A DNA stretch of 64,000 bases from a virus. A program made the translations under genes and the position numbers. The stretch spans positions 1 through 64,000 of IMG/VR virus record IMGVR_UViG_3300031758_008397. One strand, written 5' to 3'. Every line of letters begins with the position of its first letter. Position 1 is the stretch's first letter. The notes below the pieces were generated by a model that made no database searches, was not told where the DNA came from, and worked only from the letters and a program-made list of their open reading frames with translations. Positions 1 to 64,000 of this stretch are shown in pieces.

Positions 1-31
1 TACAGTGAAAGTTCAAATCTTTCTAGGACTA
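1..31 (+). tRNA. 3' end of a tRNA (truncated by window edge)
   Basis: A complete T arm can be read: stem GAAAG (7-11), loop TTCAAAT (12-18) and stem CTTTC (19-23). It is followed by seven bases that would form the 3' acceptor strand (24-30) and an A as discriminator base. The anticodon lies outside the window, so the amino acid cannot be assigned. A second tRNA follows at 105, suggesting a tRNA cluster that continues upstream. Confidence 0.7.
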
Positions 32-104
32 TATAAAGATGATTCAGCAATTAATACTTTTTTATGCTAAAAAAAAACAAAATCATCTTGTTCTCTATAA
101 ATAA

Positions 105-178
105 CCTACATTGGGCAAGCGGTCTATGCCACCAACCTTTCACGTTGGGTATCACCAGTTCAAATCTGGTATGTAGGA
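105..178 (+). tRNA. tRNA-Glu (anticodon TTC)
   Basis: The full cloverleaf is visible. Acceptor CCTACAT (105-111) pairs with ATGTAGG (171-177), discriminator A at 178. The D arm has stem GGC/GCC, the anticodon stem CCAAC/GTTGG closes loop CTTTCAC with anticodon TTC, and the T arm is ACCAG-TTCAAAT-CTGGT. CCA is not encoded. Glutamate codons GAA/GAG are very common in this AT-rich genome, which would explain keeping this tRNA. Confidence 0.93.
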
Positions 179-235
179 TTACTCTACTAAGAGTATTATT
201 TTATGTAATTAATAAAGCAAATCAATAACAATAAT

Positions 236-574
236 ATGACTGCTAAAAATTGGAGCATTACTGATGAGGAATTGGAAACTCAAATAACTAATGCAAAAGA
301 AGCTACAAAAAAGAGTCTTTTAAATACTGCCAGAGTAAAATCTGTTTATTGTACTAAAACAGATGAGCAAAGCATTGTTGTTAATTTATCTTTAATTAAT
401 GGTGCCTTAGTTAGTTTTCCAGTTCATTTGGTAAAAGAACTTAAAGATGCTAATGAAATTAGTTTAAAAGATCAGTGGATTAGTCATTCTGGAGATTCTA
501 TTCATTGGGAATCTTTAGACTTTGATATTCATACAGAAGATTTAATTAAACGTGTAACTAGTAATAATAATTAA
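236..574 (+). CDS. DUF2442-like small protein
   Basis: A 112-residue protein whose C-terminal half has the signature of the DUF2442 family: a short beta-rich region followed by a GDSIHWESLDFDI segment and then EDLI. The function of DUF2442 is not established; members occur in phages and near toxin-antitoxin loci. The next gene (576) is a shorter paralogue with a matching GDTIYWNSLNFSI segment, so this is a tandem duplication. The start has an A-rich leader and no Shine-Dalgarno sequence. Confidence 0.6.
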   Translation: MTAKNWSITDEELETQITNAKEATKKSLLNTARVKSVYCTKTDEQSIVVNLSLINGALVSFPVHLVKELKDANEISLKDQWISHSGDSIHWESLDFDIHTEDLIKRVTSNNN

Positions 575-575
575 T

Positions 576-839
576 ATGACAGATATTTTGGCTGGCCCAA
601 GAGTAGTAAATATTGAATATGATAAATTTGCTTTTCTATTAACTTTAGTTCTTAGTAATACTACTAAGATTACATTCTCTCCTGAGATAGTTCCTGCTTT
701 GAAACATGCTTCTCATTCTGATCTAGACAAGGTTGGACTAAGTAGCTTGGGTGATACTATTTATTGGAATTCTTTAAACTTTTCTATTCCTACAGAGGAC
801 TTAATTAAGTTTGTAACTAATTGCAAAAACACTATTTAA
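576..839 (+). CDS. DUF2442-like small protein, paralogue of the preceding gene
   Basis: An 87-residue protein that begins one base after the stop of the upstream gene. It contains the DUF2442 core: RVV near the N-terminus, a beta-rich middle and GDTIYWNSLNFSIPTEDLI near the C-terminus. It lacks the N-terminal extension of its neighbour. Both are probably co-transcribed and may act together; no function can be given. Confidence 0.6.
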   Translation: MTDILAGPRVVNIEYDKFAFLLTLVLSNTTKITFSPEIVPALKHASHSDLDKVGLSSLGDTIYWNSLNFSIPTEDLIKFVTNCKNTI

Positions 840-853
840 ATAACAATAAAATC

Positions 854-1910
854 ATGAAAACAATTACTTCTACATATTATAATAAAATTCAACCTCTTCT
901 ACAAAGTCTTTAGACAATTAGAAGAAGATGTAATTAATATTAATTTAGAATTAAATTATGATTGGTCTAATCTAGACTTACTTCAAATTCTAAGTAACAA
1001 AACAAGTTTAATTGATACTATAAAAGCTAATTTTAAATTAATAGAAGATTTAGAAGTTGCAGAAGAACTAGAACTAGAACTAGAACAAGATGTGTTAAAT
1101 ATTACATCTAAATTAGATTTGTTTTTACATACTTGGCAGATTAATAATCTATTCACAGCTAAGTATGATATTAATAATTGTATGTTATATGTTATAGCAG
1201 GAGCTGGTGGAACTGAAGCTTGTGATTGGGCCAAACAAATACTTCAAATGTATTATAATTGGTTAAAAGATAATAACTATAAGTATAGTTTAATTGATAT
1301 TCAAGAAGGAGATGTAACAGGTATTAAATCAGCCTGTGTACTTATTGAAGGAGATTATTCTTATGGTTATTTAAAGAATGAAAGAGGAAATCACAGACTG
1401 CAAAGAGTCTCACCTTATGGTGGAAAGGATAAAAGACATACCTCTTTTTGTGGTGTTGAAGTTGAACCTATAATTGTTAATTCTCAATTAACAATTAACC
1501 CTAAAGATCTAATAATAGATACTTTTAGAAGTGGTGGAAAAGGAGGACAAAATGTTAATAAGGTTGAAACTGCTATTAGAATAACTCACATACCAACTGG
1601 TATTGCAGTTAAATGTCAAGAGACTAGATCTCAGCATGAGAATAAGCAAAGAGCCTTAAAACTATTAACTTCTAGACTACAACTAATAAAAGATAATGAT
1701 GAATTTACAGAGCTGCAAAGTACTAAAGAAGGTGTATTAGACACTGGATTTGGAAGTAGAATAAGAACATATTCTATTCATCCATATACCCTTGTAAAGG
1801 ATGATAGAACAGAATGTCAAACGTCAGATGTATATGGATTTCTGGAAGGTAAATATCTAACAGAATTCATATTAGAAAACTTAAAAATCAAAACTCAAAA
1901 CTCAAAATAA
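854..1910 (+). CDS. prfB: peptide chain release factor 2, expressed by +1 frameshifting
   Basis: Release factor 2 ends translation at stop codons. The reading frame opens at ATG 854, runs 19 codons to CTT (908-910), meets TAG (911-913), and continues in the +1 frame from 912 to 1910, giving 351 residues; the E. coli factor has 365. The shifted N-terminal part has the expected acidic helical domain. The stop-recognition loop reads SPY at residues 186-188 (RF2 has SPF, RF1 has PxT), and the catalytic GGQ is at 230-232. The frame arrangement is that of bacterial prfB, but the in-frame stop is TAG rather than TGA. RF2 normally reads UGA and UAA, so simple self-regulation is not obvious. A 7-bp stem (895-901/919-925) encloses the shift site. 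Start at GTG 1092 without frameshifting would remove the N-terminal domain. Confidence 0.9.
908..914 (+). promoter_or_regulatory. programmed +1 frameshift site CTT TAG A in the RF2 gene
   Basis: CTT followed by a stop codon is the classical prfB slip site: the leucine tRNA on CUU can re-pair with UUU one base downstream. Here the stop is UAG instead of UGA, the next base is A rather than C, and no Shine-Dalgarno-like stimulator precedes it. The site sits in the small palindrome GTCTTTAGAC, inside the loop of a 7-bp stem. Confidence 0.8.
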
Positions 1911-1915
1911 ATAAA

Positions 1916-2604
<689 letters not shown>

Positions 2605-2658
2605 AGTTAAATTAGAATTAGGAATATTAAATACCTAATTGTCTAAATGTCCAGATCT

Positions 2659-2964
2659 GTTCATATAGTGAAACTTATTATTTTGAAGCAGTTGGCCCTG
2701 CTGTCTCAGGGCTATTATAAATTGTAGGATTATACAACCAACTTGATTGGAGCTTGCCGACATAGGTGAGGATCAATTACCCAACTCAAAGTTTAAAGGT
2801 TAAAGTTTATAAGCTCATAAGTTCAAAATTCAAACAAGTATTACTCAGGCAGTATATACACTCAAAGTTTATAAGTTTAAATCTTAAAGCTATTTGAAAT
2901 CCAGAATCAAGGTTAGTGGTGTCTTTAAAGCAACCCTAAGTTATCCTCTGGCTGCTATATGAAC
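2659..2964 (+). ncRNA. candidate structured non-coding RNA
   Basis: This gene-free stretch is closed by a perfect 10-bp helix, GTTCATATAG (2659-2668) with CTATATGAAC (2955-2964), extendable by one A-T and two wobble pairs. Inside, CAGTTGG near 2689 pairs with CCAACT near 2732 around two hairpins, CCCTG/CAGGG and TTGTA/TACAA, forming a three-way junction. AACTTA near 2672 can pair with TAAGTT near 2939. A strong terminator hairpin follows 12 bases later. No open frame of note occurs in it. It does not show the T loop of tmRNA, the conserved P4 of RNase P RNA, or a group I core, so I cannot assign a class. Its position close to tRNA genes recalls the large ornate RNAs of other phages. Confidence 0.5.
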
Positions 2965-2975
2965 ATTTTATTTAT

Positions 2976-3017
2976 AATTAAAAGCTGTTGTTAAATAAAT
3001 AACAACAGCTTTTAATT
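2976..3017 (+). terminator. strong stem-loop terminator after the structured RNA
   Basis: An 18-bp perfect stem (2976-2993 with 3000-3017), loop AATAAA, followed by a T/A-rich tail. It lies between the RNA candidate and the gene at 3049 and probably ends the RNA transcript. Confidence 0.75.
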
Positions 3018-3048
3018 TATATATATATATATATACTATAAATATATT

Positions 3049-3546
3049 ATGTGGGTTAATGAAGAAATACTTCCAAGAAGAGTAGTTAGAATTATTGATC
3101 ATCTGTGGCAAGGTTATTTTAATATACATGTCTTAGAAACTGCAAGTACTGTTTGTCTTTGTAATTATAACTTTGCAATAGAGTTTATATCTTATGGGCC
3201 AGGTGGATTTAAGTTTGGTGTTGGTGGTAGAAATAGTTATAATAACAGTGTTAATAAGATAGTATGTTTTACTGTTGATAATTTAAAACCCTTTGAATTA
3301 TTTGCAATATATGTAAATTCTGGATATAAAAGATATGCTCTATCTATGGATTCTGTCATTTCTAAAGAAGATGTAGATGATATGTTAAATCTGTTTTATA
3401 AAGAAATAGATATATTAGTTAGTAATAAAAATAAAATAAACTTAAAACAGCTAGAATACAATTTAGATTTTAAAGACCGAGATGTATTGCAGTTCCTTAG
3501 ACACTTTAGAGAGAAAAATAAAACAGTAAAAAGTTATGAATGGTAG
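3049..3546 (+). CDS. hypothetical protein
   Basis: A 165-residue protein, not recognised. It has a glycine-rich segment near residues 50-65 (YGPGGFKFGVGGR) and a charged helical C-terminus. It ends with TAG overlapping the next gene (ATGAATGGTAG), one of many arrangements showing that TAG is a true stop here. Confidence 0.6.
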   Translation: MWVNEEILPRRVVRIIDHLWQGYFNIHVLETASTVCLCNYNFAIEFISYGPGGFKFGVGGRNSYNNSVNKIVCFTVDNLKPFELFAIYVNSGYKRYALSMDSVISKEDVDDMLNLFYKEIDILVSNKNKINLKQLEYNLDFKDRDVLQFLRHFREKNKTVKSYEW

Positions 3547-4069
3547 ATATATTTTAGTTAAGGGTGCAGTTAATCCTGAGCATCCAGATGAAATTATTCC
3601 TTGTTGGGATGAAAGAATTGATTATGTTAAGCGTGCTTATGGTAAAGACTATGTCATTAATAATCAACCAGTATACTTAGTTGATTTAGTACTTGATGTG
3701 CAAACTAAAAAATTAACTAAAGGAATAGAGATAAATTTATATCCTGAAGAGGAAGAGTTTAAGGCTGGTGATTCTGTTCTTGTTAAGACTAAAAGAAGCT
3801 TGTTTGATTCAAACTCTTTATATATGTCAACTATCAAAGAAGTTGTTTATACTGACTTTGAACAAAGCATTGTTAAGGGTAAAAAGATTGAAGAATATGT
3901 TATCTCTTCAATCAAAAAAGCTTATCCTGATATAGTTATTGATGTTGCAACAGTATATTGTATTAGACACTGGCAGACTTATTATTTATTAGAGGATGAT
4001 ACTCTAATTAAATACAGTTCAGAGTTATTCCGTTTGATTGATAAACAAGATGTTTTATCTAGAAATTAA
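3536..4069 (+). CDS. hypothetical protein
   Basis: A 177-residue protein of unknown family whose start overlaps the preceding gene by 11 bases, implying translational coupling. The sequence is mixed alpha/beta with an acidic patch near residue 70. No catalytic motif is recognisable. Confidence 0.6.
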   Translation: MNGRYILVKGAVNPEHPDEIIPCWDERIDYVKRAYGKDYVINNQPVYLVDLVLDVQTKKLTKGIEINLYPEEEEFKAGDSVLVKTKRSLFDSNSLYMSTIKEVVYTDFEQSIVKGKKIEEYVISSIKKAYPDIVIDVATVYCIRHWQTYYLLEDDTLIKYSSELFRLIDKQDVLSRN

Positions 4070-4110
4070 TTGTGTAATTAAAAAAAAATAATAAAATTAA
4101 TGAGATTAAT

Positions 4111-4671
4111 ATGAGATTTGAAATTGTAAATAGTAAAGGTAAAGTAGTTACTCCTATTAATAGAGTAATAGAATTACTGGATGATGAAACATTTAAAGTA
4201 AGAGTATATAACAATATATATACAAGAGTTCAGCTAGACTTATATATGAATGGAAAGGTTGGTAATAAAAAGGCTTGGGTAAGCAGCCTAATCTTAAGCC
4301 CTTTTAGTGGTGGAGAGATTGAAAGAGGCTTAAAATCTCATTCCCAGTTTACTTTTAAAGCTAAGAGAGAGACTGACTTGAGTCAAATTATTTCAACTGA
4401 AGAAGATGATTGGGGTCTTGTCTGTGTCAGATTTAGAGATGAATATTTTCAACAAAAAGAGGATTTTTCATTCTCAAAAGAGTCTTTAAAATCTCTTTCT
4501 GTGACTAATCGTTCCACTGGTGGTGTTGTTGGTTCTGGTTATAGTGACCAAGAATTTGGAACAACTCATCCAATTACAAAATATGGTAGTTATGATGAAA
4601 TATTTGCTTACAGATTGCATGAGAAGAAGTATACTTCTTTAGAAAGTGTTCCTAATTATAATTATCCATAA
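4111..4671 (+). CDS. hypothetical protein
   Basis: A 186-residue protein with a beta-rich N-terminal half and a serine- and glycine-rich segment around residue 140. Not recognised. It is the first gene after a short AT-rich gap and is followed 3 bases later by the nucleotidyltransferase gene. Confidence 0.55.
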   Translation: MRFEIVNSKGKVVTPINRVIELLDDETFKVRVYNNIYTRVQLDLYMNGKVGNKKAWVSSLILSPFSGGEIERGLKSHSQFTFKAKRETDLSQIISTEEDDWGLVCVRFRDEYFQQKEDFSFSKESLKSLSVTNRSTGGVVGSGYSDQEFGTTHPITKYGSYDEIFAYRLHEKKYTSLESVPNYNYP

Positions 4672-4674
4672 CAT

Positions 4675-6846
4675 ATGTTTAATACTAGACTGGAGTTAGA
4701 ACAGAGTATTGTTCTTCTAACTAAAGTTGGCTCTACTTTATATGGTACAAGTGTAGAAGGTTCTGATGTTGATAGAAGAGGCATTTGTATTGCCCCTAAA
4801 CAATATTATATTGGTATCACCCCAGAACCTTTCTACTTACAGGAAAAGAATCAATTATTTACTGATTCTGAGCCTTGTATGTATCCTTATTTAACAGGCC
4901 AAGATAGTAAGATCTTAGAACTTACAAAGATGATAGAACTGCTATTACAGAATAATCCAAACTGTTTAGACTTACTTTATAGCCCTGAATATGATGTATT
5001 AGATCCAGTTATTTATCCTCTAATTAATTTTAGAAATGCCTTTCTATGTAAGACAGCAAGATGGTCTTACGGTCAGTATGCTAAAGACCAAATTAATAAG
5101 TGTAACACTCATAGAGGGTGGTTATTAGAATATAATAAGAACCCTAACTTTTTTAATGAACAACCTAAACCAGAAGATTTTGGCCTAGATGAGAATCTAT
5201 TAAGAAAAGACTATAATATGTTTTTAGAATTATTATATGTCTTATTATTAGATGCTAAAACATTTCATCTAGATAGAGAGCCAACCTTAGAAGAGCTGTT
5301 TAGTAAGGTGGACTATAAAGGTCTGCTTATAAGAAACTATGTTCCAGATGAGGTTGAACAGTATGTTGGCTATTTAGTCAAGGCTGATTCTAATTATATG
5401 GACTATCTTAAGAGAACTAAATTGTATCTTAAGGAGTTAAATAAATATAAGAACTATCAATCCTGGAAGGCTAATAGAAACTCTAAGAGAGCTGAACTAG
5501 AAGCTAAGGTAGGTTATGATGGTAAACACCTTAAACTATAGTATAATAATATTATTGTTTATTATATAGTTTATGCGTTTACACAAAAAGGGTTATTTAA
5601 CTAAAATTGAAAATATCAAGAATGAATTTATGTTAGTTTCAGAAAAACATGAAGATCAATATCTAAGTAATACATTCTTAAAAAAATAATGGCTATAATT
5701 ATTTACTTTGTGCTATACAAAGAACTGGATTATCATTTAGTGAATTTTTAACTTATATAAATTATGAGATTAAGTTTACACCTAAGAATTATTATAAAGA
5801 TATTAATAATGTAAATACTGAAATATATAAGTTAGTTGATAAGTATGGGTATTTTCCCTTAGATCCATCAATAATAAGTATAGAACATAAATCTCAGTTA
5901 GTATCATGTTTACCTAAATTTCATAACATAACTCTAGTACAACATTTAAAAGCATTAAATTTATATGTTAAGAATACTAAGTCTTGTCTTGAAATATATG
6001 TAAAATCATTACTTGATAAATTCATATTAGATAAAAACTTTATTGATAATGGAAGAAAACAATTACTTGAAAAAGGTCTTTTACTAAAGAATCCTGAAAC
6101 TAATATGTTTTTAGAATTAGATAGATATTATTTTGATGCTAAAGTAGCTATAGAAATTCAAGGTCAACAACATTATAAAGAAACTAAATTTTGGGATAAA
6201 TCTAGACTAAATGATGTTAGAAAAATTGATCAGATTAAAAGAGAATTGCTAAAAGAACAAAATATTCATTTAATTGAAATACATTATCAAAGAATTGGTA
6301 AACAAACTATATATGATCAGTTAGAATACTCTGGGGTGTTAAAACTCTGTGAAAAGGAGAAACTCTTTGAATAAAGACAATTCCTTACCAAGCTATATTT
6401 GAAAGAATGTAGAAAGGTCTAACGACTAGATATGAGGCTAAGGAGCAATCTATGCCAATAAAATTATCCAAGAGCGCAGGGGAACGGTTTATCTAATATA
6501 AACACGAAGAAATAGTCTGAACTATATGGTGACATATAGAATTATAGGATAAAGAGCCTATAAGATAACAAAATTGGGACACGCTGTAAGGCTATATACT
6601 ATGGCTTGTGAGATAGTTGAAAGTCAACAAGTCTTAGTTGACAGAAAGGCTGTTGGTGATGTTGACTATTTGAAAGCTATTAGACAAGGTAATGTTACAT
6701 ATGATGAAATATTAATTTATGTAACACAACTAGAAGCTAGATTAGAAAAAGCTTTTATTGATACAAAATTACCAGAAAAACCAAACACTAGTCTTATTAG
6801 TGAATTACAAATACAAATAATAGAAAATTACTCTTTTAAAAACTAA
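4675..6846 (+). CDS. COG3541-type nucleotidyltransferase, split by a group I intron
   Basis: Exon 1 is 4675-5532 and exon 2 is 6577-6846, giving 375 residues after splicing. Exon 1 has the nucleotidyltransferase signature GSTLYGT-x5-SDVDRRG (residues about 18-36), with the aspartates expected to bind metal. Joining the exons restores the family's conserved stretch around YDGKH-LGHAVRLYTMACEI: exon 1 ends at CTT, exon 2 begins GGA CAC. Without splicing, the first exon stops two codons after the junction. Phage homologues of this family are common, but the substrate is unknown. The final stop abuts the next ATG at 6847. Confidence 0.8.
5533..6576 (+). mobile_element. group I intron (A) in the nucleotidyltransferase gene
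   Basis: The 5' exon ends in T and the intron ends in G, as group I rules require. The 3' part has the core strands AACGACTAGA (near 6420) and GAAATAGTCTGAAC (near 6507), matching the P7 helix strands of phage introns such as T4 td, followed by the tail GGATAAAGAGCC-TATAAGATAACAAAATTG, shared with introns B and D. A stem AAACTATA/TATAGTTT lies at the 5' end. The loop encodes a homing endonuclease with a frameshift. Confidence 0.85.
5573..6374 (+). pseudogene. intron-encoded homing endonuclease, frameshifted
   Basis: The frame opens at ATG 5573 and hits TAA (5687-5689) right after a run of seven A (5680-5686). Coding resumes one base over and runs without a stop to 6374. The C-terminal part, from about 6105, has a Vsr- or PD-(D/E)XK-like nuclease pattern: LELDRYYFDAKVAIEIQGQQHY followed by KIDQIKRELL. 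A one-base insertion in the A run, slippage, or an assembly error would each explain the break. As read, the nuclease would be inactive, or only a short C-terminal form would be made. Confidence 0.65.
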
Positions 6847-7500
6847 ATGAAGATCAAAGATTTACTAGCTAATATAGATAACTACTCTGATGATGACAAA
6901 TATAAGTTAATGTATTCTTTATTTTCCATCAGATCTGTAAATGAAATACCTCCAGATGTGTTCCAAATTGTAAGTGCATTTATGTTAGTTATTGCATTAG
7001 CTGATGAACAAGAGGGTCTTAGTATAAAAGCAATAGAAGCAACTGAAATACTTTCTTTAATGACCTGCCAACTATTAGCCTTATCAGGTCATTTAAAAAA
7101 TATTCCTGCTCTGCCTGAGGAAGATATAAATAAAGTAACAATTCCTACTTCTTTACCAGAGAACTGGGAAGACAATGTTTTAAAAGGTTATAAAGCTCAT
7201 GCTAAAGAACTAGAGAAAAGAGAATTATTTCTTGAAGCGTTAGCAAAGCTGTCTAAGAATAAAGCTATTCTAACGGCAGCTAGTAACTTTGTTTATTATC
7301 AAACAAAACACAATCTAGGAGAGTCTGAAGAGGTAGAAAGGAATTTAGGATTAATTAATTTAATTAAACTTTCTATAAAAGAGCAGATTGTTATTTATCT
7401 TAAAGATCTTCTAGATAAATATTTTAATATTAATTTAATTAAGTTTCTATCAGAAAATACTGAAGCATTTATCAGTATTTATGCAAATGACAGAGATTAG
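6847..7500 (+). CDS. hypothetical protein
   Basis: A 217-residue helical protein with no recognised motif, starting directly after the nucleotidyltransferase stop codon. A hydrophobic helix occurs near residues 38-53. Its last 20 bases overlap the next gene. Confidence 0.6.
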   Translation: MKIKDLLANIDNYSDDDKYKLMYSLFSIRSVNEIPPDVFQIVSAFMLVIALADEQEGLSIKAIEATEILSLMTCQLLALSGHLKNIPALPEEDINKVTIPTSLPENWEDNVLKGYKAHAKELEKRELFLEALAKLSKNKAILTAASNFVYYQTKHNLGESEEVERNLGLINLIKLSIKEQIVIYLKDLLDKYFNINLIKFLSENTEAFISIYANDRD

Positions 7501-7717
7501 AGATATAGGTGAAGAGTTAAGATGTTTGATATTAAAACATCTTAACTCTGTGTTTTGTGCTGATTGTGATTGTGTAACTGACTTGCACAATGGTATTTTA
7601 GCTATCATAGAAACTAACTTAGAAGATAGAGTTATTGTTGATAAAAAGACAATAACTTTAAATCTTGAGTTCTCCTTCAATAAGAATGATCAGATTGTAT
7701 TAACAGTTATTAAATAG
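7481..7717 (+). CDS. hypothetical small protein with start-proximal hairpin
   Basis: A 78-residue protein of unknown function; ATG 7487 is an alternative in-frame start. It overlaps the preceding gene by 20 bases. Bases 34-68 of the gene form a perfect 14-bp hairpin. Confidence 0.55.
   Translation: MQMTEIRDIGEELRCLILKHLNSVFCADCDCVTDLHNGILAIIETNLEDRVIVDKKTITLNLEFSFNKNDQIVLTVIK
7514..7548 (+). promoter_or_regulatory. 14-bp hairpin just inside a gene start
   Basis: GAGTTAAGATGTTT (7514-7527) is perfectly complementary to AAACATCTTAACTC (7535-7548) across a 7-base loop. It lies 33 bases into the gene at 7481 and just past the stop of the upstream gene (7500). There is no immediate U tract, so it is not a classic terminator. 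Confidence 0.75.
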
Positions 7718-7730
7718 TAGGTAAAAATGT

Positions 7731-7895
7731 ATGATTTGTACAGTAACAAAGCCTGTATCAAGGAGTAAAAAGCAATATAAAGTAGTTCTAACTAAAAGAA
7801 GAATTACAGCTTTTAAATGTAGGAAATGTGGTGAAACAGATGAAGATATTGCTGAGAATTATTGTGGTAATGGTGGCTGTCCACATAGGAAATAA
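7731..7895 (+). CDS. small zinc-ribbon-like protein
   Basis: A 54-residue basic protein with C-x2-C (FKCRKCGE) and a second cysteine pair (YCGNGGC) followed by PH. This spacing is typical of a small zinc-binding ribbon. ATG 7727, just upstream, opens a frame of only 13 codons, so 7731 is preferred. It is followed 5 bases later by the next gene. Function unknown. Confidence 0.6.
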   Translation: MICTVTKPVSRSKKQYKVVLTKRRITAFKCRKCGETDEDIAENYCGNGGCPHRK

Positions 7896-7900
7896 TAACT

Positions 7901-8332
7901 ATGGCAGCTTGTTATCATAAAAATGACTTTGACACTGATGTAAAAAGATTTCTTACTTTTATTACATCAATTTCTTCTTTCTTTGAAAATAAAGATTTTG
8001 TAGAGTATTTTTATAATAAAAATATTTATATTAAATATACTACTTGGACAGGATCTTTAGAAAGAAGAATAACCTTTTATACTGTCTATAAAGAAAAATC
8101 AGTTCATCTATTTAGAATTGATTATAATGTTTCTAATGAAGTCTGTACAATATTTAGTTCCTTTGATAATTCAAAGGATCTAATTGCGGCTTTAAATTTC
8201 TTTAATGATGAGATTAATTCTTTTTTAGTATCAATAGATAAAAGAATATTAGAGCAAAGACAACAAGAACAAGACTTTGAATCAGAAGCTATAGAAGCCT
8301 TTAAAATTATTAATATTTTGGATAAAAGTTAG
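7901..8332 (+). CDS. hypothetical protein
   Basis: A 143-residue protein of unknown family with aromatic-rich beta segments in the middle and an acidic glutamine-rich C-terminus. Its TAG stop lies two bases before the ATG of the NADAR gene, so the two are probably co-translated. A hairpin (TGATGTAA/TTACATCA plus a short inner stem) lies about 36 bases after the start. Confidence 0.6.
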   Translation: MAACYHKNDFDTDVKRFLTFITSISSFFENKDFVEYFYNKNIYIKYTTWTGSLERRITFYTVYKEKSVHLFRIDYNVSNEVCTIFSSFDNSKDLIAALNFFNDEINSFLVSIDKRILEQRQQEQDFESEAIEAFKIINILDKS

Positions 8333-8334
8333 TT

Positions 8335-8802
8335 ATGTATAACAGTAATAATGATGGTGTAGATCATATAAATATCTATTCTCAAGGTAAAACAGTACTA
8401 GGTTGTTTTTTATCCAATTGGTATAGATATCCTATTGTTCTTGGGGGATTAGGCAGATTTGAATCAGTTGAAGGCTTGTGGTATTACATTAGCACAAGAG
8501 ATGAAAGATTGAGAAATATGTCTGGTTTTGCTGCTAAGAAGTTAGGCAAATCTTTACCAAAAGTTGTAGATATTTCAGATGATCTGTTTAAAGAATGTAT
8601 TAAAGTTGCAATCAAAACTAAGATTTGTGGCAGCCCATTTCACATTCAATTTGTTGAATCTGTTTTACCATTTGATCATTATTATGTTTTTAGTGGCAAA
8701 CAAGTAGATGCTGGTCATAAATGGATTGTAGAATATATAACTCATTTAAGACAGCAGCTTAAGGATGATCTAAACAGGGGAAATATTAAAATTGTTACCT
8801 GA
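8335..8802 (+). CDS. NADAR family protein (probable ADP-ribose/N-glycosidase fold)
   Basis: A 155-residue protein with the NADAR layout: FLSNWYRYPI near residue 23, then GRFESVEGLWYYI, then a helical middle and a C-terminal WIVEYITHLR helix. NADAR proteins include enzymes that cleave N-glycosidic bonds, some acting on riboflavin intermediates and some removing ADP-ribose from nucleic acids. In a phage it could counter host ADP-ribosylation defences or serve NAD metabolism; that is inference. It lies just upstream of rIIA. Confidence 0.65.
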   Translation: MYNSNNDGVDHINIYSQGKTVLGCFLSNWYRYPIVLGGLGRFESVEGLWYYISTRDERLRNMSGFAAKKLGKSLPKVVDISDDLFKECIKVAIKTKICGSPFHIQFVESVLPFDHYYVFSGKQVDAGHKWIVEYITHLRQQLKDDLNRGNIKIVT

Positions 8803-8914
8803 TGATATTGAATGGGTAAATGATGAGATATTAGTCATTAATAATAAATATAAAGCTAAAGTTAAAGCTTTAGGATTTAATGAAATAGAGTTACCTAGCT
8901 TAAAAGAAAGATAG
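8792..8914 (+). CDS. possible small protein with TTG start
   Basis: A 40-codon frame from TTG 8792 to TAG 8914 overlapping the end of the NADAR gene. The peptide is charged and protein-like (DDIEWVNDEILVINNKYK). There is no ATG start, so it may instead be the remains of a C-terminal extension. Confidence 0.3.
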   Translation: MLPDDIEWVNDEILVINNKYKAKVKALGFNEIELPSLKER

Positions 8915-8921
8915 TGTAATC

Positions 8922-8930
8922 TTAAGTTTG
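8922..8930 (+). promoter_or_regulatory. TTAAGTTTG upstream motif before rIIA
   Basis: One of a series of exact copies of TTAAGTTTG found in gaps before genes. Here it lies 37 bases before the rIIA start. A candidate promoter or activator element. Confidence 0.4.
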
Positions 8931-8966
8931 TTTATTAATAGTTAATTTTGTTCTTAATATAAAACA

Positions 8967-11900
8967 ATGATACCAGTTGTACAAGAAGAGTTTAAGTCTA
9001 ATTTAAAACAGAGTTTCTTTTCTATAGATGAAAGTCAAACTGCTTTAATATTAGGCATTCTAAGAAATAATATTTATACTAATCCATTATTGGCGGCTTT
9101 TAAAGAAACGTTCTCTAAAAATATTATTATATTTAAGTAAATAAATAATATAAGACAGTTGGAGCTTTAAGAAGTAATTCTTATTGAAAAATCCTGTGAA
9201 TTGCTGGAAACCCCTTACAAGTATTCATAAATACTTAAGTCGAGGCAATCAGCAGCAAAGCTTATACAGAAATGTATTTGAATGTTCAGAGACTATCTCT
9301 TAGATTAAATAATCTATTATGTTATAAAAACATAACGAGCCTAAGTATTTTTTATAATATATGGTGATAAGGAGACAAGAGCGCAGGACATCCTAACTAA
9401 TTAGGATGATGATATAGTCCGAACTTTATAGAAATATAAAGAAATAAAGGATAAAGAGCCTTTATGATAACAAATTGAACGCATTAGATGAACATATAAA
9501 GCATGATATTAAAAAACCTATAGATATATTTCTACCTAATCATTTTGATAATCATCTTGTTATTAGAGATTATGCTAAAGGTCTAAGTAGGGACTTTATG
9601 ACTAATTATTATACTAAGGTTGGTTACTCAACAAAGTCTAATAGTAATGATCTATTAGGTGGATAAACATATATAGTTGATGTTTAACTATGTATTTTTT
9701 GATATAATTAGATAATAAATTTATTATCTAATAATGAAATATACTGATGAGTTTAAAAGTATTGATACTCCAAATAAAGCTTATTTACTAGGTCTTATAT
9801 ATAGTGATGGAACTATTATAAATAATATAGGACAACAATATGCTTGCAGAATAAAGATTAATGATGTTGAATTATTATATAAAATAATAGATGTTTTCCC
9901 TTTCTTTTGTGCCCCTAAAAAGTCTAAAGATGAAAAGAGTTGGTATATCTATTGTTATAGTAAACAATATGTTATTGATTTAATGAGTCATGGTTTAGTG
10001 CCAAGCAAAAGTATAAAAAATATACATCTTTTAGGTAATCCTGGTATTTTACTATATCCAGGAGATTTCTTAAGAGGTGTTTTTGACGGAGATGGCAATG
10101 TTTATGTAGATTCTAATAATAATAAAAAAATTACAATTTATGGAAACTGCGCTTCTTTCTTTAAATACTTAATTGGAATATATGATGAATATGATATTAG
10201 ATACAGTTTGGTTTCAAGAAGAAATCAATATGAACTAAAAGTAGGTCGTCAAGCTAGTATGATAAATATAGTTAATCTAATGACAAATAATGATGCTTTA
10301 TATATGCAAAGAAAGTGGGATGTAATAAATAATCTTACTTGGAAATCAGCACATACTAAAAATAATCAGTATAACAAAAAACCATGTCCACTTTAAACTG
10401 GATGAATTGCTGGAAACCCCACTAATTAAGATTAAGGGCAATCAGCAGCCAAGCTCTGTAGGAAAGAGAAGGTTCAGAGACTATCTATATTATTTTATAT
10501 CCACACCAAGAGTGTGAAAAGATATGTTAAAAACAAAAGAAAACATTTCAATATTGATGGGAATTATTTTTGGAGATGGTTGTGTTGCAAAACCTAGTCA
10601 TGCTTCATTATCTGGTAGATTAAGTATTACTCACTGTCTAAAACAAAAAGAATATTTAGAGTGGAAAGCTAATTTAATTAGAAATATCTTTCAATCTAAT
10701 ATAAATGTTAGACAAATAGTTAATAATGGATATCCTGCCGTTGTCTTAGAAAAAGGACATAAATATTTTAGAGTTTTACATAGATATTTATATAAAAATA
10801 AAGTAAAAACTATACCTCTTAAAGCTTTAAATAGACTAACTCCTATAGGATTAGCTATTTGGTGGATGGATGATGGTTCTTTATATCCTAAAAAAAGAAA
10901 TGGCAAGATACATGCTTGGGAATTAATTCTTAGTACTTATTTATCAAAAGAAGAAAATGAAACAATAGTTAAATATTTTCAAGATAAATGGGATATTACT
11001 TGGAAGATAACAAAGCATAAAAATCTATACAGACTAAGAATGTCTACTAAAGAAGGTAGAAGATTCTTAGAAATAGTAAGACCTTATGTTAATCAAATTG
11101 AATGTATGAAGTATAAAGCAATAAATATATAGTAAAGCGTCCAGCATTAACTATTTTTATAGTTAATGATGATATAGTCCATGCTTGTAGTAATACAAGA
11201 TAAACATGTTGGTCTAGGTAGAATGTCTCCTTTAGCATATACTGATATGTATGTGGTAATTAGTATTACAGAAGAAGAAGAAGGCAGAGTTAGATGTGAA
11301 TATGTAATATCTAAAGACAATAATAAGGTCTTTTGTTCATTGCTATCTAAAGAGAAAACAACTCAAGATACAGGGGTAGAGATATCTTTTGAGATTAAAG
11401 AGAATGATGTTATTAATATTTGTAGATATGTAACTAATAATACTAGATATTTATATAATGTTTTAGTTGCAGTTGATAAGGAATTAGTTGTCCCAGAACA
11501 AGTTATTAAAGAAGGAAGACATTTTAAAATTGTTAGAAGTGATACTTATCCTAATAATTTATTTGGCTTGATTGGCGGCTTACCTAATAAAATAGAGCTA
11601 TCTAATTATAAAGAAGTTTTAAATTCACAAGACCTAGATTACTTGTCAAAAGTCAATACAAATAAAAAGTTTATATTTGATATTGAAATTGGTAGAGTTG
11701 ATCAATCAGCAGATAAAGATATACAATTAAGTCAGAAGACTAAAGTATATATTGCTGAGTGTTTGTCTAATATTGTTGCAGAATATAAAGAATATGTAAA
11801 AGAACAAATGGAAATGTTTGAACATTGGGATGATGTTCAATCTTTCTTATCAAGTAGTAATTTACTCTTTGGGCCAATTAAGTGGAAGGATAATCCTATA

Positions 11901-12815
11901 TCTTATAATAGCTGGCTAAAAGAAGTTATATGTTTTAATAAGACAAAGAAGGGGAAGGGGAATATAATTCAATGTAAGAATAAGTATCATTACTTTAATA
12001 AGACTTATACTTATTATTATAATGATGTATCTTATGCTTTAACTGTCAAAGCTTTAAGTAAATACATTCCTGCAGAAGAACTAGAAAACACCTGTTTAGT
12101 TAATAATATTGACAATAAAATATTTAATCTTAGACTGCTTTCTAGTGTTATTCCTAAGGTAGATCTTGAGGTTAAAAAGACAACTAATACTACTAAAAGA
12201 GTATCTATTAATGCTAAATGCAATAGATTGTCAGCATATCCAGGAGTATTAGGTAGAGAGTTAAATATTGATACTAATAAAAGTTACTATTATATTTCTA
12301 AACAAGTATATAACTTAAGCAGTTTTTACATATTTAAACATGAGCTTATTGACTATTGTAATGAAGAAGATATATATGTTGTTAATGATCCCTCTTTAGT
12401 AAAGCATTGTTGGAAAGATTTAATTGAAGAGATACAGCAAAAACTAGCTGATAAGATTGACACAAATTATTTTATATATTATTCAAGAATATACGGTGGA
12501 TCAACACTACTTCATTTAGAAAATAAAGACTTATTTATTAGAGAAAATCCAGATAGTATTATAACCTCTTTATTTTTAGAGTCTAATAAGTATACTCCTT
12601 ATTTGCATAAACACTACTTACTTAAAAATCTATATCAGGCAGGTTTAATAAAAATAAAGAAGGCTGAAATAGATTTATTAGATTTAGTGGCAAAGATTAA
12701 ACAAACATATCCTTTAATAGAACAAAGTATTAAAAACAATAGTTCTCAAAATATATTAATGAGTAATTATATTAAGCAAACAGATTATTACAACAAAAAT
12801 CAAACTAATGTCTAA
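8967..12815 (+). CDS. rIIA: rIIA-like GHKL ATPase, split by two group I introns
   Basis: Three exons, 8967-9116, 9478-9664 and 11209-12815, join in frame to 647 residues; T4 rIIA has 725. Splicing rebuilds the GHKL/HSP90-type ATP site: NALDEH (N box, at the exon 1-2 junction), IRDYAKGLS (G1 box) and STKSNSNDLLGG-FGLG (G2 box, at the exon 2-3 junction, where TTT is built from T + TT). rIIA is known in T4 for membrane association and lysis control and for exclusion by the lambda Rex system; its biochemistry is uncertain. It overlaps the rIIB start by 8 bases, as expected for an rIIAB operon. Both introns fall within the ATP-binding motifs. Confidence 0.85.
9117..9477 (+). mobile_element. group I intron (B), no endonuclease, in rIIA
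   Basis: A compact 361-base intron. It has the conserved core strings TTGCTGGAAACCCC, GGCAATCAGCAGC, GTTCAGAGACTAT and GATGATATAGTCC in group I order (P, Q, R, S elements). The exon ends with T (TTC TCT) and the intron ends with G. Its 3' end resembles those of introns A and D. No open reading frame lies inside. Confidence 0.88.
9734..10396 (+). CDS. LAGLIDADG homing endonuclease in intron C (first)
   Basis: A 220-residue protein with two LAGLIDADG-type motifs, YLLGLIYSDGTI near residue 18 and FLRGVFDGDGNV near residue 112, which form the dimer-like core and carry the catalytic aspartates. It lies in the 5' part of intron C, ahead of the ribozyme core. Such enzymes cut intron-less alleles to spread the intron. 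Confidence 0.85.
   Translation: MKYTDEFKSIDTPNKAYLLGLIYSDGTIINNIGQQYACRIKINDVELLYKIIDVFPFFCAPKKSKDEKSWYIYCYSKQYVIDLMSHGLVPSKSIKNIHLLGNPGILLYPGDFLRGVFDGDGNVYVDSNNNKKITIYGNCASFFKYLIGIYDEYDIRYSLVSRRNQYELKVGRQASMINIVNLMTNNDALYMQRKWDVINNLTWKSAHTKNNQYNKKPCPL
10524..11132 (+). CDS. LAGLIDADG homing endonuclease in intron C (second)
   Basis: A 202-residue protein with motifs ILMGIIFGDGCV (near residue 10) and LAIWWMDDGSLY (near residue 111). This is a different LAGLIDADG subfamily from the first endonuclease of the same intron. It is inserted between the two P7 strands of the ribozyme, in the P8 region. Confidence 0.85.
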   Translation: MLKTKENISILMGIIFGDGCVAKPSHASLSGRLSITHCLKQKEYLEWKANLIRNIFQSNINVRQIVNNGYPAVVLEKGHKYFRVLHRYLYKNKVKTIPLKALNRLTPIGLAIWWMDDGSLYPKKRNGKIHAWELILSTYLSKEENETIVKYFQDKWDITWKITKHKNLYRLRMSTKEGRRFLEIVRPYVNQIECMKYKAINI

Positions 12816-14790
12816 CATCGTTAACTACCTTATTTTTCCTACTACATTGTCTGTAATTGTAAAAGGAAAAACTTACACAATTAATAGAGAAGATGCTAAG
12901 TATGCACAAGTATTAGAATTAGCATTAAATAATGAAGAAGAAGAATTATATAAACTTTTAAATGTTACTAGTGTTATTGCAGAAAATTTAGGCATTGAGA
13001 TTACTAATGGATTAGTTACTTATAATGGAGAGAATCTTCCAAAAGCTCTTAATAGAATGATTATTACTATGTATGAGCAAAGACTAACTAATATTCAACC
13101 TCTAATTAACTTTTGGAATAAGTTAAAGCTTAATCCTTCTTATAGACCTTTAAACTTCCTTTCAGAGTTTATAGAAGCTAATAATGTAGTTATTAATGAA
13201 AATGGTAACTTAATTCTATATAAGATTGTTGGTAGAACTAAAGAGAAAGATGTATTTCTTGATTTGTACACTCATACATTTAAACATGAGTTTGGTGTTC
13301 CAGTATCAATGCCTAGAAACAAGGTAGATGATAATATTGATAATACTTGCAGTGAAGGGCTAAACATGATGGCCTCCTATTAAGTAATTAATAGGTAATA
13401 AATCCCGCAATATCAGTGAAAATCTTTTGCTCATTAAAGTAATATTTATATTACATATAATATACCCATTAATACATGGATACTTATATGCTTAAATATA
13501 ATCAAGAAACTTTAAATGAAATAATTAAATTAAATTTAGAAGGTTTTTCTTTAAACGAAATAGCAAATCATTATGAGACTTGTTATCAAAATATTCAGTC
13601 TTTATTAAAGAAATTTAATGAGAAATTGCCTATTAGTTGGCCTAAGAATAAAGAAGTTGCTCATGACTTTTTTGATAACATTGATAATGAAATAAAAGCT
13701 TATTTATTTGGATTCTTTTTAGCAGATGGATGTGTATATGATAAAAATAGAATTGGTATTTGTTTATCAAACATTGATGAATATATTATTGATTTATATA
13801 GAGATTATATATATCCTAAAGGTTTAAAAAAGATACTTAATAATACAAAAGGCGCTTTAAATAGAAAACCTCAAATAATATTTAGAATTAATTCCTTTAG
13901 AATTGTAAATGCTTTAGCAAAATATGGAGTTGGTCCTAGAAAAACATATGCAGATATTGAAATTCCAAAAATAGATAATGATTTGATTCATCATGTTATT
14001 AGAGGTTATTTTGATGGAGATGGCTGTATTTCTTTTAGAAAAGCAACAGGACTTGCTAATATTATAATTGTTAATGGGTCAGATTCTATACTAAAAAGCA
14101 TTGCTGAATGTTTACCAAAAACAATAAAATCAACAATGTTATATAGAAAGACTTGTGCTACTTTAAATATAAGAACTCAAAGTCATATTATTGAATTTGG
14201 TAATTATATTTATAAAGACGCTAACTTTTATTTACAAAGAAAGAAGGATAAATTTAATTTAATTAGGACAACACTGAGATAATTATATAGAATAAAAGCT
14301 ATATAACATCGCAACGCATAGGTATGGTGAACCCTGTAAAGGAATATAATCCAGAGTTTAAAAAACTTATTAGTAATATTACTAATCCCAAGAGTGCGGG
14401 ATATCCTTAATTATTAAGGATAAAGATATATGCTGAACTATATCAAAGCAATAAGATATAGAACTAGAGGATAAAAAACCTTTAGGATAACAAAATTGAC
14501 ATGTTTGTTGTTGGGGCTATATACCTCATTATGGTAATGCTGTTTCTGAAAGAGATGCAATTATTCTAGTTGAAGTTGATCCACAAGACATTGTGGCTAT
14601 TCCTAGAGATTATAATAATAGTAAGCTAAGAGTCTGTAAGTATATACCTATTTCAGAGTATAAGTTTGCTGAGGGAGAATTAAAGGATGTTTTATTTAAA
14701 ATCTCTGAAGAAAATCAAAATGTAAGATCTAGTTCTAATACATATGATGATCAGAATGATTGGGACTGGGAAGAGGATGAAGAAGATTAA
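12808..14790 (+). CDS. rIIB: rIIB-like protein, split by a group I intron
   Basis: Exons 12808-13361 and 14499-14790 join to 281 residues; T4 rIIB has 312. Conserved rIIB features include LILYKIVGR, VSMPRNKVDDN and TCSEGL-HVCCWGYIPHYG, the last rebuilt by splicing (CT + A). The start overlaps the rIIA stop by 8 bases. The C-terminus is very acidic (DWDWEEDEED). rIIB acts with rIIA in T4; the mechanism is not well defined. The N-terminal helix-turn-helix seen in T4 rIIB is absent here. Confidence 0.85.
13362..14498 (+). mobile_element. group I intron (D) in rIIB with endonuclease gene
   Basis: The exon ends in T at 13361 and the intron ends in G at 14498, and the joined frame restores the rIIB sequence. 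The 3' portion includes AAGAGTGCGGGATATCC, GATATATGCTGAAC and the tail GGATAAAAAACC-TTTAGGATAACAAAATTG, closely similar to those of introns A and B. It encodes a LAGLIDADG protein. Confidence 0.83.
13476..14282 (+). CDS. LAGLIDADG homing endonuclease with N-terminal HTH, in intron D
   Basis: A 268-residue protein. Residues about 10-45 look like a helix-turn-helix (EIIKLNLEGFSLNEIANHYE). LAGLIDADG motifs follow at YLFGFFLADGCV (near 80) and VIRGYFDGDGCI (near 172). The N-terminal HTH could add DNA contacts. No frame damage, so probably active. Confidence 0.85.
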   Translation: MDTYMLKYNQETLNEIIKLNLEGFSLNEIANHYETCYQNIQSLLKKFNEKLPISWPKNKEVAHDFFDNIDNEIKAYLFGFFLADGCVYDKNRIGICLSNIDEYIIDLYRDYIYPKGLKKILNNTKGALNRKPQIIFRINSFRIVNALAKYGVGPRKTYADIEIPKIDNDLIHHVIRGYFDGDGCISFRKATGLANIIIVNGSDSILKSIAECLPKTIKSTMLYRKTCATLNIRTQSHIIEFGNYIYKDANFYLQRKKDKFNLIRTTLR

Positions 14791-14804
14791 ATTTATATAA
14801 ACAA

Positions 14805-15389
14805 ATGAAAATAAACTTGGTTGTTGGCCTGGGTAATCCAGGCCAACAATATATTAATAATAGACATAATGTTGGCTATAAAGTAATTGATCAACTAATG
14901 TCTAGCTATGGTGTTTGGCATTCTATAGATTTCTTTGATAAGCGCTTTGAAGGTATTATTAGAGTTGGTTATACTAAACTAGTTATATTAACTAAACCTA
15001 CTACTATGATGAATAATAGTGGGTTATGTGTCTCAGCTATCTGTAAAGAATTAAAGATTAATCCGTCTAATATACTTGTTATATATGATGATATAACACT
15101 TCCTTTAGGTACTATTAGATTTAGAGAGAAGGGACGTTCAGGCGGTCATAATGGTATTAAAAGTATCATTGAAGAGCTAGGAACTGAAAGCTTTAATAGG
15201 TTGAAGATTGGCATTGGAAAGCCTCTTAATGACACATCTATATTAGATTATGTATTAGGAGATTTTACAGAATCTGAAGATATAGAAACCGTTATAAAAA
15301 ATGCAGAGTTTATTACTTCTAATATATTAGATGAAGTTATAACTCAGGGTGATACTTTTACTTGTAATACAAATGTTCACCTTCCTTAA
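14805..15389 (+). CDS. pth: peptidyl-tRNA hydrolase
   Basis: Pth releases peptides from peptidyl-tRNA that drops off ribosomes, recycling the tRNA. The 194-residue protein has the usual length and motifs: GLGNPGQQY with Asn11, RHNVG with His21 (catalytic), PTTMMNNSG, VIYDDITLPLG with the catalytic-site Asp, and SGGHNGIKSI. A phage copy is rare and fits the other translation genes nearby. The GLGNPG motif is encoded within a perfect 12-bp hairpin (14821-14849). The gene follows rIIB after 14 bases. Confidence 0.92.
   Translation: MKINLVVGLGNPGQQYINNRHNVGYKVIDQLMSSYGVWHSIDFFDKRFEGIIRVGYTKLVILTKPTTMMNNSGLCVSAICKELKINPSNILVIYDDITLPLGTIRFREKGRSGGHNGIKSIIEELGTESFNRLKIGIGKPLNDTSILDYVLGDFTESEDIETVIKNAEFITSNILDEVITQGDTFTCNTNVHLP
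14821..14849 (+). promoter_or_regulatory. 12-bp hairpin just inside pth
   Basis: TTGTTGGCCTGG (14821-14832) and CCAGGCCAACAA (14838-14849) are perfectly complementary with a 5-base loop. The stem starts 16 bases after the A of the ATG and lies inside the codons for the conserved GLGNPG motif. Confidence 0.8.
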
Positions 15390-15429
15390 AAATAGATTTG
15401 ATTTAAATTAGAAAATAAATAGGAGTTTT

Positions 15430-15897
15430 ATGATGTTTAATAAAAGAAAGTTGATGAGAAATCTTGCAAGTATTATGGACTTTCTAACATATAATAGATA
15501 TGTTAAAGTTGTATATCTATTGTGGCTGGTTCAAACAGTTTCTTTGTTTATTATGTATCTAGTTACAAGAAATCCAGTAACATATAGCATAGTAAGCTTA
15601 ATTTGGTTTTTTATTGTACTTTATATTATTGTTACAGATGGCTGGACATCCTACAAGGATTCCAAATACATTAAAGAGCTAGAAGATAAACTTTATGCCT
15701 TAAATGATCCAGAGCTAAAGATTGATTTGGCCGCAGTATGTCACAACATTTGGTCTGAAGATATTGGAGAAAGTTCTAATAATCCTGTAGAAAATAGCAG
15801 AGCTAGTGTATGTTATGACTCTTTAACACCAGAAGAAAAAGAGGTCAATCTAAAGAAGGCTTCATTGATTTTAGATACTGTTAAAAACTATGTCTAA
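15430..15897 (+). CDS. small membrane protein
   Basis: A 155-residue protein with two predicted membrane helices (about residues 27-46 and 52-69) and a charged cytoplasmic C-terminal half. It is one of the few genes with a clear Shine-Dalgarno sequence, AGGAG a few bases before the start. It overlaps the Thg1-like gene by 8 bases. Unknown function. Confidence 0.6.
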   Translation: MMFNKRKLMRNLASIMDFLTYNRYVKVVYLLWLVQTVSLFIMYLVTRNPVTYSIVSLIWFFIVLYIIVTDGWTSYKDSKYIKELEDKLYALNDPELKIDLAAVCHNIWSEDIGESSNNPVENSRASVCYDSLTPEEKEVNLKKASLILDTVKNYV

Positions 15898-16657
15898 TTG
15901 TCCTATAATGAAGCGTCTTAAAGAGAATTATGAGGAAAGACAAACTCAATACTTATTAAGAAGAATACCTGTTATTGGCAGGCTTGATGGAATTACCTTT
16001 AGTTCTTATACTGCTGAGTTAAAGGATAAGTTCAGTCCTGAATTTATGGAAGTAATGGATGAAACTGGCATTTTCTTAGCTAAGTTAATGCAGGGTTGTC
16101 AACTGATATACATTCAATCTGATGAGATAAGTGTCTTTCTTCATGATTATAAAAACCTTCAATCACAAGCTTGGAGAAATTATAACCTTAATAAAATGCT
16201 CAGCGAAAGTGCAAGTGAAGCTGGTGGTAGATTTTGCTTAAGTAGTTGGAAGATTTGGGGTGATAAAACACCTAAAATTGAAAACCAAAAGTTTGCAAAG
16301 TTTGACTCCAGATTTAATAACTATCCAGAAGCTGAGGTTAATAATTACTTTGTTGCAAGACAAAGAGACTGTATTAAAAACAGCATCCAAGCTTTAGGAC
16401 AAACTCTATATAGTCATAATGAACTAGATAGAAAGAATATGTCTCAAGTGCAAGATATGTGCTTTGAGAAAGGCTATAACTGGAATAATTTACCTGTTAG
16501 TTATAAAAGAGGTAGATGTATTATCAAAGAAACTTACATTCATTGTTATGTTGGAGATAAACCAGTTTATAGATCTAGGTGGGTTGTTGATAATAACATT
16601 CCTGAGTTTAGTAAAGATAAAAACTATGTTGAGCAGTACTTAGCTGTCAATTATTAA
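15890..16657 (+). CDS. Thg1-like 3'-5' RNA polymerase
   Basis: A 255-residue protein with the tRNA-His guanylyltransferase layout: GRLDGITFSSYT near residue 30, YIQSDEISVFL near residue 80 (metal-binding acidic pair), a FDSRFNNYP segment near 140 and RQRDCIKNS after it. Thg1 adds G to tRNA-His; Thg1-like proteins repair 5' ends of tRNAs by 3'-5' polymerisation. In a phage this may repair tRNAs cut by host defences; that is inference. It overlaps the upstream membrane-protein gene. Confidence 0.82.
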   Translation: MSNCPIMKRLKENYEERQTQYLLRRIPVIGRLDGITFSSYTAELKDKFSPEFMEVMDETGIFLAKLMQGCQLIYIQSDEISVFLHDYKNLQSQAWRNYNLNKMLSESASEAGGRFCLSSWKIWGDKTPKIENQKFAKFDSRFNNYPEAEVNNYFVARQRDCIKNSIQALGQTLYSHNELDRKNMSQVQDMCFEKGYNWNNLPVSYKRGRCIIKETYIHCYVGDKPVYRSRWVVDNNIPEFSKDKNYVEQYLAVNY

Positions 16658-16659
16658 AT

Positions 16660-16965
16660 ATGTGGAAAGATATTAAAGAAGCTTCTGGCTGGATTGCAGT
16701 AGCACTTGTTATTACTTTTGTTGCAGTTCATTCAGTTTATAAGGATCTAACAAGTCCTTTAACATCAGCTCAATTACAAGAGATAAAGACTAAGGTGACT
16801 GCTTATAATCTAACATTTGTTAGTACTTTAGATAAAGAATGGTTAGGCTGTGGTAGTGGACATACTTATAGAGTGCCAATTAAAGTTACAAATACAAGTG
16901 GCGCAGTGCTTATTATTAACTATTGTTCAGGCAGTCTATTTACTCCCAGTCAAATTAAGATCTAA
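16660..16965 (+). CDS. small membrane-anchored protein
   Basis: A 101-residue protein with an N-terminal hydrophobic segment (about residues 11-28) followed by a beta-rich domain with two cysteines (GCGSG and YCSG) that could form a disulfide outside the cytoplasm. Unknown function. It begins two bases after the Thg1-like gene. Confidence 0.55.
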   Translation: MWKDIKEASGWIAVALVITFVAVHSVYKDLTSPLTSAQLQEIKTKVTAYNLTFVSTLDKEWLGCGSGHTYRVPIKVTNTSGAVLIINYCSGSLFTPSQIKI

Positions 16966-16974
16966 TAATAAATA

Positions 16975-17250
16975 ATGAATGATAGTTTTATTAAGTATGT
17001 TACTTGTTGTAAACTGTGGTTAGAGTTTCATAAAGACTCTAACCTTGCAGGTTTACTTAGATATAAGTTAACTGATAAAGTTTATTATAAATTACTACAA
17101 GAGTTTAACTTAATTAGTATAAGATTTAATACCTTAAGTAATAAAGAATTGTTAGATGATAATGACTTTGAAATAATTAATAATGAGGTTATTAAATATA
17201 ATGACTTCTTTGATATTATGTCTATTATTAAGTCTGTAATGGAAAATTGA
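16975..17250 (+). CDS. hypothetical small protein
   Basis: A 91-residue helical protein, not recognised. A 9-bp perfect hairpin lies 43 bases after the start (17018-17044). It ends with TGA. Confidence 0.5.
   Translation: MNDSFIKYVTCCKLWLEFHKDSNLAGLLRYKLTDKVYYKLLQEFNLISIRFNTLSNKELLDDNDFEIINNEVIKYNDFFDIMSIIKSVMEN
17018..17044 (+). promoter_or_regulatory. 9-bp hairpin just inside a gene start
   Basis: GGTTAGAGT (17018-17026) pairs with ACTCTAACC (17036-17044) across a 9-base loop, within the first 70 bases of the gene at 16975. Confidence 0.6.
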
Positions 17251-17319
17251 GCATGAATAAGCATAATCAATTAACTCTAAAAAATATGTATCCTTAATAG
17301 TAAAAGAGAATAGATTATT

Positions 17320-17520
17320 ATGATTAAAAGACATCTTAAACGTCTTGTTAACTTTATTGATGGTCTTACTTTAAATCAAATACGCTTTGGCATGTGGTTT
17401 ATTGTTGGATTAACAGCAATTTGTTTATCTCCATTTATGACAGCAAAGCTTGTATCTCTACTTTATTTTGTTTCTGGCTTGATAGTTCTTGTTTGGTCCT
17501 TTAGTTGGTTATATGAATAG
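17320..17520 (+). CDS. small two-helix membrane protein
   Basis: A 66-residue protein with a basic N-terminus and two hydrophobic helices (about residues 24-41 and 45-64). The arrangement would fit a small membrane modulator or holin-like peptide, but no family is recognised. Confidence 0.5.
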   Translation: MIKRHLKRLVNFIDGLTLNQIRFGMWFIVGLTAICLSPFMTAKLVSLLYFVSGLIVLVWSFSWLYE

Positions 17521-17526
17521 ATATAT

Positions 17527-17721
17527 ATGAGAACAACAACAAAAACTTCTCAGATAATTGAAATTGAAGCTGACAGGCTAGAAATAATAAAAAACACGGA
17601 TAGACATGATTCTTTAGAAGATTTTACATTATCTTTTGGTGAAGAAAATAATGTTGTTAATATTATACTCAATGAGAGCTTTTTTAAACTTCTTCAAGAA
17701 AAAATATCAAAGATTAAATAA
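17527..17721 (+). CDS. hypothetical small protein
   Basis: A 64-residue acidic protein between two membrane-protein genes. No motif is recognised. Confidence 0.5.
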   Translation: MRTTTKTSQIIEIEADRLEIIKNTDRHDSLEDFTLSFGEENNVVNIILNESFFKLLQEKISKIK

Positions 17722-17726
17722 GAAAT

Positions 17727-18098
17727 ATGTATGAACAACTTCTTGCTCACTTAGTTGGAGATTATGTTTTACAAAGTCATAATATGGCTATTAATAAAAC
17801 TAAATCTAACTGGTGGGCTGTATATCATGGAATTATGTATAGCCTTCCTTTTATATTTATAGCTAGTCCTAATGCTTTATTTGTAATTGCTTTTACACAT
17901 GTTGTCATTGATAGATTAAGATTGGCCGTTTATGTTACTAAGGCTAAAAACTACTTATTTGGTGGTTTTAATCCACAATCATTAGAAGAAATTTATCCAC
18001 AGGGTACTCCAGAATATATAAGCTTCTGGTTATTAATTCTTGCTGATCAAACTATGCATTTACTCATTAATTACTTTAGTATCTTATATCTAAAGTAA
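17727..18098 (+). CDS. DUF3307-like membrane protein
   Basis: A 123-residue hydrophobic protein beginning LLAHLVGDYVLQSH, typical of the DUF3307 family, with several membrane segments and a histidine-containing helix (FTHVVIDRLRL). The function of the family is unknown. It lies among other membrane genes ahead of the SPFH gene. Confidence 0.6.
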   Translation: MYEQLLAHLVGDYVLQSHNMAINKTKSNWWAVYHGIMYSLPFIFIASPNALFVIAFTHVVIDRLRLAVYVTKAKNYLFGGFNPQSLEEIYPQGTPEYISFWLLILADQTMHLLINYFSILYLK

Positions 18099-18128
18099 TA
18101 CAATTAATCAATTATAAAAATAAAAAAA

Positions 18129-18923
18129 ATGAAGTATTTAACTCTTTCTGCTTTGGGTGTTGCTGGTTTAGTTGTTATTGCTGCTGCAATTGGATCTGTT
18201 GCTACTGTACAACAAGGTACTGTGCATGTAAAATATATTTTTGGTGAGGTTCAGCCTCAAATTCTTGTTCCTGGTGTAAACTTTGTAGTGCCTTTTATTA
18301 CCGCTACAAAGCCTGTAGATGTATCTATTAAAGCTCTACCAGAAAGCTTTTCTGGTTTAAGTTCTGATGGTCAAAAAATCACAATTACAGCAACTTCTAC
18401 TTATAATGTAAACCCTGCACATCTTGCAACTGCAGTAAAGAACAACCTTCTTATTACTGGTGATCTTGCTAAAGATGCTGCTTATATTGATGCAACAGCT
18501 CTTGAGCCTTATTTGCTAGCAGCCGTGAAACAAGTAATCTCAAAGTATTCAATGACTCATATTATTAATAATCAGGCTGCAGTTTCACAAGAAATTATTG
18601 AACTTATTAATGTTTCTCTTGCTAATCAAGCTATTATTAATCTACAGAATTTGGCAATTACTGGTATTGTTTTAGATCCAGAAGTTCAGGCTTCAATTGA
18701 AGCTAAAGCTATTGCTACACAGGAACAAGAAGCAGCAGTTATTAAAGCTGAGACTGCTAAGATCTTGGCTCAACAAAATAAGATCTTGTCTGATTCTTTA
18801 ACTCCACAAATTCTAGAACAAAAAGCAATTGAGAAGTGGAATGGCAACACTTTTGTGTTTGGTAATAGAACATCTAATACTCCTATTATCCTTCAAGCTT
18901 CATCTCTACCAACAACTAAATAA
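18129..18923 (+). CDS. SPFH/prohibitin-like membrane protein
   Basis: A 264-residue protein. An N-terminal membrane helix (about residues 5-25) is followed by an SPFH domain: VQQGTVHVKYIFGEVQPQIL, PGVNFVVPFI and a long alanine- and glutamate-rich coiled coil (about 190-235). SPFH proteins assemble into large rings or cages on membranes. Known phage examples exist but their role is unclear; protecting or sealing the membrane, or controlling proteases, are guesses. It overlaps the YqeY-like gene in a TAATG arrangement. Confidence 0.8.
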   Translation: MKYLTLSALGVAGLVVIAAAIGSVATVQQGTVHVKYIFGEVQPQILVPGVNFVVPFITATKPVDVSIKALPESFSGLSSDGQKITITATSTYNVNPAHLATAVKNNLLITGDLAKDAAYIDATALEPYLLAAVKQVISKYSMTHIINNQAAVSQEIIELINVSLANQAIINLQNLAITGIVLDPEVQASIEAKAIATQEQEAAVIKAETAKILAQQNKILSDSLTPQILEQKAIEKWNGNTFVFGNRTSNTPIILQASSLPTTK

Positions 18924-19489
18924 TGATTAAACAAGTTGAACAACTATTAGAATCTATAAAACAAATTAGATTAGCTAGTAATACTAAAGACAATGAAGAG
19001 TTTGTATTTAAACAATCTTTATTGTCTTCTCTAAGAACTAAAGCTAAAAGCTTAAGTAGTTTAATTGATATAACTTCAATAGATGAGAATATCTTTTTGG
19101 AGACGGTTAAACAAAGGTTTAATGTTGCAAGAAAGGCTGCAATAATTATTGTTAGTAAGAGTGATAAAGATGTTGGAGATTTAGTTGCTTTAGCAGAAGA
19201 TAAAGTAAATGAGGAGGGTGAAAAAGTGCAAGTATCTTATACTTATAATCAACTAACCCTTGAACAAATACTGTCTCTAAATCCAACTAATAGTAATCTT
19301 CAATCATTAATTAGAGAGTTAGACTATTTAAATAGCCTACTTCCTAAAGCCTTTACTAAAGAGTATATGTTAACTATTATTAAAGATAATAACTTAACTA
19401 ATATTAAAGATGTCATGAATTACTTTAAGACAACATACCCCAATCAATATGACAATAAGTTATTAGCATCTGTTGCTAAGTCTTTATAG
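18923..19489 (+). CDS. YqeY/GatB-tail-like protein
   Basis: A 188-residue helical protein. The C-terminal part resembles the YqeY domain: an ELDYLNSLLPKAFTKEYM stretch, then IKDVMNYFKTTYPNQYDNKLLASVAKSL, like the region of GatB that contacts tRNA. The N-terminal part has the LL.SLR.KAKSLSS pattern of YqeY helices, but with an insertion. It probably binds tRNA; an effect on tRNA charging is inference. One more translation-linked gene in this block. Confidence 0.55.
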   Translation: MIKQVEQLLESIKQIRLASNTKDNEEFVFKQSLLSSLRTKAKSLSSLIDITSIDENIFLETVKQRFNVARKAAIIIVSKSDKDVGDLVALAEDKVNEEGEKVQVSYTYNQLTLEQILSLNPTNSNLQSLIRELDYLNSLLPKAFTKEYMLTIIKDNNLTNIKDVMNYFKTTYPNQYDNKLLASVAKSL

Positions 19490-19497
19490 ACTACATA

Positions 19498-19506
19498 TTA
19501 AGTTTG
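19498..19506 (+). promoter_or_regulatory. TTAAGTTTG motif within an inverted repeat
   Basis: TTAAGTTTG lies in the arm ATTAAGTTTGT (19497-19507), which is inverted as ACAAACTTAAT at 19530-19540, just before the GIY-YIG gene. It could be a promoter element or operator, or the stem could terminate the upstream transcript. Confidence 0.45.
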
Positions 19507-19545
19507 TGTTTTAATAAAACATATTATATACAAACTTAATAAACA

Positions 19546-19866
19546 ATGAATAGAAGAATAAAATTAGTAGGTATATATTGTATTACTTGTATACCTACTA
19601 ATAAAAAATATATTGGCAGTTCTATTGATATGATGATTAGGTGGAATAGTCATTTAATCTCTTTATTAATTAATAAACACTCTAATAAAAAACTGCAAGC
19701 AGACTTTAACAAATATGGACTAATTAACTTTAGTTTTAATGTTTTAGTAATGGCTGAGAGAAATATAACAAAACAAAGACTGTTAATACTAGAACAGTTA
19801 GAAATTGATGCTGTTCCTAGAATGAATTTATATAACAATAAAAGAGCTATTGCAAAGCTAAAATGA
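19546..19866 (+). CDS. GIY-YIG endonuclease
   Basis: A 106-residue protein containing GIYCITCIPTNKKYIGSS (the GIY and YIG strands), the RW...H segment with the catalytic Arg, and a C-terminal Glu-containing helix. No intron core flanks it, so it appears free-standing. A perfect 12-bp hairpin (19564-19601) overlaps the GIY-YIG codons. Confidence 0.8.
   Translation: MNRRIKLVGIYCITCIPTNKKYIGSSIDMMIRWNSHLISLLINKHSNKKLQADFNKYGLINFSFNVLVMAERNITKQRLLILEQLEIDAVPRMNLYNNKRAIAKLK
19564..19601 (+). promoter_or_regulatory. 12-bp hairpin just inside the GIY-YIG gene
   Basis: TTAGTAGGTATA (19564-19575) and TATACCTACTAA (19590-19601) pair perfectly over a 14-base loop, beginning 18 bases after the start. 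Confidence 0.7.
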
Positions 19867-19867
19867 A

Positions 19868-20171
19868 TTGGACAATATACTAGTTTATAAAAGATCAATA
19901 AAATATGAAGAAGAATGTTATATTAAACTTAGTGCGTCAGACTTATTTTTTTAATATATGTACAAGATTATGATTTTTGGTAAAAATATTTACATCAATA
20001 GCAGTGTCTAAAGATTTTAGAATCTCTGGCCTACAAGATGTTCAATTCAATATTATTAAGTATAGTAAGATATCATATTTGGAGTTTAAAGAAATATACT
20101 TATCTTTAATACCCTATTTAAATAAATATATTTTAGAGTTATTTGAATTTACTTTATTTAGTTGGGAATAA
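19868..20171 (+). pseudogene. broken copy of the following gene
   Basis: Translation from TTG 19868 gives DNILVYKRSIKYEEECYIKL, ending at TAA after a run of T near 19950. Coding resumes in another frame, with a TGA just before FLVKIFTS and then SKDFRISGLQDVQFN to a FSWE ending at 20171. The order and wording match the gene at 20143-20499 (NNILAYK..., IKDVSVCG..DVNFN, IFSWD). At least one frameshift and one stop would be needed to repair it. A decayed tandem duplicate or an assembly error are both possible. Confidence 0.5.
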
Positions 20172-20499
20172 TATTTTGGCTTATAAATTATATTCAAGAA
20201 AAAGCTTAATAAATACACAACCTCTATTTTATTTAAAGAGTGATAACCCTCTACATAAATATAGAAGAAGTATATTTATAAATGATTTATCCTTTATAAA
20301 AGATGTAAGTGTATGTGGAAGAACAATTGATGTTAACTTTAATCTATATACTTCTGTTAATTATGATGTAGTTCATTCAACATATATTAAATTAATAAAG
20401 TATTTAAATGATTATATTAATAACGTTAAATTATATACTTATAAAGAGACTGAAGAGCTTGTAGCTGATTTAGAGCTAATAATATTTAGTTGGGATTAA
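20143..20499 (+). CDS. hypothetical protein, intact member of a tandem pair
   Basis: A protein of about 110-118 residues; there is no ATG and the start is probably TTG (20143 or 20176). It ends FSWD, like the preceding broken copy. The protein is rich in Tyr and Ile and no family is recognised. Confidence 0.5.
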   Translation: MNLLYLVGNNILAYKLYSRKSLINTQPLFYLKSDNPLHKYRRSIFINDLSFIKDVSVCGRTIDVNFNLYTSVNYDVVHSTYIKLIKYLNDYINNVKLYTYKETEELVADLELIIFSWD

Positions 20500-20515
20500 G
20501 TTTGTGTTAAGTTTG
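20496..20515 (+). promoter_or_regulatory. two copies of TTAAGTTTG before the XRE-like gene
   Basis: TTAAGTTTG occurs at 20496-20504 and again at 20507-20515, 11 bases apart, about one helical turn. This is suggestive of a binding site for a protein or of overlapping promoters. Confidence 0.45.
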
Positions 20516-20555
20516 AAAACTTTAAGTATAAAAATATGACAAAAAATATGTAATT

Positions 20556-20900
20556 ATGATTAATTATCCTAGAAATGTTGTTGAGTTCAAATCTCTGAGA
20601 AAGGATTTATTAAGAGGTAATCTTAATAAACAAGATGTAAAGACTGCTGAAACTTATATAACCCACTGGCAGGTTGTTGTTGGTAGTTATAATTTGCAAG
20701 TGTTGGTAAAAATTAGTGGCAAAAGTCAAAAAGATATTTCAAATGATTTAGGTATTAAACCTAGACAACTAAATGAAATGCTTAGTGGTTTGAATGGTAT
20801 TACTCCTCATAAGAGGTTATTAGCAAATTACTTTAATGTAAGTGAGGAATTGTTTAATGATTATAGACAAATTGGGAAAACCAGTACAAACAAACAATAG
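20556..20900 (+). CDS. XRE-like helix-turn-helix regulator
   Basis: A 114-residue protein whose C-terminal half reads as an HTH of the XRE/antitoxin type: KISGKSQKDISNDLGIKPRQLNEMLSG followed by a conserved-looking NYFNVSEELF helix. It could act on the duplicated motif just upstream, or be an antitoxin-like regulator; no toxin is recognised beside it. A 10-bp hairpin lies 50 bases after the start. Confidence 0.6.
   Translation: MINYPRNVVEFKSLRKDLLRGNLNKQDVKTAETYITHWQVVVGSYNLQVLVKISGKSQKDISNDLGIKPRQLNEMLSGLNGITPHKRLLANYFNVSEELFNDYRQIGKTSTNKQ
20606..20630 (+). promoter_or_regulatory. 10-bp hairpin inside the XRE-like gene start
   Basis: TTTATTAAGA (20606-20615) pairs perfectly with TCTTAATAAA (20621-20630), with a 5-base loop. 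Confidence 0.6.
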
Positions 20901-21132
20901 AATAGCAATTGCTGAGCTAAAACTAAATGATCAATTAGTTAAATCAGCTCATTTAGTTTTTGCTACAGTTATAAAAGTATTTATTGATTATTTAATCATT
21001 AGATATGATAATAATATGATAGATGATAATTTTATTTCTGAGGAGTTTATTATTATATCAACTCCAGAAGAAAAGATTACTTATATAGGTTCTAGTTTAG
21101 AAATGCCTCTTGGATATTCAAATGTCAGATAA
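20857..21132 (+). CDS. hypothetical protein
   Basis: A 91-residue protein from ATG 20857 (GTG 20842 is in frame), overlapping the end of the XRE-like gene. Acidic C-terminus; no family is recognised. A 12-bp hairpin lies at 20919-20960. Confidence 0.5.
   Translation: MIIDKLGKPVQTNNRIAIAELKLNDQLVKSAHLVFATVIKVFIDYLIIRYDNNMIDDNFISEEFIIISTPEEKITYIGSSLEMPLGYSNVR
20919..20960 (+). promoter_or_regulatory. 12-bp hairpin inside a gene start
   Basis: AAAACTAAATGA (20919-20930) pairs perfectly with TCATTTAGTTTT (20949-20960) across an 18-base loop, just past the stop of the upstream gene at 20900. Confidence 0.65.
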
Positions 21133-21376
21133 AATTCCTCTTATACATTTAGATGAAGATAAAAATAAACTCAGTATTTATGTCTCAGAAGAAAACATAA
21201 ATACTGAGTCCAATTGGAGAAATACCGTCTCTCATCATATGTTAGACTTCTTAAAATCTAATTCAACTGGAATCTGCCAAGTCAAAATTAAAATTGATGA
21301 TTATAAACCTTTTTTAGTTGATTTGTTGGATTATTTTGATTTTGCCTTTCCAAAAAGAATCTATATTAGATATTAA
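21110..21376 (+). CDS. hypothetical protein
   Basis: An 88-residue protein (ATG 21122 is an alternative start). It overlaps the preceding gene and ends by overlapping the last bases of a convergent minus-strand gene. Contains a perfect 15-bp hairpin near its start. Function unknown. Confidence 0.5.
   Translation: MDIQMSDKIPLIHLDEDKNKLSIYVSEENINTESNWRNTVSHHMLDFLKSNSTGICQVKIKIDDYKPFLVDLLDYFDFAFPKRIYIRY
21169..21209 (+). promoter_or_regulatory. 15-bp hairpin inside a gene start
   Basis: ACTCAGTATTTATGT (21169-21183) pairs perfectly with ACATAAATACTGAGT (21195-21209), loop 11 bases. It encodes the SIYVSEENINTES part of the protein. Confidence 0.8.
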
Positions 21377-22098
21377 ATATAAGTTATTTCTATTGTAAAG
21401 TTTAGATTTAAAGAGCTTGATGTTGATAAGACTTCAAGAACTAACTGCTCTCCAACTACCGTTGAAAAGGAACTAATGATGTTAGTTGATCTAGTAGTTG
21501 ACACGTTGAATGTTGTACTATTAGCTAAAGTTGCTCCTAAAGCATCTTGTTTAACTAATCTAACAGTTGCTGAACCACTAGTATTATTTAAATATAACTT
21601 AGTAATATTATATGCTTTAGTTATATAGTTTTCTAATACATATACTTTTACAGTTGGTATTTCAATAGATCCAATTATAGAATCTAAAGAGCTATTAACA
21701 CTAGAAGATATATTAATACTAGTGGTGTTATCAGTTACTACTATTCCAGAACTACCTGTTATTGTCTTTAAGGCGACATTAGGATTAGCAAAGGAATTAA
21801 GTAAAGAAACACCAGAACCTACATTAGTAATATTCAAATTATTATTAATAGTTATAGTATCTGAATTAACTGTAAATGTAGTTGCTGTTCCAGGAAGTAG
21901 GGTTTTTAATCTTAACTCTGCTCCTGTTATGCTGCCTATAGTAGAGCCACCTCCTAAGTTAGCTACTGTAATACCAATGGGTAGTTGATCTACTGTTGCT
22001 TTTTCTGTAACTCCTGAGACTGTATTAACTACTGCTAATAAACTGGCATTAGTTACAGAAGATGCAGGAGGTAATTGAGATATTTTCTTTGAAGCCAT
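21373..22098 (-). CDS. phage structural (fibre-like) protein
   Basis: A 241-residue protein beginning ASKKISQLPPASSVTNASLLAVVN, a common opening of phage fibre and decoration proteins that list test values and then beta-rich repeats. The rest is Ser-, Thr- and Asn-rich with alternating hydrophobic residues, as in fibres. It is transcribed away from 22194, so the 95-base gap holds divergent promoters. Confidence 0.6.
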   Translation of the reverse strand: MASKKISQLPPASSVTNASLLAVVNTVSGVTEKATVDQLPIGITVANLGGGSTIGSITGAELRLKTLLPGTATTFTVNSDTITINNNLNITNVGSGVSLLNSFANPNVALKTITGSSGIVVTDNTTSINISSSVNSSLDSIIGSIEIPTVKVYVLENYITKAYNITKLYLNNTSGSATVRLVKQDALGATLANSTTFNVSTTRSTNIISSFSTVVGEQLVLEVLSTSSSLNLNFTIEITYI

Positions 22099-22193
22099 AT
22101 ATTTGTAATAATTTTATAAGTTGAAATAATAATAATATTATATATAGGATATTAAGTATGTAATTAAGATAAAAAAATGTATTCAGGCTATTT

Positions 22194-22769
22194 ATGCAAG
22201 ACAATAATAAGGGTATTAATAAGGTTTCAGATTCATATGTATGTGGTGTATTTACAAGTTGGTCATATGTTAAAGTAGTTGATAATAAGAAAATGATCAC
22301 ACTGCACTTTGCAATTAATAGGTTTGTGGGGGAAGATACAGTTCATTATGATTTACCATCTAATAACTTAGATAAAAATCATAAGAAAAGAGTTGCTCTA
22401 TACTTAGAGTTAGAACTTGAAGATATGCCCTCAGATATGGATAACTTAAGTAACTTTAAATTTGTGGATAAAAGATTTAATAATATAACTCATAAAAAAA
22501 GTGAATATGTATTAGCCATATCTTATACAACCAAACCAGTTGCAGTTACCTCTAGAACTAAAGAAGGAAAGCCTAATATTGAATGTTATTATTTTTCTAT
22601 GGGGGCAGATAGTATTATTAGTATTAGTGAAGAAGGTAATTATCTATGGACGGAAGATAATCAAAATACTAGAAAAATTGATATAGATAAAGCAGTTGAC
22701 ATTATTAGTAATAATATTGTTAAAGTGCCTGATCATATTAGTAATAGAAGCACTGCATTTTTAATATAA
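22194..22769 (+). CDS. hypothetical protein
   Basis: A 191-residue protein of unknown family. It opens the block that leads to the MoxR and VWA genes. Confidence 0.55.
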   Translation: MQDNNKGINKVSDSYVCGVFTSWSYVKVVDNKKMITLHFAINRFVGEDTVHYDLPSNNLDKNHKKRVALYLELELEDMPSDMDNLSNFKFVDKRFNNITHKKSEYVLAISYTTKPVAVTSRTKEGKPNIECYYFSMGADSIISISEEGNYLWTEDNQNTRKIDIDKAVDIISNNIVKVPDHISNRSTAFLI

Positions 22770-22782
22770 CATAACTGCTTTA

Positions 22783-23328
22783 ATGAATGTATTTCAGAAT
22801 AATTGTTTGAGGTTAGTAGGTGGAGAATATCCAATTAAACTATATAAACCAATAAAACAAACTATAAAATCTCATTATGATATTAATGAGCCTATAACAT
22901 TATATGGAAAAAATGGAAGTAGGTTAGATTTGGAAAAGTCAGTTCAAGAATTTTATCTATTCAATTCTTTATGTCTGTCTTATAAGAATATAAATAAAAC
23001 AACCCTTTATACAAAAGAAGAAGTGTCTTTACTATTTTTAGAAATAGTAGGCAGACTTACAAAATATTTAAAGTTTTATTATACTCTTATAAACTATAAC
23101 TTACCTGATAAAGTATTGATAAAAGATATTATTTTATCTGAGCTTTTAATTATGTTTGATATATCTTTAGATGATTTAATTAAGGATGATCTTATATATT
23201 ATGAGACAGGTTCCTGGAAGTTAAAAGGGCAAAAATCTCTTTTAATATTTTTTAAATATATAAATTACTTAGATCTACTTATAGTAGATGCTAAACAACA
23301 AATTCAAGATAGTTTTTCAATAATATAA
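22783..23328 (+). CDS. hypothetical protein
   Basis: A 181-residue protein rich in Leu, Ile and Lys, mostly helical. It ends one base before the MoxR-type ATPase gene, so it is probably part of the same operon. Not recognised. Confidence 0.55.
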   Translation: MNVFQNNCLRLVGGEYPIKLYKPIKQTIKSHYDINEPITLYGKNGSRLDLEKSVQEFYLFNSLCLSYKNINKTTLYTKEEVSLLFLEIVGRLTKYLKFYYTLINYNLPDKVLIKDIILSELLIMFDISLDDLIKDDLIYYETGSWKLKGQKSLLIFFKYINYLDLLIVDAKQQIQDSFSII

Positions 23329-23329
23329 T

Positions 23330-24610
23330 ATGGCATCAAATAATCTGTTAAATTTTAATGGTGGTTCTATTACCTTGGGACAAGTTCCTAAAGCTATAGA
23401 GTTTATGGAAGTAACTAAAAGAAGTTTGTTACTTCAGTCTGCTCCTGGTTATGGTAAGTCTGCAATGGTTTATCAATATGGAGAACAAAAAGGTTACAAA
23501 GTCTTTGCATTTACAGGTGGATTGATTACAAGATCAAATATTTATGGAGTTGATTTTATTGACTCTGATAGAAATAGATGCACCCATTATCCAGCAGAAT
23601 GGTTCTCAGAAGCAATGGATTCTAAGAATAAATCAATCCTGTTTTTAGACGACTTTGGTAATGCTTCACCACAGGAGATGATGGTTCTCCAACAAATCCT
23701 GGGGGATAGAAAACTAGGTAACTATGATCTTCCAGTAGAAAAATTTCTTATTATTGGTGCAACTAATAGACAGAATGACAGAGCTAATGTTTATAATATT
23801 AGCTCTGCTATTCTTAATAGATGTTGTGTTTTAAATGTTAGATTAGATGCTAATGAATTTCTAATACATGCTAAACAAAAGTTTCATCCATCTGTTTATG
23901 CCTTTCTTGAAGCTAGAAAGTATGCAATTACTAATGATGAAGAATATATACAAGAAAACCAATTACCTAAAGATTTATTAGGTTTTTATTCAGCTAATAG
24001 TTCTTCTAATTCTATTAGACCCTCTCCTAGAACTTGGGAGGGTGTTAGTCATATGCTGTATAGACAACAAAGTAATGTCTTAAGTGATGATTATATTGGT
24101 GTTTTTAGTAGTGCTGTAAGTGGTTTAGTAGGTAAAGAAATTACACCTATGTTTATGAAATCACTGAAGGGAACTTTGAATATTCCATCAACTGAGACTT
24201 TAATACAAAATTGTAATGATAGTTTTGACTATGCAACTATTATTAGTTCTGATAATGAAGCTATTAGTACTGTCTTATCTACTCTCTATCAGGAGATTGG
24301 AAAAGAAGTTATTAAATATCAAGAAGCTTTAAGTAAAGGTCAAGTTGAAAAGGTTGCAGCGCCTAATAGTCAAAGATCTATGTATGTATATGAACCTCTA
24401 AATAACTTAGCAAAAGTTATAAATAAACTTGGAAACACCAAATTTAAATCAATAAATGCTAATGTTTTAGTTGCTGATACGTGGGATTTAATTATTAGTA
24501 ATAAGAGTGATATAGCTAAGTATACATGCTTAGTTGACACCATTTTTCATCTACCTTTCTTAAAAGAAAGAATGAAGTTAAAGAGTAGTATAATTAATAG
24601 CCTATCATAA
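23330..24610 (+). CDS. MoxR-type AAA+ ATPase
   Basis: A 426-residue protein. Walker A is APGYGKSA (residues 38-45) and Walker B is ILFLDDFGN (about 101-109), with sensor motif IIGATNRQND and an arginine-containing AILNRC segment. MoxR ATPases usually act with a VWA-domain protein to remodel or activate a target. The next gene, overlapping at TAATGA, encodes exactly such a partner. The target is unknown. Confidence 0.85.
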   Translation: MASNNLLNFNGGSITLGQVPKAIEFMEVTKRSLLLQSAPGYGKSAMVYQYGEQKGYKVFAFTGGLITRSNIYGVDFIDSDRNRCTHYPAEWFSEAMDSKNKSILFLDDFGNASPQEMMVLQQILGDRKLGNYDLPVEKFLIIGATNRQNDRANVYNISSAILNRCCVLNVRLDANEFLIHAKQKFHPSVYAFLEARKYAITNDEEYIQENQLPKDLLGFYSANSSSNSIRPSPRTWEGVSHMLYRQQSNVLSDDYIGVFSSAVSGLVGKEITPMFMKSLKGTLNIPSTETLIQNCNDSFDYATIISSDNEAISTVLSTLYQEIGKEVIKYQEALSKGQVEKVAAPNSQRSMYVYEPLNNLAKVINKLGNTKFKSINANVLVADTWDLIISNKSDIAKYTCLVDTIFHLPFLKERMKLKSSIINSLS

Positions 24611-26022
24611 TGACACCCCTATCTTTTAACTTAAGAAGTGTAGATAATATATGTTTTTTGATCAATAACTATGAACCCTTTTTTTGCTACTTACTAAGTG
24701 GCATAAAAATTGAGTTTGGAAATTATGAAGACTTTGAATATATGGCTTGCACTTCTTCTTCTATCTCCATACAAGAGAAATTTATTGAAGAGGTGCAAAA
24801 AGATAAAAGTAAGTTAGATGAGTTTATTTTTATCTTTTTGCATGAGATATATCATATATATCTTCATCATAATTGGAGATATGGTTTTAATAATGATGCT
24901 CTATATTCTAAGTATAGAAATAGGCCTAATTTACCAAAATTAGTAAACTATGTTTTAGATGCAATTATTAATACTAATCTAATAAATGCTGGTTATTCTT
25001 TTGGCAGCTTAGAACCAACAGTATTAAACAATTTATTACCCCCAGATCATCCAAAATTAAATATTAATAGTTGGACTGAAGATGAATTATTACTTGAGGT
25101 ATTGTCAAAATCTACTTCAAATAATAATGATTCTGGTGGGGCTGGTGCTGGCGGAGAACTAAGTGATAACTGTATTAAACTTCCTAGTGGTAAAACAATT
25201 GATCTTGATAATATTGATTGTGATTTAATACTGTCAAAAGATACTTCAGAAGCATTAGAAGCTGTTGAAGCTATACAAGAGATTGCTAAGAAAGCTGCAA
25301 ATAATCTAAGAAGTAGAGGTAAAAATCCAGGAAGTTTATCCTCTGGTATAATTCCCCCTGAGTTTGAAGAAACTAAATCTTCAAATATATCTTGGGAAGA
25401 TAGATTAAAACAGATTGCAATATCATCAGTTAATGATAGAGTTATAACTAATTACGACAGTCTTATACAAGATAACTTTTATGCTTATGATTTAGGCTTA
25501 AGTTCTTTTACTAGATGTCCTATTGAATATTCATATAAGCCTCTACCAAAACCAAATACTGTAGTTGTATATATAGATCTATCTGGTTCTATTTTCTCTT
25601 GCACTGAGACTTTATCTAAGTTCTTATTTCAAATAACAGAGATATCAAAGTATGTAGGTAATTTATTACTTATCACATTTGATGTGGGTATGACTGGTTG
25701 TCATTTGTTTGATATAAATGAGTTAGATAAACCTCTTGGTGATCTTCTAATAGAAGAAAAGAGTAAGTATTTAATTGGCGGCGGTGGTACTGATGTAATA
25801 CCTCTATTTGAAGAGTTTTTTAATAGCTATTCTAACTATGATATAGAAATTAATGTAGATAATATATCTATGTTGATTGTTCTAACTGATCTGTGGTTAG
25901 AGGCTGTTGATAAAAGATTAGAACCTGTCAATAGTAAGGGTTTTATTCCAACTCTATGGGTTGTACCAGAAGATCATTGTTCAAGTACTGTTAATTTTGG
26001 AGAAATTTTGTTAGTAAAATGA
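24610..26022 (+). CDS. DUF2201-like metallopeptidase/VWA protein
   Basis: A 470-residue protein. Residues 78-82 have HExxH (LHEIYHIYLHH), as in the DUF2201 putative metallopeptidase family. A linker rich in Gly and Ser follows near 175, and the C-terminal VWA-like domain has the metal site DLSGS (VVYIDLSGSI). It forms a unit with the MoxR ATPase. Whether it cleaves protein is unknown. Its TGA overlaps the ATG of the lipoprotein gene. Confidence 0.75.
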   Translation: MTPLSFNLRSVDNICFLINNYEPFFCYLLSGIKIEFGNYEDFEYMACTSSSISIQEKFIEEVQKDKSKLDEFIFIFLHEIYHIYLHHNWRYGFNNDALYSKYRNRPNLPKLVNYVLDAIINTNLINAGYSFGSLEPTVLNNLLPPDHPKLNINSWTEDELLLEVLSKSTSNNNDSGGAGAGGELSDNCIKLPSGKTIDLDNIDCDLILSKDTSEALEAVEAIQEIAKKAANNLRSRGKNPGSLSSGIIPPEFEETKSSNISWEDRLKQIAISSVNDRVITNYDSLIQDNFYAYDLGLSSFTRCPIEYSYKPLPKPNTVVVYIDLSGSIFSCTETLSKFLFQITEISKYVGNLLLITFDVGMTGCHLFDINELDKPLGDLLIEEKSKYLIGGGGTDVIPLFEEFFNSYSNYDIEINVDNISMLIVLTDLWLEAVDKRLEPVNSKGFIPTLWVVPEDHCSSTVNFGEILLVK

Positions 26023-26192
26023 ATAAAAAATATTTGATTCTTTTGTCATTTGTTGGATGTTTATTTATTGGATCTTTAGGTAGTTGTGCAATAAGTACCA
26101 CTCCTGTTCCTACTTCTACTCCTACTGTATTTGAGCCTCCTTTAGATAATCCAGCACCAGCTCCACAAAAATTAATTAAGAAGCCTATATAG
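26019..26192 (+). CDS. small proline-rich lipoprotein (Rz1/spanin-like)
   Basis: A 57-residue protein with a basic N-terminus, hydrophobic segment, lipobox SLGSC (Cys near residue 23) and a mature part rich in Pro and Thr. This resembles the outer-membrane spanin Rz1. It starts within the stop of the upstream VWA gene (ATGA). No inner-membrane partner gene is evident. It suggests a host with an outer membrane. Confidence 0.55.
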   Translation: MNKKYLILLSFVGCLFIGSLGSCAISTTPVPTSTPTVFEPPLDNPAPAPQKLIKKPI

Positions 26193-26207
26193 AGATTTTA
26201 TAGCACA

Positions 26208-26276
26208 TTTATTAAGGCCATATGATATATAATTGTATTTACAAAATATATAAATATATCATATGGCCTTAATAAA
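26208..26276. repeat. perfect 23-bp inverted repeat over a fibre-gene start
   Basis: The arm at 26208-26230 is the exact reverse complement of 26254-26276, with a 23-base spacer. The right arm contains the start codon (26263) and the first codons of the collar-domain gene, ATG GCC TTA ATA. So a mirror copy of that gene start points the other way and soon meets a stop. It could form a hairpin hiding the start, end transcription, or be a crossover site for inversion. Confidence 0.85.
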
Positions 26277-27165
26277 AATCTCAACTAAAGGTACAAACTT
26301 AACCTGTGATGAGTTAGATAATAACTTTGACTTTGTACTTGACTTAGCAAATGCAGTTGGTGAATTAAACTGTGCAAAGATTAATCAACTATCTTTATCA
26401 ACTTGCTTGTTACTTAATCAAGTAATAATTGATTTACAAGCAGACATTGATAATGTTGAGACAGCTATTGGAGAAGTGGCTCAAGATTTAATTGATGTTC
26501 AAACTACATTACAAGGAAATATAAATTCTTTAACTACTTTAATTAATAATCAAAATACTACTATAGCTGATTTAAACACTCAAATTGCAACTTTGATAGG
26601 AGGTTTCAATAGTTTAAGCGGTACAGTTGCTTCTTTTAATAGCAGATTATTATCTGTTGAAGGAAGACTAACTACTTTAGAAGAAGCTATTGCTAGTGGT
26701 ATTATTGTTGTTTGGGTAGGTCTTATTGCAAATATTCCTGTTGGTTGGCAACTTACAGATGGTACAAATGGTACACCTGATTTAAGAAATAGATTTATCA
26801 TTGGTGCAGGTTCTACTTATGCTGTTAATGCTATTGGTGGTTCTGGTAATCATACTCATACTATTACTGGAACAACTGGTGGTACAGCTTTAACTATTAA
26901 TCAAATGCCTGCTCATACTCATCCATTAAATGATCCAGGACATTATCACTTTCAAAATGCAGGAGATAATAATAGACCAGGCCCTTATTATGAAAATAGT
27001 AATAATGGAAATGAAGGTCCCATTAATACAAATAGTGCATTTACTAATATTACTATTGGTTCAACAGGTGCTAATGAAGCACATACTCATACATATAGTG
27101 CAACTACTGCAACTACTACTAATTTACCTCCTTATTATGCTCTTGCTTATATTATGAAAGTATAG
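26263..27165 (+). CDS. tail fibre protein with phage collar domain
   Basis: A 300-residue protein. The N-terminal half is a predicted coiled coil (repeats of ... LQGNINSLTTLINN). From about residue 155 it follows the phage tail collar/microcystin-dependent type: GWQLTDGTNGTPDLRNRFIIGAGS, then NHTHTITGTT, QMPAHTHPL and LPPYYALAYIMKV. It probably makes the tip of a fibre. Plus strand, unlike the following structural genes. Confidence 0.8.
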   Translation: MALIKISTKGTNLTCDELDNNFDFVLDLANAVGELNCAKINQLSLSTCLLLNQVIIDLQADIDNVETAIGEVAQDLIDVQTTLQGNINSLTTLINNQNTTIADLNTQIATLIGGFNSLSGTVASFNSRLLSVEGRLTTLEEAIASGIIVVWVGLIANIPVGWQLTDGTNGTPDLRNRFIIGAGSTYAVNAIGGSGNHTHTITGTTGGTALTINQMPAHTHPLNDPGHYHFQNAGDNNRPGPYYENSNNGNEGPINTNSAFTNITIGSTGANEAHTHTYSATTATTTNLPPYYALAYIMKV

Positions 27166-27176
27166 TTATTTATAAT

Positions 27177-27248
27177 TACAAAATAAACATTAAAAAACAA
27201 CTTAGCTATTAATTAATAGCTAAGTTGTTTTTTAATGTTTATTTTGTA
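27177..27248. terminator. 72-bp perfect palindrome, bidirectional terminator
   Basis: A perfect palindrome centred at 27212/27213, every base from 27177 to 27248 paired, with A/T runs at both ends (AAAAAAC and GTTTTTT). It lies between a plus-strand gene (ends 27165) and a minus-strand gene (ends 27232), and the last codons of the latter are in its right arm. This is a two-way terminator. Confidence 0.88.
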
Positions 27249-27768
27249 GTTTATTGGGTTTATTATTTATATCTGTGTTTATATTAGATGTAAATGACTC
27301 TGTAGCTGAACTAATTGTATTGTTTATAATATCTTTTGCAATATTACTTTGTATATTATTAGCAGGAATAATTGTATTTAAAGTATCAGTTGTAATATTA
27401 TTAATTGATTTGTTTATATCTGTATTTATATTATTATTATTAACAGCTTCTTTAACTGTTTCTAATACAACTTTTCTTACTTCATTTACTGTTGGAGATA
27501 ACAACTCATTTATATTATCTAATGCTTTATCTTTATTTCTACCAGGAATAAACTTAGGAGTGTATACATCTTTATCAAATACTTTTAAAGATGCCCCAAC
27601 TATAGTTACAATCAAAGCATTAAATAGTTTACCTATATCCTTTTTAGTCATATTTCCATCAATCCAACTATCTATTGCTGGATTTAATGTTGTCATATAA
27701 AACACAGCCATTACAGCTAAAAAGTGTTTTGTACAGAATAAGTTTTGTGGTTTTTGCTCATTAATCAT
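27232..27768 (-). CDS. membrane protein, possible holin-like
   Basis: A 178-residue protein from ATG 27768 (TTG 27786 is in frame). Two hydrophobic segments (FLAVMAVFYMTTLNPAI and LFNALIVTIVGASLKVF) lie in the first 70 residues, followed by a long Asn- and Ile-rich repeat tail. Two helices and late position fit a holin-like protein, but this is only a guess. Its end overlaps the 72-bp palindrome. Confidence 0.5.
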   Translation of the reverse strand: MINEQKPQNLFCTKHFLAVMAVFYMTTLNPAIDSWIDGNMTKKDIGKLFNALIVTIVGASLKVFDKDVYTPKFIPGRNKDKALDNINELLSPTVNEVRKVVLETVKEAVNNNNINTDINKSINNITTDTLNTIIPANNIQSNIAKDIINNTISSATESFTSNINTDINNKPNKLQNKH

Positions 27769-27776
27769 AATTTTAT

Positions 27777-28292
27777 TTAAGCCCAAATAAATCCTGTGCT
27801 TGTTCTATTTACATATAATTTTGTATTTGGAATAGGTGTTGGAAGAGTGTAAAGAGTAAGTATATTATTAACATATCCTCTAGTTATAGCAGTGCTGTCT
27901 TTATCTAAAATAGTTTTAAGGATTGGTCTAGTTAGAGGAGAATCAGCTAAAGCTTTATCATTAAGTATATTAATAAAAGATGCTTTAGTAGTTGTTAAAC
28001 TACTAATGTAATCATTACTTTCTAAGGTTATATCAGATAATACATCTATAAATGTATACTTGTTTTTTAATCTTGTGTCTTCTGACTGTAGTTTTGCAAC
28101 AGTATTATTATCTGTTGTTATAGGTTCAGCTATTGTATTTTTCATAGCGTTTAAAGCTAATATTTCAGTAGTAATCATATTATTAAAAGGGTTTAGTAAT
28201 GAATCCAGATAATCATCCAAATTATTTATAGTTGATGTATCTTGATCACCTACTAAACTTTGTCTTTCAAATATATTATTTAAGCTTTCCAT
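27777..28292 (-). CDS. structural protein, tandem paralogue 3
   Basis: A 171-residue protein. It ends TSTGFIWA, matching the ends of the two upstream genes (GGNLIWKA and SGEIQWQQ), so the three form a tandem family. The body is helical, probably coiled coil. It overlaps the previous gene by 13 bases. Probably whisker- or fibre-related. Confidence 0.5.
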   Translation of the reverse strand: MESLNNIFERQSLVGDQDTSTINNLDDYLDSLLNPFNNMITTEILALNAMKNTIAEPITTDNNTVAKLQSEDTRLKNKYTFIDVLSDITLESNDYISSLTTTKASFINILNDKALADSPLTRPILKTILDKDSTAITRGYVNNILTLYTLPTPIPNTKLYVNRTSTGFIWA

Positions 28293-28831
28293 ATAAGGTT
28301 TCCTCCTTCATCTGTTGCTAAATACTTTAATGGCTGATATGGCTTTGGAGGCTGTTCTAGCTTTAATAATTCTTTGGTTAAGAATTCTCTATTTATAGCT
28401 CCTTTAACAGAGGTTGGTTTAATAACTTCTAAGGTTGTAAACTCTCCTTCAACTATACTAACCTTGTTATTATCATAAAGATCTTGTTTATGTAATAGAT
28501 TGTTAGTTGTTATAAAATCTTTGTAGGATAAAATTATTGTTAGCTGTTTTAATACTTTATTGAAATCTTCTAATAAAGTATTAGCTTCTTCTTGATTAGA
28601 TAATATAGTTGTATATTTAACATCTGTTAAGAGTTGCTCTTTTAGTAGTGTATTAGTTGAATTAAGTGAGTTATATAAATCAAGCTTTTCTTGAATAAGT
28701 CTTTTCTTATCTCTTATTTGTTGAATCTTTGCCTGTATCTGTTGTAAGTAGTTAGTGTTTATAAACTGTTCTAACTCATTTATAGACTTTATGTTTTCAT
28801 TGCCAATTCTTAGACTTCTTATTGTTGCCAC
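28280..28831 (-). CDS. structural protein, tandem paralogue 2
   Basis: A 183-residue coiled-coil protein with GTG start at 28831 (GTG GCA ACA). It ends TDEGGNLIWKA. It overlaps the neighbour on each side by 13 bases, implying translational coupling. Function unknown. Confidence 0.5.
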   Translation of the reverse strand: MATIRSLRIGNENIKSINELEQFINTNYLQQIQAKIQQIRDKKRLIQEKLDLYNSLNSTNTLLKEQLLTDVKYTTILSNQEEANTLLEDFNKVLKQLTIILSYKDFITTNNLLHKQDLYDNNKVSIVEGEFTTLEVIKPTSVKGAINREFLTKELLKLEQPPKPYQPLKYLATDEGGNLIWKA

Positions 28832-29379
28832 TGTATTTCTCCACTACTATTACATATAAGGGCTGCATTACTTGGTTTTATTTTAGGAATTAAAGATATA
28901 GAATTAAAATAGTTGCTTAACCATTGTTTATTAACTATTGAGTTAATTCCAGTTCCTACTTCATTTATAATAAGCTGACTAGTATAAACTGCTACATTAG
29001 ATTGGGTATCTAATAGTATTGAACCTAATATCTTATTACACTCTTCTACTAAAGTATTTATTTCATTAATTAAGTCAATATAATCTTGTTTATCTGGAAT
29101 AGTATATGTATAAGTAGGTAATAAATCTAGTAGAAGTATCTGCTGTTTTATATTATTATAATTAGTTTGAGCTTCAGATATTAAACTGTCTAATTCTTCT
29201 AAAGTATTATTATAATTAGTCTCTAACATATTTAAAGAGTTCATTATGTTGTTATATGTTTTATTGTTTAATAATGCTTCATCAATATTAAACACATTTA
29301 TTGGATGTTTACCATAGTTAGTTGATCTATACTGAGAAGTACTATTAATGAGTAAATTTTGAGCTTTAGTGTATGTCAT
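28819..29379 (-). CDS. structural protein, tandem paralogue 1
   Basis: A 186-residue protein beginning with YTKAQNLLINS and YGKHPINVFNIDEAL, a long coiled coil, and ending NSSGEIQWQQ. It is the first of three tandem relatives and is transcribed divergently from 29415. Confidence 0.5.
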   Translation of the reverse strand: MTYTKAQNLLINSTSQYRSTNYGKHPINVFNIDEALLNNKTYNNIMNSLNMLETNYNNTLEELDSLISEAQTNYNNIKQQILLLDLLPTYTYTIPDKQDYIDLINEINTLVEECNKILGSILLDTQSNVAVYTSQLIINEVGTGINSIVNKQWLSNYFNSISLIPKIKPSNAALICNSSGEIQWQQ

Positions 29380-29414
29380 TATTTATACTATTATTGTTTT
29401 ATTACTTATAAATT

Positions 29415-29870
29415 ATGACTAAATTACTAACAAAAACTGAGCTATTAAATTTACCAACACTATATATAATTAAGGATTTGGCTCCAATAATAACTAAATT
29501 CTTTAATCCTTTTTTAGGTCATTTAAATTTAAAAGATCCTGTTTTAACTTTATCAAGTATGGAAGTTAAAGTAGTGATGTCTAATAACTCTTTAACTGTA
29601 AGTATGCCTTATTCTAATACTTATGATTACTATAAAGTGTGGAATTGGGCAATATTATATTACAATAATTTACCTAATTTATTATTGGTAAATGATGAAG
29701 CTATTCAAGGGCCTCTTGTATATTTATTGGGAGATGTAGATATAACAAAAACCATCTTATATCTTCTGTCTCAAGAGATGGAAGTAGTACAAGATGGCTT
29801 TGCTTATAATAGTTTTGATGGTTATTTAAACTATCAAAATGATCCTAGTGATCTACTAGTCTTAAACTAG
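29415..29870 (+). CDS. hypothetical protein
   Basis: A 151-residue protein of unknown family lying alone on the plus strand among minus-strand structural genes. Its last bases overlap the end of a convergent broken gene. Confidence 0.5.
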   Translation: MTKLLTKTELLNLPTLYIIKDLAPIITKFFNPFLGHLNLKDPVLTLSSMEVKVVMSNNSLTVSMPYSNTYDYYKVWNWAILYYNNLPNLLLVNDEAIQGPLVYLLGDVDITKTILYLLSQEMEVVQDGFAYNSFDGYLNYQNDPSDLLVLN

Positions 29871-30275
29871 ATTAAAGCAGGTATTTTCTTCATCTATTAC
29901 TTCAATCTGTTCTTCTGTTAAAAATGATTTAAGTATATTATAAGCTGCTAAATAAGCTGGTACCAACTGTGGGTAAAGCTTGAACTATATCATTTAATAA
30001 TATGTTACTATTTGTTTGTAGGGCTGTTGTTGCTGCTGCACCTATTAACAAAGTTGTAGATGTAACTATTACATTATTTGCAAGAGAAAGCGGTCCTAAA
30101 TCATTAAGATTAGGAGTTCTAATTACTGTATCATTGTTATAATATTAAGGAGGATTACTACCTATTTGTCTATGTTGTCTACTGTACCAATATTTTCAAT
30201 TTGTAAGACTCCAGTATTGTTAGTTGGATATACTATATTAAATGCTGAACTTCTATTTCCTAAATCTGGTGTCAT
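29862..30275 (-). pseudogene. degraded structural gene
   Basis: From ATG 30275 the frame gives MTPDLGNRSSAFNIVYP... then stops at DNIDK near 30163. Moving one base restores QIGSNPP, then a TAA, then YYNNDTVIRTPNLNDLGPLS and a long open stretch; a further single-base shift near GTTGGTACC restores VPAYLAAYNILKSFLTEEQ to a stop at 29862. Two indels and one stop in about 400 bases point to a decaying gene. CAA to TAA would account for the stop. Confidence 0.6.
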
Positions 30276-30338
30276 AATATCACTATATAGATTTTTTTTA
30301 ATATTTTCTTAAATACTATCTCAGATTAATATTTTATA

Positions 30339-30695
30339 ATGTGTAATAGTTTGTTTAAAGCTGCTAAGGCAGGCACATATCAAAGAGTTACCTATCCACA
30401 CTTAGTAAAAGTAATTCCTTTAAAAAATAGCTTGCAAGATTTAGATTTATTAGCCAAATCTATAGCATATACTCTAGTCACTCCATATAACCAAAGAGTA
30501 GATTTTCACTGGAGATTACTTAGTAGATTTATATGTAATACAGAAGAAAATTATATATCACTTGTTTTTAAGTCGCCTAATAATCTGAAAGATTTAAAGG
30601 TAACCTATATACATAATTTAGATGATCTTAAGTTGTTTCCTTCTCTAAGAGATAAGGTTTTAAGTAATTTATTACAAATTATAAGAGATGAATAA
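30339..30695 (+). CDS. hypothetical protein
   Basis: A 118-residue basic protein of unknown family. Its stop overlaps the next start at TAATG. Confidence 0.5.
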   Translation: MCNSLFKAAKAGTYQRVTYPHLVKVIPLKNSLQDLDLLAKSIAYTLVTPYNQRVDFHWRLLSRFICNTEENYISLVFKSPNNLKDLKVTYIHNLDDLKLFPSLRDKVLSNLLQIIRDE

Positions 30696-31111
30696 TGAAA
30701 CAGACAGATGTAATCTTACCTATTAATTGTAAAGCTCAGGGAGGTGTTTTACAAGTGGCCGTTGTAAATACAACTAAGTTTGGAACACAAGTTATTAAAC
30801 TTAGTAATGAGCATCCAATGTTTATTGTTGTAGCTGTGGAGCCTGATGAATGGGTTAAAGTTAGCATAGATGAAAGACAGACTATAAAAATGGACCCTAC
30901 ACTTTCAACAGGGTTAACTAATCAGTTTAATTACATTACTTATAATATTACAGCAGAGAAAACAAGCAGTGCTGTAGATCCTAATTGTGATTATTTTATT
31001 ACTAAGTCTAATCAGTTAGATAAGAATAGTAAAACTAAGAAGCAAAGAGTTTTAAAGAATGCTAATAGTACAAGACAAACTAATAAAATAGAAAATAATA
31101 AAGTAGTTTAA
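30695..31111 (+). CDS. hypothetical protein
   Basis: A 138-residue protein with a beta-rich N-terminal two thirds and a basic C-terminal tail (KTKKQRVLKNANSTR). Unknown. A strong two-way terminator follows directly. Confidence 0.5.
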   Translation: MKQTDVILPINCKAQGGVLQVAVVNTTKFGTQVIKLSNEHPMFIVVAVEPDEWVKVSIDERQTIKMDPTLSTGLTNQFNYITYNITAEKTSSAVDPNCDYFITKSNQLDKNSKTKKQRVLKNANSTRQTNKIENNKVV

Positions 31112-31114
31112 ATA

Positions 31115-31156
31115 AATAATAAAAACCTATTAGATGTCTAATAGGTTTTTATTATT
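31115..31156. terminator. 20-bp bidirectional terminator
   Basis: A perfect 20-bp stem around the two-base centre TG (31135-31136), with A and T runs in the arms. It separates a plus-strand gene (ends 31111) from a minus-strand gene (ends 31178). Confidence 0.88.
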
Positions 31157-31177
31157 TGTACTTTTTACTATATCTAT

Positions 31178-31453
31178 TTATACAGCTTCATATCCATATT
31201 TTGTTGCTGTATATTCTTCATAAAAGTTTATAATTAGATCTAATAACTGTTGAGGTATAGGTAATTCAATAGTGCCACTTTCAATTTGAACTGAGGTATC
31301 TATTTGATTAGGTATATGTAATGGAATACTGTGATTAAATTCTACAAGTGCCATATTACTATTTAAATCTAATGTAATTTTTGGAATATCTACAATAACC
31401 TCAGGCAGCTTTGAACTGTAGTTTATTGATACACTGTTAAGAATCCTTTTCAT
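31178..31453 (-). CDS. hypothetical protein
   Basis: A 91-residue acidic beta-rich protein, last gene of the minus-strand structural run, ending shortly before the terminator. Not recognised. Confidence 0.5.
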   Translation of the reverse strand: MKRILNSVSINYSSKLPEVIVDIPKITLDLNSNMALVEFNHSIPLHIPNQIDTSVQIESGTIELPIPQQLLDLIINFYEEYTATKYGYEAV

Positions 31454-31460
31454 ATTTTTT

Positions 31461-34289
31461 TTAAAAGAATAATGGTACTCTAAAGCACTGTGTATTTGAA
31501 CTTCTATTTATCCATAAATAAGAGCTTCCTTCTTCAGAGGTAAATACTTCCATTTTGTTACCAATAGTTGCAGTTGGTGCTGCAAATGGCATAAAGCCAG
31601 CTCCATGTATATTATTTGTTACTGTATCTAAATAATATAATCTTTGAGTTGCATCTTTATTAAAGTATATTCTATCTACATTATCATAAGCATACATTGA
31701 TCCAGTGGACAAAGTTTCAAATTGAGGTGTTACAGGCATCATTTCAAATTTATCATTAGTTATGTCTAAAGAGTCAAATCCAAATTGGGCACCGCCTCTT
31801 GCACAAATGATATATCTACCTCTTCTAGTTGCATTAGTACCTCCAAATGTAGGTATTAATTCAATACCAGTACCTCTAATTGGCTGTTGCAATATTACAT
31901 AACTTGTAACTAGAGTTACAGGTGCAGTTGTAGTACTAAATGTTAATGTGTTAGCTGTATTAGATGTAATTGCAACTTCAACAGATTGTCCAGTTCCACC
32001 AATTAATTTAAGTCTTCTACCTGCAAAAAAGTTAACAACCCATCCAGTAGAAGTAATTGTAGTACTTACTAGTGTTTGACTAATAGATACTACATATGTA
32101 CCAATTCTTCCATTAGTATTTGGTCCATATCCAATAACAGTTGTCCCTGCTGTACCTCCAACAATTACAGAGCCAATAGTTAAATAACCTGCTGTTACAG
32201 CAGTAATTGTTAATATGTTTCCACTAATAGAACCCGTGCCAGAGAATGTAGATATATTAGTATCTTGTAATGTAGTAGTTGACTGTGTTCCAGTTGCTAG
32301 TCCATTAGCCATTTGTCCTTCAGCATCTCTAGGACATATAATATATCTGCTAATTCCATTAACAGGTGCACTTCCAGCTACAAATGTTAAGGTAGTTGCT
32401 GTATTAGAAACTATTTGTAAAGCTTGACCTGTAGCAACACCAGTAGCAGCAGTTACAGCCGTTGTATTCATATAAACTACATGACCAGCCCATTGATTAG
32501 TGGTCCAACTCTTGGTTGAATCAGATAATGTAGTAGTTGATTGTGTATTAGCTAATGTAGTAGAAGCTGGTGTACTACTCATTATATAAGTGAATGTAGT
32601 AATACTTGGAACTGATGCAATTGTAAATGTCCCATTAAAGTTTGCATCTGTTGCTCCTCTAACTACAACTGACTGACCCACTTTAAAGTTATGTGCAATT
32701 GCAGTTGTTATTGTTGCTGTTGTAGTTGCATTGCTTAAAGAGGCAATACTAACTGGTCTGTTATCAGCAAATCTAACTGAAGCATTACTTGCTATACCAA
32801 AATCAGCAACTCTACCATACGTAGCTAAGTCTTCATCAATGTTGTGATTTAATACAGCAGCTTGACCACCTAACATTAGATATAAGTTGTTGGAGTTACC
32901 TTGTATTTTGTAAATACTAGTAGAGTCTGGAGCAACAAATGGTTTGTAGAATGTAAGAGTAGTTGCAGTGTTGGAAAGAATAGGAATTAGTTGACCAGCG
33001 CCAGCACCACTAATTATTCTTAATGAGTAATTCTTCCATCTATTTATTGTCCAATTCTTACTACTATCAACAAGTGTTGTTGTAGTTCCACTAGATGCAA
33101 TACCAGCATCATAACCATCAATAAAATATCTACTAGTTGAGTTAGGTATTGTTGTCCAAGTAGCAGAAGAACCAGAGATAGCATCTATAGTTAATGTATC
33201 TACTGTATTAGATAAAATAGATCTAATTTGTTGAGCGCCTGTACCAGAGTAAATCCTTACTGAATATCCAGCCCATTGATTAGGTGACCACTTAGCATTA
33301 GTGTCTTGTAATGTACTAGTAGTTTGTGTACCTGTAGCTGTACCTCTATACCAAATAGATGCATGTTCTCCAACAGATGACATTGCAGAGTCAGTTGCAA
33401 CAGATGATACATTATTAGTGTTAGCTGTTTTAATATACCAAGTATCAGTTAGTACATCATATTGCTGTAATGTATAAAAAGGTGTTGCAGCAGCAGAAGA
33501 GAATAAATAAGCTGTTCCACCTTCTATTCTATATCTAGATGTTGAATCAGGTGTAATAGCCCAATTAGAATCAATAGATACTATGGCTGATTCTATCTGA
33601 TAAATTGATTGTGATCCAGCAGTAGATGATATTGCAGGAGAAAATGTCTGAGAATTACAGAAGGGTTCATAAGAAGATAATGTACTATCCGCAAAAACTA
33701 ATTGAGTAGCTGTATTAGATATAATTCTTCTTACTTGCCCTACTCCTGATCCAGATACAATTCTTGCAGAGTAATCTTTCCATTGATTAATAGCCCAAGT
33801 TTTTGTTGTATCAGTTATAGATATAGAACCAATTGTATTAGACACAGCAGTTGCTACACCTGTATCGGCAATGATTGGGTCTGATACATCACTAATTAAT
33901 CTTCTTTGTCCTGAACCAGTACCACTAATTATCTTTATATCAAAAGTGTTGTAAGTTTTGCCAAAATAAGGAGCTATTTGTGCAGTAGATGATGTGGCTG
34001 ATATTAAGTTTGCTTCTATTCCAGCACCACCACTAAATCTTATATTGGTCCAAGTTGTAGGGGCAATAGGTGGAGAGGATAATTGTAAATAAGTATCTGT
34101 AATTGTGTCATATTTCCAAAAATTAGTAGCATTTAACAAGTAGTAAATGTATCTACCAAATGTAGGATGAAACATTGAATTGTCTGAACTACAAGCACAA
34201 CTAATAGCACTAGAAACTACTGGAGCTTGTCTTAATGCTTCCCAAGGAGGTAAGTTTATATGTTTTTTTAGAGAGGATATAAATGCCAT
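31461..34289 (-). CDS. large structural protein with repeated domains
   Basis: A 942-residue Ser/Thr-rich protein. A module of about 60-75 residues recurs at least five times, with a core of DT-K-W--NQW--Y--RI-SG-G----I-SNT-TTL and ending in TSRY-I-G. Such modules are widespread in phage tail and fibre proteins. The N-terminus (SLKKHINLPPWEALRQAPVVSS) is typical of a virion-attached region. Located in a run of seven minus-strand structural genes. Confidence 0.7.
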   Translation of the reverse strand: MAFISSLKKHINLPPWEALRQAPVVSSAISCACSSDNSMFHPTFGRYIYYLLNATNFWKYDTITDTYLQLSSPPIAPTTWTNIRFSGGAGIEANLISATSSTAQIAPYFGKTYNTFDIKIISGTGSGQRRLISDVSDPIIADTGVATAVSNTIGSISITDTTKTWAINQWKDYSARIVSGSGVGQVRRIISNTATQLVFADSTLSSYEPFCNSQTFSPAISSTAGSQSIYQIESAIVSIDSNWAITPDSTSRYRIEGGTAYLFSSAAATPFYTLQQYDVLTDTWYIKTANTNNVSSVATDSAMSSVGEHASIWYRGTATGTQTTSTLQDTNAKWSPNQWAGYSVRIYSGTGAQQIRSILSNTVDTLTIDAISGSSATWTTIPNSTSRYFIDGYDAGIASSGTTTTLVDSSKNWTINRWKNYSLRIISGAGAGQLIPILSNTATTLTFYKPFVAPDSTSIYKIQGNSNNLYLMLGGQAAVLNHNIDEDLATYGRVADFGIASNASVRFADNRPVSIASLSNATTTATITTAIAHNFKVGQSVVVRGATDANFNGTFTIASVPSITTFTYIMSSTPASTTLANTQSTTTLSDSTKSWTTNQWAGHVVYMNTTAVTAATGVATGQALQIVSNTATTLTFVAGSAPVNGISRYIICPRDAEGQMANGLATGTQSTTTLQDTNISTFSGTGSISGNILTITAVTAGYLTIGSVIVGGTAGTTVIGYGPNTNGRIGTYVVSISQTLVSTTITSTGWVVNFFAGRRLKLIGGTGQSVEVAITSNTANTLTFSTTTAPVTLVTSYVILQQPIRGTGIELIPTFGGTNATRRGRYIICARGGAQFGFDSLDITNDKFEMMPVTPQFETLSTGSMYAYDNVDRIYFNKDATQRLYYLDTVTNNIHGAGFMPFAAPTATIGNKMEVFTSEEGSSYLWINRSSNTQCFRVPLFF

Positions 34290-34295
34290 TTATTT

Positions 34296-34877
34296 TTATT
34301 TAGGTAATATTGCTGTATTATAAGCTGATCTGAGATTCATCATATATAAATCATAACCAACACCTAATCCATTAGCTCCAATAGCAGTATCAACTGGATT
34401 AGTTATTGTAGCTACTGTACCAACGTTAGTTATTGTAGCTACTGTACCAACGTTAGTAACTGTTGGTAATGTTACACCTGCACTAATTGAATCAACAGTT
34501 TGTAAAGTTCTTTGTGAAGAATCAGTGTTTGTTAGAGGTAATAAACTTGTTAATATTTTACTTAACATTGCAATATTATCCTCAGAGGTTACTCTAAGTT
34601 CACCCTCATTATTAACTGTTAAGTCTCTTGATGAATCATCATAGTATATTTGTAATGTGTCAGAATCATTCATTACAGTTGTATCAAATTGTAATGTTAA
34701 TACATTATTTAATACAGTTCCACCTTTACCACTAATTGCAAAATTGTATATTTGTGTATTAGTAACAAGATTAGTAATTATTAATATTGATTCTAAATCA
34801 ATATCAGTATAATCTAACAGTGTTACGGTTTTTGCTGATGCATTAAATGAATAGTTTTTTAAAGGTGCTAGTTTCAT
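34296..34877 (-). CDS. structural protein with short tandem repeat
   Basis: A 193-residue protein. Near its C-terminus the motif TNVGTVATI is repeated, encoded by a tandem direct repeat of about 27 bases near 34400-34460. The beta-rich N-terminus (DYTDIDLESILIITN) resembles tail-associated proteins. Function not known. Confidence 0.55.
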   Translation of the reverse strand: MKLAPLKNYSFNASAKTVTLLDYTDIDLESILIITNLVTNTQIYNFAISGKGGTVLNNVLTLQFDTTVMNDSDTLQIYYDDSSRDLTVNNEGELRVTSEDNIAMLSKILTSLLPLTNTDSSQRTLQTVDSISAGVTLPTVTNVGTVATITNVGTVATITNPVDTAIGANGLGVGYDLYMMNLRSAYNTAILPK

Positions 34878-34885
34878 TTTGTTTA

Positions 34886-35296
34886 TTAAAGTGCTATTGA
34901 ATAAGCTATTGCAAGTTCCTCTGATATTCCACTAGAACTGCTATTTGTTGGTTGAATTGAGCTGTTAATGTAATTCCATTTGTTATCAGTTGCATTATAT
35001 ATAAAGAATAAATAGTCTTCTTTATTTAATCCTGTAGTTAGAGTTGGTATAGCATTATTGCTAGATGTTGAATAACCGCTATCAAATGATATTGATCTCT
35101 GTAAGGAACTAGTTATTCTTATTTGTAATGATTGACCCTCTGTAGGATTTCCAGTTGGTGTTTGAAAGGTACATGCTTGTGATAAAGATGGCAAAACTCC
35201 AATGATAGTAGTATTAGAATCTATACTAATAATACTTGCATCTGTAAGAGTTGTTACTCTATTTAATTGACTAAATCTTGCAGTTGTTGGAGCCAT
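34886..35296 (-). CDS. structural protein
   Basis: A 136-residue protein with a beta-rich sequence and a segment typical of fibre modules (GLNKEDYLFFIYNATDNKWNYINS). It lies between other minus-strand structural genes. Precise role unknown. Confidence 0.5.
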   Translation of the reverse strand: MAPTTARFSQLNRVTTLTDASIISIDSNTTIIGVLPSLSQACTFQTPTGNPTEGQSLQIRITSSLQRSISFDSGYSTSSNNAIPTLTTGLNKEDYLFFIYNATDNKWNYINSSIQPTNSSSSGISEELAIAYSIAL

Positions 35297-35304
35297 TTAT
35301 TTAA

Positions 35305-36135
35305 TTATTTTCTATATGATACTCTAATCTTGTCAGCAGCAGTTGGTGCAAATAAGGTAGTTATTACGGCGTTAGAAATTGTATAATCATTGCTAGCGCC
35401 AACATCTAGTAATATACCATTGAAATACACATGTTCACTGCCAGCAACAGGTGTGGCAGTTAATGTGAATGTAGTATTAGACCCATTTAAAGCTCCTGTT
35501 GGTATCTCTTTATCAACAAAGTTACTACCTGTTAAACCAGCAGCATTAACTTGTATAAATGTAACAGGTGTTGTACCTAATGTACCACCACTAGCAACAT
35601 TACAAAGCCACATTGTATTTCCATAAACAGAACCACCAGATTCAACTGTAAATAAAGCGCCTGGGAATTCAGTCCAAACATCCATTTGAGTAATTCTAGT
35701 TAAAGGTGAACTAGATCCATTGAATGTATATAAACCATTTTCAGAGGGAGCTGTTTGTGCTCTTACAAATAGAATTTCAGTTGGATTTAAAGTAACTGTG
35801 TCAAATACTGCTGTAGCTGGATTGGTTAATGCAATATTACCTGTAGTAGCTGCTTTAGCACTTGGTTTAGAATCAAATAGGCTATTTAAATTAGATATTT
35901 GAGTGTCAACATAAGCTTGGTTTACAGCGTCTGTTGAGTTAGAAGGTGAAGCTAAATTAGTAATTCTTTGGCCACCTAAGTTAACAGCACCAGTAAATGT
36001 TACTGTACCATCTCTTTTAACAAAGTCAGCACCTTCAGCTAACTTATTAGTTGTAATACCAGCACCTGCTCCAATCTTACTATTATTAATAGCGCCATCT
36101 TGAATTTGTCTTGTTGCAATTTGTGTTAATGCCAT
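35305..36135 (-). CDS. tail fibre-like protein
   Basis: A 276-residue protein. Its N-terminus (IQDGAINNSKIGAGAGITTNKLAEG) and the following GGQRITNLASPSNSTDAVNQAYVDTQI are standard phage fibre elements, and FNGILLDVG-DYTI near the C-terminus is a common fibre-end motif. Confidence 0.7.
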   Translation of the reverse strand: MALTQIATRQIQDGAINNSKIGAGAGITTNKLAEGADFVKRDGTVTFTGAVNLGGQRITNLASPSNSTDAVNQAYVDTQISNLNSLFDSKPSAKAATTGNIALTNPATAVFDTVTLNPTEILFVRAQTAPSENGLYTFNGSSSPLTRITQMDVWTEFPGALFTVESGGSVYGNTMWLCNVASGGTLGTTPVTFIQVNAAGLTGSNFVDKEIPTGALNGSNTTFTLTATPVAGSEHVYFNGILLDVGASNDYTISNAVITTLFAPTAADKIRVSYRK

Positions 36136-36154
36136 TTACTTATACTTTATATAA

Positions 36155-36493
36155 TTATAATTTTATGTAGTCTATTGTTGTAATATCTGTTATTAATGGA
36201 GGACTTACAAATGTTATAGTATTATTTCCTGCTGTAATGTAATCATTTATAATAGTTTGTCTAAGACCATTAACATATACTATTAAAGTTGCTGGTATAA
36301 AGCTATTTATTGATGTAAATACAGGATTAATGCCATTAACTATACCTGCTGGTATCTCTGCATATACAAACTTATTAGCTAATTGTGCAGGGTTTATAGT
36401 CCATAAAGTACCTTCCAAAGATACTGTAATATCTCCTTTGTTACCGTCAGTCACATTATTTCTTTGTGTAATAGCGTTTATAGTAACTTGCAT
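36155..36493 (-). CDS. structural protein with fibre-like C-terminus
   Basis: A 112-residue protein ending in a module like that of its neighbour (VYVNGLRQTIINDYITAGNNTITF), typical of fibre and baseplate proteins that end in a small beta domain. Function inferred only from this. Confidence 0.55.
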   Translation of the reverse strand: MQVTINAITQRNNVTDGNKGDITVSLEGTLWTINPAQLANKFVYAEIPAGIVNGINPVFTSINSFIPATLIVYVNGLRQTIINDYITAGNNTITFVSPPLITDITTIDYIKL

Positions 36494-36517
36494 TGTAAAT
36501 CTCTTTAATATTAATAA

Positions 36518-36937
36518 TTATCTTTTTTCTATTACTAATATATATTTGACTTCAATTATATTTGGATTTGTAAATTGAGCGCCCACAGGTCCAGAGAATC
36601 CTGTTGGATTAGTTATTAGTACTTCTTCAATTTCAGTTAGATTAGTAAAGCCTGTTCTACTTGGTCCAACATCTAACGTAAATGTATTAGTTAATAGTTC
36701 AAATGACTCATTTATATTGATTGTAAATGAGTTATTACTGTTAATTACTAAGTATCTTAAAGTGTATAAAGGATCTATGTTTACTGTTAATGTAAATGGA
36801 TCTCCTTTTGCTATTGCTACAGAGTTAAATTGATATAGGTGATCAGGTGTTAACTCAAATGTCTTAGGTAATACCCACTTTATATTTGTTGATACTCCAT
36901 CTGTTATTTCACTAGCTATGTTATACTTTACAAGCAT
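36518..36937 (-). CDS. probable structural protein
   Basis: A 139-residue beta-rich protein, first gene of the minus-strand run. The 68 bases between it and the plus-strand gene at 37006 must hold divergent promoters. Not recognised. Confidence 0.5.
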   Translation of the reverse strand: MLVKYNIASEITDGVSTNIKWVLPKTFELTPDHLYQFNSVAIAKGDPFTLTVNIDPLYTLRYLVINSNNSFTININESFELLTNTFTLDVGPSRTGFTNLTEIEEVLITNPTGFSGPVGAQFTNPNIIEVKYILVIEKR

Positions 36938-37005
36938 TTATTTATCTAATATTTATCTACATTATTTACTACAAATAAAATAACTTTTTCAATCAATACA
37001 AATGT

Positions 37006-37503
37006 ATGCTGCTTGTTAATTGTCCTTATATATATGAAATGAATTGCACTAATGCAGGAGAGAAATGCTCTGAATGTATTGCTGGTGTTGGTACTGGTAA
37101 ATTATATTATAAGCCCCTTAATAGAAAAATAAAGGACTTAAAAGATCATCCTGCTAAAGACATTAAAGCCAGTAATAGAGGTAAAGAATGTAATAAAAGA
37201 GGTAGAAAAGTAGAGGCTCAATTAGTAAAAGATTTTGGCTTAGAAGCCACTGAAGCTAGTGGAGCAAAGTTTAGAGATGGTGATGGTATATTACTACTTC
37301 CTAATGGTGATGAAATACATATATCTATTAAGAGTAGAACTACAGTAAATAAGTTAGCTATTACTCCAAAAGAATATAGAATAGATGAAATACATTTAAT
37401 TAATAGTAAAGAATATGGAACTATTGTTATAATGTCTAAACTTGTATTTGATCAGTTGGAGAATGGATATGTCAGACAAGAACAAGAGACAATACAGCCT
37501 TAA
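37006..37503 (+). CDS. PD-(D/E)XK nuclease-like protein
   Basis: A 165-residue protein. The N-terminus has cysteines in a possible zinc site (NCPYIYEMNC, EKCSEC). The middle resembles Holliday-junction-type nucleases: RKVEAQLVKDFG, then ASGAKFRDGDGILLLPNGDEIHISIKSRTT. The usual acidic residue of the E-x-K element is Ser here (SIK), so activity is uncertain. Close to recombination genes. Confidence 0.45.
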   Translation: MLLVNCPYIYEMNCTNAGEKCSECIAGVGTGKLYYKPLNRKIKDLKDHPAKDIKASNRGKECNKRGRKVEAQLVKDFGLEATEASGAKFRDGDGILLLPNGDEIHISIKSRTTVNKLAITPKEYRIDEIHLINSKEYGTIVIMSKLVFDQLENGYVRQEQETIQP

Positions 37504-37807
37504 AGAGCTTTCTGGTAAGTATAAAAGAAAGTTAAAGAGAATAAATAAGAGAGTATTAAAAGCTCAACTAAATAGAGAAATAATTAAAGAACTAGATAAA
37601 AATCCTGTTGATGATTTAGTTATGAGTGGGCGGATTACTGACGCTAATTATCAAGATTATAATACACTTGAACATGATGATTGGTTAAGGTATCTAGGAA
37701 GAACTTGGACATTAGAAGATGAGTTAGAATATTGTGATCAAGTGTATGAAGATTGCAACTTTGAACAAGAGGAGGATAAAATAATTAAAGCTATGGAAGC
37801 TCTTTAA
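37469..37807 (+). CDS. hypothetical protein, possibly truncated by TAA
   Basis: A 112-residue charged helical protein from ATG 37469 (ATG 37463 is also in frame), overlapping the previous gene. The TAA at 37805-37807 is followed in the same frame by 37 more codons of protein-like sequence. Confidence 0.5.
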   Translation: MSDKNKRQYSLKELSGKYKRKLKRINKRVLKAQLNREIIKELDKNPVDDLVMSGRITDANYQDYNTLEHDDWLRYLGRTWTLEDELEYCDQVYEDCNFEQEEDKIIKAMEAL

Positions 37808-37921
37808 GATGTTAGAGACTATCAACAAGCTTTTATAGAGTTGAGTAGTGAAGGAAGGGTTAATAAATACTTCAAGGGAGGTATTAATACTTTTATAGAA
37901 GATTTTAATAATGCATTAGAA
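37808..37921 (+). other. in-frame extension beyond a TAA
   Basis: After TAA the same frame continues DVRDYQQAFIELSSEG to a stop at 37921. There is no ATG start here; a TTG is possible. It may be a lost C-terminus, a readthrough extension or a tiny separate gene. Confidence 0.35.
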
Positions 37922-37924
37922 TAA

Positions 37925-37933
37925 TTAAGTTTG
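37925..37933 (+). promoter_or_regulatory. TTAAGTTTG motif before the recombinase gene
   Basis: Exact copy 35 bases before the GTG start of the UvsX-like gene, the first gene after a small gap. Confidence 0.4.
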
Positions 37934-37967
37934 CCTCTTAAGGTTAATCTTATTAGGTATTATGTAA

Positions 37968-38984
37968 GTGGATTTAAAAGAGTATGTAAAGCTAACTGAA
38001 AAGGTAGTTGGTAAAAAGCAAGTTTGTATTGGTAACCAAGTTGAAGTTGAAAGATTTAAACTTGAATCTCCTTCTATAAATCACTTGTTAGGTGGCGGCG
38101 TTCCACATGGTACTATTATTGAAATATATGGGCCAGAACAAACAACTAAGTCATTGTTAGCTATGTATATAGCAGCTCAACTACAAAAACAAACTGATAG
38201 ATTTGTTGGCTATGTACAGGCTGCAGAGTTTGGCTATACTTCTTGTCATGCTACTAATATAGGATTAGACCCAGATAAAGTATTATTAGTAGATGCAACA
38301 AGTGCTGAAGAAGCCTTACAATGTACTAGATCATTTCTTACTGAAGACTTCTGTGCTGTCATTATTGATAGTGTTGCTGGCTTAGTTCCAGAGAAGTTAA
38401 CAGATGAAAGTAAAGAGATTGGTGATGTATTTGTAATGGGTATTAGAGCTAGACTGTTAAGTGAAAATCTTCCACAGTTTAGTGTTAAATGTAAAAAGAA
38501 TGATGTAGTACTTATTCTTATTAATCAGGTTAGAAATACTAACTTAAGTGGATATGGTAATCCAGAAGGTAGTATGGGTGGTAAGGGTTTACCTTATTGG
38601 GCTTCTATTAGACTAATGACAACTAAGAAGGCTCTTAAATCACCAGATGAAGAAGGCATTAATAACTTTGATGTTCAGATTAAATGTATAAAATCTAAAT
38701 ATGGTAAAGCACTAAGAAGCATTGAAATGCAAGTAGATCTTGAACAAGATAGTATTGATAAAACTATTACTAATACTAATTACAATAAGTATATAGATGT
38801 AATTAGAATGGCCAAGAAGGAGGAACTAATAAAGGTTGCTGGTTCTTGGATCACATTAAGTTTGCCAAATTTAAGCTCTGAAGAGCCAATTAAAGTTCAA
38901 GGGGAAAACAACTTAGAAGCTAAACTAAGAGAAGATCCTGAACTATTTGAAGCTTTAAGAGATGCTGTTAATTCTAAATGTTAA
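37968..38984 (+). CDS. uvsX: UvsX/RecA-like recombinase
   Basis: A 338-residue recombinase that forms filaments on single-stranded DNA to drive strand exchange. The start is GTG 37968, since ATG 37962 is followed by a stop. The P-loop reads GPEQTTKS (residues 55-62), with Thr where RecA has Gly; T4 UvsX also has a changed P-loop, GPSKSFKS. Walker B-like AVIIDSVAGLVP lies near residue 130, and ILINQVRNTN (near 183) and PEGSMGGKGLPYWAS match RecA motifs. Acidic C-terminus. Confidence 0.88.
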   Translation: MDLKEYVKLTEKVVGKKQVCIGNQVEVERFKLESPSINHLLGGGVPHGTIIEIYGPEQTTKSLLAMYIAAQLQKQTDRFVGYVQAAEFGYTSCHATNIGLDPDKVLLVDATSAEEALQCTRSFLTEDFCAVIIDSVAGLVPEKLTDESKEIGDVFVMGIRARLLSENLPQFSVKCKKNDVVLILINQVRNTNLSGYGNPEGSMGGKGLPYWASIRLMTTKKALKSPDEEGINNFDVQIKCIKSKYGKALRSIEMQVDLEQDSIDKTITNTNYNKYIDVIRMAKKEELIKVAGSWITLSLPNLSSEEPIKVQGENNLEAKLREDPELFEALRDAVNSKC

Positions 38985-39013
38985 TTTAAAAAAATAAGGA
39001 CTGAAATTTAATT

Positions 39014-39277
39014 ATGGAACCTACTAATAATACTTCATTGGTTGATCTTATTCAAAATGACCCTGAGGTTATTACCGTTGCTGAAGCTAAATCTTCAAAG
39101 ACTAAATCTTCTAGACAAGTTAATCTAACTACTATTCTTGCTCAATTGTCAGAGTTTACTTCTGAGGAAATCATGAGTTATCCTATTAATACTATTAGAG
39201 GTATTAAAACTCAAGGTAATAGAATTTCTAGTGTTTATGCTAAAGGCGTTGAAGAGTTGAATAATTCTGATGGCTAA
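39014..39277 (+). CDS. hypothetical small protein
   Basis: An 87-residue protein between the recombinase and polymerase genes. Central basic and Ser-rich segment, rest helical. Overlaps the next gene by 8 bases. Not recognised. Confidence 0.5.
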   Translation: MEPTNNTSLVDLIQNDPEVITVAEAKSSKTKSSRQVNLTTILAQLSEFTSEEIMSYPINTIRGIKTQGNRISSVYAKGVEELNNSDG

Positions 39278-39719
39278 AACAAGCAATCCAATTCAAACAA
39301 CAATAAAAGATTTTAAAAATCTTTTTACTAAAGAAGGCTTGAAGAAGATTTCTATTGATGATTTACTTTTATTGAAAGCCACTTTAGATTATGGAAATGA
39401 AAGGCTGAATGAACTGTCAGAGATACTTTCTTCTGCATCTTTGGGTGTGTCTCCTAATAAGAATGCCAGAAATAACTATGCAAGGAATAATACTTCTTAT
39501 GTAACTGGTTCTGTGCAGCCAATATTACCCTCAACAACTGGAAATGAGTTAGCACAAGTTAATTCAATAAGTAATTTTGATACTTCTGCAGTTGGTTTAT
39601 ATGATGCAGAAGCAGAGGCTAGAGCACAAAATGAGTTGTTCTTACAAACGGTTTCAGAACAACTGCCAGATGAAGTTGAAGTATTAGAAGAAATCTTTGG
39701 CTCAGTAGAAGATGCATAA
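39270..39719 (+). CDS. hypothetical protein
   Basis: A 149-residue protein with helical N-terminus and acidic C-terminus, overlapping the polymerase gene by 8 bases. A 9-bp hairpin lies 35 bases inside it. It could be a replication accessory protein, judged by place only. Confidence 0.5.
   Translation: MAKTSNPIQTTIKDFKNLFTKEGLKKISIDDLLLLKATLDYGNERLNELSEILSSASLGVSPNKNARNNYARNNTSYVTGSVQPILPSTTGNELAQVNSISNFDTSAVGLYDAEAEARAQNELFLQTVSEQLPDEVEVLEEIFGSVEDA
39305..39325 (+). promoter_or_regulatory. 9-bp hairpin inside a gene start
   Basis: AAAAGATTT (39305-39313) pairs with AAATCTTTT (39317-39325) across three bases, 35 bases into the gene at 39270. Confidence 0.5.
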
Positions 39720-42700
39720 TAGTAATATATATTCTTATATTACTACTCAAGAGTTGTTAGAACAAATAATAGATGTTCTAACAACTCTTTCAAAAGAAGA
39801 AGTGGTAAATGTTGGTATTGACTTTGAAGGCTATGTTAAAGATGAATATAGACTTGTAAGCTCAGGTTTAGATTGCTACTGTAATAAGCTAAGACTTATA
39901 AGTATTAATTGGATTGGTAATGATGGCCCAACAGTTGTAGTTGAATTAAATACTGTTGATATACTGCCCTTCTTAAATCTAATAAAGAATAATAATAGAT
40001 TTATTGTATGGGCGCATAATGCAACCTTTGAAATAAGACAGATTAAACATCACTATAATATTGAAATGAACAATATATACTGTTCAATGGTTATGTTTAA
40101 TACTTTATATGTATCTATTGGATGGAGACAAAGTAAGTTGGCAATTGGTAGTAGTTTAGGCTCTATCATGAGACACTTTGCAGGAGTTGTAATGGATAAA
40201 ACATTACAAACATCTGATTGGTCTAGCCCTATTCTTAGTAAAGCTCAGTTGGAATATTCAGCAATGGATGTTAATACTAAGTGGTTAGAATTATGTATAA
40301 ATGTTAAAGAAAGTCTTATAAGTTATTATGAACAAGAGTATGCATTTAATCTAGATCAAGATGCAATGAGAATCTTAGCTATTGTTGAGTATGTTGGTTT
40401 TAATATTGATAAAGTTAAGATGAATAGCTTTATTAAAGAATTAGAACAACTATCTAATGATACTAAGATTAAGTTAGCAAGACAATTAGATCAGCCATTA
40501 TCAGTGTCTTTAGTTGAAGATGAGGATGGTATCTTACAACAATCTTTAACAGTATCTCCTATAGTAACAACTATTTTTAATAATCCTAAGAAGTTAGGTA
40601 CTATTATTAATAGTAAGTTCAAAGTTAATTTAACTGCTTTGAACGCTGCTATTATGAAAGAGTTTCTTTCTAATCAAGATGATGATGAAGATGAGGAAGA
40701 CACTGATGATGTAGATTTAGAAATGATATCTAATAAGCAAGATGCAAAGGAGGTTATAAATACTTTTATTGTATATAAAAGACAGGAAAAACTAATAACA
40801 GAGATTAGTAAATATAACTCTATTGTTAGTCCAATAACTGGTGCTTTACATGCTACTACTAATCCTGTGGGGGCTGGAACTGGTAGAATGTCATCTTCTT
40901 CTAGTATTATTGTTGGTGATAAAAAGTTTAAGATGAATTTACAACAGGTAATTGCTAGAGGCAATTATGACATTAGAAGCGGTTTTATAGCTAGACAAGA
41001 TTATGTTATTGCTGGCATTGACTTTAGTTCACAAGAAGTATTAACTGCAATGGCTTATGCTAAAGATGAAGCGGGTTTAGCACCCTTTTATCAAAAGAAA
41101 AAACAGTTATATCTATTAGATAATAATGGAAATCAAATACTTAATAAGAAAGGTAAACCTGTAGAAGATCCTTATACTGATCCTCATACTGTAGCTGCTA
41201 TGGGCTTATGTCCAGCTTTAAAGAATTATCCAGCAGAACTTATTAGAGAAATGGCTGAGGGTAATCATAAGAATTTTAAATATACTTATAATAATAAAGA
41301 TCTATTATATTTAGATGTATATAATAAATCTATAAATGATCTACAAACCTATTTAGGATGTAGTATTGAAGAAGCTACTAATATTATTAATATATTAAGT
41401 AGTATACCTTCTTCTACAGACTTCAGATTTCAAGGGAAGATTTTAAACTTTAGTGTTATTTATGGTAAGACTGAACAAGGTTTATCTGAAGACTTAAAAT
41501 GTTCTGTTGAAGATGCAGCTAAAGTATTACATAGTTATTTTAGTCAATTCTTTAAGCTTAAAGAGTGGCTTGATAATAGTGCTAAAGAAGCAATTAGATG
41601 TAAAAGAATAAGGCTACCAACTGGCAGATGGTTATGGGTAGATGAATCTAATTCAAAGGGAAATGATGCTTCAGCTCAAAGAAAGGGTCCAAATGGATAT
41701 GTTCAAGGATTTTGTGCTGATCAACTAAAAGTAACCCTGCCATATGTTAGAAAGTATTTAGAAGAAGTAAATAATAGATACAAAGTTAGAAATTGTATTG
41801 TAGCTTTAGTGCATAGCCCTTATCATTGTGCACTTTAAACCCTGTTATGCTATAATTAAAATATAGTTTTAGTTTAATGTAATGGAAACAATTTATTTGC
41901 GTGGAAAAGAAGTTTTATTAGACAAGTCAACAGTAGATTTACTTGACTTATTAAATGTCAAATTATTTATTGCACCTTCAGAAGATTATGTAGGATGCTA
42001 CTTTAATAGACGAAGTATGTATTTACATCAATTTTTGATGTGTCCTTTAAAAGGATATGTTGTTGATCATCTTGATAGAAATAAATTAAATAACTGTCTT
42101 TCTAATTTGAAAGTAGTTACATATTCTGTAAACATACATAACAGATTAAGGGCTAAACCTTTAAGTGGTTATTATGGAATTAGAGAAAAGATTCTTAAAG
42201 ATGGTACTACTTCATATGCAGTATTAATAGCTAATTCAGGAATTACTTATCATAGAACCTTCTCAAATATTGAATCAGCAATAAAGTATTATGACTTAAA
42301 AGCTTTAGAATTATTTGAGAGCAGTGCTGTTTTAAACAACCCAGATACAATATTTTCTTTAGAAGAATTAAATTCTTTAGAAGAAGAAAGTAGAATTACT
42401 TCTCTAAGAGGTAAAAACTCTAGAAAGTTAAATGGGGATAAAAAGGGTGGCTTTTCTTTTAAAACTGAAAGAAATAGATGGGAAGTAAGAACCTGGAATG
42501 GAAACAAAATGAAGCGTAAATATTTTCATACCAAACAAGAAGCAGAAGATTATTTTAAAGTGGCTTTGCTGGAAACCCCTTAGAGCTTCTTAACTACAAA
42601 GCAATTAGGAATAATATACTTGATAGTTATAAAAACTAAGAAGATTGGGCAATCAGCAGGGGGATATAAAGATCTTGTATCTCCTTCAACGACTATCAAA

Positions 42701-43009
42701 AAGGTACATAATTATTATGTATAACTGAGTAGAGTAAGGTACAGTGTATCTGAAAAGCAGGGAGTATAGAAATATACTATGATATAGTCTGATCTTATAT
42801 GAAAGTATAAGAGTGTTAAAGGAAACGTTTAGCATGTAACATAAATGGATGAAATTGTATATGAGTTGCATAAAGACTCAGCAGAAGAAGTGGGAAATAA
42901 ACTAAGAGATATGATGGAAACAATACAAGGTGATATGTTAAAGCAATACTTTGATTGTGAGACTGGTGGTTTTAGTAGTTTAACAATTGCTCCTTGTTGG
43001 AAGAAATAA
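39712..43009 (+). CDS. polA: family A DNA polymerase with 3'-5' exonuclease, split by a group I intron
   Basis: Exons 39712-41814 and 42848-43009 join to 754 residues. The N-terminal exonuclease domain has DFEG (near residue 43), HNATFEIRQ (near 103) and SAMDVNTKW. Polymerase motif A is GIDFSSQE with Asp437, motif B is KILNFSVIYGKTEQGL, and motif C is rebuilt by splicing as VH-DEIVYE: His701 ends exon 1 and Asp702 starts exon 2. Without splicing the protein lacks the catalytic Asp of motif C. A perfect 15-bp hairpin lies 37 bases after the start. Confidence 0.93.
39749..39789 (+). promoter_or_regulatory. 15-bp hairpin inside the polymerase gene start
   Basis: AAGAGTTGTTAGAAC (39749-39763) pairs perfectly with GTTCTAACAACTCTT (39775-39789) across 11 bases. 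It lies 37-77 bases after the start of the polymerase gene. Confidence 0.8.
41815..42847 (+). mobile_element. group I intron (E) in the DNA polymerase gene
   Basis: It begins after GTGCAT and ends ATG just before GATGAA, so the exon ends in T and the intron ends in G. Core elements TTGCTGGAAACCCC, GGCAATCAGCAGG, CAACGACTATC and GATATAGTCTGATC occur in group I order between about 42565 and 42795. Its tail differs from those of introns A, B and D. It carries an HNH endonuclease gene whose 3' end overlaps the start of the core. Confidence 0.87.
41882..42583 (+). CDS. HNH homing endonuclease with AP2-like domains, in intron E
   Basis: A 233-residue protein. The HNH motif is VVDHLDRNKLNNCLSNLKVV (near residue 60). 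Two AP2-like DNA-binding segments follow (SGYYGIREKI...SYAVLIANS, and GGFSFKTERNRWEVRTW). The last codons, reading ALLETP then TAG, are the GCTGGAAACCCC core string of the ribozyme, so one sequence serves both. Confidence 0.85.
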   Translation: METIYLRGKEVLLDKSTVDLLDLLNVKLFIAPSEDYVGCYFNRRSMYLHQFLMCPLKGYVVDHLDRNKLNNCLSNLKVVTYSVNIHNRLRAKPLSGYYGIREKILKDGTTSYAVLIANSGITYHRTFSNIESAIKYYDLKALELFESSAVLNNPDTIFSLEELNSLEEESRITSLRGKNSRKLNGDKKGGFSFKTERNRWEVRTWNGNKMKRKYFHTKQEAEDYFKVALLETP

Positions 43010-43010
43010 T

Positions 43011-43304
43011 ATGACAGAAGATATAAGTATTAAGAAACTATATAAGTTTAACTTAAACCATCTTTATGGTATCTTAGAAGGTTTATTTGTCTCAACATAG
43101 GTAGAAGTTAAAAATATTATTGGTTCTACTTTATATTTAGGAGAAGTTGCTGGTAAACATAGTGAGGTTATAAAAGTCTTAGAATAGGACCATTTAATAG
43201 AGTTAGATGTAAGTCAACTTACTATTGAAAACTTATTAAATGCTAATAATAGAGAGACTAATATTTGTGGTTGTAATCCTTTTGACTATTTAGAAGAAAG
43301 ATAA
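43011..43304 (+). CDS. small phage protein interrupted by two in-frame TAG codons
   Basis: From ATG 43011 the frame runs 97 codons to TAA 43304, with TAG at 43098 (codon 30) and 43185 (codon 59). The sequence around both is clearly protein-like: GILEGLFVST-TAG-VEVKNIIGSTLYLGEVAGKHSEV and VIKVLE-TAG-DHLIELDV. The LYLGE-x3-GKHSE string resembles a small protein common in phages. Reading TAG as Gln would give one 97-residue protein; otherwise it is a pseudogene or mis-assembled. TAG is a normal stop elsewhere in the window. Confidence 0.5.
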
Positions 43305-43350
43305 GTTATACTTTAAGTCTGTATTTAATGAAAAATACTTGAAATAAATT

Positions 43351-43920
43351 ATGACAAATTTAAATAAAATTACTAGCTTAGATTATATTAGAGATACAAT
43401 TTATAACTCTAAGTTTTCTACTTGGCTGATTAATAATTATTTGACCAGTCTTTTAACTAAAGATGATTGGAAATTAAAAACAGTTGATAGTAATATATTC
43501 TTTGATTTAAATGTTTCTACTGGTGTTAGTTTTATAAGAACTAAGTTTAATGTAGGAGTTATTCATATTGCAACTGAATCTGACTTAGATCAGGTGATTG
43601 AAAAGATTATGGAATATGGAGAAAGACCTGATTTAATAGCTAATCTTTTTTCAGAGACTATTAACTCAAATGGTGTTGTGTTTTTACAGCTAACTTATGA
43701 GACAAACATATATCAAGGTATGGACTTAGTTCCTTTCTTTAATCTTATCTTTGATCAAATTGAAATAATTAAAGAAGATGTTAGATATATGCTTAACTTA
43801 AAGATTGTAGATCCTAAGAACTTAGCTAGAAGTGATGAGTATGAAGATGATGATAGTGAAGATGATGATGGCTTAAGTGATGATCTTATAAGTCCTTATG
43901 ACGTAAAAGGAGATTCTTAA
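43351..43920 (+). CDS. hypothetical protein
   Basis: A 189-residue protein with a strongly acidic C-terminus (DEYEDDDSEDDDGLSDD). Its stop overlaps the ATG of the clamp gene. Acidic tails occur in single-stranded-DNA-associated proteins, but there is no other evidence for that role. Confidence 0.5.
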   Translation: MTNLNKITSLDYIRDTIYNSKFSTWLINNYLTSLLTKDDWKLKTVDSNIFFDLNVSTGVSFIRTKFNVGVIHIATESDLDQVIEKIMEYGERPDLIANLFSETINSNGVVFLQLTYETNIYQGMDLVPFFNLIFDQIEIIKEDVRYMLNLKIVDPKNLARSDEYEDDDSEDDDGLSDDLISPYDVKGDS

Positions 43921-45047
43921 TGTTATTTACAATTACAGATATCACTAGATTCAAAAATACTGCTAAACAGGCAATAAGCTTAGCAAATAATAAAACTGCA
44001 TCCTCCTTAGAACAATGTGTAGAAGTAACTGTCATAGGTGATCAGTTAAGCTTTACTGCTGTTAATAGTAATTATGGTGCTAAGTTCTTATATCCCTTAG
44101 AAGGTAATAGCAATGTAGATGGAACCTGCTTAATTCACTTTACCAAGTTGTCATTGTTACTAAGTAAAATACCAACAAAAGCATCTTACTTAAAAGTTAG
44201 TTTAAAGAATAATGTATTAAACTTTAGTCTTTTAAATATGGGTTCTATTGGTGAATCTATTTGGATTGATAATACTAGTCTGCATAATTCAGACTTCTTA
44301 GATGAGAATAAATATATTGTATTAGATGAAGACAATACTACTCTTATTCCTCATTTATTATCTGTTAGTGATATTGCTAAGACTTGTGATAGCAGTGTTA
44401 TTGGCTTTAAAGGTGACAGCAAAGAGTTAGTCATTAGTGGCAAGTTTGGCATAACAGGTAATAACTTGTTTATGTCTAAATTAGACTCTATTGGAAATAT
44501 AACTTTTGCTATTAAACCTGTTCTATTAAATAGTAGTTTATCCTTTCTAGGCAGCTCTGTAACTATAGGTTATAACAATAATAATAAGTGGCTAATGTTT
44601 AGCTCTGATAAAGGAGTTGTATGTTATAAGAGTCTTAGTTCTATAGTTAATATAGAAAAGACTATTAATAATATATATGCATTAGAAGCTGGTGGATGTA
44701 TTACAGTTAAGAGATCAGAGTTAGACTTGGCTATTGGTTTTCACACTGAAGGTGATTATATTTGTTTAAATAGTGATAAAAGTAATACTTTACTAGAGGT
44801 TTTTAGTACCACTAGTAAAGAGCCAGCAAAGTTAAAGCCAGAGTTATATGATGGTAATTTTGTTGATGTTAGATTAGAAGTTAATCACATTAAACAAGCA
44901 CTTAGCCTTACTAATAATAACTGTCCAGGAGTTACTATTAATCAAAGAGTTACAGCTCTAGTTGATACAGATATTACTATTTTAGTAATAAATAGTCCTG
45001 ATAGTGGGGCTATTGAAACAACAACAATTGTATATACATGTATATAA
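43920..45047 (+). CDS. probable sliding clamp (DnaN-like)
   Basis: A 375-residue protein, the length of a bacterial beta clamp, with three repeated beta-rich segments. Its place just before a UDG-fold gene and a clamp-loader gene supports the call. The sequence is divergent and I do not see a decisive motif. Start overlaps the previous stop. Confidence 0.5.
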   Translation: MLFTITDITRFKNTAKQAISLANNKTASSLEQCVEVTVIGDQLSFTAVNSNYGAKFLYPLEGNSNVDGTCLIHFTKLSLLLSKIPTKASYLKVSLKNNVLNFSLLNMGSIGESIWIDNTSLHNSDFLDENKYIVLDEDNTTLIPHLLSVSDIAKTCDSSVIGFKGDSKELVISGKFGITGNNLFMSKLDSIGNITFAIKPVLLNSSLSFLGSSVTIGYNNNNKWLMFSSDKGVVCYKSLSSIVNIEKTINNIYALEAGGCITVKRSELDLAIGFHTEGDYICLNSDKSNTLLEVFSTTSKEPAKLKPELYDGNFVDVRLEVNHIKQALSLTNNNCPGVTINQRVTALVDTDITILVINSPDSGAIETTTIVYTCI

Positions 45048-45051
45048 ATTT

Positions 45052-45225
45052 ATGTTAAGTCCAGAACAAAGAGCTTTGTATAGATCTCAGTTAATTGCTT
45101 ATTACTTTAATAAGCAAAAGAATAAAGATGAAAATACTATGGCTAAAATTAGAAGGCAGATTGTTAATCAAGATGATAAAGCATTAACTGATAATTATAA
45201 TTTAATTCCTGACATGCCTAAATGA
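45052..45225 (+). CDS. hypothetical small protein
   Basis: A 57-residue basic protein from ATG 45052, 4 bases after the clamp stop; an in-frame ATG at 45004 inside the clamp gene is less likely. A 10-bp hairpin lies 43 bases in. Confidence 0.5.
   Translation: MLSPEQRALYRSQLIAYYFNKQKNKDENTMAKIRRQIVNQDDKALTDNYNLIPDMPK
45095..45117 (+). promoter_or_regulatory. 10-bp hairpin inside a gene start
   Basis: TTGCTTATTA (45095-45104) pairs perfectly with TAATAAGCAA (45108-45117) across a three-base loop. Confidence 0.6.
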
Positions 45226-45437
45226 AAAATGAATTATTAGTTCAACTATTAGACTCTAAATTGCATACAGATCAAGCAGCAATAGTTGAACAAGCTTTAC
45301 TAGATATCTTAATTAATGAGAGAGCAGAAACTGCCCTTGTTAGAATAAAAGATGAAGTATATAGAGAAGTAGAAGATATGTCTAGACAAGATATTATTAA
45401 CTTGTTAAAGGAAAAATTAGAATGTCATGATGAATAA
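45222..45437 (+). CDS. hypothetical small protein
   Basis: A 71-residue acidic helical protein overlapping the previous and next genes. An 11-bp inverted repeat (45240-45250 with 45281-45291) lies near its start. Not recognised. Confidence 0.5.
   Translation: MKNELLVQLLDSKLHTDQAAIVEQALLDILINERAETALVRIKDEVYREVEDMSRQDIINLLKEKLECHDE
45240..45291 (+). promoter_or_regulatory. 11-bp inverted repeat inside a gene start
   Basis: GTTCAACTATT (45240-45250) pairs with AATAGTTGAAC (45281-45291); the 30-base loop makes this weaker than the other hairpins. Confidence 0.45.
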
Positions 45438-45651
45438 TACAACATTAAGTATTAACTTGCTTAAAGAATTATTAAATACTGATTTAACTTCAGAGCAGCT
45501 TAAATTATTAGATACATTTTTAATTGATAATCTAGTTAAAGATGCAGTAGATCCTTTTAAACAAAGGATTGAAAAAAGTGTTATAACTGGCGCTAGAGCA
45601 ATGACACATGATATTAAAACTGATGAACTAATAAAATATTTAGGTATTTAA
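45427..45651 (+). CDS. hypothetical small protein
   Basis: A 74-residue helical protein, related in style to the preceding small gene (both Leu- and Asp-rich). Overlaps it by 11 bases and is followed at once by the UDG-like gene. Confidence 0.5.
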   Translation: MMNNTTLSINLLKELLNTDLTSEQLKLLDTFLIDNLVKDAVDPFKQRIEKSVITGARAMTHDIKTDELIKYLGI

Positions 45652-45652
45652 A

Positions 45653-46282
45653 TTGACTTATAGAGCTATAGGATTACCTAATACTTGTTCTAATTGTCAT
45701 TTATCTAATCCCAGAATACCACCAATTTGGGGGCAAGCAGAAATACCTCTTAGTAATATAAGAGGTATTATTATATCTGCTTATAGTGGCAAAGAAGAAG
45801 AGAAAGAAAAGAAAGTATTAGTTGAAGCGCCTGGATATTTGAATGCTGGTGGATTTCTTAGAAGAGTTATTAGAAGTATTACAGATGATATTGATATAGA
45901 TAATAACTTCTTTTTTACAAATGCTCTTAGTTGTAGTGTTAAAAACAATAAGAAGGAAACAAAAACTTGTATAGAGAAGTGTGGTAATTGGACACAGTTT
46001 GAAATATCTAAATGTAATAGTAAAGCTCCAATATTAGTGGCTTCTTCAGAGGCTGTTACTCAATTATTTGGTAGTAAAGCTAGTATAAGTAAGCTAAGAA
46101 ATGAAGTAGGATTGACATATGCTGGCAGACCATGTGTGGTTACTTGGAATCCAATTACTCCTCTTAGATACTTGCCAAAGAATGAAGATGAAACTCCTGT
46201 TTTACCAGTGCCAATATATAGTCATACTTGGTTATTTAAACAGGATATGATAAGATTTTTAACTTTGGCTGGAGTTATATGA
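45653..46282 (+). CDS. uracil-DNA glycosylase superfamily protein
   Basis: A 209-residue protein with TTG start 45653 (AAATTGACT). It has the family 4/5-like pattern: CSNCHLS near residue 12, EAPGYLNAGGFLRRVI, FFFTNALSCSV and a C-terminal TWNPITPLRYL. Cysteines (CSNC, C111, C115, C125 by rough count) could bind an iron-sulfur cluster. It may remove uracil, or be a structural variant used in replication. It overlaps the clamp-loader gene. Confidence 0.6.
   Translation: MTYRAIGLPNTCSNCHLSNPRIPPIWGQAEIPLSNIRGIIISAYSGKEEEKEKKVLVEAPGYLNAGGFLRRVIRSITDDIDIDNNFFFTNALSCSVKNNKKETKTCIEKCGNWTQFEISKCNSKAPILVASSEAVTQLFGSKASISKLRNEVGLTYAGRPCVVTWNPITPLRYLPKNEDETPVLPVPIYSHTWLFKQDMIRFLTLAGVI
45742..45769 (+). 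promoter_or_regulatory. 11-bp hairpin near the start of the UDG-like gene
   Basis: AATACCTCTTA (45742-45752) pairs perfectly with TAAGAGGTATT (45759-45769), loop 6 bases, 89 bases after the start. Confidence 0.6.
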
Positions 46283-47331
46283 TTAATTGGAATGATTATA
46301 AGGGACAATCTAATGCTGTTTCTTATATGAAGAAATGTGTTAGTAAGAATAGGTTTCCTTCTGCATTGCTTATTACTGGGCCACCAGGGGTGGGTAAAAG
46401 TTTATTAACAGAGTTAAGTATTAGATCTTTATTGTGTTCTAGTAAGGAAGAAAAGCCTTGTGGAGAATGTGTTTATTGTAATACTAATATTAGAGAGTTA
46501 GATAATGTTAAATGGAGACAGATATCTAACTTAGATGGCATGACAGACTTATTGGGTGAAATAAACCTCTGGGCTAAAGAAGCACCTTTATATTTAAATG
46601 ATATTGGCTTTACCAGAAAGTTTGTTGTGTTAGATGAAATACAGTTGTTAAATAGTACTCACATACAAAGTCTGTTAGGTTATATAGATACAACTCCTGA
46701 AACAACCACTTGGATTCTTATATCAATGGATCTAAGTAAGCTATCTAATACAATCTTAGATGCTTTATCTAGTAGATGTAAGGAGCTAGAATTAAATAGT
46801 CATACAACTAAAGACTGTATTGATTATGTGTTGGATAACTGGCCATATAACTACAAAGATGCAAAACTATTAGCTCTATTATCTGATGGTAATATGAGAA
46901 AAATTAGTAGTCTGATAGAGTATTGTGCAGGAGTTGATAGTACTAGAAGTATTAGCAACATCCTTATTGGTGGAGCTACAGATAGACAATCTTTTTGGCA
47001 CGCTTTATATAATAAAAACTATAAAGCCGCAATTAATATTTGTGAATTGTGGTTGAGAAATACAAATCCAACAGTGCTGCTTAAGATATTAATAGATGAT
47101 ATAATAGAACAAATTACTAATAATCCTTCAGTAGATTTAATACATGATTTAGATCTATTAATTAAATATAATTCAAACAATATTAAAGTCTCTTTACCAA
47201 ACTATATAAGTTTGTTAAGAGGTTTCAAACAACAAGAAAATAGAGAAGTTATCCAAAAGATAAGAACTTTAGATAGCTTTTATAGTTTTAAATCGTTGGA
47301 GGATTATTATATTGAGCATTGTATATATTAA
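46279..47331 (+). CDS. clamp-loader AAA+ subunit (DnaX-like)
   Basis: A 350-residue protein that would load the sliding clamp onto DNA. Walker A is GPPGVGKS (residues 34-41), a zinc site has CSSKEEKPCGECVYC, Walker B is VVLDEIQLL and the SRC motif is SSRCKEL. This is the bacterial gamma/tau type rather than T4 gp44. It overlaps the UDG-like gene at ATGA and the next gene by 20 bases. Confidence 0.85.
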   Translation: MINWNDYKGQSNAVSYMKKCVSKNRFPSALLITGPPGVGKSLLTELSIRSLLCSSKEEKPCGECVYCNTNIRELDNVKWRQISNLDGMTDLLGEINLWAKEAPLYLNDIGFTRKFVVLDEIQLLNSTHIQSLLGYIDTTPETTTWILISMDLSKLSNTILDALSSRCKELELNSHTTKDCIDYVLDNWPYNYKDAKLLALLSDGNMRKISSLIEYCAGVDSTRSISNILIGGATDRQSFWHALYNKNYKAAINICELWLRNTNPTVLLKILIDDIIEQITNNPSVDLIHDLDLLIKYNSNNIKVSLPNYISLLRGFKQQENREVIQKIRTLDSFYSFKSLEDYYIEHCIY

Positions 47332-48004
47332 ATCCTCTGAGGATTTATACTTTTGCTATAAGTATAATCCTATTATAATTACTACTACTGTTGAAGCTAA
47401 TTATATTGATAATATAAATAGAAGCAGCCCTTCTTATAATGATGAAGGGCTTATAAATTATAGTTGCTATTTAATAAGAAAGTATAAAGGAAAGCTTGTA
47501 CAACATAAATCAAATAATCTAATATTTGTTGTTGATGATAAGCTATCTAAAAGTAGGTTGGGCTTTAGTGACTTTAATTATTTATTGCAAGATAAGTTAG
47601 AACTATTTGATTTGGCAGGGTTTAACTTTTTTACTGATCTATGTAAAAAATGGTCTAACCCTAAAAAATGGGTAGAAGAATTAGAATATTTGGAGTCTTT
47701 AAATGAAGTAATAACTGTTAAGACTTTAAATATTTTATATGTTAATAGTAGAGTAGATGTGTGGAAATATCTCAATTCTATTGGTAGAGATGGTAATAAT
47801 TATAGCCTTATTTTAAGTTTGGAATCTAATACTTTGTGGTATTTATTTATGATAAAAGGTGTACTAAGCACCGTTAGAAATATAGATCCACAGGTTTTAT
47901 CTTATTTTGAGTTGTTAAAACTAAGAGTGTTAGATAATAATTTGAGTCTTAAGTTTGCATTAATTTACTTAGAAATATATGCACAAACAAGAGAACAATT
48001 TTAA
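47312..48004 (+). CDS. hypothetical protein, possible second clamp-loader subunit
   Basis: A 230-residue protein with TTG start 47312, overlapping the clamp-loader gene. Helical with many aromatic residues, no Walker motifs. A delta-like or gp62-like role is suggested only by position. Small hairpins (TAAATCCT/AGGATTTA and TATACTT/AAGTATA) lie in its first 60 bases. Confidence 0.45.
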   Translation: MSIVYIKSSEDLYFCYKYNPIIITTTVEANYIDNINRSSPSYNDEGLINYSCYLIRKYKGKLVQHKSNNLIFVVDDKLSKSRLGFSDFNYLLQDKLELFDLAGFNFFTDLCKKWSNPKKWVEELEYLESLNEVITVKTLNILYVNSRVDVWKYLNSIGRDGNNYSLILSLESNTLWYLFMIKGVLSTVRNIDPQVLSYFELLKLRVLDNNLSLKFALIYLEIYAQTREQF

Positions 48005-48006
48005 TA

Positions 48007-49158
48007 ATGGCTGAAACTATTGCACAAGTAGATGAATTTATGAGACTAGCTGCTGAGCTAGGTATTGAAGATACATCTAGTAAGACTAATATTAGTACTG
48101 GAAAGAAGGATTTTGGTGGAATTACACCTTATAATATAGTTCCTAAAGATTTCTATAAGGTTACAAAGCAAAAAGTATTTACCTTTGAATATCCCTATGT
48201 TAAGGCTTCTACACCTGAACAAGAAGCTAGTGGTAAGAATTTACTAACAGCCTTCTATGATAAAGAGTTAGATAGAGAAATTGTGCCAACTTCTATCAAA
48301 GGTTATGCTGTAGAGTTTAATGATAGACATAGTTTGAGTGAGTTTAGTGATGGAAAATATACTAACTATTGTTCTGTTATTGGACAAAAGGTAGGAGATA
48401 TGGTTACCAATGAACCAATCATTGTTCCAGTTAAATGGATGTATAGCAAGGGAAGTACTACTGGACATAGAATTCCTAGTGATTCATTTGCTAATCAAAA
48501 TGCAGTTGGTTCTAATGGCATGTTATGTGTTGATTGTATTAAACAAGGATGCAATCAAAACTTGGCAAAAGATGGTAAGCCAAACTGGTGTAAAGAAAAG
48601 GGTGTAGTAGTTATGTATATAACACACCTTGGAGTATTTAATAAGAAGTCTCAGTCAGTTGTTTATACTGCAGTCTCTGATATTTTCTTTGCAAGTAGTT
48701 GGGATTTAGCTGCAAAGAATCAAACAGCTATTAGAATGAACTTTATTCCTACTTATATTGATTTGAGTGGTTCTCATATTCAAGGCTCCTTTGCTGATCC
48801 TGCTACAAATCAAGAAGCAATTGATGGCTTTGGTGGCTTCTTTGAAAAGGTAAAGAAAGCATCTGCTGCTTCTAACTTCTTTAACTTGATTCAATGGAAA
48901 TTAGAAGTTAATGTATTTAATAAGCCTGGTCAAAGCTATTCAACTCTGTCTTTTAATTCAGATGGTGGATATGATACTGCTGAATTAGGTCTTATTGTAC
49001 AACACTGGAAAGCTAATAAGCCTGAGTTTGTATTACAAGAAGTACCATTTAATAAGTTTACTACAGAGTTAAGAGGAAACTATGCACCTCCTTCTGAAGA
49101 AGAAGTTAAAGAACAAAAAGAACAAACAGAAGCTAAGTTAGACATAAGTAATTTTTAA
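48007..49158 (+). CDS. possible single-stranded DNA-binding or zinc-binding protein
   Basis: A 383-residue protein with a cysteine cluster near residues 176-198 (CVDCIKQGCNQNLAKDGKPNWC) likely to bind zinc, and a C-terminal tail rich in Glu and Lys. Position in the replication block and a zinc-containing core recall gp32-like proteins, but the family is not recognised. Confidence 0.4.
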   Translation: MAETIAQVDEFMRLAAELGIEDTSSKTNISTGKKDFGGITPYNIVPKDFYKVTKQKVFTFEYPYVKASTPEQEASGKNLLTAFYDKELDREIVPTSIKGYAVEFNDRHSLSEFSDGKYTNYCSVIGQKVGDMVTNEPIIVPVKWMYSKGSTTGHRIPSDSFANQNAVGSNGMLCVDCIKQGCNQNLAKDGKPNWCKEKGVVVMYITHLGVFNKKSQSVVYTAVSDIFFASSWDLAAKNQTAIRMNFIPTYIDLSGSHIQGSFADPATNQEAIDGFGGFFEKVKKASAASNFFNLIQWKLEVNVFNKPGQSYSTLSFNSDGGYDTAELGLIVQHWKANKPEFVLQEVPFNKFTTELRGNYAPPSEEEVKEQKEQTEAKLDISNF

Positions 49159-50348
49159 TGAATAATAAAGTATTAGATTTATCTAATACTTCTTTTAAGG
49201 GGGAGCTATTAAACTCCCCCTTACCTTTTATAAAAGGTTGGACTTCTAACTTATATTTACATCAAATGGAGTCTATAGTAGAAGTATTAACTAAGGGTAG
49301 TGGTGTTTTAAAACTAACAACTGGTACAGGCAAAACTAGAATAATTGCAGAACTGTGTAGAAAAACACAAGTAAAACATATATTAGTTGTTGTTAGTAAG
49401 ATAGACTTATTAGTTCAAATAAATGATGTCTTGGTTGACTATCTAAAAGATACAAACTTAACTATAACAACTATTGGTGATGGTAATAAATATCCTATAT
49501 GGGCTAATATTACTGTGGGTTTAGTTGGTACTTTAACTAAGATTAATAATTTAGATTTAATTGATTATGTCATATATGATGAGTGTCATAAATATATAAA
49601 TCAGTCTGGCATTGATTTATATAATATGTTAGTTAATGTTAAATGTATTACAGCTTTATCAGCTACTCCATATACAGAAGATGTAGAAACTAATAACTTA
49701 ATTACTAAGTTATATGGTCCTTTATTATATGAACTAACGGAGAAACAAGCTATTGCATTAGGTTGTATATCTACTCCAAAAATTAATATATATAAGGCTC
49801 CAATTGGTTATTGTAGTCGTAAGTTTATTAACTGTACCTTTAGTAATTTTGCTTATAATAAACAAATAGATAGTCTAATTATAAATAATAAGGGCAGAAA
49901 TGATCTTATTGTTGAACTAGTTCAACTTGATAAGTCTACTGTTATTATTGTTAATAAGGTTAATACTGAAAAGAATAATCATGCGGTAATATTAAAAGAT
50001 TTAATAGAAAAAGCTTATCCACATAAACTTGTATACATTGTTAAAGGTGGAGATACAAAAGGACTTAGTAGTATAAGCAACCCTAATTGTATATTAATTG
50101 CAGGCCCTAATATAATAACTGAAGGAACAGACATGCCTTCATTAGAAGTAGTTGTATTAGCTGCAGCTAACTCTTCTCCAACATTGTTATTACAAAGAGT
50201 TGGTAGAGTTTTAAGAAAGAGTTTTACTAAAACATATGGGGAAGTTATAGACTTTATAGATCCTATTGGCTGGCCTGCAAGCCAAAGTAAAAAGAGAATA
50301 GATACATATACTGAAGTATATGGTAAAGAAAATATAGTATTTCATTAG
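49158..50348 (+). CDS. SF2 DNA helicase (UvsW/type III restriction helicase-like)
   Basis: A 396-residue helicase. Motif I is TGTGKT (near residue 55), motif II is DECH, motif III is SATP, and motif VI is QRVGRVLRK. Size and motifs fit helicases of the UvsW/RecG kind that remodel replication forks. The start is at TAATG, overlapping the previous stop. Three adjacent perfect palindromes (49169-49190, 49197-49222, 49223-49238) fill the first 80 bases. Confidence 0.85.
   Translation: MNNKVLDLSNTSFKGELLNSPLPFIKGWTSNLYLHQMESIVEVLTKGSGVLKLTTGTGKTRIIAELCRKTQVKHILVVVSKIDLLVQINDVLVDYLKDTNLTITTIGDGNKYPIWANITVGLVGTLTKINNLDLIDYVIYDECHKYINQSGIDLYNMLVNVKCITALSATPYTEDVETNNLITKLYGPLLYELTEKQAIALGCISTPKINIYKAPIGYCSRKFINCTFSNFAYNKQIDSLIINNKGRNDLIVELVQLDKSTVIIVNKVNTEKNNHAVILKDLIEKAYPHKLVYIVKGGDTKGLSSISNPNCILIAGPNIITEGTDMPSLEVVVLAAANSSPTLLLQRVGRVLRKSFTKTYGEVIDFIDPIGWPASQSKKRIDTYTEVYGKENIVFH
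49169..49238 (+). promoter_or_regulatory. three consecutive hairpins inside the helicase gene start
   Basis: AGTATTAGAT (49169-49178) with ATCTAATACT (49181-49190); AAGGGGGAG (49197-49205) with CTCCCCCTT (49214-49222); ACCTTTTA (49223-49230) with TAAAAGGT (49231-49238). The middle stem is unusually GC-rich for this genome. Confidence 0.75.
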
Positions 50349-50413
50349 AAGATTTATTATAAAAATATTAAGTGGTTATTAAGGATGTTAAATATTTAAA
50401 TATAAAAGTACTA

Positions 50414-51598
50414 ATGAATACTACAATAAAGGTTGTAACTGGTCCTAGTGGCAGTGGTAAAAGTTTTAAGCTTAAGCAAGAGATGAGTATTAATAATCTT
50501 AGATTGACAGCTAGTACTGGAATTGCTAGTGTAAATTTAAGTGAAAGTGCTTGTACTATTCATTCTTTGTTAGGTGCCATTGATTCAACAAATCTACTTA
50601 AGTCTTTTGTTTCAGGTAAGCTAACAAAAAGATTAAACAACTTATTTGAAGATTATAATGGTATTGCAATTGATGAGTTTGGCATGTTACCTAGGGACTA
50701 TATTGATACTTTGATTAAAGTATTAGATATGTATGGAGGTACAACACATAGAAGTCTAGAGTTATACTTGACTGGAGATATTGCTCAACTACCACCTGTT
50801 AAAGGAGAGCCATACTTTAAAAGTATGTATAAAGATAGATTCAATACTGAAGTACTAACAGTTATACATAGACAAACAAATAAAGATTTTCAAGACGCTT
50901 TAAATGATCTAAGACTCGGAAAGACACAGAAGATAAAACAAATGTTATTAGATAATAATTGTTTTGTTAAAGACATTGAATCAGATTTTTTAGGCATAAC
51001 TTTATTTAGTACTAAAGCTAAAGTTGAAGCCTATAACTTAGCTAGACTAAAGGCGATTGATAACTATCAAGAGTATACTTATAAAGGATATAAGTTAGGT
51101 AAGGTTGATAATAGTTGGAATTCTTTTCTAGATCCTGTTGTGTTAAAGGTTGGAGTATTAGTTAGATGTATTACAAATACTGTAACTGATGGGGGCCTTA
51201 TAGCTAATGGAGATATGGGGGTTGTTGAAGAGTTATTTAAGGATAGTGTTCTTGTTAATTTACTTAGAACTGGCAAATCTATATTAGTTAAATATGTAAA
51301 GAAGAAGGTGTTAAATCCTGATACTATGTTAGAAGAAGGTAGTATTAACTATATCCCTCTAAGACTAAGTTTTGCTTGTACCATTCATAGTACACAAGGA
51401 ATAACTACAGATGCTTTACAAATTAGTATGGGCCAACAAGATACCTTTATGGGTAGAACAAGTGGCATGGCATATGTAGGGCTTTCTAGAAATACTAATA
51501 TAGAAAATATTAGAGTTATTGGTAATCCAGATTATTTTGAGAGCTGCTGTTTCATTGATCCAGAATACTTAAGGTTTATAAGTGGGAAATCTAATTAA
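50414..51598 (+). CDS. dda: SF1 helicase, Dda/RecD/Pif1-like
   Basis: A 394-residue helicase from ATG 50414; an upstream in-frame GTG (50372) lacks support. Motif I is GPSGSGKS (near residue 10), motif Ia TASTGIAS, motif II IDEFGML, motif III GDIAQLPPV, and the C-terminal helicase motif reads STQGIT and YVGLSRNTN. Dda starts replication forks and displaces bound proteins in T4. Confidence 0.85.
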   Translation: MNTTIKVVTGPSGSGKSFKLKQEMSINNLRLTASTGIASVNLSESACTIHSLLGAIDSTNLLKSFVSGKLTKRLNNLFEDYNGIAIDEFGMLPRDYIDTLIKVLDMYGGTTHRSLELYLTGDIAQLPPVKGEPYFKSMYKDRFNTEVLTVIHRQTNKDFQDALNDLRLGKTQKIKQMLLDNNCFVKDIESDFLGITLFSTKAKVEAYNLARLKAIDNYQEYTYKGYKLGKVDNSWNSFLDPVVLKVGVLVRCITNTVTDGGLIANGDMGVVEELFKDSVLVNLLRTGKSILVKYVKKKVLNPDTMLEEGSINYIPLRLSFACTIHSTQGITTDALQISMGQQDTFMGRTSGMAYVGLSRNTNIENIRVIGNPDYFESCCFIDPEYLRFISGKSN

Positions 51599-52751
51599 TG
51601 ATATTAAAAATAAGGTAAAAATAAGTGATCTATTATCAACAGGATATAGTAAAAGAATAGACTGTCCTTGCTGTAAAAGGATTAAATCTGCCTCTGTAAT
51701 AAATAATGAGTTTGTATACTGTTATAGTGCTTCTTGTAACTTTAAAGCAGATGTAATTGCTCTAAATGCTCTTCTAACTTTTGGTGATAAAGATAGACTT
51801 AAAGACTCTATAAAAGATTTAACAACTAAGTTTAATATAGCAAGAAGAAACTCTTTATCAGAAGAAGATAAGCAAAAGAATTTATTTTATACAAGCATAA
51901 ACAGTATTTATATTAATGATCTAAAAGGGCCCTCTTTAAACTATTTAGTTAATAGAGGTCTTACAAAAGATGTAATAGATATAATAGGTATTGGTTATGC
52001 TACTGGCACTTCTCTTAGAGGTGAATTTAATAGATCAGATTTAATTAAATATGGTTTATTCAAAAACAATAAAGAGTTTTTTATTGATAGGATAATCTTC
52101 CCTTTAATGTCAAATAAGATTGAATCTTTTGTTGGTAGATATGTTGGACCAGAAAATGATTTTATACCTAGATATAAGAACCTTCAAACTAGTATAAGTA
52201 CATTAATATTAGAACAATTTATAGATCTATATAATAGTAATAGTATTTACATTGCTGAAGGTTTTATGGATACTATTTCTTTATATCAATTAGGTATGCA
52301 GTCTGTAGGAATATTAGGTGTTCAAGGTTTATTAAATCATATTAGTAAACTTAAAAAATTTAATAATATATGCTTTTGTTTTGATAGTGATAAAGATGAA
52401 AGAGGTAACTATAAATCTTATAATTGTTTAATTCCTCAAATAATAAATCTGATTATACTAAATCCTAAAAATAACTATTATGTATTTTTACCTGATGGAG
52501 CAAAGGATATTAATGAGTTATTATGTAAGGGGCTTTTAACAAAAGAGCTAGTTGAATCTAAAAAGATTAGATTTAATGACTTTCTTGTTCAGTTGTATAT
52601 TGATGATTTATCTAAGCATGTTGAACTTATTAAATTAATAGAAGTAACTAATGACGAGGCTAATAGAGAAGTAATGTATAATAGTGTAGGAAAAACTAAC
52701 TATCAATATGCTACTAAAATATTAGACTTTTATGACTCCAAACATTATTAA
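51582..52751 (+). CDS. DNA primase (DnaG/Toprim type)
   Basis: A 389-residue protein with GTG start 51582 (no better ATG), overlapping the helicase. Zinc-binding site CPCCKR ... CYSASCNF (residues about 24-50) and Toprim domain with IYIAEGFMDTIS (catalytic Glu) and CFDSDKDERG (Asp pair). It would make RNA primers for lagging-strand synthesis. No separate helicase domain is present. Confidence 0.85.
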   Translation: MGNLINDIKNKVKISDLLSTGYSKRIDCPCCKRIKSASVINNEFVYCYSASCNFKADVIALNALLTFGDKDRLKDSIKDLTTKFNIARRNSLSEEDKQKNLFYTSINSIYINDLKGPSLNYLVNRGLTKDVIDIIGIGYATGTSLRGEFNRSDLIKYGLFKNNKEFFIDRIIFPLMSNKIESFVGRYVGPENDFIPRYKNLQTSISTLILEQFIDLYNSNSIYIAEGFMDTISLYQLGMQSVGILGVQGLLNHISKLKKFNNICFCFDSDKDERGNYKSYNCLIPQIINLIILNPKNNYYVFLPDGAKDINELLCKGLLTKELVESKKIRFNDFLVQLYIDDLSKHVELIKLIEVTNDEANREVMYNSVGKTNYQYATKILDFYDSKHY

Positions 52752-53415
52752 TTGTATATCAGTTCAGTGTGGATCTGCTGATGATTTATATATACCTTTT
52801 GTATTAATTGCAGTGTCTATTAAAGAAGATGAACATGTAATAAACTTAATTAATAATCTATTAAGACCAAGATTACAAAAGATGTGCGTCTATGAACATA
52901 GAGTATTACATAGGTTATATCCTCACTACTTAATTATAATAAATGAGATTATAAGTAGAAATTTATTAACTCACTCTTGTGTTGATCTAGTATTTGATGA
53001 TGAAGTTTCTTTTTACAGTAATATGTGGGAAGTTACTTTTAAAAGGTTTAATAGATTAAAAAAGACTTTAAATAAAGAAGGTTTAAACTATTATTATTTT
53101 AGTGTTAAGAATGAACATATAGTTAAAGATAGTTATAGCTTTACTCAAATAATAAATGGAGATACACATCCTTATATGTTATTTACATATTTCTGGTCTT
53201 TATTACTTAGACTAGAAAAGATAAGATTAGATTGTGTTTTATTAGGTGTTCCTAGATTTACCATAAATGAAGTATCAAAGCTTGGCTTATTTCCCAAATG
53301 TATAATGAAAGAAAGAACTAAAGTTGTTCTGATTAATGCTTCTATAAAGAATAGATTAAAACAATGTCCCTTGTGGATGGCTAATAATTATTTAAGGAAT
53401 AGTAGAAATAAATGA
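52732..53415 (+). CDS. hypothetical protein
   Basis: A 227-residue protein of unknown family, overlapping the end of the primase gene by 20 bases and the next gene by 4. Probably part of the replication operon. Confidence 0.5.
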   Translation: MTPNIINCISVQCGSADDLYIPFVLIAVSIKEDEHVINLINNLLRPRLQKMCVYEHRVLHRLYPHYLIIINEIISRNLLTHSCVDLVFDDEVSFYSNMWEVTFKRFNRLKKTLNKEGLNYYYFSVKNEHIVKDSYSFTQIINGDTHPYMLFTYFWSLLLRLEKIRLDCVLLGVPRFTINEVSKLGLFPKCIMKERTKVVLINASIKNRLKQCPLWMANNYLRNSRNK

Positions 53416-53795
53416 ACCCAAAAGTTAATAAGCTACTAAGTTTTTTAACACTGCAGCCTAGAACCAATGCATTAAATTGTTTTATTGGTTATGTAAATTT
53501 ATTAAATTTTGTAGACGAAGAGATAACATGGGATTATGTTATTGATCATATAATCAAAATTGATAAAGCAGTTCTTGATATATTTGAAAAGGATATAAAT
53601 AAGGATCTTCTAAAGCAATATGGTGTTATATTTAATGATTGTTATAATTTTATTAATGAAGAAGAACCTATAAGCTTTATAAAAGAAGCGGCATTTAATA
53701 ATGTTAGGGTTGCTAATATACAAGATTACATAGCATATTTAGTAGCTCGGAGACTGTTATTAAATGAGTATGAAAAAGATAAAGCAGTTGGTTGA
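53412..53795 (+). CDS. hypothetical protein
   Basis: A 127-residue helical protein, unknown family. It overlaps both neighbours and ends with TGA. Confidence 0.5.
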   Translation: MNPKVNKLLSFLTLQPRTNALNCFIGYVNLLNFVDEEITWDYVIDHIIKIDKAVLDIFEKDINKDLLKQYGVIFNDCYNFINEEEPISFIKEAAFNNVRVANIQDYIAYLVARRLLLNEYEKDKAVG

Positions 53796-54111
53796 CAAAG
53801 ATAAACTAATAAAAGAAAATTGTTTAGTTAATCAGGCTGAGTTTGGAGGTGTTCCTAAAGATGTAGAACACGCTCAAAGAAGAAGTGATTTGAGAGCAAT
53901 CCCAATTGAATATATTTGGATTGCTATTGTATATGGCACTAAAAAGAGGGCTATAAAGGCCCTCTCTTTTACTATTTATGATAAGGATTTAATAAATACT
54001 AAATATATTAAATATATAAGTACATTGAGAGGAGTGTGTGTAATTATTGATTATGATAATTATATTATTACTACTTATTGGTTATTTAAAGCTAAAAGAA
54101 GATTTAATTAA
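53764..54111 (+). CDS. DUF4258-like protein
   Basis: A 115-residue protein whose C-terminal part resembles the DUF4258 type: EHAQRRSDLRAIPIEYIWIAIVYGTKK followed by GVCVIIDYDNYIITTYW. The family is of unknown function and often sits near toxin-like genes. A terminator hairpin lies inside it (53945-53970), and its end overlaps a convergent gene by 4 bases. Confidence 0.45.
   Translation: MSMKKIKQLVDKDKLIKENCLVNQAEFGGVPKDVEHAQRRSDLRAIPIEYIWIAIVYGTKKRAIKALSFTIYDKDLINTKYIKYISTLRGVCVIIDYDNYIITTYWLFKAKRRFN
53945..53970 (+). terminator. terminator hairpin inside the last plus-strand gene
   Basis: AGAGGGC (53945-53951) pairs with GCCCTCT (53959-53965), then C and TTTT. This is a classical terminator shape, yet it lies within the coding region of 53764-54111, about 145 bases before its stop. 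Confidence 0.65.
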
Positions 54112-56966
54112 TCACTCCTAGCTACATAACTGAAATAACCAGCTAATGTTTTACCTACATCAGCAGTAGAACATAATATTAAACCATTTCTATATACAAT
54201 TACTTGTCCAGTTGTAAGAGATGCTTGAGTAGGAATTGTTTCTACAGTTTCTCTAAAAATACCTGTAATAGGTGTTCCATCTATAGTAAATCTCATTAAG
54301 TTTGGAGCATATTCTGGTAATATTGAATGCCATAAAGCATTTTCTGTTGTAGCAGAAACTGCACTACTTAATCCTAAGTTTCCTGGTGCTCCATCAACTA
54401 CTACTCCATAATTATTAGGGGCTGTAATTATAGTTGGAGTTAATGTTACTTTTTCAAAATAGGGTTGTATATATGCTGTTATATTCTCAATATATAAAGA
54501 TGTATCATTTGTTTTCATAAAACCTTGACATACATATTGATCATATACTTCATTAGCTACAAATGATGTTCCAGTTGCAGTATTTTCAAATCTAACATTT
54601 ATTCCATCAATTAAATCTATAAAAGAACTACTAGTAGTTCTAGTATCACTTCCAGTTGTATCAGTGAAATCTCCTGTATTATTGTTATAAGTTACAGAAG
54701 GAATCCAGTTAGTACCATTCCATTTATACCAAATCCAACTAGATAAAGTATTACTACTTCCAGTTGTAAGATAATTTGAACTAACTGTATCTGCTAAAAC
54801 TATACCATTAGGTAATGACACTCTTTTAATATGCATTCTAGGATATTTTGTATTTTCATTATAACTTCCAACAGAAGCTCCTGTACTACTTAACTGTATG
54901 TTTCCATTAGCATTATTAGATACAAAATTACCCCAATAATCCTGTGCAACACAAGCATTTCCAAATAAGTTAGTCGTATTTATTGTTCCATCTAATTGTC
55001 TATATGATTCAGTTCCATACTGAGGTAATAAATTTAATTGTGATAAATCTCCTGGATTCTGTCTAATAATAGTACTACTGTTAAAGGATAATAAAGTGCC
55101 ATCACCACTCCATAATCTATTATCACTTCCTTTAGACCAAGCATAATTAGCTTGATGTTCTCCCACATATATTTGTACTGTTGTTATATTATTAGCACTT
55201 GAGCCCCCAGCTAAACTCCACCAATATACTCTAGCTCCTCTTAATCCATTAGTAACTGTATTATCTCTAACACAGATAGCCATCCTAGTATCAGCATGTA
55301 TTTTATTAATATGTATATTAAGCCAATTAGAAGTTGTTAAAGCAACAGTTGTAAAGTTTAAATTAGTAGTATAACTACTAGCAGAACTAGTTAAAGTTAG
55401 AGCAGTTGTAGCTAAATTCATAAAAGCATAAACTACTCCATTAACATTAACATCAACTGCATATGTAGGGGTTGTTGATTCTTGTGTTATAACAGGACTG
55501 TTTATGTTTGTTATATTAATTTTCCATAATCCAGTAACAGAATCAGCAACATAAATTAAGTTTCTTGCTTGATCTAATGCAAACTGTCTAAATTGTGTAA
55601 TAGATAATGTAAATGGAGAAGGTCTTGTACTGTCAAAATCCCAATGTTGACCTGTAAATTGATTAATTATACTAAGTCCATTTTGATCTGCTTGTACTGT
55701 TAAATAGTTATCCCAAGCAATAATAGGTGCTACATATTGCCAACCATGACAATTAGGATAAGGTTGTAATGCAGCATATATATATGGATGAAATGATGTA
55801 CCAGATCCACTATAAGTAAAATTTGCATCAGCAGAATGTCCTCCAAATCTTTTAACTCCAAGTACAAATTTTGCAGTTCCAACAGGGCCTCCTTCAGTTA
55901 TTCTTATTCTATATATAGAAGGCCATTTTTCAGTCCATGGATCTTCTGAAAACTGTAAAACACCTGTTCCACTAGGATTATTATCAGGTATAAACATGCC
56001 AGCTAAATCATCTCTAGGATTTGCACTATAAGCAAAAGCTGACTGCAAATTAGAACTGGAAGTTACATTATTTAAAGTTGTATGTTTATGAGCTGAAAAA
56101 GTATTTCCAGGATCTGATTCTGGTCTGTTTCCTGTTGCAGTTTTTGTTGTAAAATTATTTCCACATAAATAACCATTAAATATTCTTCCATTTGAAAATC
56201 TAGAATTATTATTGTCTCTTGGTATAGTCCAATATTGTTTACATCTATAAAATAAAGTATTTTGATTCTGACCTGATATAAAAGTTCCAGATGCTGGTTG
56301 GCTAAAACCATCTGTGCTTCCTGTTCTACTAAGCCTATTACTTACAAACAACAACTGCCAGTTATATTCATCTAAAGAAGCTGGAACTACTGTGTTATAT
56401 AAGAAGTTATATCTTTCAAATGTAGTATTAACTAATGCATCACAAACATCATTTATCCATCTTGGATATTTAATTATAGAAACTCCAGGAACTGTTGCAT
56501 TTTGTACTGTTACTCTATAAGTTAAATTTATAATTTGTTCTGCCTGTTGAGTACAAGGAGTATTAAGTAACAAATATGCCCAAGGAGCTACTGTTGTATT
56601 TGCAACTTGACCTACACTAGATTGAGTTAATCCAACTGTTTGAAATGTTCTAGGAGTTACTACTGCATCTAACCTTTGTGTTATTACAAAATAAGGTGGA
56701 TTAGCATTTTGAAAAGCTTGAATTGCAGGTTGTCCAGAACCTTGATAAGCGGTTCCACTACATTGAATTGATGTTTTAGATCTCACAGGAGTAGCAGTTT
56801 CTGTGCTTATAAATATATTTCTTCCTGCCCACTGAAATATATTATCATTCTTTACCATTTCAGTATAAGCAAAATTAGTAATTATATTATCTTGCTCTCT
56901 TTTTTCTATTACTTTGCCAGTAATTTCATCTACTATTTCTAAAGTTAAATGGCCTGATAATTTCAT
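54108..56966 (-). CDS. large structural protein
   Basis: A 952-residue protein. The start (KLSGHLTLEIVDEITGKVIEKREQDNIITN) is common in phage tail or neck proteins. The rest is Thr-, Asn- and Ser-rich with a segment listing TRMAICVRDN and RVYWWSLAGG. It probably forms a virion or adsorption component. First gene of two in a minus-strand pair; converges with the replication block. Confidence 0.65.
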   Translation of the reverse strand: MKLSGHLTLEIVDEITGKVIEKREQDNIITNFAYTEMVKNDNIFQWAGRNIFISTETATPVRSKTSIQCSGTAYQGSGQPAIQAFQNANPPYFVITQRLDAVVTPRTFQTVGLTQSSVGQVANTTVAPWAYLLLNTPCTQQAEQIINLTYRVTVQNATVPGVSIIKYPRWINDVCDALVNTTFERYNFLYNTVVPASLDEYNWQLLFVSNRLSRTGSTDGFSQPASGTFISGQNQNTLFYRCKQYWTIPRDNNNSRFSNGRIFNGYLCGNNFTTKTATGNRPESDPGNTFSAHKHTTLNNVTSSSNLQSAFAYSANPRDDLAGMFIPDNNPSGTGVLQFSEDPWTEKWPSIYRIRITEGGPVGTAKFVLGVKRFGGHSADANFTYSGSGTSFHPYIYAALQPYPNCHGWQYVAPIIAWDNYLTVQADQNGLSIINQFTGQHWDFDSTRPSPFTLSITQFRQFALDQARNLIYVADSVTGLWKINITNINSPVITQESTTPTYAVDVNVNGVVYAFMNLATTALTLTSSASSYTTNLNFTTVALTTSNWLNIHINKIHADTRMAICVRDNTVTNGLRGARVYWWSLAGGSSANNITTVQIYVGEHQANYAWSKGSDNRLWSGDGTLLSFNSSTIIRQNPGDLSQLNLLPQYGTESYRQLDGTINTTNLFGNACVAQDYWGNFVSNNANGNIQLSSTGASVGSYNENTKYPRMHIKRVSLPNGIVLADTVSSNYLTTGSSNTLSSWIWYKWNGTNWIPSVTYNNNTGDFTDTTGSDTRTTSSSFIDLIDGINVRFENTATGTSFVANEVYDQYVCQGFMKTNDTSLYIENITAYIQPYFEKVTLTPTIITAPNNYGVVVDGAPGNLGLSSAVSATTENALWHSILPEYAPNLMRFTIDGTPITGIFRETVETIPTQASLTTGQVIVYRNGLILCSTADVGKTLAGYFSYVARSD

Positions 56967-56975
56967 TTATTTGTT

Positions 56976-57947
56976 TTATCCTATAATTATTGAAGTGAAA
57001 GGTATCCTATTAAATGATAAATAAGAAGCGCCTTTATTAAAATTACTACTGCTTATATTATCATTATTATCTGATAAGTTTTGTACTGTAAAAGGTACCC
57101 TATTAAATGATAATAAAGAGCCACCTTTATTAAAATTACTACTACTACTTATATCTTCTAAGTTAAATATGTTTTGTACTGTAAAAGGTACTCTATTAAA
57201 TGTTAATAAAGAAGCGCCCTTATTAAAAGTTTTAGCATATTCATCAGCTATATAATTAGGGTAAGACATTAATATTTGCTGATTACTGCCTTCTAATTCT
57301 TGAGATAATACTTTAATGTCTAACCATCTTTTTATAAAAGTATAGTTAGTATTAACATTTAAATTAAGTCTAGTGTCAGGCGTTGTTAAGTCTGTTATTG
57401 ATTTAAATACTGATACAGAAGTTGTATTGTTATTTGAGTCTATTACATCAATAAATTGTGCAAATGTATTTCTATAAGTGTAATTTACACTGTTTAATCT
57501 AATTCCTGTTGTTTGATTATTATTAGTATATTGTATAACTTGAGGACCATCTGGAGGATAGGGTGCTAAAGTTATAGTGATAGGATCATTTAATGTATTG
57601 TTATAAGCTAATAAAGAACCTCCTTTACTAAAATTATTAATGTTATCAACTAATAAAGGAACGATATCTACAAATTTGTAATTATTAGTGTCTCCATTTA
57701 AAGTTACTCTAAGTCTAATATTACTTTGTATATTATTTGGAATAATAATAATTACATTTTTACTTGTGTTATTTGGAATTATAGTTACAGGATCTGTTAG
57801 GGGATTAGGCTCTATTTGCTCCCATAAATAAGTAGTTGCATTAGATACAGGAGATAAAGTAGCCGTTATGGGACTGCCACATAATACATACTGTGGTTCT
57901 AAAAACCAATCAGATTGATATGTTGGAAAGAATAAATATCTTTTCAC
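56976..57947 (-). CDS. structural protein with tandem repeats
   Basis: A 323-residue protein. The C-terminal part repeats a unit of about 32 residues ending NFNKGGSLLSFNRVPFTVQN three times, with a fourth copy degenerate (KGGSLLAYNNTLNDPITI). The N-terminal part has a PKD-like segment (ATTYLWEQIEPNPLTDPVTI). It probably decorates the virion. Minus strand, upstream of the large structural gene. Confidence 0.6.
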   Translation of the reverse strand: MKRYLFFPTYQSDWFLEPQYVLCGSPITATLSPVSNATTYLWEQIEPNPLTDPVTIIPNNTSKNVIIIIPNNIQSNIRLRVTLNGDTNNYKFVDIVPLLVDNINNFSKGGSLLAYNNTLNDPITITLAPYPPDGPQVIQYTNNNQTTGIRLNSVNYTYRNTFAQFIDVIDSNNNTTSVSVFKSITDLTTPDTRLNLNVNTNYTFIKRWLDIKVLSQELEGSNQQILMSYPNYIADEYAKTFNKGASLLTFNRVPFTVQNIFNLEDISSSSNFNKGGSLLSFNRVPFTVQNLSDNNDNISSSNFNKGASYLSFNRIPFTSIIIG

Positions 57948-58002
57948 TTTTGTTCTAATTTAATATATACTCTACAGTATTAACAATATGTAAAGTATTT
58001 GT

Positions 58003-58524
58003 ATGCAATCTAGTAATAAAATTGTTAAAGATAATAACAAGTATGTAATAAGTTTAGATCCTGGTTTAGAAGGTGCCTTGTGCCTTTATAATTTGACTAC
58101 AGATAAAGTAATAGAAGTTCTTAATACTCCTACTTATAAAAAAGATAAAAAGACTTGGCTACATGGTAAAAACATATATACTAAACTACAAGAATGGAGT
58201 TTATTAACTAATAAAGTTATTATTGAAACTCAAACTATAATGAGTGGTAGAGATGGTACTAAATCAGCAAAAACCACTATGAAAAACTTTGGAATGTTGT
58301 TGGGAATATTGTCTACATTAGATTTTGAAATAATTGAAGTTGAACCTAGAGTTTGGCAATCAATAGTTCTTAAAAATGTTATTGATCCAGGATTGCCTCT
58401 TAAACTTAAACCAACAAAAAGAAAGAGTATGGTATTAACAAGAGATTTTAATCCTAAAAATGATGGGCAAGCAGATGCAATAGCAATTGCTCTATACTAT
58501 AAAACTCTTTTAACTAAAAATTAA
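58003..58524 (+). CDS. RuvC-like Holliday junction resolvase
   Basis: A 173-residue protein with the RNase H-like nuclease core: ISLDPGLEGALCLY (catalytic Asp near residue 20), VIIETQTIM (Glu) and NDGQADAIAIALYYK (Asp pair). It would cut branched DNA before packaging. The gene is divergent from the minus-strand structural pair; the 55-base gap holds promoters. It ends in a terminator. Confidence 0.8.
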   Translation: MQSSNKIVKDNNKYVISLDPGLEGALCLYNLTTDKVIEVLNTPTYKKDKKTWLHGKNIYTKLQEWSLLTNKVIIETQTIMSGRDGTKSAKTTMKNFGMLLGILSTLDFEIIEVEPRVWQSIVLKNVIDPGLPLKLKPTKRKSMVLTRDFNPKNDGQADAIAIALYYKTLLTKN

Positions 58525-58533
58525 AAGAGTTTT
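58501..58533 (+). terminator. terminator overlapping the end of the resolvase gene
   Basis: AAAACTCTTTTA (58501-58512) pairs with TAAAAGAGTTTT (58522-58533), 12 bp, ending in T-rich sequence. Confidence 0.75.
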
Positions 58534-58581
58534 ATATTAATAGTTATAGACATAAAATAACCTTATAAATCCTTATAAATA

Positions 58582-59376
58582 ATGAAGTTAATAAGACTAG
58601 ATACAATAAAAAATAAAATTAATCAGTTTCCTATTAAAGCATCTGTTTTTTTACGTCTGAAAAAACAAATAACTTTAGAAGAAATTGATGGAGTTTTATT
58701 TTGTCTCAATGTAAAATTAAAGGATCATGTTTTAGATCATGATTTTTGTAGAGATGTTTATAATGTATTGCTAAAAGTAAGATTAGATAATAATTATTAT
58801 TTTATGCAAAACTCAGAGGCTCAATATTATACATATTCAGCTCCTTTTACAATGTCTATAGAAGAGTATATAAAAATAACTAGCAAGTCATTTTATAAAG
58901 GACTTGTTACAAAGGATCAAGTTAAAGTGTTAGATTATCTTCTACCTGATTCTATTTTTAATAACATATATACAGCAGATGGTGACTTGACATTTGAAAT
59001 AAATAAAGAATGTCTTTATTTATTTGTTAGATTAATGCCATATTCTGAATCAGATTTAACTGGCTTAATTATGTTTCTTAATACTGATCTAGTATATATG
59101 ATCAGTGAAAGAAATAATAAGGAGAAATGTTCTAGTCTAGGCTTTATAATTAAATTAAAAGATAGATATCTCTTAAAAGATTTTAAATATAGCCCTGAGG
59201 ATACTTGGTCACCCTTAAACTTAAATCCACATATTAGATATAAAATTAAAAAACAATTTATAAATGATAAGTTGTTTGACAATGTATCTTTTAAATACAG
59301 TGTAGAGTATAGTTTATTATATATAAATGACAATACTTTGTTAGATAAATATGATTTAAAAGTATTAGACATTTAA
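58582..59376 (+). CDS. hypothetical protein
   Basis: A 264-residue protein, not recognised; mixed alpha/beta with many Lys and Tyr. The ATG directly follows TATAAATA, in a small direct repeat of CCTTATAAAT. Confidence 0.55.
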   Translation: MKLIRLDTIKNKINQFPIKASVFLRLKKQITLEEIDGVLFCLNVKLKDHVLDHDFCRDVYNVLLKVRLDNNYYFMQNSEAQYYTYSAPFTMSIEEYIKITSKSFYKGLVTKDQVKVLDYLLPDSIFNNIYTADGDLTFEINKECLYLFVRLMPYSESDLTGLIMFLNTDLVYMISERNNKEKCSSLGFIIKLKDRYLLKDFKYSPEDTWSPLNLNPHIRYKIKKQFINDKLFDNVSFKYSVEYSLLYINDNTLLDKYDLKVLDI

Positions 59377-59430
59377 TATGCTTTTTAAGTTTTATTAGTT
59401 AAGTAGCAAATTACTATATTTACTATAACA

Positions 59431-59595
59431 ATGTGACTAGAAAAAGATTTTATTTATTTGGCAAATCATATATGTCAGATAAGCAATGAGAAGGAAAGAC
59501 AAATCATTTTAGACTTTTGTTTGTCAGTTTTACCTAATACAACTAAAAGTTTTAATAGTGTAACCTTTAAAAAATATATAGCTCAAAGAACATAA
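59431..59595 (+). pseudogene. small gene with TGA as its second codon
   Basis: ATG (59431) is directly followed by TGA, then an open frame of 52 codons (LEKDFIYLANHICQISNEKERQ...) to TAA 59595. The peptide is protein-like. CGA to TGA would explain the stop; a TTG start at residue 8 of this stretch is another option. The 248-base gap between 59376 and 59625 holds nothing else I can recognise. Confidence 0.4.
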
Positions 59596-59624
59596 TTTAA
59601 TAAAAATAATAGGAAATACATATC

Positions 59625-59975
59625 ATGGCTAAACCAGTAAAAGGTAATAAAAATAAAAGACCAGCTTCTGATGAGAGAAGACTTAAGTCGGCACATCTTA
59701 ATAATCTAAAGAGAAATGTTGCTATTATTTCTAGTAGAGAGTCTACTCCTGATGGGTTTAAAGTAACCTTTGTTAGTAAAGAAAAGATCAGAATTAAAGG
59801 GCCAGGTGCTCAGGCTATTAAACTAGCAACTCATAAGAATAGAGAAGATGTAATTGAAGCGGTAGCTCAAAGAAATTGGACAAGAGTAGTAACACTTATT
59901 CCAATGGAAGCTGCAGCTTCCATTGACTATAAAAATACACAAGAACAAGAAGTAACTACAAAGAAAGTAAAATAG
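59625..59975 (+). CDS. small basic protein
   Basis: A 116-residue protein with a strongly basic N-terminus (AKPVKGNKNKRPASDERRLK), probably nucleic-acid binding. Family unknown. An inverted repeat follows it. Confidence 0.55.
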   Translation: MAKPVKGNKNKRPASDERRLKSAHLNNLKRNVAIISSRESTPDGFKVTFVSKEKIRIKGPGAQAIKLATHKNREDVIEAVAQRNWTRVVTLIPMEAAASIDYKNTQEQEVTTKKVK

Positions 59976-59982
59976 TGATCTA

Positions 59983-60037
59983 ATTGATAAGTTAACACAT
60001 TACATAAAATTGTAATAAAAGCTGTGTTAACTTATCA
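59983..60037. promoter_or_regulatory. 15-bp inverted repeat before the reductase gene
   Basis: TTGATAAGTTAACAC (59983-59997) is inverted at 60023-60037 with a 25-base spacer. It may terminate the upstream transcript or be an operator. A TTAAGTTTG motif starts 6 bases after it. Confidence 0.5.
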
Positions 60038-60042
60038 ATACA

Positions 60043-60051
60043 TTTAAGTTT
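60043..60051 (+). promoter_or_regulatory. TTAAGTTTG motif before the reductase gene
   Basis: Exact copy 36 bases before the start of the reductase, with TATTAT 19 bases after its last base, a spacing like bacterial -35/-10 elements. Confidence 0.4.
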
Positions 60052-60086
60052 GTCTTTAAAAGATAAAATTATTATTACTTATTTAT

Positions 60087-63000
60087 ATGTTAGTTGAATT
60101 TGAGTTAAATAAAGAAGAACAAGATATTAAACCTGACTTTGGTCCTGTAGGTTCTATTGTTGATATTAGAACATATAGAAGATGGCTGCCAAATAAAAAA
60201 AGAAGAGAGACATTTGTAGAAAGAAATGCAAGAGTAGTAGATGCTAATTTAGACCTTGTTAAAGATATTATTAGTGATCAAGAGTATGAGTTAGAAAGAT
60301 CTACTATGATGGATCATATGAATAAATTACTAGCTCTGCCTTCTGGTAGAAGTATGTGGATTGCAGGCACTGAAGCTAATAAAAAACATCCTGCTTCATC
60401 CTTCAATTGTTCAGCTTTAGCTATTAATAGAATAGAAGCTTTTACAACTGTATTTGAACTGTTAATGCTTGGTACTGGTGTTGGATTTAGAGTGTTTGGC
60501 TCTGATATTAATGAGCTGTCAAATATTAAGAAGTTTGATATATTGTTTGATTCTTATAACCCAAAGCCTAAACATGAGAGAATTGAAAGTACCATTGTAA
60601 GTTATTCTAAGAATGCAACTATTGTACAGGTTGGGGATAGTAGAGAAGGATGGATACATGCTTTACACGCTCTCTTAGAAATAGCTTTTTGTATAAATAA
60701 AGATACGTCTATCTCATTTAATTTTGATTCTGTTAGACCATTAGGTGAGAGAATTAATGGTTTTGGTGGCACGGCTAGTGGTCATGAAGCATTAAAGAAT
60801 TTGCTTAAAGATGTCTTTGATATCTTTAATGAATGTCCGGATAGTAAGCTTAGAAGTATTGATTGTTTAGATATTTGTTGTGCTATTGCTAAGGGTGTTG
60901 TAGCTGGTAATACTAGAAGATCTGCATTACTTTGTCTCTTTGAAGAAGGTGATGACCTAATGGCCAATGCTAAGGTAAACCTATTTGATGATCCTACTTT
61001 AAAGGGTAAGTATTATAGAATTCAAAGTAATAATACTGAAGCATTAGGCACCCCTTATTTATCTGAATTAAGAGAGTTTCTAGAAGCCAATCCAGATGTT
61101 TCTAAAGAAGATTTATTCAAGTTTATTGATAAGTACAAACCTTCTGTTGAATGGTTAAAAGAAAGATTTAAAGTAATTGCTAATGCTGGTGATCCAGGCT
61201 TTGCTAACTATTTGAAGATGGTTGGTAAGAAGTGGTTAGCTGTTAGAAAGCACAGACCTGATTTTGATGTTAAGAAAATCTGGGAATATTTTTGTGATAT
61301 TTGTACGAACCCATGCCACGAAATAATTTTGTCTGTAGGTTATAAAGATGGTAAAGGAACTGGATTTTGCAATTTAACAACTCTTCCAATTAATAAATTT
61401 GTTATTAAAAAATGTAATAATAATGATTTATGTGCAGTTACTGGTTATAAGCTAGATGAGAAAGCTTTAGAACAAGCTATTAAACTTACAGTTAGAATAG
61501 CTACAAGACAAACCTTTGTTACTATGCCTAGAGCTGAACTAGATGATACTCAGAAAGCTGAAAGATTGTTGGGAGTGTCAGTCACTGGTTGGATTCAATT
61601 ATTTAATAAACTAGATTTGTCTTATACAGAACAAGAAGACTTAATGACTAAGTTAAATGACTGGGCTAATGATGAAGCAACTACATATGCTAATAAGTTA
61701 GGTATTGAAAGACCCTTAATGGTGTGTTGTATTAAACCAGAGGGGTGCGGAAAAATTTCACATATAAGAACAACAACTGAAGGTTTATTAAGAGTTGATG
61801 AGATCGGAGATGTATCTAAATTAGGTTTTAATAAAGTTGATACAAACAATACAACAACTAAAGGATTTTCTATTAGAAGTGTATATAATAACGGCTTATC
61901 TAAAGTTGTAAAAATTAAACTAAACAATGGAAGAGAATTAGTATTTACACTCCAACATCCTTTTAGTGTAAATGGTTTATGGAAAAATGCTGTTAATTTA
62001 AAGAAAGGCGATGTATTAGATATTGAATTAGATACTTATAATAAAGTAACTAATGAATTACTAGCAAATTACAGTGCTAAATATAATCATTTAAGAAAAG
62101 AAGATTTATTATTTCCTAAAGAAATAACTAATGATTTATCTTGGTGGGTTGCTAGTGTATTTGCTAATGGTAGTGTAACTAATCATGCAATTAGTTTCTA
62201 TTCAGGATATATAGAAGTAGTACAAAAGTTTGTTGATTTAAGCAATAGTTTATTTAATATTTCTACTGTTGCTACAAAAGATAAAATAAAAGATATGTAT
62301 AGGGTAAATATTAATTCTACAGATTTAGTTGAATATTTAAAGCTTAATGGTTTATTAAAGACAAAAAACTTTACTATTCCTCTTATTATTAGAAGATCTA
62401 GTAGAGAAGCTTTACTATCTTTTATTTGTGGTTATTTAGATAATGATGGCTGCTTTAAAAACAAAGGATGTAGTATTACTACAAAGAATGAAAACTTTGC
62501 AAGAATGTTACAAGAAGTTGGAGAAGCAGTAGGGCTATCATTTAGTTGTTATGATTATACAAGAGAAACAACTAAAAGTATTGGCATTTATTATGACTTA
62601 CAGTTAAGTAGAACTTATTCAACTAATAGAGCTATTGATTTTATTAACAGTAATAGTATTAAAGCTAAATTAAATGGCTTTATTATTTCAAGTGATAAGA
62701 GTCATAAAAATCCTTATAAGGTTGATAGTGTTGAAGTATTAGAAGAGTTAATTAACACTTATGATATAGAAGTAGATGATCCTCATTGGTATTATCAAGG
62801 TGGTATTAAATCGCATAATACTGGCTCTAAAGTATTAGGCTCTTCTAGTGGAGTTCATTGGGATTGGGCACCTTATTATATTAATAGAATTCAAATGGGC
62901 GCTAATGATGCTCTTGCTAAGACATTAAAAGATCAGGGCTTTAGCTGGATTCCAACTCCTTATGATTTACTTAAACTATATAATGATCAAGTTGAAGTGT

Positions 63001-63608
63001 TTAGTAATAATAATGTTATTAGATTATTTCAAAGGTTATTAGTTAGGTTTAATATTACTAAATCAAAATATGAGCCAAAGTTTAAAGATGTTTGGAGTAG
63101 AATTGAACACTTTAGATCTCTAACTGATAAGGATAAACAAGAAGCCTTTAACAATTCTAATGCAGTTTTATTTGAGTTTCCTGTTAACTCTGGTATGGTT
63201 GAATCTCAAGGTAGTGTAAGTGCTAGTAGACAGTTGCAAAATGTACTTAGATTTACTGATTGTTATGTTGATCATATGGTGTCTTCTACTATTACAGCTA
63301 AAGAAGATGAATGGGATAACTTAGCAGAAGAGTTACATCAAGAAAAGAATTGGTTTAGATTTATTAATGCGGCCTTCTTATCTTATTACAGTGGTAATCA
63401 TCCTCTTCTTCCTAATGAAGAAATAACAGAAGAAGTCTATAACAAGATGATGTCTTCTTTCAAGCAGTCTGAGTGGGTTAAAGATGGCAAGTTCTATGTC
63501 AATGAAGATCTATTAGCTAAATTAGAACAAGCAGCTTTAAGAGCTAATGTTGATATTGATGATGTTGATTTAGGTGCTTCTTGTCAAGGGGCATGTCCCG
63601 TCCGTTAA
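60087..63608 (+). CDS. nrdJ: class II (B12-dependent) ribonucleotide reductase with intein
   Basis: A 1173-residue precursor; removing the intein (residues 554-911) leaves 815. It makes deoxyribonucleotides using adenosylcobalamin. Seen are PSGRSMW near residue 82, FNCSAL near 102, GTGVGF near 128, VAGNTRRSAL, GFCNLTT and the C-terminal CQGACPVR, like the redox cysteines of the Lactobacillus-type enzyme. The gene supplies nucleotides and needs vitamin B12 from the host. A TTAAGTTTG motif precedes it. Confidence 0.9.
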   Translation: MLVEFELNKEEQDIKPDFGPVGSIVDIRTYRRWLPNKKRRETFVERNARVVDANLDLVKDIISDQEYELERSTMMDHMNKLLALPSGRSMWIAGTEANKKHPASSFNCSALAINRIEAFTTVFELLMLGTGVGFRVFGSDINELSNIKKFDILFDSYNPKPKHERIESTIVSYSKNATIVQVGDSREGWIHALHALLEIAFCINKDTSISFNFDSVRPLGERINGFGGTASGHEALKNLLKDVFDIFNECPDSKLRSIDCLDICCAIAKGVVAGNTRRSALLCLFEEGDDLMANAKVNLFDDPTLKGKYYRIQSNNTEALGTPYLSELREFLEANPDVSKEDLFKFIDKYKPSVEWLKERFKVIANAGDPGFANYLKMVGKKWLAVRKHRPDFDVKKIWEYFCDICTNPCHEIILSVGYKDGKGTGFCNLTTLPINKFVIKKCNNNDLCAVTGYKLDEKALEQAIKLTVRIATRQTFVTMPRAELDDTQKAERLLGVSVTGWIQLFNKLDLSYTEQEDLMTKLNDWANDEATTYANKLGIERPLMVCCIKPEGCGKISHIRTTTEGLLRVDEIGDVSKLGFNKVDTNNTTTKGFSIRSVYNNGLSKVVKIKLNNGRELVFTLQHPFSVNGLWKNAVNLKKGDVLDIELDTYNKVTNELLANYSAKYNHLRKEDLLFPKEITNDLSWWVASVFANGSVTNHAISFYSGYIEVVQKFVDLSNSLFNISTVATKDKIKDMYRVNINSTDLVEYLKLNGLLKTKNFTIPLIIRRSSREALLSFICGYLDNDGCFKNKGCSITTKNENFARMLQEVGEAVGLSFSCYDYTRETTKSIGIYYDLQLSRTYSTNRAIDFINSNSIKAKLNGFIISSDKSHKNPYKVDSVEVLEELINTYDIEVDDPHWYYQGGIKSHNTGSKVLGSSSGVHWDWAPYYINRIQMGANDALAKTLKDQGFSWIPTPYDLLKLYNDQVEVFSNNNVIRLFQRLLVRFNITKSKYEPKFKDVWSRIEHFRSLTDKDKQEAFNNSNAVLFEFPVNSGMVESQGSVSASRQLQNVLRFTDCYVDHMVSSTITAKEDEWDNLAEELHQEKNWFRFINAAFLSYYSGNHPLLPNEEITEEVYNKMMSSFKQSEWVKDGKFYVNEDLLAKLEQAALRANVDIDDVDLGASCQGACPVR
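61746..62819 (+). mobile_element. intein with LAGLIDADG homing domain in the reductase
   Basis: 358 residues. It begins with Cys (KPEG-CGKISH) and ends HN before Thr (SHN-TGS). Splicing motifs include LQHPFSVNG (block B, His) and DIEVDDPHWYYQGGIKSHN (blocks F and G). LAGLIDADG-like helices are WWVASVFANGSV and LSFICGYLDNDGCF. The first has Asn where the catalytic Asp is expected, so nuclease activity may be weak. Confidence 0.88.
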
Positions 63609-63629
63609 GCATAAATACTTAATAACTTA

Positions 63630-64000
63630 ATGAAGACATATTATATGGTTACAGCAAATCTTACCTTCTTTATAAATATAGAAGAAGGTAAGATTCCTTT
63701 TTATCAAGAGTTGGCAGAAAATCTAATGAATAATAGAGGCTTTGGTTCAGATCAATATAACTTTACTATGATTAATAAAAAGAGAAGTCAGGGTATTGAT
63801 CTAACTCAGGCTTATATTAATTTATATTTAGAGTTCTATAATGAATCTGCTTTAGAGATTAGAGTCTATCAAGTAAAAGAAGATACTTCATGGAGTAAAA
63901 AAGGTAGTTGGTGCTTTGAGAATATATTAACTAATATATTTCCAGACAGTTGTGATACATATCAATTTAATGCTTCTAAAGAGAGTGCTTGGAATAGCTT
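63630..64000 (+). CDS. hypothetical protein (cut by window end)
   Basis: The frame starts at ATG 63630 and is open to the window end (123 codons visible). The sequence is aromatic-rich with no recognised family. A perfect 14-bp hairpin lies 27 bases after the start. Confidence 0.55.
   Translation, partial: MKTYYMVTANLTFFINIEEGKIPFYQELAENLMNNRGFGSDQYNFTMINKKRSQGIDLTQAYINLYLEFYNESALEIRVYQVKEDTSWSKKGSWCFENILTNIFPDSCDTYQFNASKESAWNS
63657..63695 (+). promoter_or_regulatory. 14-bp hairpin inside a gene start
   Basis: AATCTTACCTTCTT (63657-63670) pairs perfectly with AAGAAGGTAAGATT (63682-63695) across 11 bases, followed by CCTTTTT. It could end transcripts of the reductase gene, which stops at 63608. 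Confidence 0.75.

Follow-up and report, generated by a model that had tools for sequence, protein, structure and literature searches.

Frameshift motifs and codon recognition in bacterial release factors

In bacterial prfB a short open reading frame (ORF0) ends with a CTT codon next to a premature stop codon readable by release factor 2 (RF2), i.e. TGA or TAA, and the RF2 body follows in the +1 frame. A Shine-Dalgarno-like (SD) element is found 3 nt before the CTT and a C is present at the +4 position, which gives the canonical form AGGGGG-TAT-CTT-TGA-C. A 2025 survey covered 8,164 frameshift motifs of bacterial prfB and recorded the stop as TGA in 98.6%, TAA in 1.4% and TAG in none; the absence of TAG was taken there as showing that the universal purpose of the motif is RF2 autoregulation (PMC12421855). 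Shift-site tests in E. coli with UAG as the next codon show CUU_U to be by far the most efficient (PMC5009743).

With respect to codon recognition, the third stop-codon base is contacted through a bond by Gln181 of Thermus thermophilus RF1 (PMC3974865). This residue has been called critical for recognition of G at the third position (PMC6821328), however the need of Gln181 for UAG is disputed by a later paper (PMC12574857). The RF2 tripeptide is given as SP(F/Y) (Baranov 2006; PMC1586002). RF2-lineage factors are also carried by phages, e.g. the Lak phages.

The prfB locus at positions 854–1910

The window analyzed here is a 64,000 nt stretch of phage DNA and represents positions 1 to 64,000 of the IMG/VR record IMGVR_UViG_3300031758_008397 (86,280 bp). 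The features of the prfB locus are on the + strand. ORF0 (854–913) starts with ATG at 854–856, has 19 codons (MKTITSTYYNKIQPLLQSL) and ends at an in-frame TAG. The slip site CTT TAG is at 908–913, with CTT at 908–910 and TAG at 911–913. The +1 frame (912–1910), which encodes the release factor body, is open from AGA at 912–914 through to the TAA at 1910. A single four-base step, in which CTTT is read as Leu, gives a 351 residue protein and no further exception is needed. In this step the P-site tRNA on CTT would shift +1 to TTT (909–911) and AGA would then be in the A site. CTT constitutes 1.5% of the codons of the phage.

The two frames confirm the original prediction of a 19 codon ORF0, a CTT-stop with TAG, a +1 continuation and a GGQ motif. 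The same prediction assigned the gene the exact architecture of bacterial prfB, and this holds in part. The short ORF0, the CTT beside the stop, the +1 body and the RF2 product are as in bacteria. However the stop is TAG, the site reads CTACAA-AGT-CTT-TAG-A with no SD-like sequence upstream, and the +4 base is A where the canonical base is C. In addition, most bacterial relatives have 173 or 177 codons between the slip site and the reading loop; here there are 160, thus domain 1 of the phage factor is shorter. Stimulatory RNA structure downstream of the slip site is not significant (z −0.85). With no SD element, this site may shift weakly.

Ancestry and codon-reading loop of the phage factor

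By its match to PF00472 (E = 1.2e-37) the translated sequence belongs to the class-I release factors. The best family model is TIGR00020 prfB with 331 bits, versus 222 for prfA, and the curated NCBIfam cut-off of 370 is not reached. In both phylogenetic trees the factor is inside the RF2 clade, and outside the RF1 clade, with 100/100 support and on a long branch. Of 18 columns diagnostic for RF1 or RF2, ten are RF2-like, two are RF1-like and six are neither.

The codon-reading region, HRLQRVSPYGGKDKRHTSF, is at positions 1392–1448 and displays the loop LQRVSPY. The GGQ catalytic motif is at 1542–1550. The tripeptide SPY (1410–1418) is of the RF2 type, with the RF2 Ser retained, and the PxT motif of RF1 is absent. 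The two RF1-like columns, Gln183 and Val185, are both in the reading loop. Val185 is also seen in some RF2s, but Gln183 is not. Gln183 (CAA, 1401–1403) is at the position of T. thermophilus RF1 Gln181 and, like the latter, is followed by Arg-Val. In the alignment this third-base position has Gln in 19 of 19 sampled RF1s and Val in 42 of 42 sampled bacterial RF2s. Val is also present in all 80 of the nearest bacterial RF2 loci. RF2s have Val (or Ile/Met) here, and the phage factor departs from them in this residue while it has both the SP(F/Y) tripeptide and the GGQ expected of an RF2.

Because the loop joins the RF2 Ser at the tripeptide with an RF1-type Gln at the third-base pocket, this factor of RF2 descent is most likely able to read UAG in addition to UAA, as judged from its sequence. 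The original prediction had also raised UAG reading, on the ground that the tripeptide is SPY and not SPF. That ground does not stand, as SPY is an ordinary RF2 variant in Bacteroidota, present in 6 of 41 RF2 pattern matches from 41 genomes. It is the Gln, which had been missed, that matters. The Lak phage RF2 displays SPY as well; unlike the factor described here, it has Val in the loop and starts at an ATG in the release factor frame.

A second locus in a jumbo phage

A comparable gene is present in L210 and L211, contigs of an unrelated jumbo phage (IMGVR_UViG_3300025930_000007 and IMGVR_UViG_3300005544_000020; 266,490 and 236,090 bp). The two are identical across the 3.7-kb locus and may be assemblies of related samples. 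The L210 gene is of RF2 lineage, with a prfB score of 378 that is over the curated cut-off. It has AAAGGAGG before the ATG, a 23 codon ORF0 and then GAGGAG-TCG-CTT-TAG-C as the slip site, after which the +1 frame encodes the body. Thus, with an SD element, a 3-nt spacer and the +4 C, it is a canonical prfB site, but with TAG. Downstream of this TAG there is a strong hairpin (z −3.2). The loop is G-V-H-R-V-Q-H-V-S-R-F-D and has Gln at the same position as Gln183.

The genetic code appears standard in the five 20-kb stretches of L210 that were sampled. These contain 25 tRNAs, none of which is a suppressor; two are tRNA-Leu(GAG), the reader of CTT. The Gln factors of the two phages may go back to one origin or to two, between which the tree comparison does not discriminate (p-AU 0.29). 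The pairing of TAG with Gln in L210 suggests, by sequence comparison, that switch and protein were retuned together, and it is the decisive support for this view.

Occurrence of TAG slip stops and Gln loops

Among the 80 nearest bacterial RF2 loci, 67 have CTT TGA, 10 have CTT TAA and 3 are without a site. A further 39 loci, RF1 loci included, show CTT TGA C in 19. No TAG slip stop is found in the approximately 96 slip-bearing bacterial RF2s examined. CTT TAA, which is one step away from TAG, occurs in several Ignavibacteria. Across the slip-bearing RF2-lineage genes examined, the slip stop is TAG in the window and in L210, and TGA or TAA in about 97 others.

A degenerate pattern for Gln-loop RF2s, of the type G-x-x-H-R-L-Q-R-[VIM]-S-P-[FY], has no match in 296 genomes of a Bacteroidota sample or 292 of a cyanobacterial sample (0/588 in total). 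The Val version of the pattern matches 40 of 41 genomes of Bacteroidota. With the window's own record left out, a first Gln pattern (LQR + SP[FY]) has no match in IMG/VR, and a broader one, written so as to leave out RF1, matches only L210/L211. The searches of the bacterial genomes and of IMG/VR both demand an exact match, therefore loops that differ elsewhere would escape them.

In the slip-bearing genes of RF2 lineage that were examined, TAG and Gln are found together in two and never apart, and the approximately 97 TGA/TAA slip sites (96 bacterial and the phage locus L004) are accompanied by Val or Met in the loop. If the rows were independent the chance of this split would be near 2e-4 (1 in 4,851, a hand calculation on the counts). 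This is only a rough guide, given the relatedness among the bacterial rows and the fact that a search led to the second case.

Other phage loci were observed as well. L004 has at positions 2780–2880 a prfB with the slip site AGGAG-TTC-CTT-TGA-T; it too is a phage-carried RF2-lineage gene, but differs from that of the window in this site and in the Met at the loop position. The phage RF2 gene of L160 displays CTTTAGC near position 5172, close to the canonical position. It has a stop four codons upstream and its own in-frame ATG, and for these reasons was discounted as a coincidence or as a remnant without function; it is possibly the remnant of a frameshift site. L223, a 232-kb contig, encodes an RF1-type factor with the loop HRVQRVPET and is without a slip site.

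A proposed match between slip stop and factor specificity

The reading that we prefer, with a probability of roughly 0.6, is that the gene encodes an RF2-descended phage factor which is made by +1 frameshifting at CTT-TAG, reads UAG and is autoregulated through the matching slip stop. With little UAG-reading activity present, the ribosome would pause at UAG, the CTT tRNA would slip to TTT and the full-length factor would be made. When this activity is high, ORF0 would be terminated. The stop at the slip site would have moved along with the specificity, from TGA to TAG and probably with TAA as the intermediate, and prfB autoregulation would thus keep its logic. Counting against this are the lack of an SD-like element, of a +4 C and of significant downstream structure at the window's site, and the occurrence of the TAG and Gln pair in two lineages only. 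Engineered RF2s that read UAG also misread UGG, according to work cited in PMC13245932, and this is a cost that the phage factor would have to bear.

The original prediction had posed two possibilities, sensing of RF1 or reading of UAG. Gln183 and the L210 locus favor the second. In the first, the factor would keep the RF2 specificity for UAA and UGA, and the UAG slip site would gauge RF1, with the factor made when RF1 is scarce. Since host RF1, the standard UAG reader, also reads this stop, such sensing has some plausibility, and it is consistent with the SPY tripeptide, with the RF2 character of most diagnostic positions and with the absence of a phage-encoded RF1 in the contigs of this phage. 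However it leaves unexplained why the third-base Gln is present in both TAG-slip factors and in no other RF2-lineage factor examined, and why TAG is missing from the 8,164 motifs of bacteria, which normally have RF1 (PMC12421855). We consider sensing of RF1 unlikely.

If the slip stop and the specificity are matched, the combination of a TAG slip stop and a reading residue of the RF1 type would be the exception that backs the rule, i.e. that the regulatory stop tracks the specificity of the factor. It would also offer a natural test of an RF2 that gained UAG reading, a change for which engineered RF2 reportedly pays by misreading UGG (cited in PMC13245932). More generally, there is perhaps an even chance that phages of two lineages carry RF2-derived factors with specificity extended to UAG and a matched slip stop, which would be natural, self-regulated and possibly all-codon RF2s.

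Origin of the CTT TAG sequence

Another explanation starts from a phage prfB without interruption that read CTT AGA. One T would then have been added, by real insertion or by artefact, and CTT TAG would be accidental. The frame is open on either side of one extra T, the site has neither SD nor +4 C, and most phage RF2 genes seen begin at an in-frame ATG and are without a slip site. The slip site of the window is known from one contig, because the other contigs of this phage stop short of prfB. The window's record (G000) overlaps the same-phage contigs G001 (128,561 bp) and G002 (63,548 bp), and 164,048 bp are covered when it is merged with G001. Both contigs carry the same DNA polymerase as the record, and neither reaches prfB.

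Where the contigs do overlap (G000/G001 over 50.8 kb and G000/G002 over 63.5 kb), the three differ only by one 2-nt indel in a TA microsatellite and four distinct substitutions, which argues against insertion. An assembly error as the source of CTT TAG is unlikely. In 80,520 simulated one-base insertions into the phage's own genes, CTT followed by a stop arose in 2.3% and CTT TAG in just 0.14%. In addition, L210 shows the same TAG with the canonical SD and +4 C, and does so in two contigs. An accidental insertion of either kind thus appears improbable.

Modelled fold of the fused protein

The AlphaFold2 model of the fused protein has a mean pLDDT of 83, and the closest solved structures are RF2s. 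A modelled helix at residues 4–33 crosses the junction of ORF0 and the +1 frame at L19, so that the peptide from ORF0 is joined with +1-frame residues in a single element of domain 1. Factors of the prfH type have no domain 1, and the model is unlike these in having a helical domain 1 of three helices at residues 4–97. The model supports the fused product but not programmed slippage as such, because an uninterrupted gene gives the same protein.

A start within the +1 frame, at the GTG at 1092 or at a rare AUU/AUA, would give a shortened factor without domain 1 and make ORF0 irrelevant, and although in vitro release does not require domain 1 (PMC1586002), this is very hard to credit given that positions 912–1091 encode a domain 1 which is modelled as helical and runs on from ORF0, and that no in-frame ATG is found upstream of 1092.

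Genetic code and gene content of the phage

The phage uses the standard code. The 181 called open reading frames end with TAA in 136 cases, TAG in 26 and TGA in 19. Recoding, including code 15 (TAG recoded), was rejected, as coding density shows no appreciable rise when TAG or TGA is read as sense and no suppressor is among the six tRNAs found in the phage. Apart from the factor described here, the 86,280 bp of the record encode no class-I release factor.

A tRNA-Trp(CCA) gene is located outside of the window, at record positions 68861–68934 (L002:4861–4934); any link between it and the misreading of UGG is speculation. Upstream of prfB are two adjacent DUF2442 genes at positions 236–839, and these are preceded by a tRNA-Glu at 105–178. 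An RlaP-like RNA-repair protein of the polymerase-beta family (PF10127) is encoded at 4675–5541, and at 60087–63608 an intein that contains a LAGLIDADG domain splits a ribonucleotide reductase.
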